A stretch of 64,000 nucleotides of DNA from Methylovulum miyakonense HT12 (lineage in GTDB: Bacteria > Pseudomonadota > Gammaproteobacteria > Methylococcales > Methylomonadaceae): the NCBI RefSeq assembly GCF_000384075.1, contig NZ_KB913025.1:2123551-2187550 (forward strand), given 5' to 3'. Positions 1 to 64,000 of the stretch are shown here, piece by piece (within the stretch, counting starts at the first letter, position 1; the number at the start of each line of letters is the position of its first letter). The notes below the pieces were generated by a model. It was not told the DNA's origin. It ran no database searches and was given only the letters and a program-made list of their open reading frames with translations. A program made the position numbers and the translations under genes.

Positions 1-44
1 TGTCCATTGGGGGGCACAAAAAGATGTTTTGTATCCCCTCATTT

Positions 45-1658
45 TTACCAATCCACCTGTCCCCGTACTTCCAGCATGTCAAGGTCAGCGCCATTAAATG
101 CGGCAGATCTTGAGTTGCTCGTGCTTGCCGTATTAATATCCAAAACGTGCACAAAATTAGCCATCAGACGCATGTGTGAATTGGGATACCAGTTTAAAGC
201 CGCTTTAATGGTTTCGGCTTCACCGCCTTTGATTAGCTTATCGGTTAAATTTAAGTAATCATAACCTAGAGCCAATTCCCAGGCTCCCCAACCATTTTTC
301 ATATCGAAATTATGGGTAGGTTTGATCCTATCCCATGCCCCCGTTTTTGCTTTATATGCGCGAGATTCACCAGTCAGGAAATAACTGACATAACCGTAAT
401 AGCCATCTAAGGTTTCCCCGCTCCCGTAGCCTTTTCCTGAAATATTGGTTTGCAAATATTCCGCTTGGGCTGAAAATGAACGGTAGACCAAGGCCGACTC
501 CAAGGCAAAGCGCGTGATGTCGTCGACTTCCGTGCCCAGTTTGACGTTAGTCAAATTGCCGGTATTCAATATTGCGGTGCGGTCTACATTGGCATTTGGG
601 GTCGATGTGAAATTCATGCCGCCGTTGCTAAAGCTGCCATCGCCCAAGTAATTATTGTTCACCGAGCGGTAAGACCCAGAAGCGCCAACATGTAGGAATT
701 TCCTTTCACTATGTAGCCAAGGGCGGCCCACTATGCGTCCGGTTACATCCCAGCCCGTGTCCCCGCTGCCATTGTTGCGGTTGTTGTTGCCATTGCCTAC
801 GCTGTTTGTACCTGATGTGTTGGTATTATTGCTATTGACTGAGGTGTTGTAAGCCCAGCCGCCGCCCACAGGTTCAGTTTGCACGGCCCCCATCAATGCA
901 AACCGCTCATGGTTGTAATTGGCGCCAAGACCCACTTTATAGGCGTTGGGGTTGTCAGAAAAAGTATTGATCGACATATTACGCTCAATAAATGTCAAGA
1001 AGCGGTTGCTTGTGGCTTCTTCCAAGCTAAAAGGTTCTTTAAACTGGCCGACCTTGACCCCGAAAGGCTCAAACAGTTTCCAGTTGATGTACGCATCAGT
1101 AATGCCAGCCGCCACCGTACCATTGCCACGGCTAAAGTCATATTCAAACTTATAGTCGTAATTTCTGAAAAAAGTCCCTTCAATACCTAAACGGGCGCGG
1201 CGTATATTCGTGCTGTCGGCCAATTGGTTGGTGGTAGCGGTCGCCGCATTGGGTGCGGGGTTGTTGCCATCCACGTTAACCTGCGAATCAACTTGCATAC
1301 GGCCATTAATGGCGGCTTTAAAATTGCCGTCCTTGCTTTCAAATTCCAAGCCTTTTTCACCTAGTTTGACTTCTGCCGCATCTTTTTTCTGTTCAAAGAC
1401 GTGTTCTTTCAGGACTTCAATTTCGTTGGTCTTTTTCTCCAAATCCTGACGCATCTCGTCTAATGCGGCTTTATCTGTTGCGGGAGGGGCGTTGTCTTCG
1501 ACTTTGATGAATGAGCCTAACTTAGTGCGGTTGGCTCCCGGTTCTGCGTAAAGTTGTTTGGTTTTGTTATCCATATACAGATCCAGTGCTTTTGCTTGAA
1601 AAGATGCGCCGACACCTAATGCAGTAACTACAGCCAAAGTTAGTTTAGATAATGTCAT
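45..1658 (-). CDS. Phosphate-selective porin (OprO/OprP family)
   Basis: Outer-membrane beta-barrel porin, expected to pass phosphate or polyphosphate into the periplasm. The first 24 residues form a signal peptide ending AKA. A heptad-rich coiled coil follows at about residues 63-92, as in the trimerising N-terminus of OprP-type porins. The barrel begins near the family-typical 'DGNFKAAINGR' at 111-120. The chain ends in Trp, the aromatic C-terminus recognised by the BAM machinery. I place the start at the ATG at 1658, giving 537 aa; an upstream in-frame ATG at 1694 would put 12 polar residues before the signal peptide. A Pho box lies upstream on the same strand, and a divergent pstS-like gene sits across the intergenic region. 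The family is clear; the exact anion preference is inferred from context. Confidence 0.88.
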   Translation of the reverse strand: MTLSKLTLAVVTALGVGASFQAKALDLYMDNKTKQLYAEPGANRTKLGSFIKVEDNAPPATDKAALDEMRQDLEKKTNEIEVLKEHVFEQKKDAAEVKLGEKGLEFESKDGNFKAAINGRMQVDSQVNVDGNNPAPNAATATTNQLADSTNIRRARLGIEGTFFRNYDYKFEYDFSRGNGTVAAGITDAYINWKLFEPFGVKVGQFKEPFSLEEATSNRFLTFIERNMSINTFSDNPNAYKVGLGANYNHERFALMGAVQTEPVGGGWAYNTSVNSNNTNTSGTNSVGNGNNNRNNGSGDTGWDVTGRIVGRPWLHSERKFLHVGASGSYRSVNNNYLGDGSFSNGGMNFTSTPNANVDRTAILNTGNLTNVKLGTEVDDITRFALESALVYRSFSAQAEYLQTNISGKGYGSGETLDGYYGYVSYFLTGESRAYKAKTGAWDRIKPTHNFDMKNGWGAWELALGYDYLNLTDKLIKGGEAETIKAALNWYPNSHMRLMANFVHVLDINTASTSNSRSAAFNGADLDMLEVRGQVDW

Positions 1659-1731
1659 GTTTTGCTCTTGGTGGTTATCAAAAAATTTGAGCAAGAATAT
1701 GGGGTAAATATGACATTAATGTTACTAATAT

Positions 1732-1749
1732 ATTACAGTTTTATGACAT
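1732..1749 (-). promoter_or_regulatory. Pho box upstream of the porin
   Basis: Read on the minus strand, two 7-base half-sites, ATGTCAT and CTGTAAT, are separated by AAAA. This is the 11-base periodicity of PhoB sites (consensus CTGTCAT-N4-CTGTCAT). A -10-like ATTAAT follows 11 bases downstream at 1715-1720. A third TGTCAT lies at 1713-1718. PhoB control of the porin is inferred. Confidence 0.75.
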
Positions 1750-1968
1750 TTTGTGGGTGGGTCTGCCTATGAAAAATATTATTCAATAATAACAGTAAGA
1801 TATATTTTTTTCTGATCGGCAATAAATTTCAAAAATAAAGGAATTATTTATAATTTATTGATTTTTAAATAAATTAACATATATAGTTTAGTGGTTGATG
1901 TTTTCTATTTCTGTTATTTAACTAATTGATTATTATATATTTGTATTTTGTTGTTATTGGCAAAAAAG

Positions 1969-1986
1969 TTGTCATAATTTTGTCAT
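1969..1986 (+). promoter_or_regulatory. Pho box upstream of the pstS-like gene
   Basis: Two identical half-sites, TTGTCAT, are separated by AATT, which is exact 11-base spacing. A -10-like TATGCT at 1997-2002 begins 10 bases after the box, the geometry of PhoB-activated promoters in which the Pho box replaces the -35. The rest of the 1659-2041 intergenic stretch is A+T rich and shows no gene. Confidence 0.82.
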
Positions 1987-2041
1987 ATTAAGTCTCTATG
2001 CTTGTGCCTGTATTCCACATTTATATTACTTTTGAGAGTTG

Positions 2042-3028
2042 ATGATGACAGTATTTTTTAAAACGAAGTCCTTGGTGATTGCGATGGGCTTTGCGTGTTT
2101 TACATTGGCTAGCGCTACGGCGAATGCCGTGCAGTCAGTTGACGACGGGTTACCTGAATATAAGAAAGCCACTGGGATTTCCGGTAACTTATCCAGTGTC
2201 GGTTCTGACACATTGGCAAATTTAATGACCCTTTGGGCAGAAGAATTCAATCGTGAATACCCTAATGTCAATATTCAGATCCAAGCGGCGGGCTCTTCGA
2301 CAGCACCTCCGGCTTTGACGGAAGGCACAGCCAATTTAGGGCCAATGAGCAGGGAAATGAAGGAGGATGAGCTGGAAGCGTTTGAAGATAAGTTCGGTTA
2401 CAAACCGACCGCCGTCCCCGTCGCAATAGATGCCTTAGCGGTATTGGTCAACAAAGACAACCCTATCAAAGGCCTGTCGATTGAACAAGTGGATGCCATT
2501 TTTTCCAGCACCCACAAATGTGGGGATGAAAAGGATATTGAAAACTGGGGCGATGCCGGAGTGGCGGCCTGGGCCACAAAAACTATCCAGCTCTATGGGC
2601 GCAACTCAGTTTCTGGAACCTACGGCTACTTTAAGGAGCATGCGCTTTGCAAAGGTGATTTCAAAAGCAACGTCAACGAACAGCCAGGATCTGCTTCGGT
2701 TGTGCAGTCTGTGACATCATCCGCAAATGGTATCGGTTATTCCGGCATGGGTTACAGCACATCCGGGGTCAAAATGGTGCCTTTGGCTAAAAAAGCCGGG
2801 CAGCCTTTTGTTGAAGCAACTCCAGAGAACGCAATTAACGGCAGCTATCCATTGACCCGTTATTTATTTGTTTACGTCAACAAGAAACCTAACGAACCCT
2901 TGCCGCCGTTAGAAAACGAATTCATTAAAATGGTGTTGTCTAAAGCAGGGCAAAAAGTAGTCATAAAAGACGGTTATATCCCACTGCCAGCGAAAATTGT
3001 CAGCAAAATCATGGCTACCCTTAAATAA
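2042..3028 (+). CDS. PstS-type periplasmic phosphate-binding protein
   Basis: Substrate-binding protein of the phosphate ABC-transporter class, about 328 aa. It has a cleavable signal peptide ending ATANA near residue 30. Family signatures are visible: SSVGSDTL, the AAGSST segment of the phosphate-binding loop, GPMSREM, and [12 protein letters not shown]. The start is one of two adjacent ATGs (2042 or 2045) behind GAGAG at 2034-2038. The earlier TTG at 2039 overlaps the ribosome-binding site. No pstC, pstA or pstB follows; a terminator closes the unit. It is therefore an orphan binding protein that either serves a Pst transporter encoded elsewhere or works with the divergent porin. The Pho box predicts induction by phosphate starvation. 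Confidence 0.88.
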
Positions 3029-3058
3029 CAAGAAATTGGTTTTTTATAGCTAAAAAAT

Positions 3059-3092
3059 AAAGGCAAGAGATTTAACATTTCTTGCCTTTTTT
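3059..3092. terminator. Bidirectional terminator between pstS-like gene and bamD
   Basis: A 10-bp stem (AAAGGCAAGA / TCTTGCCTTT) encloses an 11-base loop, with T-runs on the plus strand and A-runs before it that act as T-runs on the minus strand. It serves the two convergent genes. Confidence 0.85.
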
Positions 3093-3105
3093 GTTTCGTT
3101 GGCGG

Positions 3106-3942
3106 TTATTTGTCAAAACCAATAAAATCCCAAAGCCTGTGGGAGAAAGTCATGTTTTTGAATTCAGGCACAGGCGGGCCGTCTGGATAATTTTGTTCAT
3201 AAACCCGCTTCGTGTCATCGGCAAGTTCTTTCATGCCCAGCTCGGTGTAGGCTTCCATTAAAACTTGCAAGGCATAAGGCACGGCAGGTGTCCGCTGGTA
3301 ATTTTCAACGACACCGGAAGCGCGGTTGGCTGCGGCGATATAGGCTTTCCTTTTCATGTAATAGCGTGCCACATGCACGTCGTGCATCGCCAGATTATTC
3401 TTAAGCGCTATCATCCGTAATCTGGCGTCAGCCAAATATCGGCTGCCTGGGTAACGGCGGATGAGTTCTTCAAAATTACGGTAGGCTTCGCGGGCACTGC
3501 CTGGATCCCGTTGCGAGGTGTCCGTTGGTAAAAACCGGTCAATAAAACCTATATCACGGTTATAATTTACCAAGCCTTTTAAATAATACGCGTAATCGAC
3601 ATGGGGGTTGCGCGGATTCATCTTAATGAATCGGTCGGCGGCAGCGATTGCCGATTCGGGTTCGGCATTTTTAAAATAAGCGTAGGCTATATCCAACTGG
3701 GTTTGTGCGGATGATTCACCGAAAGGGTAACGGGATTCCAAGGCTTCGTATAGCTTAATGGCCTTTTCGTAATTTCCGGCATCCACCATTTTTTGGGCTT
3801 CGGTGCGGAATTTCTCAGTATTCCAGCCCGCATATTCATTTTCTGGATTGGCCTCATCGGCCGAATCTCCGAATACCCCGCATCCTTGTAAGGATAGCCC
3901 TAAACTGAAGATGATAAAAAATTTTATTAAAATTAATCGCAT
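3106..3942 (-). CDS. bamD: Outer-membrane assembly lipoprotein BamD
   Basis: Essential lipoprotein of the BAM complex, which folds beta-barrel proteins into the outer membrane. It has a signal peptide with lipobox LQGC at residues 18-21, so Cys21 is the lipidated residue. The rest is TPR-like helical repeats (for example GNYEKAIKLYEALESRYP and ESAIAAADRFIKMNPRN), as in BamD/ComL/YfiO. Its 278 aa are slightly more than the E. coli protein's 245. It is divergent from rluD, the same arrangement as bamD/rluD in many gammaproteobacteria. A BamC-like lipoprotein is encoded at 24.9 kb. Confidence 0.93.
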   Translation of the reverse strand: MRLILIKFFIIFSLGLSLQGCGVFGDSADEANPENEYAGWNTEKFRTEAQKMVDAGNYEKAIKLYEALESRYPFGESSAQTQLDIAYAYFKNAEPESAIAAADRFIKMNPRNPHVDYAYYLKGLVNYNRDIGFIDRFLPTDTSQRDPGSAREAYRNFEELIRRYPGSRYLADARLRMIALKNNLAMHDVHVARYYMKRKAYIAAANRASGVVENYQRTPAVPYALQVLMEAYTELGMKELADDTKRVYEQNYPDGPPVPEFKNMTFSHRLWDFIGFDK

Positions 3943-4061
3943 AGTTCTAACGACACGTTGTAATATTGGGGGTTTTTCTCGCTGGATTGGCTGCGATAGT
4001 GTGGAGTAGTCTAGGTAATCCGTGAGTATAACTTAACAAAAGGTTATTCAGAAGATTTGTT

Positions 4062-5006
4062 ATGACAAAATTAACGGCAGAAGTGCCATACGAAATGGCG
4101 GGCATGCGCCTTGATCAGATATTGGCGGAATTGTTTGCCGAATATTCGCGAAGTAAGTTACAAAGTTGGATTAAATCTGGTCGTGTGCAAGTTAATGGAT
4201 TGATACTTAAGGCAAAAGATAAACTGGAAGGTGGCGAGGAAATCACCTTGGATGCAGAAGCGGAAGTGGTGATCACTTCGGAGCCGGAAAATATCCCGCT
4301 CGACATTGTTTATGAAGATGATAGTTTGCTGATCGTCAATAAACCGGCGGGCTTGGTGGTGCATCCGGCGATAGGCAATTGGCGTGGCACTTTAGTGAAC
4401 GCCTTGTTGCACCACGAGCCGGGCTTGGACACCCTGCCGCGTGCGGGCATTGTCCATCGTATCGACAAAGATACGAGCGGTTTGTTGATGATTGCCAAAA
4501 CCTTGCAGGCGCACAATAGCCTGACCGGGCAATTACAAGAGCGGGAAATCCATCGCGAATATCTGGCGATTACGCGTGGGCGTATGACGGCTGGCGGCAC
4601 GGTCGATGAGCCGATAGGCCGGCATCCGTCAGACCGTTTGCGTTATGTGGTCAGGGAATCCGGCAAGTTTGCGGTGACGCATTATCGGGTGGTGAAACGC
4701 TTCACCCGCCATACCTTGGTTCAGGTGAAGCTGGAAACTGGCCGTACCCATCAGATCAGGGTGCATATGGCGCATATCCGCTTTCCTTTGGTGGGCGATC
4801 AGGTTTATGGCGGACGTTTCCAGATGCCCCCCGATTGCAGTGAACGGCTGGAAAATGCCTTGCGCGGCTTCAAGCGGCAAGCGTTGCATGCGGCGAAATT
4901 GGGTTTGGTGCATCCTGTGACTGACGAGTATATGGAATGGGAGCAAGCATTGCCGGATGATATGGTCGAGCTGCTGGAGGCTTTGGCCGACAATGAACAA
5001 GAATAG
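4062..5006 (+). CDS. rluD: 23S rRNA pseudouridine synthase RluD
   Basis: Isomerises uridines in helix 69 of 23S rRNA (positions 1911, 1915 and 1917 in E. coli) to pseudouridine. An N-terminal S4 RNA-binding domain spans roughly residues 15-75. The catalytic domain carries HRIDKDTSGL at 132-141, with D135 the expected catalytic Asp. It also has VNKPAGLVVHP near 92-102 and ETGRTHQIRVH in the second half. Its 314 aa are family-typical. Its stop overlaps the pgeF start by 14 bases, so the two are probably co-translated. The window also encodes RlmH, which methylates the pseudouridine made by RluD at position 1915. Confidence 0.94.
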   Translation: MTKLTAEVPYEMAGMRLDQILAELFAEYSRSKLQSWIKSGRVQVNGLILKAKDKLEGGEEITLDAEAEVVITSEPENIPLDIVYEDDSLLIVNKPAGLVVHPAIGNWRGTLVNALLHHEPGLDTLPRAGIVHRIDKDTSGLLMIAKTLQAHNSLTGQLQEREIHREYLAITRGRMTAGGTVDEPIGRHPSDRLRYVVRESGKFAVTHYRVVKRFTRHTLVQVKLETGRTHQIRVHMAHIRFPLVGDQVYGGRFQMPPDCSERLENALRGFKRQALHAAKLGLVHPVTDEYMEWEQALPDDMVELLEALADNEQE

Positions 5007-5727
5007 CTCTTGGTTGGCTCCCGATTGGCCAGCTCCGGACAACGTATTTGCCGCAACTACCTTGCGTGGCGGCGGTTCGAGCCTTGCCCCTTATGAAAGC
5101 TTGAATCTTGCCTTGCATGTTGGTGACCAAGAGGAGGCGGTCAGGCAAAACCGCAGTCTGGTTAAGGCCATGCTGAATTTGCCCGGCGAGCCGAAATGGT
5201 TGGCACAAATCCATAGTGACCGGGTTGTTGATGCCGCCAGCGTGGATTTGCCCGAGCCTGCCGATGCCAGTTTTACCGACCAAGCCGGGATTGTTTGTGC
5301 CGTGATGACCGCCGACTGTTTGCCCGTGCTGGTGTGCTCCCGTGATGGGCAGAAAATTGCCGCCATCCATGCGGGATGGCGCGGATTATTGGCAGGCATT
5401 ATCGGTAACACCCTCGCTGCCATGAGAACCCATGATGTGCTGGTTTGGTTGGGGCCTGCGATAGGGTCTTCAAGTTTTGAAGTCGGTGCGGAAGTGCGTG
5501 AGGCGTTCACTGCAAAATCCGATAGCTACTGTCTTGCCTTTAAGGCGCGGGGAAACGGCAAATGGTTGGCCGACATTTATCAGCTGGCGCGTCTGGAGCT
5601 TGCGGGATTGGGTATTGCCCAGGTTTATGGTGGTGGTTTTTGTACGGTCGCTGAGCAGGAACGCTTTTTTTCTTATCGCCGTGACCCAGCCACTGGACGC
5701 ATGGCGACACTCATTTGGAGAACCTGA
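4993..5727 (+). CDS. pgeF: PgeF/YfiH, peptidoglycan-editing or purine nucleoside phosphorylase family
   Basis: Multicopper-oxidase-like family protein (DUF152). Members act as purine nucleoside phosphorylases or, in E. coli, correct misincorporated L-Ser in peptidoglycan precursors. The metal ligands are visible as H74 (AQIHS), C109 (TADCLPVL) and H126 (HAGWRG). The start chosen is the ATG at 4993, giving 244 aa; the frame is open further upstream but only inside rluD. The order rluD-pgeF matches E. coli rluD-yfiH; clpB does not follow here. Confidence 0.9.
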   Translation: MNKNSSWLAPDWPAPDNVFAATTLRGGGSSLAPYESLNLALHVGDQEEAVRQNRSLVKAMLNLPGEPKWLAQIHSDRVVDAASVDLPEPADASFTDQAGIVCAVMTADCLPVLVCSRDGQKIAAIHAGWRGLLAGIIGNTLAAMRTHDVLVWLGPAIGSSSFEVGAEVREAFTAKSDSYCLAFKARGNGKWLADIYQLARLELAGLGIAQVYGGGFCTVAEQERFFSYRRDPATGRMATLIWRT

Positions 5728-5732
5728 CAGTA

Positions 5733-6563
5733 GTGAATTTATTGTTATTGATTGTCATATTTACCGCCATCGGCGGTTTGTTAAGCGTATTGGCGGCAGC
5801 GGTCTTCCTGCTGTTGCCCGATAAACAGAGGGCGGCGGTATTGCCGCATGGCATTAGCTTTGCGATTGGTGCGTTATTGACCGTGGCCTTTTACGGCCTG
5901 ATCCCGCAAGCTTTTGCGGAAGTTAGTCCGGCAATGTTCCAACCCTTGTCGGCCACGATTTTGGCGGGGATATTGGGCTTTTTTGTGCTGGAAAAATTAT
6001 TGATTTGGCGGCATTGCCATTACGGCAGTTGTGAAGCGCATGGTGATGAAGAGCCGCATCATGATGATGGCCACGGCCATCATCATGGGCATGGCGCAAA
6101 ATCGGCAGGCGTGCTGATCATTTTAGGTGACGGTATCCACAACTTTGTTGATGGCATTTTAATCGCGGCGGCGTTCTTGACCGATGTGCAATTGGGCATA
6201 GTGTCTAGCCTTGCGGTGGCGGCGCACGAGATCCCGCAGGAGGTAGGGGATTTTGCCATTTTGTTGGAAAGCGGCTATTCCAAAAGCAAAGCCCTTTTTT
6301 ACAATATCTTGGCGAGCTTGACCACCGTTTTGGGTGGCGTGTTGGCGTATTATAGCCTGGAAAATTTACACGACAGTTTGCCGTATTTTCTGGCCTTGGC
6401 GGCATCCAGCTTCATTTATATTGCCGTGGCGGATTTGATCCCGTCACTGCATAAAAAAACCGATATGAAAGCCTCATTGGAGCAAATTGCTTTGATCGCG
6501 GCGGGCGTGTTGTTGATCAGCTATTTGCATAATGTTGTCCATCATTTTGAGTCGGCGGGTTAA
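5733..6563 (+). CDS. ZIP-family divalent metal transporter
   Basis: Inner-membrane metal permease of the ZIP family, for Zn2+ and possibly Fe2+ or Mn2+. It has about eight hydrophobic segments. A His-rich loop follows the third (HDDGHGHHHGHG). The paired metal-site motifs HNFVDG and HEIPQEVGD occur in the next helices, as in ZIP transmembrane helices 4 and 5. The GTG at 5733 (276 aa) starts just after pgeF's stop, with GGAG 12 bases upstream. A TTG at 5715 overlapping pgeF is the alternative. It is probably co-transcribed with rluD-pgeF. Confidence 0.88.
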   Translation: MNLLLLIVIFTAIGGLLSVLAAAVFLLLPDKQRAAVLPHGISFAIGALLTVAFYGLIPQAFAEVSPAMFQPLSATILAGILGFFVLEKLLIWRHCHYGSCEAHGDEEPHHDDGHGHHHGHGAKSAGVLIILGDGIHNFVDGILIAAAFLTDVQLGIVSSLAVAAHEIPQEVGDFAILLESGYSKSKALFYNILASLTTVLGGVLAYYSLENLHDSLPYFLALAASSFIYIAVADLIPSLHKKTDMKASLEQIALIAAGVLLISYLHNVVHHFESAG

Positions 6564-6722
6564 TGCTGTTTTCAGCACCTTACGTCCGTTTGCCCATAGG
6601 GGCCGCCATGGTGATGTTTTTTGAAGACGATTTTTGTGTTTTTGATTTTATGGCTCTGCCACCCGTGCTTCGACAAGACCCTACAGGGATAGGCGAAGGG
6701 GTCATACGGACGGCAGGTTTTC

Positions 6723-7778
6723 CTAGGCATTTATCGTGAAAGGGCTGTTGGAAATTTCTTGGCCAGTTTCCGGGTAAATGACCCGTACGCTATAAGTTAC
6801 ACCCTGGGTCAAGTCTAATGGGGCGGCAAAGCCGCTATTTAAGCCTTTGGGGCCATAGACAGCGGCCACATCACTACGCGATAAGCCAGCGACAGTTTCG
6901 GTCGCCACCATTCCATTGACGAGGATACGCAAATCCGCAGGCCCGTTCTGGTTGGAACAATATGCCCAGCCCTTTAAATATTGCCCATCCCACATTTCAA
7001 TGTGGCCGATGACCAATTCGGGCAATTTGCCCAAGACATAAATGAAACCGTTCCGACGGTTACTGTAATAGCGTTCAAACCTTTTCGATCCCACCATACA
7101 GCTATAGTTGTTTAAATAAGCCATCACTCTTTTGGGCAAAAACCATAATTTGCGCAGAAGCTTTAATTTCCTTTCGTTATCGTGTATCAATGATTCAACG
7201 ATATTCGGGGTGACATTAATTTTTTTTATGATAATGAACCCGTTACGGCTGAGTTGGGCGTCCGTGGCCGGGTTATTCTCCATGTCATAGGTTTCATAAA
7301 AAATGAATGACCCGGAAGGTTTTAAGCTACGGTAGATTTCCCGCAATTGGTCGTTGAAACGCGGCACGCCAGTTTCCACGCTCAAAATGACGTCAAACGT
7401 ATCGTTGGCAAAGGGCATGCCCTGCCGGTTAACCTTAAATACGGCGTTTTTTAGTTTACGGTGTTTGCGTTTGCAATAAAAAATCGCGGCTTCGGATGCG
7501 TCCAAGCCGTTAAAATGGCATCCGTCATCCAAGTAGTTGCGCAATAAGTACATACTGCCATGCCCTTGCCCGCAACCTATTTCACATAAGTTTAAAGCTT
7601 CGGTACGGGGCACCCCGCCCGCTTTCATTAATTCAACATAAAATTGCAGTTGGTGGGCATTTTCTTCGGTTATGGCTGTTGGGAAATAGCCGTAATTGTT
7701 TAGCAAAATTTTGCCGTAACGCAATTCGTATAAACAATACATTAAATAGATAAAGTTGTACCGTAATCTGGATTTCAT
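6723..7778 (-). CDS. SAM-dependent methyltransferase with C-terminal carbohydrate-enzyme-type accessory domain
   Basis: The N-terminal half is a class I methyltransferase. SAM-binding motif I is LCEIGCGQGHG at 64-74, with an acidic motif II in GLDAS near 91-95 and a post-I segment FDVILSVETG. The C-terminal domain at about 257-351 has the pattern GHIE..DGQYLKGWA, ILVNG and RSDVAAVYGP..LNSGFA. This resembles a small beta-sandwich domain that I associate with bacterial glycosyltransferases and surface-polysaccharide methyltransferases. The substrate is unknown; a glycan or lipid-linked sugar is inferred from the extra domain. It is transcribed alone, with pgm 183 bp upstream on the same strand, which could supply sugar nucleotides. 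Confidence 0.75.
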   Translation of the reverse strand: MKSRLRYNFIYLMYCLYELRYGKILLNNYGYFPTAITEENAHQLQFYVELMKAGGVPRTEALNLCEIGCGQGHGSMYLLRNYLDDGCHFNGLDASEAAIFYCKRKHRKLKNAVFKVNRQGMPFANDTFDVILSVETGVPRFNDQLREIYRSLKPSGSFIFYETYDMENNPATDAQLSRNGFIIIKKINVTPNIVESLIHDNERKLKLLRKLWFLPKRVMAYLNNYSCMVGSKRFERYYSNRRNGFIYVLGKLPELVIGHIEMWDGQYLKGWAYCSNQNGPADLRILVNGMVATETVAGLSRSDVAAVYGPKGLNSGFAAPLDLTQGVTYSVRVIYPETGQEISNSPFTINA

Positions 7779-7915
7779 GGGAGGCTGCGGAAAAAGTTGA
7801 AAAGCTATTTGCCTAACTTACGTAAATGCGGATGCTGGTTAAAAAACCATTGTCTTGATGGGGCGGTTGGTGTTTCCGTAGTTTGGGCTGCCAAGTTATA
7901 AGTATTGTGGCGTTT

Positions 7916-7943
7916 AGGGTAGGGGATGCTACGCCTCTACCCT
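7916..7943. repeat. Inverted repeat downstream of pgm
   Basis: AGGGTAG at 7916-7922 and CTACCCT at 7937-7943 form a 7-bp stem, with partial complementarity further out (GTGG / CCAC). It could stop or stabilise the pgm transcript, but there is no T-run, so this is tentative. Confidence 0.35.
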
Positions 7944-7961
7944 ATGCCCCACAGTGCCGTA

Positions 7962-10220
<2,259 letters not shown>

Positions 10221-10250
10221 AGCTGGAAAATGCAGTAATCGGTGATAAAA

Positions 10251-10275
10251 TTACACTCAGGTGTAAGTTTTTTTT
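10251..10275 (+). terminator. Terminator after the L,D-transpeptidase gene
   Basis: A TTACAC / GTGTAA stem with a TCAG loop is followed by G and eight T. It is a compact intrinsic terminator 30 bases after the stop codon. Confidence 0.75.
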
Positions 10276-10306
10276 GTTGTAATAACTTTAAATTTAGGAA
10301 AATGAT

Positions 10307-10585
10307 ATGAAAAGAGTAGTGAAATTATCAATGATAGCATTGGCTGTTAGCATGGTTGTTGGTTGCGCAAGCAGCTCAGATATTGACAATCTGCAATCAC
10401 AAATTGACAGCTTGAAAACTTCTGTTGCACAAGCTTCTTCTGACGCTGCAAGTGCACAAAGTGCCGCTAACGATGCTGCATCAAGAGCTGCTGCTGCTGA
10501 GTCTGCTGCTAACCGTGCCGCCCAATATGCCCAAGAAACTAGCAGCAAATTGGACAGCATGTTCAAAAAATCAATGATGAAATAA
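10307..10585 (+). CDS. Lpp/OprI-like murein lipoprotein
   Basis: Small abundant outer-membrane lipoprotein. The lipobox MVVGC puts the lipidated Cys at residue 20. The mature 73 residues start with a Leu-containing heptad segment (DIDNLQSQIDSL). They continue as an alanine zipper (SAANDAASRAAAAESAANRAA) and end in Lys92 (KKSMMK). A C-terminal Lys is the residue joined to peptidoglycan in Lpp. It lies beside an L,D-transpeptidase, the enzyme class that makes that bond. GGAAAATGAT precedes the ATG. It ends in a strong bidirectional terminator, as expected for a highly expressed single gene. Confidence 0.87.
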   Translation: MKRVVKLSMIALAVSMVVGCASSSDIDNLQSQIDSLKTSVAQASSDAASAQSAANDAASRAAAAESAANRAAQYAQETSSKLDSMFKKSMMK

Positions 10586-10606
10586 GTCATTAATTATTGA
10601 ACTAAT

Positions 10607-10641
10607 AAAAAAGCCCGATGGTTATCCATCGGGCTTTTTTT
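10607..10641. terminator. Bidirectional terminator between lpp-like gene and rdgC
   Basis: A 9-bp perfect stem GCCCGATGG / CCATCGGGC has a TTAT loop, flanked by six A on one side and seven T on the other. It serves the plus-strand lipoprotein gene and the minus-strand rdgC. Confidence 0.93.
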
Positions 10642-10652
10642 ATGCCGTATTT

Positions 10653-11561
10653 TTACGTTTGCTGTTCACCGCCGAACAATTCCATTAACCGGGGAAGAAA
10701 ATGGCTAAGCTCCAGTGACATGATTGAAAAATCGGCGTCGAACTTTTCGGCGTCGCTGTCGGTTTCGATCTCGGCGACTTGATCTTGGACCAAATCCAAA
10801 AAACGTAAGCGTTTAATGGCAAGATGTTCGTCAACAATAAACGCGAGGCGGTCGGCCCAATTGACCGCCAGTTTAATCACCTCTTTGCCTGTATCGAGAT
10901 GGTTTTTGATTTCCGGCAACGCCAAATCATGGCGTTTGCAGCGGATAGTCGCCCCCGCTTCTTCTGGCGAGCGCAATTCACATTCATCTTCAATCGTTAA
11001 ATCATCGGGTGTTTGCTGTGTGTTTAACCATTGCGTCATGGTGGCGATGGGTTTGTTGAGCGTATTGGGCGGGACGGCGGGCAGTGAACCCAAGGCTTTG
11101 CGCAACAGGCTCAATAGGTCTTCGGCGCTTTTCGACGAAGCCGCATCGGCAATAATCCAGCCGCCTTTGGGATCTATGTAGGCATAGCTTCTTCGGGAAA
11201 AAGTAAAAGCTTTGGGTAATAATTCAAAAATCAGTTCGTCTTTAACCGCTGTACGCTCCTTTTTGCTTAGTTTCCGTCCCTGTTTTTCCTCTGTATCCAG
11301 AATTTTTTCTTGAACCATTTCATTCAGGACTGACGATGGCAGTACCCGTTCTTCTTTTTTACCGCACAGCATCATAAAACCGTTGCTGCTATGCACCAAC
11401 TGCTGCCCATTTTTGCCTATTGGCGAAGTCCAGCCGAAAGATGATTCCTCATGGGGGCCGCATGGGCGGAATGATAGGGCGGCGAGTTTTTGCTCCAGTT
11501 CTTCGGGCGATAATGTAAAGGCTTCAGTAAGACGAAAAATGCTAAGATTTTTAAACCACAT
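10653..11561 (-). CDS. rdgC: Recombination-associated protein RdgC
   Basis: Ring-shaped DNA-binding protein that modulates RecA-dependent recombination and replication restart. It begins MWFKNLSIFRLTEAF, the family-typical N-terminus. At 302 aa it is close to the E. coli protein (303 aa). Other family segments include FRPCGPHEESSFGWTSP and LSHFLPRLMELFGGE at the C-terminus. It is transcribed alone toward the shared terminator at 10607-10641. Confidence 0.94.
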   Translation of the reverse strand: MWFKNLSIFRLTEAFTLSPEELEQKLAALSFRPCGPHEESSFGWTSPIGKNGQQLVHSSNGFMMLCGKKEERVLPSSVLNEMVQEKILDTEEKQGRKLSKKERTAVKDELIFELLPKAFTFSRRSYAYIDPKGGWIIADAASSKSAEDLLSLLRKALGSLPAVPPNTLNKPIATMTQWLNTQQTPDDLTIEDECELRSPEEAGATIRCKRHDLALPEIKNHLDTGKEVIKLAVNWADRLAFIVDEHLAIKRLRFLDLVQDQVAEIETDSDAEKFDADFSIMSLELSHFLPRLMELFGGEQQT

Positions 11562-11651
11562 GGCGAGACTAATATCCTGTAAAAATAATGACCCGGTATT
11601 ATCGCAAATTTAAATCTGCAAAAATGAAAATTTATAAACCGGAAGGTGTTG

Positions 11652-12164
11652 ATGATGAATGATGGGTTTGGGCCGATTGCCGATGATAAGGCCTCCGTAC
11701 TGATTTTAGGGTCAATGCCCAGTGTCGCGTCATTACAGGCGCAAGAATATTATGCCCATTCCAGAAATGCCTTTTGGCCCATCATGGGGGCGTTGCTTGG
11801 TGGGGGCGGCGGATTGGGTTATCCGCAGCGCCAACAACTTTTGTTGGCAAACCATATTGCGCTTTGGGATGTTTTGCGAAGTTGTTATCGCCCCGGCAGC
11901 CTTGATGCCAATATTGACATGAAGAGCATTCAAATAAATGATTTTGATGGTTTTTACACGCGCCATCCAGGCATTTCCAGGGTCTATTTTAACGGCGGCA
12001 TGGCGGAAAAAATGTACCGCCTGCATGTGTTGCCCGCCTTACAAGAACATTTCCTCCATCTGCATTACCAACGTTTGCCGTCGACCAGCCCGGCATACGC
12101 CTCATTGACCGTGCCGCAAAAAATCGCCGCATGGGAGGTGATTAAAGGGGTGGCGGATAAATAG
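11652..12164 (+). CDS. DNA-deoxyinosine/uracil glycosylase (UDG superfamily)
   Basis: A small base-excision-repair glycosylase in the family annotated as hypoxanthine-DNA glycosylase, about 170 aa. The motif ILGSMPS near residues 17-23 is the family's version of the UDG motif A. YYAHSRNAFWPIM follows (the conserved N-x-F-W block), with a C-terminal LPSTSPA as motif B. The start is ATG 11652 or 11655, behind GGAAGG at 11641-11646; a GTG at 11646 overlaps that ribosome-binding site. It is divergent from rdgC, another DNA-maintenance gene. The precise damaged base it removes cannot be read from the sequence. Confidence 0.82.
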   Translation: MMNDGFGPIADDKASVLILGSMPSVASLQAQEYYAHSRNAFWPIMGALLGGGGGLGYPQRQQLLLANHIALWDVLRSCYRPGSLDANIDMKSIQINDFDGFYTRHPGISRVYFNGGMAEKMYRLHVLPALQEHFLHLHYQRLPSTSPAYASLTVPQKIAAWEVIKGVADK

Positions 12165-12229
12165 ACTGTGATAAAGTAGGGCGTTTTTAGCTGGCACAGG
12201 CTGGCAGTTGGGTTACTTTTTGGTTTGTT

Positions 12230-12832
12230 ATGAATGAAGAATACGATTACGAGTACGAATATGACGATGATGGCGAAATTGTTTATTATGCGGTCCGCCC
12301 GAACAAGACGAAGATAAAAAAAGAAATATCGGCACTTTTTGACTTGGCTGAAAAAATGGCAGAATTGTCGCCAACGCAATTGGGCACTTTGGAATTGCCT
12401 GAAAACATCCATAAGGCAGTGACAGAAGTGTCAGGGATGCCGCATAAGGGCGCCAGGAAACGGCTATTGAAATATATCGCCGGGCAACTCCATAAAATTG
12501 ATGTCGAAGGTTTTATGGAAAAACTTGCCCGCATAGAAAACAAAAGCGCCCACGGGGTTAGGGAGCATCACATTGTTGAGCGTTGGCGTGACCATTTGCT
12601 GGCGGAAACGAATGAAGCTTTGGGCGAGTTGCTGGATGAATATCCCCAGGCAGACCGGCAGCACTTAAGGCAATTGATCCGCAATGCGCAAAAAGAAGCG
12701 GAAACAGGTAAGCCTCCAAAGTCTTCGCGCCTGTTATACCGCTACCTTAAAACCCTATTTGATTTTGCCGGTGAGGTAGGCGACGGGGTTGGTGGCGAAA
12801 ACCATGAGGACGAAGGCCATGAAGCGGACTGA
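12230..12832 (+). CDS. darP: Ribosome-biogenesis factor DarP (YjgA, DUF615)
   Basis: Late-stage 50S assembly factor that associates with pre-50S particles in E. coli. It has an acidic Tyr/Glu/Asp-rich N-terminus, then the conserved block KGARKRLLKYIAGQLHKID near residues 72-90. A helical C-terminal half follows, with ADRQHLRQLIRNAQKE. Its 200 aa compare with 183 in E. coli. In E. coli this gene is next to pmbA; here the related tldD is 13 kb away. It ends 1 bp from the convergent crp-like gene, and no terminator is visible between them. Confidence 0.9.
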   Translation: MNEEYDYEYEYDDDGEIVYYAVRPNKTKIKKEISALFDLAEKMAELSPTQLGTLELPENIHKAVTEVSGMPHKGARKRLLKYIAGQLHKIDVEGFMEKLARIENKSAHGVREHHIVERWRDHLLAETNEALGELLDEYPQADRQHLRQLIRNAQKEAETGKPPKSSRLLYRYLKTLFDFAGEVGDGVGGENHEDEGHEAD

Positions 12833-12833
12833 A

Positions 12834-13502
12834 TTACAACCTGACGGGGGGCGGAATTTTAAGGTGCATGGTTTTATCATGGATTTCGACATGGCCTTTC
12901 CTTTCTAGCTCCCTCAGGACTTTATTGATCATTTCACGGGATGCGCCGATCATGCTGGCGAGTTCCAGTTGGGTGGGGCGGTCATAGATGATCAAATTAC
13001 CATTTTGATCTTTACAGGCTAATTTATACAAGACCTGTACGGTCCGCTCATGGACATTGGACAGCGCGAGGTTTTTTACTGATTGGGTGAGTTGCCTGAT
13101 TTTCTCTGACATATCATTCAATAAGTTTAGGGTCACATCAGGATGCTCAGTCAGCCAGACTTTAAAATCGGTTTTGGAAATAATGCCACAAACCGTTTTT
13201 TCTAAGGTTATCACCGACGCCGAACGCGGCTCGTTGCCCAATAAAGCCAGTTCGCCAAAATAAGATCCCGAATCCTGGGTCATCAAAGTCACTTCCCGCC
13301 CCGTATTATCACTAGTGAAAATCCTCACTTTTCCAGAAACTATAATGTAGAGCGAATCGGTTTCGTCTTTTTCAGTAATGATGATGGTATGTTTGGGGAA
13401 TGTGCAACATTTGGCTTTCAACGCCAGTGACTCTATGGCATCGTCAGGAAGCAAAGAAAGAAATGCGATTTTTTTTAAACCTAATAATGCTTCTTGCTGC
13501 AT
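12834..13502 (-). CDS. Crp/Fnr-family transcription regulator
   Basis: A cyclic-nucleotide-binding beta-roll (about residues 15-125) contains FGELALLGNEPRSASV, the phosphate-binding-cassette pattern of cAMP-binding CRPs. A dimerisation helix and a winged helix-turn-helix (about 155-220) follow. The recognition helix SREMINKVL keeps the Arg-Glu pair that reads TGTGA in CRP, with Lys where CRP has its third contact Arg. No Fnr-type cysteine cluster is present at the N-terminus. The chosen start, ATG 13502 (222 aa), has AGGAG 8 bases upstream; ATG 13508 is only 2 bases from it. A perfect TGTGA-N6-TCACA site lies at 27.7 kb. Whether it binds cAMP is inferred. Confidence 0.85.
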   Translation of the reverse strand: MQQEALLGLKKIAFLSLLPDDAIESLALKAKCCTFPKHTIIITEKDETDSLYIIVSGKVRIFTSDNTGREVTLMTQDSGSYFGELALLGNEPRSASVITLEKTVCGIISKTDFKVWLTEHPDVTLNLLNDMSEKIRQLTQSVKNLALSNVHERTVQVLYKLACKDQNGNLIIYDRPTQLELASMIGASREMINKVLRELERKGHVEIHDKTMHLKIPPPVRL

Positions 13503-13560
13503 GGACATTGCTCCTAAGTTTGGAATTATAAGTAGATTATAGGCACTCAAACCTCAGGAT

Positions 13561-13890
13561 GAAACTTTAACATGGTATTTATGGATAATTTATCACCAGC
13601 TCTGCTGGGGAGGGGGCACAAAGTTTGAGGCATCAGCGGCCTATCTATCTGTGAACCGCCGCGAAACCCAAAATATTAGGAAACAAGCGGTGGCTAATTT
13701 TTTGGATGGGTTATTACGTGTTGCCAGCTAGGATAAGGTCACACTTCCGAACAAAATGGCCGCATTTGCCCCGCTGCTACAGGAAATTTTGCGATAAATA
13801 AATTTGAGTTTGCCCATCATTTAGGCACTGGAGCTAAGGGATGGCGCCCACCCATAGAAGATGTCCTGATAGGATGTTTTTTTGCTTAAA
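13561..13890 (+). pseudogene. Possible decayed coding remnant
   Basis: The 458-bp gap between the crp-like gene and the 68-residue membrane-protein gene has no intact gene. One frame (from 13615) reads GTKFEASAAYLSVNRRETQ..., continues through RKQAVANFLDGLLRVAS, meets an amber stop, then reads DKVTLPNKMAAFAPLLQEILR. A second frame at about 13804-13887 reads KFEFAHHLGTGAKGWRPP and DVLIG. The residue mix looks protein-like, and the stop plus frame change suggests decay. I recognise no family; chance open frames remain possible. Confidence 0.25.
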
Positions 13891-13960
13891 AAATAAGTGT
13901 ATTATCTCGATTCACCTAAAAATAATAAGAGAAATTGATTTTAAACTATGAGGAGGAATC

Positions 13961-14167
13961 ATGGGTGGAGTAAGTGAGTTGTTTTTTTTTATGTTGGTTA
14001 TTGCCGCGTTGGCGTTCGCGCCGTTAGGCTACTTTATCTATAAGTATACGCAAAAGAATGGCAAGCCTTTTGGTGAAACCGAGCCGCATGGTGACAGCCC
14101 GTCTTTTGTGAATGATTTGGCGGAGACGGCCATTCATTTTTTTAAAACCCGTTTATCGAAAAAATAA
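13961..14167 (+). CDS. Small single-pass membrane protein of unknown function
   Basis: 68 aa. One strong transmembrane helix spans roughly residues 6-27 (LFFFMLVIAALAFAPLGYFIY). A short basic stretch and a polar tail (about 32-68) rich in Pro, Asp and Glu follow, ending in Lys residues. The near-consensus ribosome-binding site AGGAGGAA sits 5 bases before the ATG, suggesting strong translation. It is a single-gene unit with its own terminator at 14186-14216. No homolog is recognised and no function is assigned. Confidence 0.65.
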   Translation: MGGVSELFFFMLVIAALAFAPLGYFIYKYTQKNGKPFGETEPHGDSPSFVNDLAETAIHFFKTRLSKK

Positions 14168-14185
14168 CACGGACATGATCAGGAT

Positions 14186-14216
14186 GGGGGCTTGAATTTG
14201 CCAAGCCCCCGTTTTT
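14186..14216. terminator. Terminator between the small membrane protein gene and moeB
   Basis: A 9-bp perfect stem GGGGGCTTG / CAAGCCCCC has a 7-base loop and is followed by GTTTTT. It ends the plus-strand gene; the convergent moeB stop lies at its downstream edge. Confidence 0.85.
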
Positions 14217-14971
14217 CAAGTTACCCCCATCCCCCCGCAGCTAGGGCAGGTCGGGTTCTTTTTCAAATTCATCGAATTGATTTCCATCGACAAACCATCT
14301 ATCAGCAATAATTTGCCCACTAGGGTTTCGCCGATGCCCAGGATCAGCTTCATGGCTTCCAATGCCTGAATACTGCCAACTATGCCAGTAATCGGGGCAA
14401 CCACGCCATTAGTCGCACAATTGACCAATTCTTCCCCGTCGCTTTGGTATAAGCAGTTATAGCAAGGGCTATTGTCACGTCCTGGGGTAAATACGGACAC
14501 TTGGCCTTCAAACCGGATTGCGGCACCCGAAACAAGTGGTGTCTTGTGCCTGACGCACGCCGTGTTAATGGCGAAACGGGTAGCGAAATTGTCACTGCAA
14601 TCCACGACCACATCGGCTTTTTCCACTTCCACATCAAGCTGCTCCCCTGCCAACCGTTGCTTGACCGCGTTTACATTTACGTCAGGGTTTAATTTATTCA
14701 GGGTTTGCTGGCTTGAAATTGCTTTATCCATCCCTATATCAGGTGTGTGATGAGCAATCTGTCTTTGTAAATTGGATAAATCCACCACATCATCGTCATA
14801 AATAGTGATATTGCCGATACCGGCAGCAGCCAAATAAATTGATGCAGGTGAGCCTAACCCCCCGGCGCCGACGATTAATACCTTGGCGGCAAGGAGTTTT
14901 TGTTGCCCATCCACTTCAATTTTCGGCAGCATGATTTGACGGCTATAACGTAATAGTTGGTTGTCATTCAT
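14216..14971 (-). CDS. moeB: Molybdopterin-synthase adenylyltransferase MoeB / ThiF family
   Basis: An E1-like enzyme that adenylates the C-terminal Gly-Gly of a sulfur carrier (MoaD or ThiS). The nucleotide-binding loop GAGGLGSPA is at about 36-44. The acidic segment YDDDVVDLSNLQRQ follows, with the Arg used in catalysis. VDCSDNFATR lies near 110. The Zn2+ Cys pairs are CYNC (about 174-177) and CPSCGG at the C-terminus. At 251 aa it matches MoeB, with no rhodanese extension. MoeB and ThiF cannot be separated confidently without neighbours. It is divergent from groES. Confidence 0.85.
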   Translation of the reverse strand: MNDNQLLRYSRQIMLPKIEVDGQQKLLAAKVLIVGAGGLGSPASIYLAAAGIGNITIYDDDVVDLSNLQRQIAHHTPDIGMDKAISSQQTLNKLNPDVNVNAVKQRLAGEQLDVEVEKADVVVDCSDNFATRFAINTACVRHKTPLVSGAAIRFEGQVSVFTPGRDNSPCYNCLYQSDGEELVNCATNGVVAPITGIVGSIQALEAMKLILGIGETLVGKLLLIDGLSMEINSMNLKKNPTCPSCGGMGVT

Positions 14972-15018
14972 AAGTCAGGGTAATTATGTTCGGGTGATGG
15001 AAGATGATGCCAAAGAAC

Positions 15019-15046
15019 TTGACACACTGCAAAAGCTCATTATCAT
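15019..15046 (+). promoter_or_regulatory. Sigma-70-type promoter of groESL
   Basis: TTGACA at 15019-15024, a 16-base spacer, then TATCAT at 15041-15046. The CIRCE operator begins at the last base of the -10, so a bound repressor would block initiation. Confidence 0.75.
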
Positions 15047-15072
15047 TAGCACTCATTACTGGCGAGTGCCAA
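15046..15072 (+). promoter_or_regulatory. CIRCE operator (HrcA site)
   Basis: TTAGCACTC, nine bases, then GAGTGCCAA. This differs from the consensus inverted repeat TTAGCACTC-N9-GAGTGCTAA at one position. It predicts HrcA repression of groESL, relieved by heat. No hrcA gene is in the window. Confidence 0.92.
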
Positions 15073-15111
15073 AAATTTTTTAAACCTTGTCTTTAATCTT
15101 AGGAGAGTTAG

Positions 15112-15399
15112 ATGAATATACGTCCGTTACACGACAGAGTCATTGTCAAACGTGTTGAAGAAGAAACCAAAACCGCTAGTGGCATCGTATTGCCAGGTTC
15201 TGCTGCTGAAAAACCCAGCCAAGGCGTAATTTTGGCAGTTGGCGCAGGCAAACCTTTAGACAACGGCACACTCCGCGCATTGGAAGTAAAAGTCGGCGAC
15301 AAAGTATTGTTCGGCAAATACGCAGGCAACGAAGTGAAAGTTGACGGTGAAGAAGTCATCGTGATGCGTGAAGAAGACATCATGGGCATCTTGGGTTAA
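15112..15399 (+). CDS. groES: Co-chaperonin GroES
   Basis: The 10-kDa heptameric lid of the GroEL chamber. The 95 aa are full length. [14 protein letters not shown] opens the protein and the mobile loop [10 protein letters not shown] lies at about 20-30. The end [19 protein letters not shown] is typical. AGGAGAG lies upstream of the ATG. It is the first gene of a two-gene operon, controlled by the promoter and CIRCE site above. Confidence 0.97.
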
Positions 15400-15442
15400 T
15401 CCCTTCCCCTTTTAGAAACCAATCACACACAAACGAATTTAG

Positions 15443-17107
<1,665 letters not shown>

Positions 17108-17155
17108 TCATGTTGTCTTGAAGCCTTTGGCTTTAAGCGCTTTGCTTTAAAAATG

Positions 17156-17191
17156 GAAAGCCCCGGTTGTTTTTACAATCGGGGCTTTTTT
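17156..17191 (+). terminator. groESL terminator
   Basis: A long stem AAAGCCCCGGTTGT / ACAATCGGGGCTTT (one G-T pair) with a TTTT loop is followed by six T. It lies about 50 bp after the groEL stop. Confidence 0.92.
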
Positions 17192-17255
17192 ATTGGAAAT
17201 TTGGAATTGAGGTAAAAATGTCTAATTTTAAAATGATTGATAAAGCCGTGTAGCC

Positions 17256-17322
17256 GGGTGGGCAATGCTTTTCTGCCCACCGATTAGGCGGCGAATGGTG
17301 GGCAGAAAAGCATTGCCCACCC
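17256..17322. repeat. 26-bp perfect inverted repeat
   Basis: Arm 17256-17281 (GGGTGGGCAATGCTTTTCTG then CCCACC) is the exact reverse complement of 17297-17322, with a 15-base loop. Each arm is itself a near-palindrome around GGTGGGC / GCCCACC. It has no T-run and lies after the groESL terminator. It looks like a dispersed REP- or MITE-like hairpin element. The rest of the 17192-17513 gap shows no gene. Confidence 0.8.
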
Positions 17323-17513
17323 TACCTTCCAAAACCACAAACAGCTTAAATCATGCCCAGCTACCGCTGCGCCAACACCAAAGGGGCGTGCTATTTTGTG
17401 TTCGTCCCCAATCTCCGGCTTGGGGACGAACGAAAGGCTATCATCACAAAATTACCCTAACGTTTAGCCCCCCGCATTGCATCCACCATGGCTAGCCTGT
17501 ATCCTGCACACCC

Positions 17514-17981
17514 ATGCAAATAAATCTAATTTCTGTCGGAAACCGTATGCCAAGCTGGGTGCTGGCGGGCTACGATGAATATGCCAAACGCTTGCCGCGC
17601 GAATGCGAACTGGTGTTGAAGGAGGTCGCCCCTGGCAAGCGCACCAAAAACAGCGATGTGGCGCGGATAGTCCGTGACGAAGGCGAACGCATGGTTGCCG
17701 CGATCCCATCCGGTGCGCATGTTGTCACCTTGGACATTCCTGGTAAGCCGTGGACGACACCTGAACTGGCTGACGCCATGAACCGCTGGCTGGCTGGCGG
17801 CCAGTCGGTGGCCTTGCTGGTGGGCGGGCCGGAAGGCCTGGCCGAAGCAGCCAAGCAAAAGGCGCATGAATCCTGGAGCCTGTCAAAACTGACGTTTCCG
17901 CATCCTTTGGTGCGCATTATCGTTGCCGAACAGCTTTATCGCGCCTGGAGCCTGCTAAACAACCATCCTTACCATCGCTAA
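17514..17981 (+). CDS. rlmH: 23S rRNA (pseudouridine1915-N3)-methyltransferase RlmH
   Basis: SPOUT-fold SAM methyltransferase acting on pseudouridine 1915 of 23S rRNA in assembled ribosomes. Its 155 aa match E. coli Ybe[14 protein letters not shown] opens the protein. The trefoil-knot SAM site LLVGGPEGL lies near 101-109, with [18 protein letters not shown] at the end. Its substrate is made by RluD, also in this window. The TAA stop overlaps the maf ATG by one base, starting a run rlmH-maf-rng-yhdP. Confidence 0.95.
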
Positions 17982-18553
17982 TGACGATACAGCTTATTTT
18001 AGCCTCCGCTTCCCCGCGCCGCCGCGAACTCTTAGACCAAATTAGCGTCAATTACCAAGTTTGCCCTGTTGATATAGACGAAACCCCTTTGCCCAATGAA
18101 GCCCCGTTGGCGTATGTCCGGCGTATGGCCGCGGAAAAATCTGCGGCCGGTATGGCCCGGTACGGTGCGGCGTTTCCGGTCTTGGCCGCCGACACCACGG
18201 TGGTGTTGCGGGATGTGATTATGGGCAAGCCTAAAGATAAGGAAGACGCGTTGGCGATGTTGCGGTTATTGTCCGGCAACCGCCATCAGGTTTTCACGTC
18301 GGTGTCTTTGCGGGGGCGGCAACATGGCGAGGCGGTGAGCATCACCGACGTGACGTTCCGCTGTTTGACGGACGCAGAAATAGTGGCTTACTGGGAAAGC
18401 GGGGAACCTCAAGACAAAGCCGGGGCCTATGCCATACAAGGCCGGGGCGGCGTTTTTGTCGAGTCCATCAAAGGCAGCTTTTCCGGTGTCGTCGGTTTGC
18501 CGTTGTTTGAAACCGCCCAACTTTTAGCCCAACAAGGTATAACAATTTTCTAA
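17981..18553 (+). CDS. maf: Maf-family nucleoside triphosphate pyrophosphatase (YhdE type)
   Basis: Hydrolyses non-canonical nucleotides, or dTTP and UTP, to monophosphates. The Maf signature LASASPRRRELL lies at residues 6-17. The second block is VLAADTTVVL, which contains the catalytic Asp. GKPKDKEDALAML follows. It sits directly before rng, as yhdE does in E. coli, which favours the YhdE subtype. One-base overlaps at both ends (TAATG) indicate translational coupling with rlmH and rng. The length of 190 aa is typical. Confidence 0.93.
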   Translation: MTIQLILASASPRRRELLDQISVNYQVCPVDIDETPLPNEAPLAYVRRMAAEKSAAGMARYGAAFPVLAADTTVVLRDVIMGKPKDKEDALAMLRLLSGNRHQVFTSVSLRGRQHGEAVSITDVTFRCLTDAEIVAYWESGEPQDKAGAYAIQGRGGVFVESIKGSFSGVVGLPLFETAQLLAQQGITIF

Positions 18554-20007
18554 TGAGTGAAGAGATTTTAATCAATGTGACGCCGCCGGAAACCCGGGTG
18601 GCGGTGATAGAGAATGGCGTGTTGCAGGAACTGATCATTGAACGCAGCCGTGAACGCGGCTTGGTCGGCAACATTTATAAAGGCGAAGTCTGCCGGGTTT
18701 TACCGGGCATGCAAGCCGCGTTTGTCGATATTGGCCTGGACCGGGCGGCGTTCCTGCATCTGTCGGATTTATGCAGCAAAGAACTGGAAAAAAAAGGTTC
18801 GGAAAATATCGAACATTATCTGCATGAAGGCCAGCCTATTGTCGTCCAGGTGGTGAAAGACCCGCTTGGCACCAAGGGCGCACGCTTGACGACGGAAATA
18901 GCCATCCCTTCGCGTTACCAGGTGTACATGCCTTATTCGCAAAATTCGGGGGTGTCCCAACGTATCGAGTGCGAATCCGAGCGGGTGCGTTTAAGGGCTT
19001 GCCTTGATGGTTTCAGGAAAGAGCACAATTGCGGCGGCTTTATCGCCCGGACGGCCGCCGAGTGTGCCGAAGAACCCGTCCTGGTTGCCGATATGATGTT
19101 CCTGCTGAAATTGTGGGAATCCATTTCCGCCAAGATCAGCACCGCCAAGCCCAAGGAGTTTATCCATAAAGACCTGCCGCTCAGTGTCCGCACCTTGCGT
19201 GATTTATATAAGGAAGGTATAGACCGGGTGCGGGTGGATTCGCGCGAAACCTTCCATCTCATGGTTGATTTTGCCCAGATTTTTGTCCCTGAAATCGTCC
19301 CCGTATTGGAGCATTACAGCGGGGAATGCCCGGTATTTGACATTTACAGCGTCGAAGACGAAATCAAAAAAGCTTTGGAACGCAAGGTCAAACTAAAATC
19401 CGGCGGGCATCTGGTGTTTGACCAAACCGAAGCGATGACCACGGTCGATGTCAATACCGGGGGCTATGTCGGCGGTCGCAACCTGGAAGAGACCATTTTC
19501 AAAACCAATTTGGAAGCGGCGCAAGCCATCGCGCGGCAACTGCGCCTGCGCAATCTGGGCGGTATCATCATCATTGATTTTATCGACATGAAAAGCGAAG
19601 AGCATAAAAAGCAAGTGCTGCAGGCTTTGGAGCGGCATCTGGAAAAAGACCGTGCCAAAACCAAAATCACCGAAGTGTCGGTGCTGGGGTTGGTGGAAAT
19701 GACCCGCAAACGCACCCGCGAAAGCCTTGAGCATATCCTTTGCGAACCTTGCAGCGCTTGTGGCGGGCGCGGGGTGCTAAAAACACCGGAATCCATGTGC
19801 CTGGAAATTTTCCGTGAAATTATCCGTGAAGTCAGGCAATACAAAGTGCAGACCTTGCTGGTGTTGGCTTCAAACGCCGTTGTGGAAATGTTGCTGGATG
19901 AAGAGGCCAATATGCTTGCCGAGCTGGAAACGTTCCTGGGCGTGCAAATCAAGTTTCGGGCGGAGTCGCAATATAATCAGGAGCAATACGATGTCGTGTT
20001 GCTGTAA
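18553..20007 (+). CDS. rng: Ribonuclease G
   Basis: Endoribonuclease that matures the 5' end of 16S rRNA and degrades some mRNAs. An S1 RNA-binding domain covers about residues 38-120 (GNIYKGEVCRVLPGMQAAFVDIG). The DNase-I-like catalytic part carries TTVDVNTGG and IIIIDFIDM, with two metal-binding Asp. The Zn-link CEPCSACGGRG near 397 joins protomers. Its 484 aa match RNase G and lack the long C-terminal scaffold of RNase E. Order maf-rng-yhdP is as in E. coli. Confidence 0.95.
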   Translation: MSEEILINVTPPETRVAVIENGVLQELIIERSRERGLVGNIYKGEVCRVLPGMQAAFVDIGLDRAAFLHLSDLCSKELEKKGSENIEHYLHEGQPIVVQVVKDPLGTKGARLTTEIAIPSRYQVYMPYSQNSGVSQRIECESERVRLRACLDGFRKEHNCGGFIARTAAECAEEPVLVADMMFLLKLWESISAKISTAKPKEFIHKDLPLSVRTLRDLYKEGIDRVRVDSRETFHLMVDFAQIFVPEIVPVLEHYSGECPVFDIYSVEDEIKKALERKVKLKSGGHLVFDQTEAMTTVDVNTGGYVGGRNLEETIFKTNLEAAQAIARQLRLRNLGGIIIIDFIDMKSEEHKKQVLQALERHLEKDRAKTKITEVSVLGLVEMTRKRTRESLEHILCEPCSACGGRGVLKTPESMCLEIFREIIREVRQYKVQTLLVLASNAVVEMLLDEEANMLAELETFLGVQIKFRAESQYNQEQYDVVLL

Positions 20008-20071
20008 ATTTTGGATGTGCGGCTATCGGCACTGTGGACAAAAACGCCTCACAGGTTAAGCGCCTTTTGAA

Positions 20072-23000
20072 ATGATCCACCACATTACGCGGGTATCGCG
20101 GCATCTTGTTTTTTGGACGTTGCTCACTGTTGCGGTGGGCCTGACGGGCTTGCGTCTGGTCTTGTCCGGGATAGACAGCTACAAAGCCTATTTGGCGGAG
20201 CACATCAGTGAACTGGTCGGCTCACCGGTCAGTATCGGCCAGCTGAGGGCTAAAATGCGCGGCTTCAACCCTGAGCTGGTGTTGGCCGATATTGCGGTGC
20301 GCCCGCAAGCGCCCTCCAAAGAATCGCCAGTAGCGCTGCGGGAAGTCCGCATCGGTTTAAATTTGCTAGGGATGTTGGCCAGCCATGACCTGTTGTCATC
20401 GGCTTGGTTGACCTTGGTCGGGGCGAAATTCTCGGTTTACCGCAAAGACGATGGCAGCTTCGCCATCGTGGGTTTGCGGGCGGGCGGGGAGCAACCCAAC
20501 TGGTTATGGCAAGGCCGTAAGTTTGAGATTTTGCAAAGCGAAGTGGTCTGGAATGAACATCCCAACCAACAACACCCCATCACCCTGCAAGCCGTTGACT
20601 TGGCGGTCATCAATGACGGCCAGCAGCACCGGGTTAATTTTTTGGCCAAATTGCCTGACTATTACGGCCAAGCGTTGCTGGGTTCAGTTGATTTTACCGG
20701 TGACCCGTTTACAGCGGGTGCAGTGGCGGGCAAGGCGTTTATAGAAGCAAGGCAAATCAAGGTTGCTTCCCGACCCTTTAACGGCTTGGCAAAAACACAT
20801 GGTTTCATGGTGGCATCCGGCTATGCGAACCTTCGGGTCTGGAGCCGTTTGCAACATTCACAGCTGGCGGCGGTGATGGGCGAGGTGGGCCTGCACGACT
20901 TAAAGCTGTCCCGGCAGGATCAGGGGCAATTCGCATTAGACTCGATACAAACCGCTTTCGCGTGGCGGCAAGACCCAAGCAACCGTGACTGGCAATTGGA
21001 TGTCACCCATTTGTCTATAAAAACGGACGGCAAGCACCCAGCGGATGGGGTGTTCAGGTTATCCGGCCAACAGCCGGATAATAACTATGAGGTGCAAAAA
21101 ATCGCGGCTTACATCGGGTTGCTTGATGTCCAACACGCTTTGCGCACGGTGCAATTTTTCGCACCGGAGGGCAAATTGGCTGTGCCCATTCCAGGTTACG
21201 CAAAAGGGACACTGGGTAAACTGTCGCTGTTGGCCAATATCAAAGACGGTACCGCCGCCATCAATGGCGATTTCAACAACCTTAGCATAGCGCCGGTTGC
21301 CAGCATCCCTGGCGTTGATAATCTCAGCGGGCATATCCAAGGCACCCATAAAACCGGCAGGGTGGCATTGGCCACCCACAATGCCCATCTCACATTGCCG
21401 TCATTGTTTCGTGAGGCATTGCCCATCAAACGCCTACAAGGCCATTTGCAATGGCGGCAACAGGATACGGCTTGGGAGCTCTTCAGCCAGGGCATGGCGA
21501 TGGATTTACTGGGGGTGCAAACCCTCAGCCGTGTGCAATTCATAGTCCCCAAACATCTCGGGCCGCCCTTTTTGGATTTGCAGACTGCACTGGAGTGTGA
21601 TGACGCCAGCCAGTTAAAGCATTATTTCCCGGTCGGCGTGATGAGGCCAGCAGATATTGCTTGGCTGGACAGGGCTTTTGTGCAAGGGCAAATCCACAAT
21701 GGCCAGTTGGTCTACATCAGCAAATTGGGACAGCCGTTGGCAAGCCATGTCCGCGATTTCGAAGCCGGTGAAACGACAAAACCACCACAAAAACCGGCTG
21801 TCCAAGCGTTGCCGCCAGAGGCGGACGCGCTGGCGGCCGAATCGCGCGAGCCTATGGGGGGCGGTTTTTTCGAGGCCTTGATGGATGTCGAACATTTGCA
21901 ATTGGATTACGCCCCCAGTTGGCCGCAGATCACGGACATTAAGGGTAAGCTGAGGTTTTTACAGGGCCGGATGGTCGTGTCCGCTGATGAAGGCTCCAGC
22001 AACCATCTAAAAGCCAGCAAGGTGACGGTGATTAATCCGGCGGTAGGCGTGAGCCCAAAATTGCTGGTGCAAGGGCTAGTGGACGGGGAAATCACCGACG
22101 CCTTGGAATTCTTAAAAAACACCCCCTTACGTGACCGTATCGGTATGGTCGCCGATGCCATCAGCACTAAAGGGGCGACGCAAGTCAGTTTGGATTTGGT
22201 GGTGCCGTTGGCTTATGGCGTGCTCCCCGAAGTCGATGGCGAAGCGACCTTGGACCAGGCCAGCTTAAAAGTCTTGGCGCTGGATTTGCCGGTGAACCGC
22301 ATCCAGGGCCTATTGAAGTTTAATGAACACGGGATTTACAGCGATACGATAAAAGCGGTCGCGTTAAAGCATCCGGTGCAGATTAAAATTGCCAGCAAGG
22401 ACGGCCAGACGACCTTGCAAGCCGAGGGGCACGCCAAGCTTGTTGATCTTGAAAGGCAATTTAATTTGCCCCATACAGACATCGCCGATGGCGGGCTGGA
22501 TTACCATTTGACCTTCCGTTTGCCTTTGGATGATAAGCCGTCAGATTTGGTGATTGAATCGGATTTGGCAGGTGTCGAATTGGCCTTGCCTGGATTGTTG
22601 AGCAAACCCCGCGATGGGCAGCAAGCCTTCAAGGTTGTTTTTGGTTTGAACGATAAGCTGTCCATGCCGATTGCCGTCAATTATGGCAATGAGCTGAAAG
22701 CGGCTTTGCAATTTGAAACCGCCACACAGCGCATCGTGTCGGGGCACATCCTATTTGGGGAGGGGGAAGCCATAGCGCAACGGCAGCCTGGACTTAAGCT
22801 GGAAATTAACCGTAAGCAATTGGATTTAAAAGACGCCTTGAGTTGGACAGCGGGAGGGCAGGGACAAAACGGCGGGCCCGCCATCAGGGAAATCAATCTC
22901 CATAGCGGGCACGCCTCTTGGGCGCACACGCCATTGGGCGCATTTGACCTGACCTTGAAACCGGACGGCAAGCAGTGGTTGGGGCATCTCAATAGCGTCT

Positions 23001-24022
23001 TTGCGGTCGGCGAACTGCATGCGCCAATGGTGGCCACCCCGGAGAGCACGGTGCGTTTGGATATGTCATTACTGGATTTGTCCGTCATCAAACACCTGCA
23101 TGGCCAAGGCAATGATCCGGAAACCCCATTGCTCCCCCAGTCGCTCCCTTCGTTGGTGATGGGCAGTGAAAAGACCTTATGGCAATCGCTGGATTTGGGG
23201 AAACTGACCTTAGAAACCGAACATGTGCCGGATGGTATGGCCATTAAAACCATGCAATTGGACGGGGCGGCGCAGAAATTACAGTTGTCAGGTGATTGGA
23301 CGGTTAAAAACCAACAGCCGCAGACCCAATTGCGTGGCCATTTGGAAATGCCCAATGCCGGACGGACGCTCGCGCAACTCGACATTAGCCACGACTTGGC
23401 CGACACCGACGCCACCGTTGATTTTTCCGGGCACTGGCGCGGCGCCCCCCATCAATTTTCAATGGCCGGGGTGAAGGGTGACGTCGACCTCAGTTTTAGC
23501 GAAGGGCGGATTTTAAGCATCGAGCCTGGGTTTGGACGCGTCCTGGGCATTTTGGCGATGGAACAATGGGTCAAACGCTTACAACTGGATTTCCGTGACC
23601 TTTACGAAGAAGGCTTGGCGTTTAATTCCATTAAAGGCCATTTCACCCTAAGCGACGGCAAGGCCATGACCCGCGACTTACGGGTGGATGCGATCCCCGC
23701 CCGGATCACGATAACCGGAACAACGGATTTCATCAGTAAAACCCTAGACCAGCAAGCCAATGTCATCCCCAAAAGTGCCGATGCGCTGCCCATTGCTGGT
23801 ACAATTGTCGACAAACTCACCAGCTTGGTCATGCACACCTTAACAGGCGATGACCAAGACGGCTTTTTGCTAGGATCACAGTATCAGCTCAAAGGCCAGT
23901 GGGCGTCGGTGCAGGTGATACCACAGCATGACAATGATGGTGTCGTCCCGAAAATATGGAGCGGATTGACTGATTTTTCGTGGCTAGGGCAAGCCGATAA
24001 CAACAACCCAAACAAACAATAA
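20072..24022 (+). CDS. yhdP: YhdP, AsmA-like protein of phospholipid transport
   Basis: A very large envelope protein (1316 aa; E. coli about 1266). In E. coli YhdP, TamB and YdbH form a partly redundant set needed to move phospholipids to the outer membrane. One N-terminal transmembrane helix at about residues 12-33 anchors a long periplasmic body of repeating beta segments. The C-terminal AsmA-like part includes GHFTLSDGKAMTRDLRVD, FISKTLDQQANVIP and SADALPIAG. It follows rng by 64 bp and precedes the nitrilase gene by 15 bp, so it is probably in the same operon. Confidence 0.92.
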   Translation: MIHHITRVSRHLVFWTLLTVAVGLTGLRLVLSGIDSYKAYLAEHISELVGSPVSIGQLRAKMRGFNPELVLADIAVRPQAPSKESPVALREVRIGLNLLGMLASHDLLSSAWLTLVGAKFSVYRKDDGSFAIVGLRAGGEQPNWLWQGRKFEILQSEVVWNEHPNQQHPITLQAVDLAVINDGQQHRVNFLAKLPDYYGQALLGSVDFTGDPFTAGAVAGKAFIEARQIKVASRPFNGLAKTHGFMVASGYANLRVWSRLQHSQLAAVMGEVGLHDLKLSRQDQGQFALDSIQTAFAWRQDPSNRDWQLDVTHLSIKTDGKHPADGVFRLSGQQPDNNYEVQKIAAYIGLLDVQHALRTVQFFAPEGKLAVPIPGYAKGTLGKLSLLANIKDGTAAINGDFNNLSIAPVASIPGVDNLSGHIQGTHKTGRVALATHNAHLTLPSLFREALPIKRLQGHLQWRQQDTAWELFSQGMAMDLLGVQTLSRVQFIVPKHLGPPFLDLQTALECDDASQLKHYFPVGVMRPADIAWLDRAFVQGQIHNGQLVYISKLGQPLASHVRDFEAGETTKPPQKPAVQALPPEADALAAESREPMGGGFFEALMDVEHLQLDYAPSWPQITDIKGKLRFLQGRMVVSADEGSSNHLKASKVTVINPAVGVSPKLLVQGLVDGEITDALEFLKNTPLRDRIGMVADAISTKGATQVSLDLVVPLAYGVLPEVDGEATLDQASLKVLALDLPVNRIQGLLKFNEHGIYSDTIKAVALKHPVQIKIASKDGQTTLQAEGHAKLVDLERQFNLPHTDIADGGLDYHLTFRLPLDDKPSDLVIESDLAGVELALPGLLSKPRDGQQAFKVVFGLNDKLSMPIAVNYGNELKAALQFETATQRIVSGHILFGEGEAIAQRQPGLKLEINRKQLDLKDALSWTAGGQGQNGGPAIREINLHSGHASWAHTPLGAFDLTLKPDGKQWLGHLNSVFAVGELHAPMVATPESTVRLDMSLLDLSVIKHLHGQGNDPETPLLPQSLPSLVMGSEKTLWQSLDLGKLTLETEHVPDGMAIKTMQLDGAAQKLQLSGDWTVKNQQPQTQLRGHLEMPNAGRTLAQLDISHDLADTDATVDFSGHWRGAPHQFSMAGVKGDVDLSFSEGRILSIEPGFGRVLGILAMEQWVKRLQLDFRDLYEEGLAFNSIKGHFTLSDGKAMTRDLRVDAIPARITITGTTDFISKTLDQQANVIPKSADALPIAGTIVDKLTSLVMHTLTGDDQDGFLLGSQYQLKGQWASVQVIPQHDNDGVVPKIWSGLTDFSWLGQADNNNPNKQ

Positions 24023-24037
24023 ACAAAGAGGGCAAGT

Positions 24038-24856
24038 ATGAATTTATGTGCAGCTATCCAGATGGTTTCCAGTCCCGATGTCGAGACCAATCTGCTTGCC
24101 GCAGGGCAATTGATAGCCGACGCGGCAAAAGCCGGTGCGAAACTGGTGGTGTTGCCCGAAAATTTTGCCTTGATGGGGCTGCATGAGCTGGACAAGCTAA
24201 AGGTTAAAGAGGTTGATGGCACCGGGCCGATCCAGGATTTCCTGGCGGCGGTGGCGAAACAGTGGTCCGTCTGGGTCATAGCCGGCACGATACCGGTTGC
24301 GGGCGATGCCGATGACAAAGTCAGGGCGGCCTGTCTGGTTTACGACGATAACGGCGGGCGGGTCGCCCGTTATGACAAAGTCCATTTGTTTGATGTCAGC
24401 GTGCCCGGGACAGACGAGGTTTACCGTGAATCCGCTTCCATTGAAGCAGGGCAGGGGCGGGTGATTGTCGACACCCCATTTGGCCGCATCGGCTTGGCGG
24501 TTTGTTATGATTTGCGCTTCCCGGAGTTTTTCCGCACCATGAGCCAACAAGGTGTGGATATTTTGGTGTTTCCGGCGGCGTTCACCGCTGAAACGGGGGC
24601 GGCGCATTGGGAAGTCTTGCTGAGGGCGAGGGCTATCGAGAACTTGTGTTATGTCATCGCGCCCAATCAAGGCGGCGTCCATGGCAACGGGCGTAAGACC
24701 TTCGGGCATAGCATGGTTATCGACCCGTGGGGCCAAGTGTTGGCTTGCGTTGAACAAGGCCAGGGTTTTGCCATTGCCGGGATCGACCCTAACCGCCTCG
24801 ATCAAGTGCGCGGCGCATTCCCCGTTTTGAATCATCGGCGTTTTAACTGTGAGTGA
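24038..24856 (+). CDS. Carbon-nitrogen hydrolase, Nit1/Nit2-like (deaminated glutathione amidase)
   Basis: Nitrilase-superfamily amidase, 272 aa. The catalytic triad is visible as E41 (LPENFA), K114 (RYDKVHLFDV) and C156 (AVCYDLRFPE). Close relatives hydrolyse deaminated glutathione to alpha-ketoglutarate and cysteinylglycine, a metabolite-repair step. GAGGGCAAGT precedes the ATG. In many proteobacteria this gene sits between yhdP and tldD, as here with one gene interposed. Substrate assignment is by family and context. Confidence 0.88.
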   Translation: MNLCAAIQMVSSPDVETNLLAAGQLIADAAKAGAKLVVLPENFALMGLHELDKLKVKEVDGTGPIQDFLAAVAKQWSVWVIAGTIPVAGDADDKVRAACLVYDDNGGRVARYDKVHLFDVSVPGTDEVYRESASIEAGQGRVIVDTPFGRIGLAVCYDLRFPEFFRTMSQQGVDILVFPAAFTAETGAAHWEVLLRARAIENLCYVIAPNQGGVHGNGRKTFGHSMVIDPWGQVLACVEQGQGFAIAGIDPNRLDQVRGAFPVLNHRRFNCE

Positions 24857-24857
24857 T

Positions 24858-25442
24858 ATGAAAATTGTTAGAAGTTTTTTACTGGCCTTAGCTTTGACCG
24901 CTTGTGGCGGTGACGACCCCCGTTACCGGAATACGGAAATGCTGGAACGTCCGCCCGTATTGGTGACGCATGCGTCGCCTACCGATGCGGCCATTTTGGA
25001 AGATGACAGCGTCATCACGAAGAAAAAACATAAAAAAGGTTTGGAAGATGATGTTTATTTGACGGCTTCAAAGCCGCCTGCGATTAACATTAAACAAACT
25101 TTTGGTGAGGCCTGGAACACACTGAAACTGGCCTTGACCCAAAGCGAAATCAAAATCACCGATGAGGAGAAAGATAAGGGTTTGTATTTTGTCTCCTACA
25201 ACCCCAAATCTTTGTTTGGCGTGGTCAATTCGCTCCTCTCGAAAGAAGAAAAACAAGTCATTTATGTGCTGACGGTTGAACCAAACGGCCAAGAGACCCG
25301 TGTCAGCATTAAAAAAGCCAGTGCTTCCGAACAAAGCAGCTCGCTGGAATCCAACAACATTGACCGGGAAGCCGATGATGACGCGGAAGCGTTGTTGTAC
25401 CAATTGTTTGAAACCTTGCGTGATGATTTGTTGACGGTATAA
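24858..25442 (+). CDS. BamC-like outer-membrane lipoprotein
   Basis: 194 aa. A short signal peptide ends LALTACGG, with the likely lipidated Cys at 16. The unstructured N-terminal segment 'DDPRYRNTEMLERPP' resembles the BamC lasso that wraps BamD. One helix-grip-like domain follows (about 80-194: FGEAWNTLKLALTQSEIKITDEE, then beta strands). E. coli BamC has two such domains, so this is a shorter version. The start chosen is the ATG at 24858; a GTG at 24849 overlaps the previous stop. It is coupled to the nitrilase gene. BamC identity is likely but not certain. Confidence 0.68.
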   Translation: MKIVRSFLLALALTACGGDDPRYRNTEMLERPPVLVTHASPTDAAILEDDSVITKKKHKKGLEDDVYLTASKPPAINIKQTFGEAWNTLKLALTQSEIKITDEEKDKGLYFVSYNPKSLFGVVNSLLSKEEKQVIYVLTVEPNGQETRVSIKKASASEQSSSLESNNIDREADDDAEALLYQLFETLRDDLLTV

Positions 25443-25671
25443 CAGAATAAGGCCTTGCAAGTCCTTGTGCCCCGGAGGGCATTTAAAACCTGCGGGCATT
25501 TCTGGATGCTTGTCCATGCTCCCGGCCCACCCTTGTACACAAGCTAAAGGGCGTAATGGCCTTCAGGTCATTAATGGCAGGGACGCGGCGCGTGGGGATA
25601 GGCCTAGAATCCCTTAACATCCTTAACACTAATCGCCGGATTTTGATCACAAGATCAGGCGCGGATCACCT

Positions 25672-27111
25672 ATGAATTTACTAAACCTTGCCAAACAAGC
25701 CATCCTGACCCCTGTCGGTTTACAGGACAGTGATATTGAAAAGATCATGAGCCGTTTGCTCAGCGTGCCTGTTGATGCCGCTGACATTTATTTCCAATCC
25801 ACCCACTCCGAGTCGTGGGTGATGGAAGGCGGGATTATCAAAGAAGGCAGCCATAACATCGAACAGGGCGCAGGGGTACGCGCCGTGGCGGGCGAAAAAA
25901 CCGGCTTCGCCTACAGTGACCGCCTGGAATTGCCCGTGTTGCTGGAAGCGGCGACCAACGTCAACGCCATCCTCAAACAAGGCCAGGATGCGCAAGTCAA
26001 CTTGAAGCTCGCCGCCAATCCGGTGCGCCGTTATCCATTTGCCAACCCTTTAAAATCCCTATCCGATCCGGAGAAAATTGCCCTGCTGCAAAGGGTTGAA
26101 AGCGAGACCCGCAAATTGGATAGCCGCATTGAAGAAGTCATCGTCAGCCTAGTGGGCGTCCATGAAAGCGTCCTGGTCGCCAACCAGGATGGCACTCTGG
26201 CGGCGGACATCCGGCCTTTGGTGCGCATGAACGTCACGGTCATTGTGGTCGAAAACGGCCGCCGTGAACAAGGCAGCATGGGCGGCGGCGGACGGGCCGG
26301 TTACCCGTATTTTCTCGAACAGGACCGGGCCGTTGGCTATGGGCGCGAAGCCGTGCGTTTGGCCTTGGTCAACTTGGAAGCGGGCGAAGCCCCGGCGGGC
26401 AATATGACCGTGGTCTTAGGCCCGGGTTGGCCCGGCATCCTGTTGCATGAAGCCATAGGCCATGGTTTGGAAGGGGATTTCAACCGCAAAGGCACATCCG
26501 CTTTTAGCGGGCGTGTCGGCGAGCGGGTCGCTTCGGAACTATGCACGGTGGTCGATGACGGCATGTTGGCGGGACGGCGGGGTTCGTTGAGCATAGACGA
26601 CGAAGGCACGCCCACCGAGCAGACCGTGCTGATTGAAAACGGCATCCTCAAGGGCTATATGCAAGACAAGCTCAATGCCCGCCTGATGGGCGTAAAACCT
26701 ACGGGCAACGGGCGCCGCGAATCTTACGCCAGCCTGCCGATGCCGCGCATGACCAACACCTACATGCTGCCGGGCTCGCATGACCCGGAAGAAATCATCA
26801 AGTCGGTGAAAAAAGGCTTGTATGCAAAAAATTTCGCAGGCGGGCAAGTGGACATCACGTCCGGCAAGTTTGTGTTTTCCGCCAGCGAAGCGTATTTGAT
26901 CGAAGACGGCAAAATCACCCGTCCCGTGCGCGGTGCGACCTTAATTGGCAACGGCCCCGATGTCTTGACCAAAGTGTCTATGGTCGGGAACGATTTGGAA
27001 CTGGACAGCGGCGTCGGCACTTGCGGCAAGGACGGGCAAAGCGTGCCCGTTGGGGTCGGCCAACCCACGTTGAAAATTGATGGTTTGACCGTAGGCGGGA
27101 CTAGCGTTTAG
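25672..27111 (+). CDS. tldD: Metalloprotease subunit TldD
   Basis: TldD works with PmbA/TldE as a Zn-dependent heterodimer that degrades unfolded peptides and matures some RiPPs. The metal motif HEAIGH (HExxxH) lies near residue 258, in [16 protein letters not shown]. The end [20 protein letters not shown] is the TldD hallmark, and its 479 aa match E. coli (481). No pmbA is in the window. A 229-bp gap with no recognisable feature separates it from the BamC-like gene. A terminator follows. Confidence 0.94.
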
Positions 27112-27171
27112 TTTGTCACTGATTGGGCATTGGATCGGCACCCAGTCCAGCTAAATGCCAAAAACGCTTTG

Positions 27172-27210
27172 AAAACGCCAGCCAGTTAGTGATAACGGCT
27201 GGCGTTTTTT
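27172..27210 (+). terminator. tldD terminator
   Basis: A 12-bp stem AAAACGCCAGCC / GGCTGGCGTTTT with a 13-base loop is followed by further T. The next 590 bp, to 27804, contain no gene that I can support. They hold small hairpins such as CCCTTATTTTCAAGGG and the operator listed at 27696. Confidence 0.88.
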
Positions 27211-27695
27211 CGTTGTGCCATCCTATCCTGCGGTCTTCTGTTCCTCAGGGAGGCTGCCCGCAATAGTCTGGCCCCGTTTTAGGGCAACCGTTTTTGCCTT
27301 ACGCTTTTATCCTCTCCGGTTGCTTACCCATGCCCCATCCCTTCCATTTGAGCGGTAGGAAAAACATCTCCGCCCCTTCACCAATCCCTTGTCAATACCT
27401 AGCCAGGGCGTTTATCTGACGGCGCCAACTTTTTAGCCGGTAGCGCAATTAATGCGTCAAATATTACCAAATATGCCCTGGAATCCACGGGATAATGGGC
27501 CAACAACTGCCATGCCCTTATTTTCAAGGGATAATGTCCTGGTTTGAGAATATCGGTGCGTTAAATTTAAATTATTGATTTAAAATAAATAAACTATATT
27601 CTTTTATGGATTGTCAGGTTTTTTGACGGCTTTTTAGTTAGGAAAAAATTTGTTGTGTCGTTTTTGTTTGTGTGTAAAATGCCAAAAAAGTTTTT

Positions 27696-27711
27696 TGTGA
27701 TGTGCATCACA
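27696..27711 (+). promoter_or_regulatory. Perfect CRP-type operator
   Basis: TGTGATGTGCATCACA is a perfect 16-base palindrome matching TGTGA-N6-TCACA. It lies 94 bp before the start of the giant repeat protein in an A+T-rich promoter region. The window encodes a Crp-like protein at 12.8-13.5 kb with an Arg-Glu recognition helix. Control of the giant gene is inferred. Confidence 0.7.
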
Positions 27712-27804
27712 AATATTCTTTCTTGATGTTCTGGCAAATTTCATTTTTTCGAAAAAAACAACAATAAACTTAATGCTTCCAAACCCAAGAAGAAAGGAAT
27801 AATC

Positions 27805-30800
27805 ATGGCTGTCATACCTCAACCGGCCTCTTTAGGCGACTATGTTTGGCTCGACAATAATAACGACGGACAACAAAATGATGGCGCCGCCAGCGGCTTC
27901 GCCGGCGTCACCGTCGAACTTTATAACAGCACGGGTTGGGTCGCCAGCACCGTCACCAACAGCACTGGCTACTACCTGTTCCAAAACCTCAGCCCCGGCG
28001 ATTACCGGGTTAAGTTCATTTTACCTAGCGGTTACGCCTTTACTACAAAAGGTACAGGGACGAACACCGATAGCGATGCCGATAGCTTCGGTTGGACTGT
28101 CACCACCACCCTGGTGTCCGGCGAGAACGACCTGAGTTGGGACGCAGGCTTTGTGCGGCTGGCCAGTCTGGGCGACTACGTCTGGGTGGACGGCGACCAC
28201 AACGGCCTGCAAGACGACGGCGCGGCAAGCGGCCTGAACGGCGTCACCGTCGAGCTGTACAACGGCGCGGGCGCCTTGGTCGGCAGCACCGTGACCGCCA
28301 ACGACGGCGGCGGCAATGCGGGTTACTACCTGTTCACCGGCCTCGTTCCCGGCGACTACAGCGTCAAGTTTATCAAGCCCGACGGCTACACCTTCGCCCA
28401 ACAGGACCAAGGCGGCAACGACGCCGCCGACAGCGACGCCAACGCGTCCGGCGTGACCGTCACCACCACCCTGGTGTCCGGCGAGAACGACCTGGGCTGG
28501 GATGCTGGCCTTGTGCGGCTGGCCAGCCTGGGTGACCGGATTTGGCTGGACACCAATGCCAACGGGCAGCAGGATGACGGCGCCACCGGTGTCAGCGGCC
28601 TGTTGGTCACCTTAGTCGGTGGCGGCGCGGACGGTGTTATCAACGGCGTCGGCGATTCCACCGCCACGACGACGACCGGAGCGGACGGTTACTACCAGTT
28701 CACTGGTTTGACCCCGGGCATGGAGTACCAAGTCCACTTCAGCAAACCAACCGGGGCCGTGTATACCGGCACCAACATCGGCAACGACGCGACCGACTCC
28801 GACGCGGACGCATCCGGCAAAAGCCAGGTCGTCACGCTCGGCTCCGGCGAGAATAACGCCACCCTGGACGCGGGCTTCTACAGCACTGCCAGCTTGGGCG
28901 ACTACGTCTGGGTGGACGGCGACCACAACGGCCTGCAAGACGACGGCGCGGCAAGCGGCCTGAACGGCGTCACCGTCGAGCTGTACAACGGCGCGGGCGC
29001 CTTGGTCGGCAACACCGTGACCGCCAACGACGGCGGCGGCAATGCAGGTTACTACCTGTTCACCGGCCTCGTCCCTGGCGACTACAGCGTCAAGTTCATC
29101 AAGCCTGACGGCTACACCTTCGCCCAACAGGACCAAGGCGGCAACGACGGCGCCGACAGTGACGCCAACGCGTCCGGCGTGACCGTCACCACCACCCTGG
29201 TGTCCGGCGAGAACGACTTGGGCTGGGATGCGGGCGTGGTCAAGCTTGCCAGCATCGGCGACTATGTCTGGGAAGACAGCAACGCCAACGGCGTGCAAGA
29301 CAGCGGCGAAACCGGCAAGGCCGGCGTCACCGTCGAACTCTACGCCTGCGTCAACGATGCTCCATCCGGTGCCGCCCTGGCGAGCGTGACCACTGGCAGT
29401 GATGGCGCCTACAGCTTCACCAGCCTCGTCCCTGGAGACTACCTCGTCAAATTCATTGCCGCCGACGGCTCCGTGCTCAGCACCGCCAACGCCGGCAATG
29501 ACGCGCTCGATTCCGATGCGGACGGCGTGACCGGACTGACCGGCTGCTACCAGCTCAGCCCTGGCGAAAACGAGACCAGCGCCGACGCGGGTTTCTACAG
29601 CACTGCCAGCCTGGGCGACTACGTCTGGGTGGACGGCGACCACAACGGCCTGCAAGACGACGGCGCGGCAAGCGGCCTGAACGGCGTCACCGTCGAGCTG
29701 TACAACGGCGCGGGCGCCTTGGTCGGCAGCACCGTGACCGCCAACGACGGCGGCGGCAATGCGGGTTACTACCTGTTCAGCAACCTCGTCCCTGGCGACT
29801 ACAGCGTCAAGTTCATCAAGCCCGACGGCTACACCTTTGCCCAACAGGACCAAGGCGGCAACGACGGCGCCGATAGCGACGCCAACGCGTCCGGCGTGAC
29901 CGTCACCACCACCCTGGTGTCCGGCGAGAACGACCTGGGCTGGGATGCGGGCGTGGTCAAGCTTGCCAGCATCGGCGACTATGTCTGGGAAGACAGCAAC
30001 GCCAACGGCGTCCAAGACAGCGGCGAAACCGGCAAGGCCGGCGTCACCGTCGAACTCTACGCCTGCGTCAACGATGCCCCCTCTGGCGCCGCCCTGGCGA
30101 GCGTGACCACTGGCAGTGATGGCGCCTACAGCTTCACCGGCCTAGTCCCTGGTGACTACCTCGTCAAATTTATCGCTGCCGATGGCTCCGTGCTGAGCAC
30201 CGCCAACGCCGGCAATGACGCGCTCGATTCCGATGCGGACGGCGTGACCGGACTGACCGGCTGCTACCAGCTGGCTCCCGGCGAGAACAACACCACCGCC
30301 GACGCGGGCTTCTACCAGACCGCCAGCCTGGGCGACTATGTCTGGTACGACAAAGATGTTGATGGTATCCAGGACGCTAGTGAAACCGGTATTGGCGGCG
30401 TAACCGTCACACTGGCTGGCGGCGGGGCTGATGGTTTGCTTAGTACTTTGGCCGACAATACCGTTTCAACCACTACGACAGGTTTGGACGGATCGTATTT
30501 ATTTGATGGTTTGACGCCAGGCACACAATACCAAGTCGCATTTTCTACACCAGACGGTTTTAACGGTACCAGCCCACGTCAACAAGGCGTTAATCCGGCG
30601 ATTGATTCTGATGGGGTTCTATCGGATGAAATCACTTTAGCATCTGGGGAATTTAACCAAACAATTGATGCCGGGTTCTTTAAGGTAGGGATCGACATTG
30701 AAAAATGGGTGCATAGCCAATCTACTGTTGAAAATCCTGGTGGCGGAGAAGGTTTGACCCCCGGTTTCTGGAAAAACCATTCCAGTTATGGCCCGGCGCC

Positions 30801-33800
30801 GTTGACAGGGTGGCCTGAAACAGGTTTTAGCCCTGACGCTAGCTATGAAGCGATTTTTGGGGTCAATGTTTCAGGAAGCAATCCAACATTGCTTGAAGCG
30901 TTGGGTATGAACGGTGGTGGCGAAAGCGCCTTGTTACGCCACTCGGCAGCGGCATTGCTGAATGCCTCGGATGCTTACGTAGATTACGCTTATAGTGCCG
31001 CCCAAGTTATTGCAATGACCCAGGCCGCTTTTGCCAATGGCACGTTCGAGACAACCAAGGACCTATTCGCAACACAAAATGAATTGGGTGCCGACCTGAC
31101 GGATTTGGCGACCTCGTCCACGACCGTGATTAACGGCGCCGATATGGATGCCGATTTGCCTGGAAGCGGGCCTACCATTGGTGCTGGCGATAAGGCTGTC
31201 TTTACTTATATTGTCACCAATACGGGGGACAGTGCGATAGGTAATGTTGTGGTTACTGATGACCGTCTTGCAAACGTGACTTTTGTGGGGGGGGATGTTG
31301 ACCACGATGGTTTGCTTGATCTGAATGAAACCTGGATTTATACCGCGACTGAAACAGTGGCGGGAACGACGGGTGAAATTAGTAATATTGGCACGGTGAC
31401 CGGCACTTCGGTTGTTGCTGGAGGGCCAAGTGTCACGGATAGCGATGCCGCCCACTATTCGGTGGGTAGCTTTGCGGTTTTAGGTGACAAGGTTTGGGAG
31501 GATACCAACGCCAATGGCACACAAGACACCGGGGAAAATGGTATTGCCGGCGTCACTGTGCAATTGAATGACAATTTTGGCAATGTCCTTAAAACGACAA
31601 CAACCGACGTTAATGGTAACTATCTTTTTGATGTGGTGGCGGGTGTTTATAGCGTAACCGTGGTAACGCCAAGCAGCTATTTGGTCACGTCAAAAGATAA
31701 GGGCGGGAATGATGCTAGCGATAGTGATATTGACGCCACCACAAAGACGACTGCCGCTGTAACGATTACTGATGGTGAAGTGAACCTTTCTTTGGATGCC
31801 GGCCTTTATCGTACTGCGGCATTAGGTGACCGGATTTGGCTGGACACCAACGCCAACGGGCAACAGGATGACGGCGCCACGGGCGTCAGCGGCCTGCTGG
31901 TCACCCTGATCGGTGGCGGTGCGGATGGCGTCATCAACGGCGTCGGCGACACCACCGCCACGACGACAACTGGCACGGACGGTTTCTACCAGTTCACCGC
32001 CCTGACCCCGGGTGTGGAATACCAAGTGCAGTTCAGCAAACCCACTGGCAGTTCGTACACAAGTGCGAACATTGGCAATGATGCCAGTGATTCCGATGCG
32101 GATGTTGCCACTGGCAAGAGCCAAGTGGTCACGCTCAGTTCAGGCGAGAACAATGTGACGCTTGATGCCGGTATAGTGCAAGCGGCCACCGCCAGCCTGG
32201 GTGACCGGATTTGGTTGGACAAAAACGGTAACGGCCAGCAAGACGCTGGCGAAACTGGTACATCAGGCTTGTTGGTCACTTTGATTGGCGGCGGAGCCGA
32301 CGGGGTCATCAACGGCGTGGGCGACACCATGGCCACTACTACTACGGGTGCGGATGGTATCTACGCATTTACGGGATTGGCGGCAAGTACGCAGTATCAA
32401 GTTCTGTTCAGCAAGCCAGCTGGTAGCATTTTCACTAAAACCAACATCGGCAATGATGCCAGCGATTCCGATGCCAACACCGCCACCGGTAAGAGCCAAG
32501 TGGTCACGCTGAGTTCGGGCGAGAACAACACCACACTTGATGCGGGTTATTACACTGCCGCCTGTTTGGGTGACCGGATTTGGTTGGACAAGAATGGTAA
32601 CGGCCAGCAAGACAGCGGTGAAACCGGAACTTCAGGCTTGTTGGTCACCTTGATTGGTGGCGGAGCTGATGGTGTCATCAATGGGGTGGGCGACACCACG
32701 GCCACGACCACCACAGGCACCAATGGCATCTATTCGTTTACAGGTTTGACCCCTGGTATGCAGTACCAAGTGTTGTTCAGTAAACCAACGGGTAGCGTTT
32801 TCACTAAGGCCAACATCGGCAATGATGCCAGCGATTCGGATGCCAACACCGTCACCGCTAAGAGCCAAGTGGTCACGCTGGGTTCGGGCGAGAACAACAC
32901 CACGCTGGATGCGGGTTACTATAGCAAGTGTTCGGTAGGCGATAAGGTGTGGGACGATATGAACCATAACAATATCCAAGATGCTAGCGAGCCAGGTATT
33001 GGCAACATTACTGTCAAGCTGATGGACGCCACCGGAACGAATGTGCTGGCTACGACGACCACCAATAGCTCCGGCAATTATTTATTCGCCAACTTAGATC
33101 CTGGCACTTATGTCTTGCAGTTCGATAAGACCAATGTCATGCATTACAACTATGGTGCTTGGTACAATATGAACGGTTGGAAATGGGCGGTCAAAGATAC
33201 TGGCAGCAACGACAGCGTCGATTCTGATGTTGCCGGAAACGCCATATCGACAACCAATGTCACAAAAACCAGCGCATTCACGCTAGTGTCAGGCCAAAAC
33301 GACATGACCCGTGATGCCGGGATCACGCCGATTGTCATTGACTTGAATGGTGATGGCGTCCACACCGTTGCCCGCTCGGCATCTACAGGCAGCTTTGACT
33401 GGTTCGGCAATGGCACGGCAATCCAATCTGGCTGGCTGTCCAGCCAAGATGGTTTTTTGGCCATCGACAACAACGGTAATGGCAAGATTGACAGCATTTC
33501 GGAACTGTTTGGTGGCCAAAACAAAGGTGATGGTTTTGCCAAACTGGGTAGCTTCGACAGCAATGGCGATGGCTTGGTAAACCTTAATGATGCAGATTTT
33601 GCTAATTTGAGGATTTGGCAAGACGCCAACGGCAACCATCAAACTGATGCGGGGGAGCTGGTCAATTTGGCAGAGGCCGGTGTGGTTAGTTTGAAGGCCA
33701 GCTTCATTGAACTGCCCTTCATTGACGGCCAAGGCAATTTGCACCTGGAGCGCAGCAACGTGACGCTTGCCGACGGTTCGGCGGCTGACATGACCGATGT

Positions 33801-33897
33801 TTATTTCAATGTCTCCGCAGACGATGCCAGCGCCGCCGGTTTCCAGGTGACAAACTTGGGCAGCTTGGCTGGGACGGATTCCCTTTGGATGGCCTAG
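27805..33897 (+). CDS. Giant SdrD/Cna-B repeat protein with calcium-binding-like C-terminus
   Basis: 2030 aa, roughly 200 kDa. Thirteen SdrD-B/Cna-B-like domains start at about residues 9, 121, 241, 363, 483, 602, 722, 841, 1224, 1339, 1464, 1587 and 1709. Each opens S-[LI]-G-D-x-[VI]-W and closes near GEN...DAG. Residues about 964-1223 form a different insert (GLTPGFWKNH near 983; a DUF11-like repeat near 1130). The C-terminus from 1841 has IDLNGDG and DxNGDG-type loops at about 1888, 1918 and 1940, as in large secreted repeat adhesins. There is no signal peptide, LPXTG or transmembrane anchor, so type I secretion by a C-terminal signal is inferred; no exporter gene is adjacent. GAAAGGAATAATC precedes the ATG. 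Confidence 0.82.
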   Translation: MAVIPQPASLGDYVWLDNNNDGQQNDGAASGFAGVTVELYNSTGWVASTVTNSTGYYLFQNLSPGDYRVKFILPSGYAFTTKGTGTNTDSDADSFGWTVTTTLVSGENDLSWDAGFVRLASLGDYVWVDGDHNGLQDDGAASGLNGVTVELYNGAGALVGSTVTANDGGGNAGYYLFTGLVPGDYSVKFIKPDGYTFAQQDQGGNDAADSDANASGVTVTTTLVSGENDLGWDAGLVRLASLGDRIWLDTNANGQQDDGATGVSGLLVTLVGGGADGVINGVGDSTATTTTGADGYYQFTGLTPGMEYQVHFSKPTGAVYTGTNIGNDATDSDADASGKSQVVTLGSGENNATLDAGFYSTASLGDYVWVDGDHNGLQDDGAASGLNGVTVELYNGAGALVGNTVTANDGGGNAGYYLFTGLVPGDYSVKFIKPDGYTFAQQDQGGNDGADSDANASGVTVTTTLVSGENDLGWDAGVVKLASIGDYVWEDSNANGVQDSGETGKAGVTVELYACVNDAPSGAALASVTTGSDGAYSFTSLVPGDYLVKFIAADGSVLSTANAGNDALDSDADGVTGLTGCYQLSPGENETSADAGFYSTASLGDYVWVDGDHNGLQDDGAASGLNGVTVELYNGAGALVGSTVTANDGGGNAGYYLFSNLVPGDYSVKFIKPDGYTFAQQDQGGNDGADSDANASGVTVTTTLVSGENDLGWDAGVVKLASIGDYVWEDSNANGVQDSGETGKAGVTVELYACVNDAPSGAALASVTTGSDGAYSFTGLVPGDYLVKFIAADGSVLSTANAGNDALDSDADGVTGLTGCYQLAPGENNTTADAGFYQTASLGDYVWYDKDVDGIQDASETGIGGVTVTLAGGGADGLLSTLADNTVSTTTTGLDGSYLFDGLTPGTQYQVAFSTPDGFNGTSPRQQGVNPAIDSDGVLSDEITLASGEFNQTIDAGFFKVGIDIEKWVHSQSTVENPGGGEGLTPGFWKNHSSYGPAPLTGWPETGFSPDASYEAIFGVNVSGSNPTLLEALGMNGGGESALLRHSAAALLNASDAYVDYAYSAAQVIAMTQAAFANGTFETTKDLFATQNELGADLTDLATSSTTVINGADMDADLPGSGPTIGAGDKAVFTYIVTNTGDSAIGNVVVTDDRLANVTFVGGDVDHDGLLDLNETWIYTATETVAGTTGEISNIGTVTGTSVVAGGPSVTDSDAAHYSVGSFAVLGDKVWEDTNANGTQDTGENGIAGVTVQLNDNFGNVLKTTTTDVNGNYLFDVVAGVYSVTVVTPSSYLVTSKDKGGNDASDSDIDATTKTTAAVTITDGEVNLSLDAGLYRTAALGDRIWLDTNANGQQDDGATGVSGLLVTLIGGGADGVINGVGDTTATTTTGTDGFYQFTALTPGVEYQVQFSKPTGSSYTSANIGNDASDSDADVATGKSQVVTLSSGENNVTLDAGIVQAATASLGDRIWLDKNGNGQQDAGETGTSGLLVTLIGGGADGVINGVGDTMATTTTGADGIYAFTGLAASTQYQVLFSKPAGSIFTKTNIGNDASDSDANTATGKSQVVTLSSGENNTTLDAGYYTAACLGDRIWLDKNGNGQQDSGETGTSGLLVTLIGGGADGVINGVGDTTATTTTGTNGIYSFTGLTPGMQYQVLFSKPTGSVFTKANIGNDASDSDANTVTAKSQVVTLGSGENNTTLDAGYYSKCSVGDKVWDDMNHNNIQDASEPGIGNITVKLMDATGTNVLATTTTNSSGNYLFANLDPGTYVLQFDKTNVMHYNYGAWYNMNGWKWAVKDTGSNDSVDSDVAGNAISTTNVTKTSAFTLVSGQNDMTRDAGITPIVIDLNGDGVHTVARSASTGSFDWFGNGTAIQSGWLSSQDGFLAIDNNGNGKIDSISELFGGQNKGDGFAKLGSFDSNGDGLVNLNDADFANLRIWQDANGNHQTDAGELVNLAEAGVVSLKASFIELPFIDGQGNLHLERSNVTLADGSAADMTDVYFNVSADDASAAGFQVTNLGSLAGTDSLWMA
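28891..30324 (+). repeat. Two tandem 717-bp copies inside the giant gene
   Basis: Copies 28891-29607 and 29608-30324 are nearly identical. Each encodes one 'SLGDYVWVDGDHNG' domain plus one 'SIGDYVWEDSNANG' domain (239 residues). The first half also occurs once more at 28165-28524. Differences are mostly silent, pointing to recent duplication or gene conversion. Base composition is much more G+C rich here than in the following 30.3-31.8 kb. Confidence 0.9.
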
Positions 33898-33911
33898 GCT
33901 CTAGGAAGAAA

Positions 33912-33971
33912 GCCTTGCACTAAGGTGCAAGGCATACCAAGCCCGGCCTTGCCGCAAGGCCGGGCTTTTTT
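33912..33971 (+). terminator. Double-hairpin terminator of the giant gene
   Basis: A first hairpin GCCTTGCAC / GTGCAAGGC spans 33912-33933. A second, GCCCGGCCTTG / CAAGGCCGGGC, spans 33941-33965, followed by six T. Confidence 0.92.
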
Positions 33972-34108
33972 GTGCGTTTCAATACCGATTCGGTTATCAT
34001 GCCACTCATAAAACCCCCACGTTACAATCGCCAAGTTTTTATCGCTCTAGTTTATGGATCTAATGGCCGCGATGCCAAACTTGCACCTTACTTAAAAATT
34101 ATCCGCCC

Positions 34109-35203
34109 ATGATACCTAGCGATTTACCTGCCTCAATTTTCCGCAAAGAAGTTTTAGCCCTATCCGCTTATAAAGTGGCCGACGCAGCCGGGATGATCAA
34201 ATTGGATGCGATGGAAAACCCTTATGGCTGGCCTTTGGATATACAATCCAGTTGGTTGGACACGCTTAAGGATTGTCCCTTAAACCGCTACCCTGACCCG
34301 GAAGGGCGCCAATTGGTGCGGGCCCTAAGGGAGTTGGAGGCTATCCCCGAACAGTTTGAGGTGTTGCTGGGTAACGGGTCCGATGAAATCATCCAGATGC
34401 TGCTGATGGCCTTGCCACCGACCGCGAGCGTGTTGGCCCCTGCCCCGGGGTTTGTCATGTACAAGCAATTAAGTGACAGCTTAGGTTTGCGCTACCATGC
34501 CGTCCCGTTATTGGCGGAGGGTTTTGGGCTGGATTTGCCTGCGATGCTCGCGGTGATTGCTGGGCACCAGCCTTCGGTGATTTTTATTGCCTACCCGAAT
34601 AACCCGACCGGCAATTTGTTTAGTGGTGAGGCGATTGACGGCATCATCAAAACGGCCAACGGTTTGGTGGTGATAGACGAAGCTTACGCGCCTTTTGCCA
34701 ACGCCAGTTTTATGGGCAGGCTGGCGGAATATGACAACTTATTGGTGATGCGTACCGTATCCAAGTTGGGGTTGGCGGGCCTGCGTTTGGGGTATCTGGT
34801 GGGCAAGCCGGAGTGGATAGGAGAGCTTAATAAAATACGTTTGCCTTATAACATCAATAGCTTGACGCAGCTTACCGCAGATTTTGCCTTGCGCCATAAG
34901 GCCTTGTTTGACTCCCAAACCCAACGGATCTGTGCGGAACGGGAAGCGCTTTTGGCAGGGCTCAATGCGATGGATGGCCTCGTCGCTTACCCTAGCGCCG
35001 CAAACTTTATTTTGTTCAGAACTAAGCCAGGGCAGGCGGATGCTATTTTTACTTCGCTGAAAGCGCAAGGCGTCTTAATCAAAAACCTGAACCCACAAGG
35101 CGGTTTGTTGGCCGATTGTTTGCGGGTCACGGTCGGGACGCCTGAGGAAAACGCGGCGTTTTTGCAGGCGATGGGAAACAGTCTAATACTCAGTCAATGT
35201 TGA
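34109..35203 (+). CDS. hisC: Histidinol-phosphate aminotransferase
   Basis: PLP enzyme of fold type I that converts imidazole-acetol phosphate and glutamate to histidinol phosphate. Visible features are LDAMENPYG at the N-terminus, LGNGSDEIIQ, YPNNPTGN, and VVIDEAYAPF (the Asp that contacts PLP). The Schiff-base Lys lies in TVSKLGLAGLRLGY near residue 217. Its 364 aa are usual. No other his gene is adjacent. HisC paralogs for aromatic amino acids exist, so the physiological substrate is family-based. Confidence 0.9.
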   Translation: MIPSDLPASIFRKEVLALSAYKVADAAGMIKLDAMENPYGWPLDIQSSWLDTLKDCPLNRYPDPEGRQLVRALRELEAIPEQFEVLLGNGSDEIIQMLLMALPPTASVLAPAPGFVMYKQLSDSLGLRYHAVPLLAEGFGLDLPAMLAVIAGHQPSVIFIAYPNNPTGNLFSGEAIDGIIKTANGLVVIDEAYAPFANASFMGRLAEYDNLLVMRTVSKLGLAGLRLGYLVGKPEWIGELNKIRLPYNINSLTQLTADFALRHKALFDSQTQRICAEREALLAGLNAMDGLVAYPSAANFILFRTKPGQADAIFTSLKAQGVLIKNLNPQGGLLADCLRVTVGTPEENAAFLQAMGNSLILSQC

Positions 35204-35220
35204 ATTGTCAGTATAATTTT

Positions 35221-35255
35221 CGTAGGGGCGGGCGGTTGCCCGCCTGACCGCTACG
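35221..35255. repeat. G+C-rich palindromic element
   Basis: GGCGGGC / GCCCGCC with a four-base GGTT loop is enclosed by CGTAG / CTACG. It lies 17 bp after the hisC stop without a T-run. It resembles a dispersed REP-like element and may also act as the hisC 3' hairpin. The remaining 35256-35447 stretch shows no gene. Confidence 0.6.
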
Positions 35256-35447
35256 GATGTTGGCACAGGCCATAAAAAAGGCGTTTAGACTGGCCCGACA
35301 AAAAATCAATGACTGGGCACTAGGAAGGACTTGCTTAAGTTTGTCCATTTTAACAAGAAGCCCACGAGGTTATGGGGGGGTGACGGCGCGCTATGGGCTT
35401 CGCGTTTTGTGGGGGTTGAATGGTTTTTTAACTGTATGGGAAGCCGC

Positions 35448-35948
35448 TTATTGGATGAGCTGCCCTAGTGTATACGCGCCAAAATAAGTAAATGCGGCGT
35501 AACACAGCGAGACAACTGCACTGGCGGCGACATTAAGTACCAACACCCGTTTGATGACGTAAGTGGTTAACGTAAAATCCCAGGCCAGCAATATGCCGAC
35601 AAGGTAATAGCTGATGGTGTTTTCACTCATGGTCAACCAGATCAGGACGGGTATCACTAGAAATGAAACGGCATTGGAACAAAAAAGGATAGCGCTCGCG
35701 ACCTGGATGAAACCGTATAGGGAACGGTTAAGGGCGAGCATGACCCAGATAAACAACAAGGTCAAAAGCGTTTCGAAGCTGACTTCATAAAATGACTCTA
35801 CCGGGTCATCAGTCATGTTCGCTTGCAAAAAGAATTCTACGACAAAGTAAAAGATGATGTTTTGTTTTAAAAAACTGACGGATCTTACTAGCTCGATGGG
35901 GTTTGATCTAAACCAGCATAGCGGCAGATAATGTTTTAAAGTTTCCAT
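35448..35948 (-). CDS. Polytopic membrane protein, YIP1-like
   Basis: 166 aa, with a soluble N-terminus of about 28 residues then about five hydrophobic segments (roughly 30-43, 58-74, 81-105, 111-127 and 134-156). The layout and the 'FIWVMLALNRSLYGF' region recall YIP1-domain proteins, a family of unknown function in bacteria. Evidence for that family is moderate only. The stop lies next to the 35.2-kb repeat. The upstream neighbour on the same strand is the dynamin-like protein, 82 bp away, so the two membrane proteins may be expressed together. Confidence 0.6.
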   Translation of the reverse strand: METLKHYLPLCWFRSNPIELVRSVSFLKQNIIFYFVVEFFLQANMTDDPVESFYEVSFETLLTLLFIWVMLALNRSLYGFIQVASAILFCSNAVSFLVIPVLIWLTMSENTISYYLVGILLAWDFTLTTYVIKRVLVLNVAASAVVSLCYAAFTYFGAYTLGQLIQ

Positions 35949-36030
35949 AGTTAGTTTTTAGCAATGAATGCCGTTGATTTGCTGCTATAGAATAATTTCG
36001 CCCTTGTTATGGTGATAGTGGCCAGGCGTG

Positions 36031-37428
36031 TTATGGAAACTCTTTAAAACTTGCTGGTTGGTTATTCTTGGCGGGTTCCTGATAGTTGCTGAAATTGTCG
36101 TTCAAGGATTGCACCAGTTCCTCAGTTTTTTCGCGCAGTTGCAGCAAATGGGCTTTGGTCTTTTTATTCCAACCGACCGGGTCTTTGGCGGGCAACAGCA
36201 TACGTCCAAATGTCAGGTTCTTTTCAAATAAATTGCTCAAATTTTCCATCAAATGCAGCTCTTTTTGCCGGGCCACCAGTCTGAGGCTAATTAACTTTGC
36301 CTGCAATTTGCTGCCAATCAGGTGTAAGGGGATCATGACGACAAACAACACCACGGCAATGATGGGGCCGATAATCGGGTCTATTAGAAATTCCAAAATC
36401 CCCATTTGGATTTCAGCTAATACCGCCAGGGAGCCAATAAAGCTAAGTATGACCAGGGTTGACATGTTGACGCGGTCTTTCCATGCGGAAATGCCTTTCT
36501 GGATTTCAGGTATCACCACGTCCTGGATGTCATTGATATTTTTTTCCAAGGCGTCTAAGACACGGTACGAACGCCCATGGGCGACATTGGCCATCCGGTG
36601 GTCAATTTCGGCAAAATAGCCTGATCCTGAAGGGTTTGCCGAATTTTGTTGGTTGGTCAATACGATAAATTGTCCGGTGTTAAGGCCAAGTTCGGATAAT
36701 TTGCGTTGCCATAAGGAAATGATGGCATTGTTGTTGGTGGTGCTTAAGTTGGCGGTTGGCTCGTCGATCAGGTACACGAATTTATTGGTGTCCTGATACA
36801 GGACGAGCAGGCCGATAAGCTCTTTGGCCAACTCGTTATCGGTATCAAATATGTCGCTGAACACACAAACCAAATCAGAGGTCTCGATGGTATGCTTTGT
36901 CAGCATTGAAATGACTGGCGTCGCCATTGCGGTGGCGACGTTCGGCGCGTCAATGAACAACTTGCCTTTTAAATGATCGCTTTGTAGTGTTATTAGCTCC
37001 AGATAAGAATTGATGCGGCCGCCTTCGCCTTCCTGTTGCTGTTCGATCTTGCTGCTGATCTTGTAAAACGGGTAGCGCGGGTCGACGTCCAGGGCTGTGC
37101 CGGGTAAGGTGCTGGAATTGGCTTGGTTGCCATGCATCAGGAGGGTGAATTTGTGGCTGGAGGTTTGCAATCCCGACACCAACTGGCCTGTGCCCAGATA
37201 GCTGTTGATAAAGCGGGATTTGGCGTTGGAATTGCCGCCAACCAGGCTGACGATAGGCCACCAGGAATGTTTGCTGGCAGTCGTTTCATCTGCTTGGATA
37301 AGGCCTAGCTCATATTCGAGTTGGTCGACTTCTTGAAAGACTTTTAAGGCTTGGAGCAAGACCGGATTGTCATGGGCGAATTGTTTTTCTAAGTTGAGCA
37401 GGTATTTGCTAGTGGTCTTTTCAGTCAT
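36031..37428 (-). CDS. Dynamin-like membrane protein with degraded GTP-binding motifs
   Basis: 465 aa. The N-terminal domain looks like a dynamin/EHD-type GTPase: a P-loop position IVSLVGGNSNAKS at 59-71, a switch-like TSSHKFT near 90, and LFIDAPN at 157-163 where GTPases have D-x-P-G. The P-loop has Ala-Lys-Ser instead of Gly-Lys-Ser, the DxxG Gly is Asn, and the expected N/TKxD is not evident (FVYLIDEP). Two hydrophobic segments near 318-368 would insert in the membrane, followed by a helical, coiled-coil-like C-terminus. It could be a pseudo-GTPase or a divergent active one. Function unknown; membrane remodelling is speculative. Confidence 0.6.
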   Translation of the reverse strand: MTEKTTSKYLLNLEKQFAHDNPVLLQALKVFQEVDQLEYELGLIQADETTASKHSWWPIVSLVGGNSNAKSRFINSYLGTGQLVSGLQTSSHKFTLLMHGNQANSSTLPGTALDVDPRYPFYKISSKIEQQQEGEGGRINSYLELITLQSDHLKGKLFIDAPNVATAMATPVISMLTKHTIETSDLVCVFSDIFDTDNELAKELIGLLVLYQDTNKFVYLIDEPTANLSTTNNNAIISLWQRKLSELGLNTGQFIVLTNQQNSANPSGSGYFAEIDHRMANVAHGRSYRVLDALEKNINDIQDVVIPEIQKGISAWKDRVNMSTLVILSFIGSLAVLAEIQMGILEFLIDPIIGPIIAVVLFVVMIPLHLIGSKLQAKLISLRLVARQKELHLMENLSNLFEKNLTFGRMLLPAKDPVGWNKKTKAHLLQLREKTEELVQSLNDNFSNYQEPAKNNQPASFKEFP

Positions 37429-37520
37429 CAGAAGATCCCCGTATTTTTTAATTTTTATAGTGTAGGAGTGGGCGAAGTATACACCCGAAATAGCCGAATT
37501 ATATAGCCATCAATGCCCCG

Positions 37521-39137
37521 CTAAGGTATCAAAATTGTATTTTGTGGCGGTTTGCTGTTGTCCGTATCCGGATAATCCAAGGTGTAATGTAATCCCCGGC
37601 TTTCTTTACGTTGCATAGCGCAGCGTATGATCAATTCGGCAACTATCACCAGGTTGCGCAATTCCAGCAAGTCGCTGGTGACGCGGAAATAGCGGTAATA
37701 TTCATTGATTTCTTGTTTTAGCAATTCAACGCGGCTCATGGCGCGGGATAAGCGTTTGTCAGTCCTGACGATACCCACATAATCCCACATAAAATGGCGC
37801 AATTCGTCCCAGTTATGGGAGACTACGACTTCTTCATCAGAGTCGCTGACTTGCGAATCATCCCAGTCCGGCACGCTAGGGGGGAAGGGGATGCTGTCTA
37901 ATTTTGCCAAAATGTCCTGGCTGGCCCGGTCGGCAAACACCAGGCACTCCAACAGGGAATTGCTCGCCATGCGGTTTGCGCCATGCAAACCCGTGCTGGC
38001 GACTTCGCCAATTGCGTAGAGGTTGCCTATGTCGGTACGGGCGTAGCTGTCGGTCAACACGCCACCGCAGGTGTAATGGGCGGAGGGCACGACAGGGATA
38101 GGCTGTTTGGTGATGTCTATGCCAAATTTTAGGCATTTTTTATGGATGGTTGGGAAATGCTTCAGGATGAATTCTTCAGATTTATGGCTGATATCCAAAT
38201 AGACACAATCAATCCCGCGTTTTTTGATTTCGTGGTCTATGGCCCTGGCGACAATGTCACGCGGAGCCAATTCGGCCCGTGGGTCGAAATTATGCATAAA
38301 CGGCGAGCCATCCGGCAAAATTAATTTGCCCCCTTCGCCCCTGACCGCCTCGCTGATCAAAAAGGATTGGGCTTTGGGGTGGAACAGGCAGGTCGGGTGG
38401 AACTGCATGAACTCCATATTGCTGACCCGGCAGCCTGCCCGCCAAGCCAGGGCAATGCCGTCCCCGGTCGCGCTTTGCGGATTGGTGCTGTACAAATACA
38501 CCTTGCTGGCTCCGCCCGTCGCCAACACCACCACTTTCGCGGTGAAAGTCTTCACGGTTTGTTGTTGTGAATCCAAGACATAAGCGCCAATAATTTTTTT
38601 GCCGATGTTATTGTCCGCGTTTCCGGTGATCAGTTCGACCACATTATGGTGTTCAAATAAATGGATGTTTTCATGTTCCTGGGCACGCTCAATCAGCGAC
38701 AATGACACCGCCTTACCGGTGGCGTCCGCCGTGTGGACAATGCGGCGGTGGGAGTGCCCGCCTTCGCGGTTGAGATGCAGGATTTTTTCGCCCGTCGGGG
38801 TAACGTCTTCGGTAAAGGCGACCCCTTGCTGGCGTAACCACTCTATGGAACTTTTGCCATGGGTGACCGTCAGTCTGACGATTTCAGGGTTGCATAAACC
38901 CGCACCTGCATCAAGGGTGTCTTCGATATGCGACTCAATGGAATCTTCGGCATCAAAAACGGCAGAAATGCCGCCTTGTGCGTAATAAGTGCTGCCTGCG
39001 GTCAACGCGAACTTCGACAACACGGCAACTTGGGTGCCATGGCCTGCGAGTTTAAGGGCCAAACTCAGTCCAGCCCCGCCACTACCAATAATTAAAACAT
39101 CAAAACATCTTGCAAAACTTTTTGAATAAGGCAGCAT
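37521..39137 (-). CDS. nadB: L-aspartate oxidase
   Basis: FAD enzyme that oxidises L-aspartate to iminoaspartate, the first step of de novo NAD synthesis. The dinucleotide fold [17 protein letters not shown] is at about 15-31. [19 protein letters not shown] follows. Family-conserved HPTCLF and [10 protein letters not shown] occur in the substrate-binding half, with [10 protein letters not shown] at the end of the FAD domain. 538 aa. It is divergent from rpoE, the same arrangement as in E. coli. nadA and nadC are not here. Confidence 0.95.
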
Positions 39138-39243
39138 AAAACAAAATAAAAGGTAGGATTAGCCAGCTCATGGGAGTGGCTTAGTTATCGCAGATTAGCG
39201 ATAATACCTTCTTTTAAAGTGATAACACAATTTTGTCACAAAA

Positions 39244-39270
39244 GAACTTATTCAGATTAATCCTGTCTAT
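39244..39270 (+). promoter_or_regulatory. Sigma-E-type promoter of rpoE
   Basis: GAACTT at 39244-39249, 16 bases, then TCTAT at 39266-39270. This fits the ECF sigma-E/AlgU pattern GGAACTT-N16-TCTRA. It lies 20 bp before the rpoE start codon and implies autoregulation. Confidence 0.72.
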
Positions 39271-39290
39271 CCCAACATTAAAGAGCCGTA

Positions 39291-39893
39291 GTGAACAGTC
39301 AAAAGAGGACTAGCGAACAACTCGATGAAGAGTTGGTCGTGCGTGTACAACAAGGCGATAAAAAAGCTTACGACCTTTTAGTTGTCAAATATCAACATAA
39401 AATTGTCCAATTAGTTAACCGGTATCTTAAAGACCCTAGTGAGGCGCAAGATGTCGCCCAAGAAGCGTTCATCAAAGCCTATCGTGCAATAGGCAGTTTT
39501 CGCGGTGATTCCACCTTTTACACTTGGCTGTATCGGATTGCCATCAACACCGCAAAAAATTATCTGGTGTCGCGTTCCAGACGCAGTAGCCAATATGAAG
39601 TTGATATCCAAGACGCTGAAGCAATGGAAAATGCCCCTCAATTGCAAGGCACCGATACACCCGAAAGATTGTTGTTAAACGAAGAAATCATTAAAGCAAT
39701 CAAACTTGCCATTGATAACCTGCCTGAAGAAATGCGCACGGCCATTATGCTGCGTGAATTTGAAGGCATGAGTTATGAAGAAATTGCTGAAGCGATGGAT
39801 TGTCCCGTTGGGACGGTCAGGTCACGCATTTTCAGGGCGCGAGAAGCTATTGATAATAAATTAAACCCCTTGCTTACACACGGTGACTTTTGA
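39291..39893 (+). CDS. rpoE: RNA polymerase sigma-E factor (RpoE/AlgU)
   Basis: ECF sigma factor for envelope stress, 200 aa, starting at GTG 39291. Region 2 carries DPSEAQDVAQEAFIKAYRAI and FYTWLYRIAINTAKN. Region 4 carries LPEEMRTAIMLREFEGMSYEEIAE and CPVGTVRSRIFRARE. It is first in the operon rpoE-rseA-rseB, followed by degP, corresponding to algU-mucA-mucB-mucD of Pseudomonas without mucC. The TGATG overlap with rseA indicates translational coupling, fitting a 1:1 sigma to anti-sigma balance. GAGCCGTA precedes the start. Confidence 0.96.
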   Translation: MNSQKRTSEQLDEELVVRVQQGDKKAYDLLVVKYQHKIVQLVNRYLKDPSEAQDVAQEAFIKAYRAIGSFRGDSTFYTWLYRIAINTAKNYLVSRSRRSSQYEVDIQDAEAMENAPQLQGTDTPERLLLNEEIIKAIKLAIDNLPEEMRTAIMLREFEGMSYEEIAEAMDCPVGTVRSRIFRAREAIDNKLNPLLTHGDF

Positions 39894-40435
39894 TGAAAGA
39901 AGAGTTAAATCAGAAAATTTCCCAATTTCTTGATAATGAACTGCACTATGACGAGGCCTTGGATTTATTGCAAAAAATGCGCTCCGATACAAGTTTGGCA
40001 CAGAAAATGGGCCGCTTTGAAGCTATCAGCCATGCGATGAAATCTGACCAATTTATAACTTTGGGAGCCGATTTTTCGGCAAAAATAGCTGCCCAATTGG
40101 AGCACGAACCCATCTATTTATTGCCATCCAAAAAGCCGATGAACCGAGGTTATCAATGGTTGGCGTTAGCGGCATCGCTCGCGGTGGTGTCGGTGGTTGC
40201 CGTGCGTTCCCTGCCGCATATTTATGGAACAGCCCCGGCCAGCCTACAAGTCGCCCAACAGCAACCCCCAAAAGCGTTACCGAATTCCCCCGTTGAAGCC
40301 AAAAAACCAAATCCAGAGGAACAACCCCTGAATGCGCGTATCAATGATTATCTTCAGGCACATAACGGCAGTGTCTATGTCAATAATCCGAACCTCCAAT
40401 CCATGACCCGCGTAACGACTTATAACCAAAAATGA
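39893..40435 (+). CDS. rseA: Anti-sigma-E factor RseA/MucA
   Basis: Inner-membrane anti-sigma factor. The N-terminal cytoplasmic domain (about 1-85) contains KISQFLDNEL and LLQKMRSDTSLAQKMGRFEAISHAM, matching the sigma-binding fold of RseA. A transmembrane helix is at about 88-104. A periplasmic tail rich in Gln and Pro follows, as in regulated-proteolysis substrates of DegS and RseP. 180 aa from ATG 39893, overlapping rpoE by one base; the last four bases overlap rseB (ATGA). The cytoplasmic half is well supported; the periplasmic half is divergent. Confidence 0.88.
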   Translation: MKEELNQKISQFLDNELHYDEALDLLQKMRSDTSLAQKMGRFEAISHAMKSDQFITLGADFSAKIAAQLEHEPIYLLPSKKPMNRGYQWLALAASLAVVSVVAVRSLPHIYGTAPASLQVAQQQPPKALPNSPVEAKKPNPEEQPLNARINDYLQAHNGSVYVNNPNLQSMTRVTTYNQK

Positions 40436-41439
40436 TTGTGGTAAAGTGGTTTTTTCTTATCCTTCCCGTTTTTTTAACGGTCACTGTATCGGCAGAAAAC
40501 GCCCTCCCCACTAACACCAAAGCACGCCCAGCCTGGCAGGCGGTGGATGGCAAGCAAGCCCTGGCAAAAATGGCACATGCCATGCAGACACTGAATTATC
40601 AAGGTACCGTGGCATTTCTACGCGACGGCAAATTGGAGCCTATGAAATATTCCCATGCGGCTAACCGTGGGCGCGAACAGGAACATCTGCTGTCCCTGAA
40701 TTCCCCGCTACGCGAGGTGGTGCGGGAAACGGGGGAAGTTAGCTGCCTCTATAAGGCTACCCAACAGCTTGTCATTGACCAACGCCCGTTTGAACGCTCG
40801 TTTCTGATTGATATGCCGAATGACATAAACCAATTAGATGCCGCTTACGGTATCGAGATGGTGGGCGAAGAAAATGTCGCCATGTTACCCGCTTATGTCA
40901 TTGCCATAAAACCAAAAGACAATCTGAGATATGCGCGAAAAGTGTGGTTGGGCCGGCAATGGTTTTTGCCGCTTAAGGTTGTCGTTTATGATTTGGAGGG
41001 TGCCGTGCTCGAAGAGCTGGTGTTCACCGAGCTTGACGTCAAGGATGCGCTACCCTTTATTGATATGAAGCCACTTGCCGACGGTGCCCTGCCATCTCAA
41101 AAAAGCCCTTCGGGTTCGTCAGCACAGGCCGCCTTTGTGATGGCAGCCATTCCTAAGGGTTTCAAGGAAGTGTTCTTCGACCGTAAACCGATGCATGAAT
41201 CTGAGCAACCTGTTGACCATTTATTATTAAGTGATGGCCTTGCTTCCGTTTCCGTTTATATGGAACACAAAAATAGCGCCCAGCCACTAGTAAACAATGA
41301 CACAAATGGTGTGCAATCAGTAGATGCAGTCAACTTCTTCAGCCATTCGCTGGGTGATTTCCAATTGACCGTGATGGGTGAGGTTCCCTCTGAGACCATC
41401 CGGCTGATTGCTGATAATGCTAAGCTGCGGGTGCGGTAA
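40432..41439 (+). CDS. rseB: Sigma-E regulatory protein RseB/MucB
   Basis: Periplasmic protein that binds RseA and shields it from DegS until it senses misfolded outer-membrane proteins or lipids. The signal peptide covers about residues 1-21. Two-domain RseB features are visible: MQTLNYQGTVAFLRDGKLEPMKYSHA and DRKPMHESEQPVDHLLLSDGLASVSVY at the start of the smaller C-terminal domain. 335 aa. It overlaps rseA by four bases. No rseC/mucC follows. Confidence 0.92.
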   Translation: MIVVKWFFLILPVFLTVTVSAENALPTNTKARPAWQAVDGKQALAKMAHAMQTLNYQGTVAFLRDGKLEPMKYSHAANRGREQEHLLSLNSPLREVVRETGEVSCLYKATQQLVIDQRPFERSFLIDMPNDINQLDAAYGIEMVGEENVAMLPAYVIAIKPKDNLRYARKVWLGRQWFLPLKVVVYDLEGAVLEELVFTELDVKDALPFIDMKPLADGALPSQKSPSGSSAQAAFVMAAIPKGFKEVFFDRKPMHESEQPVDHLLLSDGLASVSVYMEHKNSAQPLVNNDTNGVQSVDAVNFFSHSLGDFQLTVMGEVPSETIRLIADNAKLRVR

Positions 41440-41578
41440 AGGCCAGGCGCCATCCGGCCATAGCTAACTTGGTATTGCGTAAACGCCCGTAGTCGGAACG
41501 GTTTTTCAACCGTATCCCATCCTGTGTTAAAACTTTTTGATTGACCACTTAATTTTAATTGCCTGAAATGGAGATAAT

Positions 41579-42985
41579 ATGCTCAGAATCGTGAGTTTGT
41601 GTATGTTTTTGGGGGTATTGGTGAGCCAAAATGTATTGGCCCAACTGCCGGATTTTACAGAAATGGTCAAGACCAATGGCGTTGCCGTTGTCAATATCAG
41701 CACGACACAAAAAGCCAAACCCAGCCCTGACGGCGCAGCCAAACCACAGCTACCGGAAGGTATGCCGCCAGAAATGGAAGAGCTGTTCAAGCATTTTTAC
41801 AATAATCCGGAAGGCAACGGTGACGGTTACGATTCCGGCGACACCCAGTCCTTAGGTTCGGGTTTTATCATTTCGCCGGATGGCTATGTCCTTACCAACC
41901 ATCATGTGGTCAAGGATGCCGATGAAATTGTGGTCAAATTTTCAGACCGGCGTGAATTGGTGGCTAAGCTTATTGGTTCCGACCCACGTACTGATGTCGC
42001 CTTGCTTAAGGTTGCGGCCACCCAATTGCCTGCCGTCGCCATTGGTGAACCAGAAAAATTACAAGTCGGCGAATGGGTGTTGGCCATCGGTTCGCCGTTT
42101 GGTTTTGAGCAATCCGTCACGGCAGGTATCGTCAGCGCCAAAGGCCGTAGCTTGCCAGGCGGCAACTATGTGCCGTTTATCCAAACCGATGTCGCCATCA
42201 ACCCGGGCAACTCTGGCGGGCCGTTGTTTAACATGGATGGCAAGGTTATCGGTATCAATTCACAAATTTATAGCCGTACGGGCGGATTTATGGGGCTGTC
42301 TTTTGCCATTCCCATTGATGTGGTCATGAATGTCGTCGACCAAATCAAAACCAAAGGCAAGGTGTCGCATGGTTGGTTGGGCGTGCAAATCCAAGATGTC
42401 ACGCGTGAGTTGGCGGAGTCGTTCGGCATGAAGAAACCGCAAGGTGCATTGGTTTCCAAGGTGATGCCTGGCAGCCCTGCAGAAAAATCCGATTTGCAAT
42501 TGGGCGATGTGATTGTCGAGTTTAACGGGCAGGCCATTGATAACTCCGGTGATTTACCACCATTGGTCGGGATGTCCGCGATTGATAGTACAGCGACCTT
42601 GAAAATCATCCGTCAAGGTGAAACTAAGAGCGTCAGTTTCAAAATCGGCTTGTTGCCCGACCAGCCAGAAAAGTTGGCGGAAGCGAAGGCCGAAACCAAA
42701 CCGATGAACAAAATCGGGGTCACCGTCAATGCCTTGACCGACGAACAAAAGGAAGCCTTGCAAATGCCGGCCGGTGGTGTGGTGGTTGAGGAGGTTGGCA
42801 AAGGCGCCGCTAAAGATGCCGGTATCCAGCGGGGCGATGTGATATTACGGATCCAAAATACGGTCATCCGTACGCTTGATGATTTTGAGCATGCGGTAAA
42901 AAATCTGTCTGTAGGCAAATCGGTTGCGGTGCTGATACAGCGCCGGGGCAGCCCTGCATTTTTGGCGCTTAAGATAGACAAGTAG
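41579..42985 (+). CDS. Periplasmic serine protease DegP/MucD (Do family)
   Basis: HtrA-type protease and chaperone, 468 aa. The signal peptide covers about 1-21 (SQNVLAQ). The catalytic triad is H109 (LTNHHVV), D139 (RTDVALLKV) and S212 (GNSGGPLF). PDZ1 starts near 275 (VSHGWLGVQIQDV) and PDZ2 near 385 (IGVTVNALT). Its position after rpoE-rseA-rseB matches mucD. The 139-bp gap holds only a short hairpin at 41498-41513 and suggests a possible second promoter. GGAGATAA precedes the start. It is likely part of the sigma-E regulon. Confidence 0.95.
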   Translation: MLRIVSLCMFLGVLVSQNVLAQLPDFTEMVKTNGVAVVNISTTQKAKPSPDGAAKPQLPEGMPPEMEELFKHFYNNPEGNGDGYDSGDTQSLGSGFIISPDGYVLTNHHVVKDADEIVVKFSDRRELVAKLIGSDPRTDVALLKVAATQLPAVAIGEPEKLQVGEWVLAIGSPFGFEQSVTAGIVSAKGRSLPGGNYVPFIQTDVAINPGNSGGPLFNMDGKVIGINSQIYSRTGGFMGLSFAIPIDVVMNVVDQIKTKGKVSHGWLGVQIQDVTRELAESFGMKKPQGALVSKVMPGSPAEKSDLQLGDVIVEFNGQAIDNSGDLPPLVGMSAIDSTATLKIIRQGETKSVSFKIGLLPDQPEKLAEAKAETKPMNKIGVTVNALTDEQKEALQMPAGGVVVEEVGKGAAKDAGIQRGDVILRIQNTVIRTLDDFEHAVKNLSVGKSVAVLIQRRGSPAFLALKIDK

Positions 42986-43014
42986 CCTGTTTATTTTGGA
43001 AAAGTTAGCCTGCT

Positions 43015-43052
43015 AAGCGGGGCGGGTCACTGCCAGTGAAGACGCCCCGCTT
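43015..43052 (+). terminator. degP terminator
   Basis: A 10-bp stem AAGCGGGGCG / CGCCCCGCTT encloses a loop with its own CACT / AGTG pairing. The T-run is short (TTTGTT), so termination strength is uncertain. Confidence 0.65.
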
Positions 43053-43206
43053 TGTTAAGGCGCATTAAAGTGCAGGGGACGAGGCCCTGCAATATATTGC
43101 CAACTGGCATCCATACCGCATCCAGATTGCGTTATGAAATCGATGTCCCGGTTGGTTTGTTCAATATTTCTTGTGGGTTGCTTGCACGCCAAAACCGAGG
43201 GTTGCC

Positions 43207-43845
43207 ATGACTTATTCCCCAGCACTATTGCCGCAATTAATCGAAGCGGTTGCCGATGCCATTAACCAAAATGCCGACGCGGTGACCGAGCTGGACCAGG
43301 CGATTGGTGATGGCGACCATGTGGTTAATTTACAGCGCGGCATCCAGGCCTTGATGGCGCAACGCGACGGGTTAAGCCAACTTGAATGGGCCGAAGCTTG
43401 GCAAAAAATAGGGATGATTTTGATGTCCACGGTAGGTGGGGCTTCAGGGTCTTTACTGGGGACGTTGTTTGTGGCGATGGCGAAAGCCGCTAAGGGGCAA
43501 CCATTAAATTTGAAAGGCTTCGCCACTGCTTTTGGGCAGGGTGTGGAGTCCGTGAAATTGCGCGGGAAATCTGATGCGGGTGATAAGACGATGCTGGATG
43601 TCTTGGTTCCAGTGGCGGGCTATTTGCTCCAGGTTGCCGGTAATCCGCCGGCTATGGCGGATGTATTGGAGGACACTGGCAAAGTCGCCATTGCGGGTAT
43701 GGAGTCTACCCGCGATATGTTGGCGACCAAAGGGCGTGCTTCATATTTGGAAGAACGCACCCGCGGGCATATTGATGCGGGTGCGAAAACATCCCAACTG
43801 GTAATTTGCGCCATTTGCACAGTGTTGTCAGCAACCCCAGCGTAA
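43207..43845 (+). CDS. dhaL: Dihydroxyacetone kinase subunit DhaL
   Basis: The ADP/ATP-binding helical-barrel subunit of dihydroxyacetone kinase. The Mg2+ triad DQAIGDGDH gives D30, D35 and D37, the same spacing as in known DhaL. The family motif GGASGSLLGTLF follows near 80-91, and SDAGDKTMLDVL near 130. 212 aa from ATG 43207, which has GAGGG upstream; the frame is open to 43171. Its 3' end overlaps the convergent dhaK by 18 bases. No dhaM or PTS gene is adjacent, so whether phosphate comes from DhaM or ATP is unknown. Confidence 0.88.
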   Translation: MTYSPALLPQLIEAVADAINQNADAVTELDQAIGDGDHVVNLQRGIQALMAQRDGLSQLEWAEAWQKIGMILMSTVGGASGSLLGTLFVAMAKAAKGQPLNLKGFATAFGQGVESVKLRGKSDAGDKTMLDVLVPVAGYLLQVAGNPPAMADVLEDTGKVAIAGMESTRDMLATKGRASYLEERTRGHIDAGAKTSQLVICAICTVLSATPA

Positions 43846-44817
43846 GTTGGCTGTATGCACGGGGGCGTCCCACAACGCCAATAATTCGTCGTCCATTAGG
43901 CTGAGTGTGATTGAGCAACCCGCCATGTCCAGCGAGGTGGTGTAGTTGCCGACTAGGGAACGGGCTATTTTTACACCATGATTTTCCCATTGCTGCGCGG
44001 CCAGTTCGTACATCAAATACAATTCCGATAATGGCGTTGAGCCGAAGCCGTTGACATGCAACAGGGCGGTTTGGCCTTTTTGGGGCGCCAGTTCTTCTTT
44101 TATGGCGTTAACCAACTGCGCAACAATTTCCTTGGCATTGGTTAATGGCAGGGTGACATGACCCCGCTCACCATGGATGCCAACGCCCATTTCCATTTGG
44201 TCGTCGTTGATGGCAAAAGTGGGGTACCCTAAAGCGGGTACGGTGCAGCTGCTAAGCGCAACCCCCATAGAGGCCGTGGCGCGGGTTACCCTTTCACCTA
44301 AAGCCTTGCAGCTCGCCAAATCCGCACCCCGCTCCGCCGCCGCCCCTACTATTTTTTCGACTATCAGCGTGCCTGCCACGCCTCGCCTGCCGGTACTGTG
44401 GTTTTTGGGTAGGGAAACATCATCATCAATAAGGATTGATGCATTGGCACATTCCAGCATTTCAGCGGCAATTTCAAAATTCATCACATCGCCTGCGTAA
44501 TTTTTGACGATAAAAAGTACGCCCCCGCCGTTTTCCACCGCTTGCGCCGCCGCCAACATTTGGTCGGGGGTAGGGGAGGTGAAGACTTGGCCTGGGCAAG
44601 CGGCGTCCAGCATGCCCGTGCCAACAAAGCCAATATGCAAAGGTTCGTGCCCTGAGCCTCCGCCAGAAATTAATGCCACTTTACCTGAAGGCGTTATCTG
44701 CTTGCGCTTAACAAAATACGGTTGGCGGTTAAGTTGCACAATATCCGCATGGGCTTTTGCGAAACCACTCAGGCTTTCTTCAAGTAGGGTGTCAACTGAA
44801 TTAATGAATTTTTTCAT
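43828..44817 (-). CDS. dhaK: Dihydroxyacetone kinase subunit DhaK
   Basis: The substrate-binding subunit, which holds dihydroxyacetone as a hemiaminal on a His. The visible H215 lies in MGVGIHGERGH, matching His218 of E. coli DhaK. The glycine-rich GGGSGHEP lies at 52-59, and YAGDVMNFE near 107-115. 329 aa. It is encoded opposite dhaL, tail to tail, unlike the usual dhaKL operon. It would phosphorylate dihydroxyacetone to DHAP, feeding the triose end of the RuMP cycle. The HAD phosphatase gene lies 20 bp upstream on the same strand. Confidence 0.93.
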   Translation of the reverse strand: MKKFINSVDTLLEESLSGFAKAHADIVQLNRQPYFVKRKQITPSGKVALISGGGSGHEPLHIGFVGTGMLDAACPGQVFTSPTPDQMLAAAQAVENGGGVLFIVKNYAGDVMNFEIAAEMLECANASILIDDDVSLPKNHSTGRRGVAGTLIVEKIVGAAAERGADLASCKALGERVTRATASMGVALSSCTVPALGYPTFAINDDQMEMGVGIHGERGHVTLPLTNAKEIVAQLVNAIKEELAPQKGQTALLHVNGFGSTPLSELYLMYELAAQQWENHGVKIARSLVGNYTTSLDMAGCSITLSLMDDELLALWDAPVHTANLRWGC

Positions 44818-44837
44818 GGCGTGGCAACCGGGGTTTA

Positions 44838-45671
44838 TTAATGGGCTAGGTTTTTCAAGGCGGCTGTGACGTCGCGGATATCCGTCATCACCCAGGTAGG
44901 TTGGTAATCTGAGTTTTTGAGGTCTTCTTCCGTGGATACGCCGGTTAGGACCATTAGGCTACGGATGCCCGTGCGCACTGCACCGAGAATATCTGTTTCC
45001 AAGCGGTCACCAATGGCAATGGTCTCAGAGGCGTCCGTGCCCAGCAAAGCCATGGCTTGTTGATAGATGATGGGTTCAGGTTTGCCGATGATGGTGGGTT
45101 CTACGCCAGTTGCTACTTGCAATGCCGCTAAGATCGCACCGTTGCCGTGGGTGATGCCGTGTTCAGTCGGTAACGTGGTGTCGGCATTGGTGCCGATAAA
45201 TTTAGCCCCTGCGCGGATGTTTAGGGTCGCGGTTGCCAACTTATCCCAAGTGAGCGTTTGGTCTTTGCCACAAACCACGATGTCGGCGCCTTGGTTAGGC
45301 GTTTTGCTGCTATTGATTTCATACAGTCCCGTCAAGGTAAAGCCAAGCTTGCTTAGCGGTTCACTCGCCCCTTCTTCACCAAGGACATACACTTTCGTTG
45401 TTGCCGGATTTTCATGTTGGCTCAAATATAGCGCGGTGGCTATGCCAGAGGTAAGGATTTCGTCTTCAGTAACCGTCACCCCCATTTTTGCAAGTTTACT
45501 GACGTATTGTGTAGGGGTAAGGCTGGCATTGTTAGTGGCAAGGATAAAGCGGATGTTTTGTGAGCGGAGTGTCTGAAAGAAATCGGTTAGCCCAGTTATG
45601 GCCTGGTTGCCATGCCATAAAACACCATCCATGTCGATGATGAGTGCGCGAATATTTGTAAATGGTTCCAT
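44838..45671 (-). CDS. HAD-superfamily hydrolase, subfamily IIA (NagD/phosphoglycolate-phosphatase-like)
   Basis: Small-molecule phosphatase, 277 aa. Motif I is IDMDGVLWHGNQ with nucleophile D13 and acid/base D15. Motif II is FILATNNASLT. A C2 cap follows, then GKPEPIIYQQAM with the motif III Lys and GDRLETDI as motif IV. Subfamily members hydrolyse 2-phosphoglycolate, nucleotides or other sugar phosphates. Overlap in transcription with dhaK (20-bp gap) suggests a role near triose or sugar phosphates, but the substrate cannot be told from sequence. Confidence 0.85.
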   Translation of the reverse strand: MEPFTNIRALIIDMDGVLWHGNQAITGLTDFFQTLRSQNIRFILATNNASLTPTQYVSKLAKMGVTVTEDEILTSGIATALYLSQHENPATTKVYVLGEEGASEPLSKLGFTLTGLYEINSSKTPNQGADIVVCGKDQTLTWDKLATATLNIRAGAKFIGTNADTTLPTEHGITHGNGAILAALQVATGVEPTIIGKPEPIIYQQAMALLGTDASETIAIGDRLETDILGAVRTGIRSLMVLTGVSTEEDLKNSDYQPTWVMTDIRDVTAALKNLAH

Positions 45672-45821
45672 ACGGTTCTCAAGTAGAGGCTTTCAAAAGT
45701 CCGGCCTAGTATAAAAGGTTTACGGTGACTTGGCATCAGTAAACGGGGGCGCCAAAATTCTCCAGTGGATTTTAAGATATTGGTGCCGGGTCAAACGTAC
45801 TTAGTGTATCAGGAGGAAATT

Positions 45822-45851
45822 GTGAATTTGCTAAAGCATCCAGGCAATTAA
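45822..45851 (+). other. Possible 8-9-codon leader ORF upstream of the RuMP cluster
   Basis: A GTG-started ORF (M N L L K H P G N, stop) has a near-perfect Shine-Dalgarno AGGAGGAA ending 3-4 bases before it. A weak hairpin with a T-run follows at 45871-45902. It may be a leader peptide, a relic of a longer gene, or chance. Confidence 0.3.
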
Positions 45852-45870
45852 GAGCCTGCTAGGGAGGGTG

Positions 45871-45902
45871 AGATTGATTTCGTTATAACAATCTGATTTT
45901 TT
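45871..45902 (+). terminator. Weak terminator-like hairpin upstream of hps
   Basis: AGATTG / CAATCT forms a 6-bp stem with a 12-base loop, followed by GATTTTTT. It could end a short leader RNA. The rest of the 45672-46057 gap holds the promoter listed at 45967 and no other gene. Confidence 0.4.
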
Positions 45903-45966
45903 ATGATATTTTTAAACGGTTGTATTTGACGGATAGTGATGGCTGTTGCGCATTGAGCATTGGGCA

Positions 45967-45996
45967 TTGACACAAGTCCCCTTTCTACTTTACAGT
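45967..45996 (+). promoter_or_regulatory. Candidate promoter of the hps-phi unit
   Basis: TTGACA at 45967-45972 and TACAGT at 45991-45996 are spaced by 18 bases. A separate TATAAT lies at 46026-46031, closer to the start codon, without a clear -35. Either could drive hps. Confidence 0.5.
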
Positions 45997-46057
45997 TACG
46001 TCCGCAAAACAATTATGCAACCAACTATAATATTAATAACCCTTCGGAGCACATATC

Positions 46058-46705
46058 ATGGCTAGACCATTAATTCAGATGGCATTGGATTCATTAGATT
46101 TCGACGCAACAGTTGCACTTGCAGAGCAAGTAGCTCCACACGTTGACATTTTTGAAATCGGAACTCCATGCATCAAACACAACGGAGTCAATCTGGTTAA
46201 AACGCTGAGAGCAAAATTCCCAGATAAGTTAATTTTGGTTGACCTTAAAACCATGGATGCTGGTGAATACGAAGCGACTCCATTTTATGCTGCTGGTGCA
46301 GATATTTGTACAGTTCTGGGTGTATCTGGTCTTGCAACTTGTGCGGGCGTTATCAAAGCCGCTAACGCTTTTGGTGCTGAAGCACAAATCGATTTGATCA
46401 ATGTCGAAGACAAAGTGGCCTGTGCCCGTGCAACTGCTGAAGCAGGTGCCCACATCATGGGTATTCACACTGGCTTGGATGCACAAGCTGCTGGCCACAC
46501 TCCATTTTCTGATTTGAATGACATCGCCAGATTGGGCTTGAACGTCAGGATTTCAGTAGCTGGCGGCATCAAAGCTGCAACTGTCCAAGACGTTGTTAAA
46601 TCAGGTGCTAACATTATCGTTGTTGGCGCGGCTATATACGGTGCACCATCTCCTGCTGAAGCTGCTCGCGAAATTCGTGAACTGGTTGATGCAACTGAGG
46701 TATAA
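46058..46705 (+). CDS. 3-hexulose-6-phosphate synthase
   Basis: Condenses formaldehyde with ribulose 5-phosphate to 3-hexulose 6-phosphate, the fixation step of the RuMP cycle. It is an OMP-decarboxylase-like barrel of 215 aa. The first strand is PLIQMALDSLDF, the catalytic D-x-K-x-x-D is in LVDLKTMDAGEYE, and the phosphate-binding loops are SVAGGIKAAT and IIVVGAAIYGA. CGGAG lies 8 bases before the ATG. It is followed 2 bp later by phi. Codon choice is narrow and third positions are A/T rich compared with the 17-27 kb genes, consistent with very high expression. Confidence 0.96.
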   Translation: MARPLIQMALDSLDFDATVALAEQVAPHVDIFEIGTPCIKHNGVNLVKTLRAKFPDKLILVDLKTMDAGEYEATPFYAAGADICTVLGVSGLATCAGVIKAANAFGAEAQIDLINVEDKVACARATAEAGAHIMGIHTGLDAQAAGHTPFSDLNDIARLGLNVRISVAGGIKAATVQDVVKSGANIIVVGAAIYGAPSPAEAAREIRELVDATEV

Positions 46706-46707
46706 AA

Positions 46708-47241
46708 ATGCATCAGCAACTTGTTATTGAAAAGATTGCTAGCATTCTTGAAGTAACAGATGACACATATGATGTAAAGTTGACGCAATTACTTGACAGT
46801 GCCAAGCGTATATTTATAGCGGGTGCTGGGCGTTCAAAGCTTGTAGGCAATTTCTTTGCTATGAGATTGGTGCATGCTGGTTACGATGTAAGTGTCGTTG
46901 GTGAAATTGTTACACCAAGTATAAAAGCTGGGGATTTGTTAATTATAATTTCCGGTTCGGGTGAAACTGAACAATTAATCGCCTTTACAAAGAGTGCCAA
47001 AAAAGTAGGTGCCAACATTGTGTTAATCTCTGCGAAAAGCGAATCTACAATTGGTGATATGTCAGATGCCGTATTTCAAATTGGTCGGTCAGAGCAATAT
47101 GGAAAGGTGTATGGCATGCCAATGGGTACCGTTTTTGAGCTGTCTACATTGTTGTTTTTGGAGTCAACGATCTCTCATGTGATTCATGAGAAAGGTATTC
47201 CTGAAGAGATAATGAGAGAAAGGCACGCCAATTTAGAATAA
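46708..47241 (+). CDS. 6-phospho-3-hexuloisomerase
   Basis: Isomerises 3-hexulose 6-phosphate to fructose 6-phosphate, the second RuMP step. It is a SIS-domain protein of 177 aa. IFIAGAGRSKLVGNFFAMRLVH is at about 31-52, the phosphosugar loop IIISGSGETEQL at about 77-88, and GTVFELSTLLFLE lies near the end. It starts 2 bp after hps (TAAAAATG), so the two are co-translated. A hairpin follows the stop. Confidence 0.95.
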   Translation: MHQQLVIEKIASILEVTDDTYDVKLTQLLDSAKRIFIAGAGRSKLVGNFFAMRLVHAGYDVSVVGEIVTPSIKAGDLLIIISGSGETEQLIAFTKSAKKVGANIVLISAKSESTIGDMSDAVFQIGRSEQYGKVYGMPMGTVFELSTLLFLESTISHVIHEKGIPEEIMRERHANLE

Positions 47242-47248
47242 TATCAAG

Positions 47249-47276
47249 GGAACGGGTTATTGAAATAATCCGTTCC
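47249..47276 (+). terminator. Hairpin after phi
   Basis: A 13-bp stem GGAACGGGTTATT / AATAATCCGTTCC (one G-T pair) has a 2-base gap as its loop. The following T content is modest (TGGTTTATTTG), so it may stabilise or attenuate the transcript and not stop it fully. Confidence 0.55.
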
Positions 47277-47374
47277 TGGTTTATTTGTATGGCAACAATA
47301 AAATATTTTCTGACAAACTCATACAAATGATAGTTGTCAATGGTCAGTAATTAAAAAATAGGAAGGAGAACTAT

Positions 47375-49375
47375 ATGACTTCGCGCCGAGAATTAGCGAA
47401 CGCCATACGCGCTTTAAGCATGGATGCTGTACAAAAAGCAAACTCTGGACATCCAGGGGCACCAATGGGAATGGCGGATATCGCCGAAGTTCTCTGGAAT
47501 GACTTCATGTCCCATAATCCGACCAATCCCAAATGGTCAAATCGTGATCGTTTTGTTCTCTCAAATGGTCATGGCTCAATGTTGATTTATTCGCTGTTGC
47601 ACCTGACAGGATATGATCTGCCCCTCGAAGAGTTGAAACGTTTTCGCCAACTACATTCAAAAACACCTGGGCATCCTGAGTATGGTTATGCACCTGGTAT
47701 AGAAACTACGACCGGCCCTTTAGGGCAAGGTATCACTAATGCGGTCGGCATGGCCATTGCTGAAAAAGCATTAGCAGCCCAATTCAATAAAGATGGACAT
47801 ATTATTGTAAACCATAACACCTATGTGTTTATGGGCGATGGTTGTTTGATGGAGGGCATTTCCCACGAAGCTTGCTCATTAGCAGGTACTTTGGGTTTAG
47901 GTAAGCTCATTGCTTTTTGGGACGATAATGGTATTTCCATCGACGGTCATGTAGATGGCTGGTTTACCGATAATACGCCAATGCGTTTCGAATCTTATGG
48001 CTGGCATGTCATTGCCGATGTTGATGGACATGATTCTTATGCAATCCATAAAGCAATAGAAATGGCAAAAGCTATTACAGACAAACCCACATTGATTTGC
48101 TGTAAAACGACAATAGGTTTTGGTTCACCGAACAAAGCAGGTTCCCATGCGTGCCATGGGGCACCTTTAGGCGAAGCGGAAATTAATCTGACCAAAGCGG
48201 CATTGGGCTGGGATCATGGCGCGTTTGAGGTTCCATCAAAAATCTATGCTGGCTGGGATGCTAAAGAAAAAGGTGCTAAAGCAGAACAAGCGTGGAGCGG
48301 AAAATTCCAGGCCTATAAAGAAGCTTATCCAGAATTGGCTGCAGAATACGAACGCCGTATGAAGGGTGATTTGCCTTCGAGCTGGACTGAAGGGGCTGAC
48401 GCGTTCGTCAGTTCGGTCAATGCAGAAGGCAAAACGACTGCAACGAGATTGTCGTCGTTAGCTACTATTGAGGGCTACGCGAAGCTATTGCCAGAAATAT
48501 TTGGTGGTTCAGCTGATTTAGGGTGTTCTAACATGACCGAGTGGTCAGGCTATAAGCCCATGCGTGCCGATAAGCCAGATGCAAACTACGTCAATTACGG
48601 TGTCCGTGAGTTTGGCATGTCCGCAATTATGAATGGTGTCGCTTTGCATGGCGGCCTTATTCCTTTTGGCGCGACCTTCCTGATGTTCTCCGAATATGCC
48701 CGTAATGCGGTTAGAATGGCATCTTTAATGAAGATCCGCTCTATCTTTGTTTATACCCACGATTCTATTGGTTTAGGAGAAGACGGCCCGACCCATCAAC
48801 CTATCGAGCAAACAGCTACCCTGAGGTTAATCCCAGGTATGCACGTTTGGCGTCCTTGTGATGCGGTTGAAACTGCTGTTGCTTGGCGGGCGGCGGTTGA
48901 ACGCAAAGATGGCCCTTCAGTTCTGGTGTTCTCACGTCAAAACTTAGCGCATGTCCCCCGTAGTGACGAGCAAATTAGTGCTATATCACGTGGTGGCTAT
49001 GTTCTAGTCGAAAGCGAAGGCGCTCCGGATGCCATCATCATCGCGACAGGTTCAGAAGTTGAGCTTGCTGTGAAAGCAGCGGAACAATTAAAAGCCAGCG
49101 GCAAAAATATTCGTGTTGTCTCTATGCCGTCAACAAATATTTTTGATGCCCAAGATGTTGCCTATAAAGAGTCGGTATTGCCTTCAACAATCACTAATCG
49201 CATAGCCGTTGAAGCGGGTGTGACCGAAGGTTGGTGGAAATATGTAGGCACTAATGGAAGAATTGTTGGTATTGATCATTTTGGTGAATCAGCTCCAGCA
49301 GGGCAACTATTTAAGGAGTTCGGTTTTACTGTTGAAAATGTAATTCTGAATGTAGAAGCGGTACTCCAAGACTAA
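47375..49375 (+). CDS. tkt: Transketolase
   Basis: TPP enzyme that moves two-carbon units between sugar phosphates to regenerate ribulose 5-phosphate. 666 aa. The N-terminal domain has [12 protein letters not shown] and [14 protein letters not shown]. The TPP/Mg2+ motif is [24 protein letters not shown]. The pyrimidine domain has [17 protein letters not shown] and [16 protein letters not shown]. The very strong ribosome-binding site GGAAGGAGAA precedes the ATG. It lies 133 bp after phi and 115 bp before the first repeat protein, all on one strand. Confidence 0.97.
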
Positions 49376-49490
49376 AATTTTAGGATATTTGCATTGATTA
49401 ATTATGGAGAGAAAAGATTACTTGTATAAATAGGCAATTTGTTAGGTAAACCGATTTCTCTCTATTTCTTCCGACTTAAAGGTGAACAAC

Positions 49491-50174
49491 GTGAAAAAAA
49501 ATAATCTTATAAATGGTTTGTTTGCAACCTTATTGATTGCTAGCCCGATAGCAGGGGCAGATGAGAAATACCCTGCGGCGGATTTTCAGCCTCAAGTCGT
49601 TTTCCAGGATAACGACTATATAGCTAAAAATAACCAAACGGCCAAATTAGATACAAAAGTGGAGCAAGGTTCTTCAGAAGTGGATCCGAAATATCCTGCT
49701 GCTAACTTTAGCCCGCAAGTTGTTTATAGTGACCCTAACTATAAACCTAGTGTTTCTTCAAGCGCAGCCAGTTCTGAAAAGGTCACTAACGAAAACGATG
49801 CTAGTGTTGCAATTGAGAATAGCAGTGTTGCTACGACAGCAAAAGCAGAATCTCAATCAAACTACTTGATCGGTTTGATAGCGTTGGGATTGGTGGGGGC
49901 TTTTCTGTTTAAGAGCCAGTTTAAGTGTGGCGCTAAAAAACCGGAAAGTAAAACGGTTCCTGTTTCAAAAAGTGGTTTGACCGGGGTATCCAGGTATTTA
50001 AATAAGGTTTCTGGAACAGGCGTTTCCAGGTATTTGGAAAAACAAGTCAAATCAGCAGGTGCTTTGCCTTCTACTGGTGTTGCTAAATATATTGCCAAAC
50101 AAGTTTCGGTCGCCAAATCGACTGCGGCTGGCGCAGCGACTGGCGTTGAAAAATATATGCGTAACCGGGGATAA
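49491..50174 (+). CDS. Membrane-anchored TGVxKY-repeat protein 1 (unknown function)
   Basis: 227 aa, not recognised. The signal peptide covers about residues 1-23 (SPIAGA). A periplasmic segment carries two copies of KYPAA[DN]F[QS]PQVV[FY][QS]D at 26-40 and 67-81, joined by a Ser/Asn/Glu-rich linker. One transmembrane helix is at about 125-141. The cytoplasmic tail holds four motif copies: TGVSRYL (164-170 and 176-182), TGVAKYI (195-201) and the terminal TGVEKYMRNRG (217-227). I choose GTG 49491, with AAAGGTGA 5 bases upstream and an MKKN signal start; GTG 49482 is in frame. Protein 2 starts 3 bp after its stop. A membrane anchor presenting repeats to RuMP enzymes is a hypothesis only. Confidence 0.75.
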   Translation: MKKNNLINGLFATLLIASPIAGADEKYPAADFQPQVVFQDNDYIAKNNQTAKLDTKVEQGSSEVDPKYPAANFSPQVVYSDPNYKPSVSSSAASSEKVTNENDASVAIENSSVATTAKAESQSNYLIGLIALGLVGAFLFKSQFKCGAKKPESKTVPVSKSGLTGVSRYLNKVSGTGVSRYLEKQVKSAGALPSTGVAKYIAKQVSVAKSTAAGAATGVEKYMRNRG

Positions 50175-50177
50175 GCA

Positions 50178-50984
50178 ATGGACCAAAATTACTTGAGTGG
50201 CTTTCTCCCTCCCGCAGTGGCTGGCTTATTCTTTTTTATGAAAAGACATGATGAGACGCATGAGGAAACTCATATAGTATTGCCGACCTATTCTTGCGAT
50301 GCGAGTGGTTTGACTGGTGTTGCAAGGTATTTGGAAAATCAGAGACAGATTTTAGAGGCGAGTAAAGAAGAAGCGGAGTCACTCGAAGATCAAAGAAATA
50401 CTCAAGTGATTACGGGCGTTGCTAAATATGTAGAAAAAACTCGGCAAAATCCGGTCAGTGGTGTCGCCCGGTATATGCTGAAAAAATCACTGGCTGAAAA
50501 AAATGCGCCCAAAACAGCCAGTAAACCGCAAGTTACAGGCGTCGCCAAGTATTTGAGCAACCAAAAAGAAAAGCCTGTCCTTAGTGGCGTGGCAAAATAT
50601 TTGAAAAACCAAGATAGTTTACCTAAAGCGACTAAAGTGGCTAAATATATGGCTAAACAAGCTATTGCCGCCAAGCAGGCAAAGCCGGTTGTAGCGCATA
50701 TTGAACTAACGGGTGTGGAGAAATATCTGAAACAGCAGGAAAGTTTGCCGCAGTTGAGCAGGGTTGCTAAGTATATGAAGAAGCAAGCTTTGCTTGCTAA
50801 AATGGAAAAACCAGCTGTCGTAAAGCCTGAATTGACAGGTGTTGCCAAATATTTACAAAACCAAGAAAGTCTGCCAAAAATTAGCCGGGTGACTAAATAC
50901 ATGGCGAGACAAACCTTGGCAAACAAACAAAAAATTGAAGTTATTGAAACGGGTGTCGATAAATATATGAGAAATCGCGCTTAG
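50178..50984 (+). CDS. TGVxKY-repeat protein 2 (unknown function)
   Basis: 268 aa, not recognised. A short hydrophobic segment at about residues 6-21 (LSGFLPPAVAGLFFFM) could anchor the N-terminus. Eleven motif copies follow, starting at 45, 78, 93, 119, 135, 151, 177, 193, 219, 235 and 257. Most read [TS]GVAKYL or [SR]VAKYM followed by xxQ. From 93 to 219 the pattern repeats every 42 residues, as a TGVxKYL/RVxKYM pair 16 apart then a Lys/Ala-rich linker. It ends TGVDKYMRNRA, almost the same as protein 1. It is strongly basic and has no catalytic motif. Lying between transketolase and transaldolase, it looks like a binding or scaffold repeat array. Confidence 0.75.
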   Translation: MDQNYLSGFLPPAVAGLFFFMKRHDETHEETHIVLPTYSCDASGLTGVARYLENQRQILEASKEEAESLEDQRNTQVITGVAKYVEKTRQNPVSGVARYMLKKSLAEKNAPKTASKPQVTGVAKYLSNQKEKPVLSGVAKYLKNQDSLPKATKVAKYMAKQAIAAKQAKPVVAHIELTGVEKYLKQQESLPQLSRVAKYMKKQALLAKMEKPAVVKPELTGVAKYLQNQESLPKISRVTKYMARQTLANKQKIEVIETGVDKYMRNRA

Positions 50985-51018
50985 TTTTTTAAGATCCAAA
51001 TTTTTGATGTGTGGAACG

Positions 51019-51047
51019 AATAAACAGCATCTCAGATGCTGTTTATT
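51019..51047 (+). terminator. Hairpin after the TGVxKY-repeat genes
   Basis: A perfect 13-bp stem AATAAACAGCATC / GATGCTGTTTATT with a TCA loop is followed by GTTTG. It is A/T rich on both flanks and probably a terminator or processing site before transaldolase. Confidence 0.65.
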
Positions 51048-51140
51048 GTTTGTGTCGTCGGATTTAAATGATGATGCAACGAACTATCCCCTCAATCCGG
51101 CTATTTAAAAAATTTTTACTATTATAAGAAGGCACTGTTT

Positions 51141-52127
51141 ATGGCAAAAAATTTACTTGAACAACTTAGAGAGGTTACTGTTGTTGTAGCAGATACCGGA
51201 GACATTCAAGCGATTGAAACTTTTAAACCTCAGGATGCGACAACAAACCCCTCTTTGATCACTGCGGCTGCACAAATGCCCCAATATCAAGATATTGTTG
51301 ATGGCACTTTGAAAGGTGCGAGAGAAGCTTTAGGCGCTGATTCGGCTCCAGCCCAAGTTGTATCTCTGGCGTTTGACCGTTTGGCGGTATCTTTCGGCCT
51401 TAAAATCCTTGAGATCATCCCGGGTCGAGTTTCTACAGAAGTTGACGCACGCCTGTCTTTTGACACTGATGCAACTATCGCCAAAGGCCGTGAGCTGATT
51501 GCGCAGTACGAAGCTGCTGGCATTTCGCGTGAGCGCGTTTTAATTAAAATTGCCGCTACTTGGGAAGGGATCCAAGCTGCAGCCGTATTGGAAAAAGAAG
51601 GTATCCACTGTAACCTGACTTTATTGTTTGGTTTGCACCAAGCGATTGCTTGCGCAGAAAACGGCATCACTTTGATTTCCCCTTTTGTTGGCCGTATCCT
51701 TGATTGGTACAAGAAAGATACTGGTCGTGATTCTTATCCGGCCGCAGAAGATCCAGGTGTTTTGTCTGTGACAGAAATTTACAACTACTATAAAAAATTT
51801 GGTTATAAAACTGAAGTTATGGGCGCAAGCTTCCGTAATATTGGTGAAATTACCGAATTGGCTGGTTCTGATTTGTTGACTATCGCACCATCCTTGTTGG
51901 CTGAATTGCAAGCGACGGAAGGTGATTTGCCACGCAAATTAGATCCCGATCACGCTGCGACATTATCCATCCAAAAGATCGATGTGACCAAAGAAGTGTT
52001 CGATGCGATGCATAAGGAAAACCGTATGGCAACTGATAAGTTGGCAGAAGGCATCAACGGCTTTACTGTTGCATTAGAGTCATTGGAAAAACTGTTGGCT
52101 GAGCGTTTGGCGACTTTAGAAGGTTAA
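51141..52127 (+). CDS. tal: Transaldolase
   Basis: Transfers a three-carbon dihydroxyacetone unit between sugar phosphates in the rearrangement phase of the RuMP cycle. It is a TalB-type class I aldolase barrel of 328 aa. The first strand motif is DATTNPSL near 34-41. The Schiff-base Lys lies in [12 protein letters not shown] near 130-135, and the phosphate-site region is [23 protein letters not shown] precedes the ATG. It is 157 bp after the second repeat protein and 91 bp before fba. Confidence 0.96.
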
Positions 52128-52218
52128 AAAATTTGATGCTATGCCTGGGCTTGATCCCATGTCCGGGCAGGTTTTATCCCTTCGGTATTATTTATCAATA
52201 TTTAGGACACTTACTTAA

Positions 52219-53298
52219 ATGTCACAAAAAATTTTAGATGTCGTCAAGCCAGGTGTGGTGACTGGTGATGATGTGCAAAAAATATTCGCAATTGCTAAAG
52301 AAAATAAATTCGCGTTGCCAGCCGTTAATGTAATCAGTACGGGTTCAATCAACGCCGTATTAGAAGCTGCTGCTAAAGTTAAATCAGCCGTCATCATCCA
52401 ATTTTCTAACGGTGGTGCGCAATATGTTGCGGGTAAAGGGCTTAAATTGGAAGGCCAAAAAACTGCTATTTTAGGCGCGATTTCTGGTGCCCAACATGTG
52501 CATGGTCTTGCCGAAGCTTATGGTGTGCCAGTGATTTTACATACTGATCATGCCGCTAAGAATTTGTTGCCTTGGATTGATGGTTTATTGGATGCGGGTG
52601 AAAAGCATTTCGCCCAAACAGGTAAGCCGCTGTTCAGTTCACATATGTTGGATTTGTCAGAAGAAAGCTTGGAAGAAAACATCGAAATATGCGGCAAGTA
52701 TTTGGAACGCATGTCCAAAATGGGTATGACTCTGGAAATTGAATTAGGTGTAACAGGTGGTGAAGAAGACGGTGTTGACAACAGCGGCATGGATCATTCC
52801 ATGTTGTACACACAGCCAGAAGATGTTGCTTATGCTTACGAACATCTGAGCAAAATCAGCCACCGTTTCACCATTGCCGCTTCATTTGGTAACGTACACG
52901 GTGTTTATTCGCCAGGTAACGTTAAATTGACCCCCAAAATTTTGGATAACTCTCAAAAGTATGTTTCCGAAAAATACGGTGTTCCGGCAAATACATTGAA
53001 TTTTGTTTTCCATGGTGGTTCAGGTTCGACTCCAGAAGAAATTAGCGAATCCATCAGCTATGGCGTGATCAAAATGAACATTGATACGGATACCCAATGG
53101 GCTGCTTGGGACGGTATTAGGCAATATTACCTAAAAAATGAAGGTTATTTGCAAGGCCAAATCGGTAACCCAGATGGGGCCGACAAGCCAAACAAAAAGT
53201 ATTATGACCCACGGGTTTGGCAACGTGCTGGTGAAGTCAGTATGGTCGCCCGCCTAGAGCAAGCATTTCAGGATTTGAACGCTGTTAACAGTCTGTAA
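52219..53298 (+). CDS. fba: Fructose-bisphosphate aldolase, class II
   Basis: Zn2+-dependent aldolase that cleaves fructose 1,6-bisphosphate (and can handle sedoheptulose bisphosphate in some RuMP organisms). 359 aa, subclass IIA. The Zn ligands are in VILHTDHAAKNLLPW and the later FVFHGGSGS, with a conserved Glu-rich region GGEEDGVDNSG. The phosphate-binding end is KMNIDTDTQWA. It is the last gene of the RuMP cluster and is followed by a strong terminator. A PPi-dependent phosphofructokinase, often linked in methanotrophs, is not in the window. Confidence 0.96.
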   Translation: MSQKILDVVKPGVVTGDDVQKIFAIAKENKFALPAVNVISTGSINAVLEAAAKVKSAVIIQFSNGGAQYVAGKGLKLEGQKTAILGAISGAQHVHGLAEAYGVPVILHTDHAAKNLLPWIDGLLDAGEKHFAQTGKPLFSSHMLDLSEESLEENIEICGKYLERMSKMGMTLEIELGVTGGEEDGVDNSGMDHSMLYTQPEDVAYAYEHLSKISHRFTIAASFGNVHGVYSPGNVKLTPKILDNSQKYVSEKYGVPANTLNFVFHGGSGSTPEEISESISYGVIKMNIDTDTQWAAWDGIRQYYLKNEGYLQGQIGNPDGADKPNKKYYDPRVWQRAGEVSMVARLEQAFQDLNAVNSL

Positions 53299-53315
53299 TA
53301 ACAAGGATGCACTAC

Positions 53316-53348
53316 AAAAAAGCCGATGTAAAACATCGGCTTTTTTTT
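53316..53348. terminator. Terminator of the RuMP cluster
   Basis: An 8-bp stem GCCGATGT / ACATCGGC with an AAA loop has six A before it and eight T after it. It works for fba and, on the other strand, for the convergent yfbR. Confidence 0.93.
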
Positions 53349-53384
53349 GAGAAAAATTCAGGGCTTGCCAATGGAAAGGCAAAT

Positions 53385-53990
53385 TCAATAAGTTTTCATC
53401 AAGCCATCCAAAGTTAACCCACAACTAGGCGCAAAAGCCTGCATAAAGAAAATCACTTCTTCCTGTTTCGATTCGGCTATTTTTAATGCCAACTGTGTGG
53501 CGGCGACTTCGAATTCCAAGTTTCCAGCTTTTAATTCAGCTTGGCATTTAAGATAAGCCGAAATTTTATCGGCAGATTTGATAATTTGTAAATGTTCTTC
53601 GGGGATTTTGTCATGGCAAATGAGCCCTTCAAAATCTGCGCGAATTGCTGAAGGCAATAAGTTCAATAACTCAATTTCAGCTTGTTTTTCAATTTCCTTA
53701 TATGCATTGCGGATTTCTTCAGAGTGATATTTGATGGGCGTTGGCAAATCGCCAGTAATCACCTCGGTGATGTCGTGGTACAAAGCCGCCGTTGCCACCG
53801 CGTTGGCGTCAACAGTGCCGTTAAAATAACGGTTTTTTATCAACGCCAAAGCATGCGCAATCACCGACACTTCCCAACTATGTTCCATGACATTTTCTTC
53901 ATGGGCATTGCGCTTTAACCCCCATCGCTTAATCCATCTTAAGCGTGTCAAATAAGCATAAAAACTGCTGGATACGGTGTTTTTTTCCAT
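53385..53990 (-). CDS. yfbR: 5'-deoxynucleotidase YfbR (HD domain)
   Basis: Metal-dependent phosphohydrolase that removes phosphate from deoxyribonucleoside 5'-monophosphates. The HD-domain ligands are the His of MEHSWEVSVIAHAL, the HD pair in YHDITEVITGDLPTP, and the Asp in KSADKISAYLKC. 201 aa from the ATG at 53990; a TTG at 53999 is in frame. It is transcribed toward the RuMP-cluster terminator. No functional link to the sugar genes is implied. Confidence 0.9.
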   Translation of the reverse strand: MEKNTVSSSFYAYLTRLRWIKRWGLKRNAHEENVMEHSWEVSVIAHALALIKNRYFNGTVDANAVATAALYHDITEVITGDLPTPIKYHSEEIRNAYKEIEKQAEIELLNLLPSAIRADFEGLICHDKIPEEHLQIIKSADKISAYLKCQAELKAGNLEFEVAATQLALKIAESKQEEVIFFMQAFAPSCGLTLDGLMKTY

Positions 53991-54103
53991 AACGTTCAAA
54001 TTAATACTAATAAACGGTCATGATAAAGTGATTGTCCAGCGAATTAAAGCCATATCTGTTATCTTGTCAGCTTGTAGCCATCTTTCCAAAGTTTAAAAAC
54101 AAC

Positions 54104-55009
54104 ATGCTCATTCAGTGGTATCCCGGCCATATGCACAAGGCCGGTAAAGAAATCAAAGCCATCCTTTCCGAAATTGATCTGATTATCGAAATTCTCGACG
54201 CACGGATTCCCTTTAGCAGCCAAAATCCCATGCTTGCCCGTTTGCGCGGTGACAAGCCGTGCATTAAAGTCCTGAACAAAAGCGACCTTGCCGACCCTGA
54301 GCGGACGCAACAGTGGCAAACATATCTGGAACAGGAGCAAGGTGTCAAAACGTTGGCGCTCACCGCCGACCAACCGGAGCGTATCCGCCAACTGCCTGCT
54401 TTATGCCACAAAATGGTCAATATAAAAGAAGGGCAGTTGCTGCATGCTTTGATTATGGGCATACCCAACGTAGGCAAATCAACGATAATCAACATCCTTG
54501 CCGGGCGCACCATTGCCAAAACGGGTAATGAGCCGGCCATCACCAAATTCCTACAACGGATAGACATTGGCAATGGCATCATCCTGATGGATAGCCCGGG
54601 GATGCTTTGGCCTAACCTTGACAATAAAAACAGCGGTTACCGTTTGGCGACTACGGGTGCGATAAAGGACACCGCGATACAACATGATGACATAGCCGCT
54701 TTTCTTGCCGAGTTTTTATTGGAACACTACCCCGATGAGCTTAAAACACGTTTCCAGTTAGCGCAACTGCCTGGGCGGGAAGCGGAGTTATTGGAGTTGA
54801 TAGGTAAACAACGTGGCTGTTTACGTGCGGGTGGAATGGTTGATAATGATCGGGTCGCCAAAATCGTCATCTCGGAATTCCGAGCGGGCACTTTAGGTCG
54901 GATGACGATGGAAACACCTGAAATGATGGTTGAAGAACTGGCAGAATTGGAAATCATCCGTGCTGAAAAAGCCGCTAAAAAATTGTTAAAAAAACAAAAG
55001 CGCAAATGA
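54104..55009 (+). CDS. ylqF: Circularly permuted GTPase YlqF/RbgA
   Basis: Ribosome large-subunit assembly GTPase. The G motifs occur in permuted order. G4, LNKSDL, comes first (about residue 61). The P-loop GIPNVGKST follows (about 120), then the switch-like AKTGNEPAITK and G3 DSPGML. It starts IQWYPGHMHKAGKEI, the family-typical N-terminus, which fixes the start at ATG 54104 (301 aa) even though the frame is open from 54032. The basic C-terminal tail suits RNA binding. It is a single gene divergent from yfbR. Confidence 0.93.
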   Translation: MLIQWYPGHMHKAGKEIKAILSEIDLIIEILDARIPFSSQNPMLARLRGDKPCIKVLNKSDLADPERTQQWQTYLEQEQGVKTLALTADQPERIRQLPALCHKMVNIKEGQLLHALIMGIPNVGKSTIINILAGRTIAKTGNEPAITKFLQRIDIGNGIILMDSPGMLWPNLDNKNSGYRLATTGAIKDTAIQHDDIAAFLAEFLLEHYPDELKTRFQLAQLPGREAELLELIGKQRGCLRAGGMVDNDRVAKIVISEFRAGTLGRMTMETPEMMVEELAELEIIRAEKAAKKLLKKQKRK

Positions 55010-55112
55010 ATGGCGGCTATTCAAAAAATCATAATTTCACATAGCCACGAAAAGCACGAAGCTGTCATTTGTATCTCCGAGGGCTTTGTGGTTTATGGGG
55101 TAGGGAGTCTGT

Positions 55113-55802
55113 TCAACGCCCGTCAAAATAATCCTTACGCAAAAAGAAACGGTATAAAACCGAGCCTGCGATAAAGCCGCCCAAATGCGCCCACCACGCG
55201 ACATCGACGGTGACATTGTCAAACACCAGCGAGGTGGTGGCATTGTGCAATTGCAACAATATCCATAAACCCAAAAATGAAATGGCCGGGACGTGGATGA
55301 CTATAGGCAAGAAAAACAAGGGTATCCAAACGATTACGCGTTCCAGAGGATACAAGAAAAAGTAAGCCGCCAATACGCCCGCAATCGCCCCCGACGCACC
55401 AACCACCGGGATCGTCAGGTTCGGGTCAAAATACCATTGCAAGGCCGTCGCAAATACCCCGCAGATCAGATAAAACAACAAAAACCGCCATCGTCCCATG
55501 CGGTCTTCGACATTATCGGCAAATATCCATAAAAACCACATGTTCATCAGCAAGTGAGTCCAACTGGAATGGATGAACAAATTACTGATAAACGAGAAAT
55601 AACCGTCAAATGCTATCCCGTTATAACTAGACCAACCGTGCGCATAACGCATCGGCACCATCCCAAACTGGTTGATCAGCCGATAACTTTCAGCCTCCGG
55701 CATAAAGTACATGGTGACAAAAATCACCACACACAGCACGATCATCCCCCAAGTGACCAACGGTTTGGCATAACAGGGTGCGGTGTCTCGAATTGGAATC
55801 AT
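55113..55802 (-). CDS. Rhomboid-family intramembrane serine protease
   Basis: A polytopic membrane protein of 229 aa with about six transmembrane helices. The catalytic Ser137 lies in GASGAIAG and its partner His206 in AWWAHLGGF. The oxyanion-related HxxxN (H83 and N87, in SSWTHLLMNMWF) is in place, so it should be an active protease. Substrates are unknown. It is divergent from the helicase gene. Confidence 0.92.
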   Translation of the reverse strand: MIPIRDTAPCYAKPLVTWGMIVLCVVIFVTMYFMPEAESYRLINQFGMVPMRYAHGWSSYNGIAFDGYFSFISNLFIHSSWTHLLMNMWFLWIFADNVEDRMGRWRFLLFYLICGVFATALQWYFDPNLTIPVVGASGAIAGVLAAYFFLYPLERVIVWIPLFFLPIVIHVPAISFLGLWILLQLHNATTSLVFDNVTVDVAWWAHLGGFIAGSVLYRFFLRKDYFDGR

Positions 55803-55958
55803 GATATTGCCCTTTATTGTGATTGTCGCCTAAGCTTAACATTTTAAGGCCGATTGGCAATCGGACAATTAAGCGAGGCTTACTGGCTAAAGCGTTTATA
55901 ATGACGGCAAAGAAACCTTGCCCGTGTTTCATTCCATCCTGCACCAATTATTCCATTC

Positions 55959-57287
55959 ATGCACGCAAATACAATCGAAAACCCACCCGCTTTTGCCCAG
56001 TTAGCCCTGGATAAAGCCTTACAGGACGCCATTGCCAAAATGGGTTTCAGCCAGCCTACCCCGGTGCAGCAACATGCCATAACCCCTGCACTGGCGGGAA
56101 AAGACTTGCTGGTCAGTGCTGAAACCGGTAGCGGCAAAACCGCCGCGTTTTTATTGCCGACTTTCCAGAACCTGCTCAACAAACCCACTTCCCTATTTGG
56201 CACCCGCGCCCTGATCTTGACACCAACCCGCGAACTTGCCAGCCAAATTTACCAACAATGCCTACAACTCGCCGAATTCACCGGGCTAAAGATTGGCCTG
56301 ATTACTGGCGGCGAAGATTTTAAACAGCAACAAGGCGTGTTGCGCAGAAATGCCGATGTCATCATCGCCACCCCTGGCCGCTTGCAGGAACAGATCAGGC
56401 AGCAATCCTCCGATTTCACCCATCTGGAAGTGCTGATACTCGACGAAGCCGACCGGATGCTCGACATGGGCTTTAGTGACGATGTGTTGGCGATTGCCGC
56501 CCGTTGTAACCCTGACCGGCAAACGTTGCTATTTTCAGCGACCTTGACCCATTACGGCGTGATAAAAATCGCCGACCGGATTTTAAAACAGCATCAGGTC
56601 ATTGCCCTCAACACCCTGCATGACGGGCATAGCAACATTGAGCAGCAAATTGTCCTGGCCGATGATGACGACCATAAACAACGCCTATTGGCGTGGCTGT
56701 TGCTCAATGACACTTACGATAAGGCCTTGGTGTTCACCAACACCCGCAATAAGGCCATTGGGCTGGAAAACCCTTTGCGTAACCAAGGCCTGCGTGTCGG
56801 CGTGCTGCACGGCGAAATGGAACATTACGAACGCAAACGCGTGATGAACTTATTCCGCGACGGCATCGTTAATATTTTGGTTTCCACCGATTTGGCGGCA
56901 CGTGGCTTGGACGTCAAAGGGATCAACCTCGTCGTCAACCTTGATGTCCCAAGGAACGGCATCGACTACATCCACCGTATAGGGCGCACAGGCCGCGCTG
57001 ATGAACAGGGCGTTGCCATTGCATTGGTCAAAAGCACCGAATGGAACCTGATGTCCGGCATCCAACGGTTTTTGAAACAAGCGTTTACCCCCCGCACCAT
57101 CAAAGAACTGCAAGGCAGCTATACGGGCCCGAAAAAAGTCAAATCGTCCGGTAAAGCGGTAGGGGCTAAAAAGAAGAAAGATGAAGAGACAAAAAAACCG
57201 GCAGTGAAAGTGAAAATCCGCCATCGGGACAAGAAAAATATCGGTAAACGGCGCGTACCTAGTGCTAAGCCGGATACTCCGGCATAA
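55959..57287 (+). CDS. DEAD-box RNA helicase (SrmB/RhlE-like)
   Basis: ATP-dependent RNA helicase, 442 aa. The Q motif FSQPTPVQQHAI is followed by AETGSGKTAAF (motif I), PTRELA (Ia), TPGRL (Ib), LDEADRMLDMGF (II) and SATL (III). Domain 2 holds STDLAARGLDV and HRIGRTGR (VI). A Lys-rich tail after about residue 390 (KKKKDEETKKP) suits RNA binding. It resembles SrmB, which assists 50S assembly; the RhlE group is the alternative. In this window it is one of several ribosome-assembly genes (ylqF, darP, rluD, rlmH). Confidence 0.92.
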   Translation: MHANTIENPPAFAQLALDKALQDAIAKMGFSQPTPVQQHAITPALAGKDLLVSAETGSGKTAAFLLPTFQNLLNKPTSLFGTRALILTPTRELASQIYQQCLQLAEFTGLKIGLITGGEDFKQQQGVLRRNADVIIATPGRLQEQIRQQSSDFTHLEVLILDEADRMLDMGFSDDVLAIAARCNPDRQTLLFSATLTHYGVIKIADRILKQHQVIALNTLHDGHSNIEQQIVLADDDDHKQRLLAWLLLNDTYDKALVFTNTRNKAIGLENPLRNQGLRVGVLHGEMEHYERKRVMNLFRDGIVNILVSTDLAARGLDVKGINLVVNLDVPRNGIDYIHRIGRTGRADEQGVAIALVKSTEWNLMSGIQRFLKQAFTPRTIKELQGSYTGPKKVKSSGKAVGAKKKKDEETKKPAVKVKIRHRDKKNIGKRRVPSAKPDTPA

Positions 57288-57633
57288 TGGCCAAAAAACC
57301 CGGCGCACGCTAAGCGAAATAGGGTGTGGGTAAGCCGTGTCAATGTTGCGGTGTTGCTTTATGGCGCGCTGCGTATTCTGCGCTAAATGGTTTCAGCATG
57401 GCAGGGTGGGGCAAAACCTAAGGTTGTCTGGTGTTCCACCAAACTGGCTTTGCTTGCTGCTGCCAATACCCCGGCCATCTCCCTGCCACCTATGCCCTGT
57501 CCCTCTATTGCCGCTATTATAAGCCAGTGCTTGTATCAGCCAGGCTTTCCATTGGGTTTGTCCTTAAAATCTTTTGTCCCTGTCAATATTTCTGTCATGG
57601 ACAAAATGTATAAATATGTCATTGAGGAAGTGC

Positions 57634-58617
57634 ATGTCAGACGACAGTTGTAACGTGATCAGCAACAACGAATATGGTTTTGACCCCAGTTATGGTTATT
57701 CCTTGGGGCGCTTGTTAGAAGTGGGCGCACCTAAAGCGCCCAAAGATTTTTTGCTGTACTGGCAACAACGGTACCAACAAGCGTTGCGGGTGGCGCCTTT
57801 GCCAAAGGCAACTTTCTTAAGCTCAGATAAATCTGGCTGGCAGGTTTTTAATATCCGCTACACGTCAACCGACCAACGGGAAATCCGTTGTTGGTTGTTG
57901 TTGCCAAAATACGGTGTCGTCAAACGGGGCTTTGTCATCGGCCATGGTTATGGGGGGCGCGATGCGCCGGATTTTCACCTGCCTTTTCATGATGCGGCTT
58001 TGCTGTTCCCCTGTTTTCGGGGGTTAGGTTTGAGTAGGGAAGCTGACATTTCAGCCGACCCTTTTTGGCATGTGCGGCATCATATTGAAGATGTGGGCCG
58101 GTATGTGCTGGGTGGTTGTGTTGAGGATATATGGCTGGCGGTTAGTGCGTTGCTGGATTTATTTCCATATTTAAGCGGGCATCTGGGGTATTTAGGCATC
58201 AGTTTTGCTGGAGGTATTGGGGCGCTTGCCTTAGCGGTCGAGCCGCGTATTGCCAGGGCGCATTTTAATGTGCCGACATTCGGTGACCAACCTATGCGTT
58301 TAAGGCTGCCTTCACAAGGCAGCGCCAACAGTGTGCAGCAATATTACCGGGAACACAAAAAGCAGACCCTGAAAGTATTGAAGTATTATGATGCGGCGAC
58401 AGCAGCCCAATACATCAACATCCCTGTGCATTGTGCCTGCGCAGCCTTTGACCCATGCGTGGCCCCACCTGGACAATTTGCGGTTTATAACGCCTTGCCT
58501 GGAGAAAAACAGTTGTTTGTCTTGGAAGCAGGGCACTACGACTATCCTAACCAAGCACATCAGCAGCGCCAGCTAGTCGATGAGCTGGAAGCATTTTTTG
58601 CACCACTAGCAAAATAG
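57634..58617 (+). CDS. Alpha/beta hydrolase, acetyl-xylan-esterase-like
   Basis: 327 aa. It resembles the AXE1/cephalosporin-deacetylase group: PKDFLLYWQQR near the start, RCWLLLP, GHGYGGR, CFRGLGLS, then nucleophile motif GISFAGG. The acid is likely Asp in FDPCVAPPGQF and the base His in AGHYDYP. The usual GGSQGG of this group is replaced by GISFAGG. ATG 57634 has GAGGAAG immediately upstream and fixes the start. The 346-bp stretch before it (57288-57633) shows no gene I can support. It is followed by a second hydrolase 43 bp later. Substrate unknown; no signal peptide, so cytoplasmic. Confidence 0.8.
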   Translation: MSDDSCNVISNNEYGFDPSYGYSLGRLLEVGAPKAPKDFLLYWQQRYQQALRVAPLPKATFLSSDKSGWQVFNIRYTSTDQREIRCWLLLPKYGVVKRGFVIGHGYGGRDAPDFHLPFHDAALLFPCFRGLGLSREADISADPFWHVRHHIEDVGRYVLGGCVEDIWLAVSALLDLFPYLSGHLGYLGISFAGGIGALALAVEPRIARAHFNVPTFGDQPMRLRLPSQGSANSVQQYYREHKKQTLKVLKYYDAATAAQYINIPVHCACAAFDPCVAPPGQFAVYNALPGEKQLFVLEAGHYDYPNQAHQQRQLVDELEAFFAPLAK

Positions 58618-58660
58618 ATTTTAACCACATAACCCAACACAATTAATCAGGAGTTGTGCG

Positions 58661-59389
58661 ATGAACCGCGAGTATCACAAGATGTGGAGTGATAAGTTAC
58701 AACGCGATATGGAGTTACTGGTCTTTGGTCATGCGGGTGCAAAGGTGTTGGTTTTCCCAACCCGTGACGGCCGGTTTGACGAATATGAAAAGTTGGGTAT
58801 GGTGAAGGCATTGCAGCACAAAATCGACCAAGGCTGGTTGCAGCTGTACTGTATTGATGTGGTGTATGCGGAGAGTTTTTATTGTTGGTGGGCGCATCCC
58901 TCGGGGCGGATCAAACGCCATATCGCTTTTGAGGAATACGTGCTGGAAGAAGTCATCCCCTTTATGAACAGCAAGAACCCCCATGAGTGTATCATCTCAC
59001 ATGGCCTGAGTTTAGGGGCGTTCCATGCCGCCACGATTGCGTTCCGCCATCCGGATTTGTTTAAAAAACTGGTGGCGTTTTCAGGCCGTTATGACCTGAC
59101 CTTAAATGTCGAATCCTTTAATGATTTGCTGGATGGTTTTTACAACGATGACGTGTATTTCCATACCCCGTCACACTTTCTGCCTAATTTGGAACGGGAC
59201 GATTTGTTAAGCAAATTGAAGGCAATGGATATTATTCTGGTCATCGGTAATGAAGACCCGTTCTTGGAAAACAACCAACAACTGAGTTCAACGTTAACGA
59301 AAAAAGGCATTCCACACCAATTGATCCTTTGGGACGAGCGGGCGCATAGTGGCTATTATTGGCGGCGGATGGCTCCGCTTTATATCTGA
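58661..59389 (+). CDS. Putative esterase (alpha/beta hydrolase, COG4947-like)
   Basis: 242 aa. It starts MNREYHKMWSDKL and has VLVFPTRDGRFDEYE in the oxyanion region, as in a family of small esterases of unknown substrate. The nucleophile elbow is HGLSLGAFHA. The acid is probably in VIGNEDPF and the base is the His of DERAHSGYYW. AGGAG lies 10 bases before the ATG. It is probably co-transcribed with the preceding hydrolase and convergent with the next. Confidence 0.8.
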   Translation: MNREYHKMWSDKLQRDMELLVFGHAGAKVLVFPTRDGRFDEYEKLGMVKALQHKIDQGWLQLYCIDVVYAESFYCWWAHPSGRIKRHIAFEEYVLEEVIPFMNSKNPHECIISHGLSLGAFHAATIAFRHPDLFKKLVAFSGRYDLTLNVESFNDLLDGFYNDDVYFHTPSHFLPNLERDDLLSKLKAMDIILVIGNEDPFLENNQQLSSTLTKKGIPHQLILWDERAHSGYYWRRMAPLYI

Positions 59390-59504
59390 TTTCGGGCTTG
59401 CCGCCAGCCAATCCCCTGCAGATTGGCCCTAGTCTTATCAGTGTTGGGGAGACCGGTATACCCGACAATTTAGCCGCAAGGCCAGCCACGGGTTTGGCCA
59501 AAGG

Positions 59505-60272
59505 TTAGTTGCACAGGAGCCATTGCCGCAATTGTGCAATCACCCAATCCCCGTCGTCCAGCGTTAAATCATGCCCGGCCCAAGGGTGGGTGTGCAGTTC
59601 TAATGAATACCGTTTTTGGATCGCTTCCGAACAAAAAGGCGACACTAAACGGTCACCTTTGGCATTAAGCAAGAGCACGGGCGGTTTGGGTGGGGTACGG
59701 GCCGGGCGGTAACTTGCCGCTGCTATGAGTTGGTTTAAGGTGTTCTTTACGCTCAATGGCCTTGTATGCTGGATGTGCGCCCATTCCTGGGCTGTTTGCT
59801 GATAACCGGCTTTCCGGTTGCTCACCAATTGCACAACCCCTAATTCGCGCCGATAGGCATCCCGGCACCAAAGCAATGGGCAAAAGGTGCCGTAACATTG
59901 CCAGCGCAAGCGTTGGTAAAACGGGCTTAAATTGGCGAAACTGGTGTTCATTAGCACCGCCGAGCAAACATCATCGGGATAATGTTGCAGCCATTCCCAC
60001 GCTACCATCGCGCCTAGCGACACAGCCAGTAAGGTGACGGGTTGTTCCAGCAAGCCCAGGGCTTGCGCCTGGGAACGGACGTGTTCGGTGATCGCGGGGA
60101 TGCGGTTAGGGCTGGTTTGTTGAAAAAAACGCCCGGTCCCTGGCAAATCCAGCGTGGTTACCGTGGACGACGGGAATTGTGCTTTAAGCTGGGGGACGAA
60201 ATCACCCCAATGTGCAGATTCGCGTGCCAAGCCCCGCAGTAAAACCCAATGTCGCCCATGTTTACTGCCCAT
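59505..60272 (-). CDS. Alpha/beta hydrolase
   Basis: 255 aa. The oxyanion region is LLRGLARESAHWGDF, with LDLPGTG after strand 4, nucleophile elbow AVSLGAMVAWEW, and C-terminal base in HPWAGHDLTLDDGDWV. It resembles BioH/proline-iminopeptidase-like hydrolases without a specific match. The start ATG 60272 overlaps the end of the preceding M14 gene by 11 bases (ATGGGCAGTAA), indicating coupling. The frame is open further upstream but only inside that gene. Confidence 0.82.
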   Translation of the reverse strand: MGSKHGRHWVLLRGLARESAHWGDFVPQLKAQFPSSTVTTLDLPGTGRFFQQTSPNRIPAITEHVRSQAQALGLLEQPVTLLAVSLGAMVAWEWLQHYPDDVCSAVLMNTSFANLSPFYQRLRWQCYGTFCPLLWCRDAYRRELGVVQLVSNRKAGYQQTAQEWAHIQHTRPLSVKNTLNQLIAAASYRPARTPPKPPVLLLNAKGDRLVSPFCSEAIQKRYSLELHTHPWAGHDLTLDDGDWVIAQLRQWLLCN

Positions 60273-61317
60273 ACCATAAAGCCTCGGCCTTGTGCTGGTT
60301 TGCGGTTTTTTGTTCTGGCGTGAGCCGTGCCCAAAGTGACGGATAAAGCAAGCTACGGTGCAAAAAATCAAACAGCACGAAATGGCGGCGCAATACGCGT
60401 TGTTGGCGGTGGGGCAACATGGGGTGGAACAAGCCGTGCCGATAAAACAAGTGCATGGGGTTTTTGCGTAACCATAACCAAGACCCCATTTCTAAGGTCA
60501 GGGGCAAAAACAATTTTTTTTCGCCAAATTGGCTGACAAATTGGTCAAACAGGAAATCCCATAAATCACCGTTGATGACGTATTCCTGTGACATCGGCTC
60601 AATTTTATAAACGTGGTTTTGGTAACAACGGTCAAACAATTCCTTAAGCGCCAGTGCTTGGGGGATGTAAGTAAAAGGGGTTTGCCTGGAGGCGTAAGGG
60701 AACCACAAACGGTCTTTGATACCAAAACCAGAATGCAAATCTAGGGCTATGGACAAAGGCGAACTGAACAACTGGTCGCCGACAACTTTGCACAAGGCCA
60801 ATGATTCCTTTTCCATTTTGTCCAAATCCCCACGAAACCAAGGTAAGTAGCGCGTCATCCGTTGGCCGCTGTAAATTTTCTTTGCTCCTATGCCTTCACC
60901 TTCTACCGGGGAATTGCGCATCAAATCCACACAATTGCCATTGGACCGCCGCCCCAGATAGACACCGACCGGATTGACGATAGGCACAAACACCAGCCGG
61001 GAATGTTCAAGCCGGTGCAACAATTCTTCATCCCAATCCAGCAATTGCAAAATTGTTTGCAAATAGGACAAAATCACTTCCGAGCCAATTTTCTCAAGCC
61101 CATGCACGCCCCCAAAAAATGCCAGCACGGGCACATCGGGTTTGGTGGTCCCTAGCGTCAGGCTGTAAATGGGGAATTCCAGGTGTTTGTAACGGATGCG
61201 GTCTATCACTTCAGTACGGGCGCGTGCACCAAATTGCCCGATCAGGCGTTCGAGTTGCTCAAGTTCAGGGAATTTAAAGCCAGTCATGGCGGTGTTAGAG
61301 GTTGGTGAAGCAAGCAT
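60262..61317 (-). CDS. Zinc carboxypeptidase-like protein (peptidase M14 family)
   Basis: 351 aa. The metal-site pattern is visible: AFFGGVHGLEKIG supplies His and Glu (HxxE), and ALDLHSGFG supplies the third His. NPVGVYLGRRSNGNCVDLMRN matches the substrate-binding segment of M14 enzymes (NP, R-N). The catalytic Glu is probably in PLTLEMGSW near the C-terminal third. No signal peptide, so cytoplasmic. It is coupled to the downstream hydrolase and lies 52 bp after the OlsA-like gene. Substrate unknown; an amino-acid or peptide amide is likely. Confidence 0.82.
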   Translation of the reverse strand: MLASPTSNTAMTGFKFPELEQLERLIGQFGARARTEVIDRIRYKHLEFPIYSLTLGTTKPDVPVLAFFGGVHGLEKIGSEVILSYLQTILQLLDWDEELLHRLEHSRLVFVPIVNPVGVYLGRRSNGNCVDLMRNSPVEGEGIGAKKIYSGQRMTRYLPWFRGDLDKMEKESLALCKVVGDQLFSSPLSIALDLHSGFGIKDRLWFPYASRQTPFTYIPQALALKELFDRCYQNHVYKIEPMSQEYVINGDLWDFLFDQFVSQFGEKKLFLPLTLEMGSWLWLRKNPMHLFYRHGLFHPMLPHRQQRVLRRHFVLFDFLHRSLLYPSLWARLTPEQKTANQHKAEALWYGQ

Positions 61318-61369
61318 GGGTACGCTTTTCTAGGCGAGAAAAGCGTAACGGTACCATAGATACGGCGTG

Positions 61370-62152
61370 TTAAGAATGGGCGGACTTGGCAATGTCCGCA
61401 ACATCAGGGGAGATACGCGAGAGAATCAGTTCGCGGGCTTCATGGCTAACGGCGTGGCGGCTTTTGCCCGTGCCGTCAATCATGGGCAAAACGCTTAAGC
61501 GCACGTCTATCCTGTCCAAGCTCAGCATATTGATAAGATGGGGCAGCAGGTCATCATCATCAACAAAAGGGGCAAGGTGTTTGGCGTCCCCCAGATATTG
61601 GATGGCGACCGGAAAGATCGTTGCCTTGGTCAGCAAGGCGGGTTGGAACAGGGAGGCGTGGAAATGCAGGACCTCCTCACCCCGGGTGGTGGTGCCTTCA
61701 GGGAAAACAATAATGTTGCGGTTTTGCTTTAACAGCCAGACCATTTTTTCGGCAGTTTCGAAAATGTGCTTTTTTTCACCGCGCCGGATAAATACCGTAC
61801 CTGCTTGCCTGGACATGAAACCGAAGACCGGCCAGCTGGCAATGTCACTTTTAGCGACGAAATAAGCAGGCAGGTATTGCCCGATTAAAATAATGTCCAG
61901 CCAAGAAACGTGGTTGCTGACAATCAGCCCGGGTTGCCCGGAAAAATCGCCTTCCTTGATCACATTTAAGTTCACGATGCTGCTAAACCAGCATAACCAG
62001 CGTTTTTTTAGGGCATCGCGATGGTTTCTGGCCGTTTTCACCGTACATAGCAGATTGACCGAAGGGAAAATGACTCCGGCGATAAAGCAACCGGCAACTG
62101 CCAGCAGGGCGACAAGCAGTAACCTATAATACAGCCGACTTTTCGATTTCAT
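61370..62152 (-). CDS. Lysophospholipid/lyso-ornithine-lipid acyltransferase (PlsC/OlsA-like)
   Basis: 260 aa. An N-terminal hydrophobic segment at about 8-34 anchors the protein. The acyltransferase motifs are NHVSWLDII (HX4D), the block KSDIASWPVFGFMSRQAGTVFIRRG, and FPEGTT. Its gene overlaps the OlsB-like gene by 29 bases, so it most likely acts as OlsA, adding the second acyl chain to lyso-ornithine lipid. A PlsC role in phosphatidic acid synthesis is the alternative. Confidence 0.85.
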   Translation of the reverse strand: MKSKSRLYYRLLLVALLAVAGCFIAGVIFPSVNLLCTVKTARNHRDALKKRWLCWFSSIVNLNVIKEGDFSGQPGLIVSNHVSWLDIILIGQYLPAYFVAKSDIASWPVFGFMSRQAGTVFIRRGEKKHIFETAEKMVWLLKQNRNIIVFPEGTTTRGEEVLHFHASLFQPALLTKATIFPVAIQYLGDAKHLAPFVDDDDLLPHLINMLSLDRIDVRLSVLPMIDGTGKSRHAVSHEARELILSRISPDVADIAKSAHS

Positions 62153-62915
62153 TGCTCGCCTGGTAATCCCGCATGTAGTGTTTGCTGTAACGTTCTTGTA
62201 ATTGGTCTAAAGGCAACAACACGAACAGGTCCATGCAATTGAAGTCTTCATCCCAACAAGGTTCACCGCAAATTAATGCCCCGAAACGCAAATAAGCTTT
62301 TAGTAAAGGCGGGATACCGGATTCATCGCGGTTGCACCGCAAGCTGTAGGGGACGGGGATAGTGGGTGCCACGTCCAATGATAAGGGGGCGATATTTTTT
62401 GGGTCAATATTCCGATAAACGGCATCAACCGCAAAACCGCTAGGGCCAGGGGTGATGCTGGCACAGCCCAGAAGATAATTGAATTGGCCTTTTAAGGCGT
62501 ATTCCACCAACGACGACCATAGGGTGGTGAGGACTGCGCTGCCGCGAAAGTCAGGGTCGACGCAAGTCCTGCCGATTTCCAGAAAACGTCCGGGCAATGC
62601 CAATACTTGATCCAGCTTAAATTCACTTTGGGAATAAAAGCGCCCCAATTTTTCCGCCTGGTACTGGGTCAGCAAGCGCGTGTAACCGACAACTTTTTGG
62701 GTGGCATTGTCAAAAACCACCAGATGGTCACAGTATGGGTCAACGTCATCGTAATCCAGCCCTTCCGATTCCGATTTCAGTTTCGCACCCATTTCTTTGG
62801 CAAAAACACGATAGCGTAATTTTTGCGCTTCTTTAATTAATGCTTCTGAATTGGCGACAAAACATTCCAAGCGTTTCGCTGGCTTGATGAGTACTTCTGC
62901 AGTGTCTTTTCTCAT
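62124..62915 (-). CDS. L-ornithine N-alpha-acyltransferase OlsB-like (GNAT fold)
   Basis: 263 aa. It acylates ornithine with 3-hydroxyacyl-ACP to give lyso-ornithine lipid. Family features are LRYRVFAKEMGAKL near 40-53, DDVDPYCDHLVV, the acetyl-CoA/ACP-site segment EIGRTCVDPDFRGS, and LLGCASITPG. The ATG at 62915 is preferred; a TTG at 62933 is in frame. It is the first gene of olsB-olsA-M14-hydrolase. Ornithine lipids contain no phosphorus and in many bacteria replace phospholipids when phosphate is scarce. No Pho box was found upstream. Confidence 0.85.
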   Translation of the reverse strand: MRKDTAEVLIKPAKRLECFVANSEALIKEAQKLRYRVFAKEMGAKLKSESEGLDYDDVDPYCDHLVVFDNATQKVVGYTRLLTQYQAEKLGRFYSQSEFKLDQVLALPGRFLEIGRTCVDPDFRGSAVLTTLWSSLVEYALKGQFNYLLGCASITPGPSGFAVDAVYRNIDPKNIAPLSLDVAPTIPVPYSLRCNRDESGIPPLLKAYLRFGALICGEPCWDEDFNCMDLFVLLPLDQLQERYSKHYMRDYQASNEIEKSAVL

Positions 62916-63114
62916 AATTATCCATGTGTCCAAGGGTTTCAGCTTGAAAGAATAATTAAGGAAAATGTCAGCTTAATGACGGAAAGATTAAAGTTAAATG
63001 ACAAACCGTGCCAATAACTTCTTTTTTAACAAAGGCGTAATGTGTGGTACTGCCGGACGCGCCCTTATCGGCAAATACAGTTATAATAAGAGTTTACCCT
63101 GTGTTTCGGCCTAA

Positions 63115-63872
<758 letters not shown>

Positions 63873-63904
63873 CTTTCTGCAATCCCGCCCTGGTGCTTAT
63901 CTCT

Positions 63905-64000
63905 ATGAATAAAACGCCTTCCATTTATGCAGTCGGGTTGCTGGCCTGTTTTTGTTCCATACACCACGCAATGGCTGAAACTACCGGCAAAACGCCCGGT
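63905..64000 (+). CDS. Partial exported protein, cut by the window edge
   Basis: The first 32 codons of a gene starting at ATG 63905. A hydrophobic core (YAVGLLACFCSI) and HHAMAE look like a signal peptide with cleavage near residue 24. In Pseudomonas a gamma-glutamyltranspeptidase gene follows the fdx-coaD pair, so that is a guess for this gene. Too little sequence is present to decide. Confidence 0.5.
   Translation, partial: MNKTPSIYAVGLLACFCSIHHAMAETTGKTPG

Follow-up and report, generated by a model that had tools for sequence, protein, structure and literature searches.

In Methylovulum miyakonense HT12, two adjacent genes, here called A and B, lie among the genes of the RuMP pathway and encode proteins carrying many copies of one short peptide. 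Across the surveyed genomes its occurrence is almost confined to those that carry hps, the gene for 3-hexulose-6-phosphate synthase (HPS), usually beside hps itself. We give about an even chance to the reading that A and B are disordered, membrane-tethered sticker proteins gathering RuMP enzymes, most likely HPS. As the peptide is repeated, has a fixed C-terminal copy, sits on seemingly disordered chains and both co-occurs and is co-duplicated with hps, the array reads as a putative multivalent docking scaffold, and because some of the chains are anchored in the membrane so that the peptide faces the cytoplasm, a role at the membrane is suggested. Docking of RuMP enzymes is thus inferred from distribution, synteny and anatomy.

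The window, a stretch of 64,000 nucleotides, comes from a genome assembled as a single contig of 4.69 Mb, and its RuMP cluster has the order hps, phi, tkt, A, B, tal, fba (Table 1). The original prediction of two adjacent plus-strand genes between transketolase and transaldolase was correct, and both flanking enzymes were confirmed by NCBIfam models. For A, a mechanical open reading frame search gives an alternative start at GTG 49482, 3 codons earlier, and a 230-aa frame; the start at 49491 is favoured because of an AAAGGTG ribosome site and the starts of several relatives. The predicted total of 15 motif copies is obtained with the broad pattern [TS][GRK]Vx[KR]Y[LMIV] (4 in A and 11 in B), whereas the pattern as originally written, [TS]GVx[KR]Y[LMI], strictly yields 4 + 7 = 11 copies. 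The last copy in A forms its C-terminus, and the two proteins end, as had been claimed, in TGVEKYMRNRG (A) and TGVDKYMRNRA (B). Shuffling either protein 20,000 times gave at most one motif copy per protein, and none of the window's other open reading frames of 100 aa or more contained the broad motif. Searched as a strict DNA pattern, the motif matched 7 times in the 4.69 Mb genome, always inside A and B, and a reversed-pattern control matched 3 times genome-wide. A search with B among the proteins of its own genome (E up to 10) returned nothing beyond B and A. The nearest named relative genus is Methylovulum itself (M. psychrotolerans, 71% in A).

Table 1. Features of the RuMP cluster and of genes A and B, in positions of the window.
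Feature	Position	Strand	Description
dhaL (+), dhaK (-), HAD hydrolase (-)	43171..45671	mixed	same trio 5' of hps in family f10, by inspection
hps (hxlA), 3-hexulose-6-phosphate synthase	46058..46705	+	TIGR03128, 244.5 bits, cut-off 200; product is the proposed client of the motif array
phi (hxlB), 6-phospho-3-hexuloisomerase (PHI)	46708..47241	+	TIGR03127, 193.8 bits, cut-off 160
transketolase (tkt)	47375..49375	+	TIGR00232
gene A	49491..50174	+	227 aa; signal-peptide-like start, two YPAADF-type repeats, one TM helix, four TGVxKY copies
A, periplasm-side KYPAA[DN]FxPxVx repeats	49566-49619 and 49689-49742	+	direct reading; conserved in alignments
A, transmembrane helix	49866..49910	+	hydropathy, positive-inside rule, low-confidence AF2 helix 124-146
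A, cytoplasmic motif array	49980..50171	+	4 copies
gene B	50178..50984	+	268 aa; weakly hydrophobic N-terminus, 11 motif copies
B, motif array	50313-50981	+	11 copies, the last at the C-terminus
transaldolase (tal)	51141..52127	+	TIGR00874
class II fructose-bisphosphate aldolase (fba)	52219..53298	+	TIGR01520

Protein A consists of a signal-like segment, about 100 residues with two KYPAA[DN]FxPxVx repeats (the YPA region), a TM helix at residues 129-143 of the 230-aa frame and the motifs. An N-terminal membrane element had been predicted for both proteins, but the clear TM helix of A is internal, behind the repeat region, and the N-terminal hydrophobic stretch of B is present but weak, with a best 19-residue hydropathy of 1.01. 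This N-terminus lies under the usual hydropathy of TM segments and is not unusually amphipathic; the median amphipathicity z of the N-terminus is -0.23 in B proteins of Methylococcales (n=78) and 1.73 in motif proteins of f10 (n=29), a family outside that order in which an amphipathic N-terminus is supported. Cytoplasmic placement of the motifs is borne out for A by the positive-inside rule, as K and R are richer downstream of the TM helix in 76 of 81 A-type proteins, and the first motif lies downstream of this helix in 79 of the 81 (named loci); the cytoplasmic tail of A is basic, with a net charge of +13, as is the array of B. The membrane-anchored cytoplasmic repeat array that had been proposed is therefore well supported for A, and attachment of B to the membrane is plausible.

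The motif is an 11-mer, T/S-G-V-x-K/R-Y-[LIM]-x4, and a logo built from 1,268 copies in 159 Methylococcales proteins has S/T at position 1, G (0.75) at 2, V at 3, A/S/E at 4, K/R at 5, Y at 6 and L/M/V/I at 7, after which position 9 is often basic and position 10 is Q (0.67); the invariance of V and Y is imposed by the search core. The final copy begins exactly 11 residues before the protein end in 133 of the 159 Methylococcales proteins and in 28 of 29 f10 proteins, the latter drawn from 30 f10 loci. AF2 models (28 and 34 rows) were of low confidence, with mean pLDDT values of 44.8 and, for A, 57.6. In these models short helices start at or just after the motif in 9 of 11 copies of B and in all 4 copies of A, and A modelled alone has a TM helix and short motif helices, which fits a short N-capped helix without proving it. 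Together with composition, the low-confidence models suggest that A and B are largely disordered. When B, the spacer and transaldolase were modelled as one read-through chain, transaldolase itself was unfolded and mostly below 60 pLDDT, and among the 80 named loci no pair of HPS and motif in one frame was found within 1250 codons.

The distribution of the motif was surveyed in the class (369 genomes of 272 genera) with thresholds of E<=1e-40 for hps and E<=1e-4 for motif profile A2. Each was found in six genomes, and these were the identical six, three of them belonging to f10; in the other 363 genomes profile A2 had no match. Among 251 genomes of the order Methylococcales, 199 matched A2 and 214 had hps over the cut-off, so that a first two-by-two table gave 192 genomes with both, 7 with motif only, 22 with hps only and 30 with neither; all such tables and the f10 counts were made by hand from the listed rows, with 32 A2 negatives obtained by subtraction. 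Since profile A2 misses genomes that have A alone, profile A1 was run on the 22 hps-only genomes and on two f10 genomes, and recovered motifs in G069, G086, G183, G201 and, frame-broken, G039. The final table for the order holds 197 genomes with both, 7 with motif only, 16 with hps and no motif gene found by A1 or A2, 30 with neither and one unscored genome (G236, at a contig end). A single family accounts for most of these genomes, which are therefore not independent.

The 16 exceptions comprise seven genomes of family f4 with neither an A1 nor an A2 match (G057, G065, G081, G089, G106, G116, G122), G075, in which an A-like protein is present without motifs, and eight genomes of family f6 in which an A-like protein has a basic tail in place of the motifs; G041 and G066 are f6 genomes of this kind, and G052, also of f6, has motif genes. 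At the f6 loci L225, L226, L227, L228, L229, L230, L234 and L235 the A-like protein retains the YPA-type region and the TM helix, and the tail is of the form N[RH][QH]RA.KT.R.RRR, mostly NRQRANKT[RK]R[ST]RRR. In view of these 16 genomes the array is not required for RuMP. In families f2, f7 and f8, with 23 genomes in all, no genome had hps over the cut-off and none matched a motif profile. The expectation that occurrence would track hps is thus borne out by the same six of 369 genomes and by the 197 of the order that have both, and falls short in 16 of 214 hps-positive genomes. The opposite pattern, with homologues widespread in organisms that lack RuMP genes and never close to such genes, conflicts with the same six of 369 and with motif genes beside hps in f10. 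None of the genomes sampled was identifiable as Methylophilaceae, Methylophaga or Bacillus methanolicus.

In f10, 53 of the 57 genomes have the motif and 48 have hps, and of the 36 best genomes 35 have the motif, 35 have hps and one, G623, has neither, being the sole high-completeness f10 genome without hps. A stand-alone motif frame occurs in 46 f10 genomes; in 45 of them hps lies no more than about 2.5 kb away on that contig, and in 43 it flanks the frame on both sides. The exception is G631, where the two lie on separate contigs. The remaining seven genomes with the motif have all their matches within long frames; six of these (69-89% complete) have no hps match and the seventh, G673 (94% complete), carries hps, though no stand-alone motif gene. 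In G664 (55% complete) hps is present and the motif absent. By inspection, the cluster at L175-L177 reads dhaL-dhaK-HAD-hps-motif gene-tal-hps-phi, with hps, tal and phi confirmed, and its left half, dhaL-dhaK-HAD-hps, is common to the window. Because both lineages share this synteny, the link between motif and hps may go back to one inheritance or one operon transfer, so that the evidence stands on two lineages, Methylococcales and f10, with possibly one origin. Plasmid records gave no match to B and none to an f10 RuMP block. Gene content suggests that f10 is Methylophagaceae or Methylophilaceae; in the Methylophilaceae strains described in PMC4109929 two hps copies are found at different loci, and as these copies sit apart, Methylophagaceae is tentatively favoured.

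The motif is wider than had been assumed and is not exclusive to the cluster. In 36 of 57 f10 genomes it also occurs in frames of 700-2065 aa, of which two were checked. One (L178 5745-11852, minus strand) is a full ChpA-type hybrid kinase with three Hpt domains, HATPase, CheW and REC, in which TGV/TSV-type motifs at residues 836-965 precede the kinase core, and the other (L179 up to 2549, minus strand), an incomplete frame, has six motifs at 566-662 followed by Hpt at 717-801. In Methylococcales, motif proteins encoded away from hps end in a Cys/His region, C-x9-C...C-x2-H (L180 6478-7374, minus strand; L053 6442-7272, plus strand), which had no Pfam match over cut-off; a gene near the L053 protein resembles those for small heat-shock proteins. 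Such carriers are what would be expected if the motif were a general cytoplasmic address label, for the pole, a pilus-chemosensory complex or a membrane organiser, with HPS unbound and the location in the RuMP operon happenstance. We hold this explanation to be doubtful though by no means negligible, since 363 of 369 class genomes lack the motif and the stand-alone genes lie overwhelmingly beside hps, in f10 and in the named loci; moreover, if a RuMP enzyme binds the motif, recruitment of ChpA to a RuMP assembly would explain the kinase as well. Carrying this last thought further, the proteins might form a membrane-attached, pyrenoid-like condensate of formaldehyde-fixing enzymes, to which A would provide the tie to the membrane and B or the f10 protein the cross-links, and which ChpA, bearing the same 11-residue ticket, would join in f10 and so couple to surface motility signalling; from the sequences at hand we consider this unlikely.

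If the proteins are instead taken as scaffolds for RuMP enzymes, the gene neighbourhood bears on which enzyme is the client. The sample consisted of the best 80 of 178 named relatives of A, methanotroph records of Methylococcales by title. A and B occur together in 78 of the 80 loci (L094 ends before B and L135 has A cut). At 69 loci hps is visible and the remaining 11 start less than 3 kb 5' of A, hps normally lying about 3.4 kb 5' of A; tal is visible in 77, and the other three stop just past A or B. In the multi-block genomes examined each RuMP block carries a motif gene (three blocks in L040, two each in L055, L044 and G086). L040 has three tandem hps-phi-tkt blocks, repeating every 5.2 kb or so and arranged as hps-phi-tkt-B twice and then hps-phi-tkt-A. 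The A-type genes of G039 seem frame-disrupted in both RuMP blocks (L044 3996-4748 and 10740-11405, minus strand), which may be real or a sequencing error. A second HPS-PHI frame, apparently fused and of 391 aa, is present in the source genome (G000:C1:1179324; L181 5776-6951, minus strand), and no motif gene was found in the 13 kb around it.

The client could alternatively be transketolase, transaldolase or PHI, and B or its f10 counterpart does directly precede tal in both lineages. Scaffolding of one of these enzymes nevertheless appears improbable to us, as the gene lies directly upstream of hps and not beside tal in four f4 loci (L043, L183, L224, L240, with A in this position) and the three f10 cluster loci L175-L177 gave no match to a transketolase word. 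With A upstream of hps in f4 and the gene between hps and tal in f10, hps is the constant neighbour, and as the sole neighbour constant in f1, f4 and f10 it makes HPS the likeliest client.

A connection to methane oxidation was addressed with PF02461, the pmoA model, on 59 genomes, of which 43 matched; the model misses 9 of 52 Methylococcales genomes, some nearly complete, so that its negatives are imperfect. None of seven f10 genomes matched, and six of these carry hps and the motif, the seventh being G623. Two f2 genomes, G044 and G050, had a good match and neither hps nor the motif, and the matches in f7 and f8 were weaker and may represent related hydrocarbon monooxygenases. Since hps and the motif are both present in the six f10 genomes, where pmoA gave no match, the motif tracks hps rather than pMMO. 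The same genomes make it very unlikely that the arrays organise intracytoplasmic methane-oxidation membranes as a scaffold for pMMO and lie in the RuMP cluster incidentally, an explanation that would account for the periplasmic YPA region of A and for YPA-type proteins in methanotrophs, including the pmoA-positive, hps-negative G044; furthermore, a search of 33 f10 loci for the YPA word found none. The idea may hold for the YPA half of A, and as a suggestion only, A may combine a YPA half tied to methanotrophy with a motif half tied to RuMP. Elsewhere in the source genome a secreted-looking protein of 101 aa with three YPAADF-type repeats (G000:C1:4340956-4341180; also L036 6376-6681, minus strand), lacking TM helix and TGV motifs, is encoded next to an ABC transporter whose binding protein is NMT1/THI5-like, and comparable YPA-only genes, again next to transporters of this sort, were seen by inspection at L037 and L039.

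Purifying selection was found on both genes, with dN/dS of 0.08-0.16 for A and 0.06-0.13 for B in comparisons of the window with six relatives and of three pairs among relatives, where dS was computable (3 of 12 A/B comparisons against the window were saturated). For hps and tal the values were 0.01-0.05, so that A and B are constrained, though less than these enzymes. Low-complexity drift, a functionless repeat expansion in an operon spacer to which the spread of 2-15 copies per protein among relatives might point, is largely refuted by these values (0.06-0.16), by the fixed C-terminal copy and by the two motif copies kept in the reduced genomes G183 (1.7 Mb) and G201 (1.5 Mb).

That the family was unrecognised proved right, as Pfam and NCBIfam supplied no convincing name for A or B, with nothing over cut-off for A. 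For B, a match to U1snRNP70_N (25 bits against 23) covered a 29-residue charged stretch in which no part passes alone, and was rejected as spurious. Gram_pos_anchor (LPXTG) reached 12.6 bits against a cut-off of 20, on an LPSTG that sits before the third motif, and matches to XopAD, Psb34, DPC2 and ATP_synth_reg were weak, local or under cut-off; the f10 motif protein at L177 8147-8440 weakly resembles the start of ATP_synth_reg (20.6 bits against 25), probably by chance. A PDB sequence search with B gave nothing useful (best E 0.21). Among the matches listed, the open-access literature, where most subscription papers are not covered, showed no paper on these repeat proteins.

Under the preferred reading, in which A and B gather RuMP enzymes, the T/S-G of each motif would cap a short helix that presents V, Y and L/I on one of its faces, and each such sticker would weakly bind a folded RuMP enzyme, most likely HPS. 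HPS is an oligomer, and many motif copies could cross-link it into a dense assembly. The TM helix of A would pin this enzyme layer to the cytoplasmic face of the membrane that formaldehyde made in the periplasm crosses on entry, and B, richer in copies, would extend the layer. A benefit in channelling or detoxification may be inferred for such an array.

Comparable arrangements are known for Rubisco. In the Chlamydomonas pyrenoid a Rubisco-binding motif is common to many proteins, of which EPYC1 links Rubisco, and the TM proteins RBMP1/2, which carry the motif, are proposed in the same account to tie the matrix to membranes (PMC10473226). Like EPYC1, A and B carry a short motif repeated along a seemingly disordered chain; as in the EPYC1 system, the motif is found on different proteins, including a membrane-anchored one (A, B, the ChpA-type kinase and the Cys/His protein); and the client proposed here is likewise the first enzyme of a C1-fixing pathway. 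The motif differs, the host is bacterial and the client is suggested here by genes and sequence, so the likeness is to be taken as an analogy and not as family membership. Phase separation has been shown for PYCO1 of diatoms, a repeat protein gathering a carbon-fixing enzyme through sticker motifs (PMC10288592). Protein and host differ here as well, and A and B are known from their sequences. The bacterial counterpart is CsoS2 of alpha-carboxysomes, a disordered repeat protein that gathers a carbon-fixing enzyme and also binds the protein shell. A and B would resemble it as bacterial disordered repeat proteins and putative enzyme gatherers; they differ in the membrane helix of A, shell binding being a feature of CsoS2.

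How toxic formaldehyde is kept from leaking between its production in the periplasm and its fixation in the cytoplasm is an old question. Membrane-associated HPS was reportedly found in Methylococcus in 1974, and if the proposed reading is true, the docking peptide would offer a possible reason for it. Channelling has been forced by engineered fusions of methanol dehydrogenase to HPS-PHI, as described in PMC8879981. A natural docking peptide would allow a direct test of the spatial organisation of RuMP and would be a transplantable part for synthetic methylotrophy, and the sticker-scaffold principle of Rubisco compartments would be extended to a second C1-fixing pathway.
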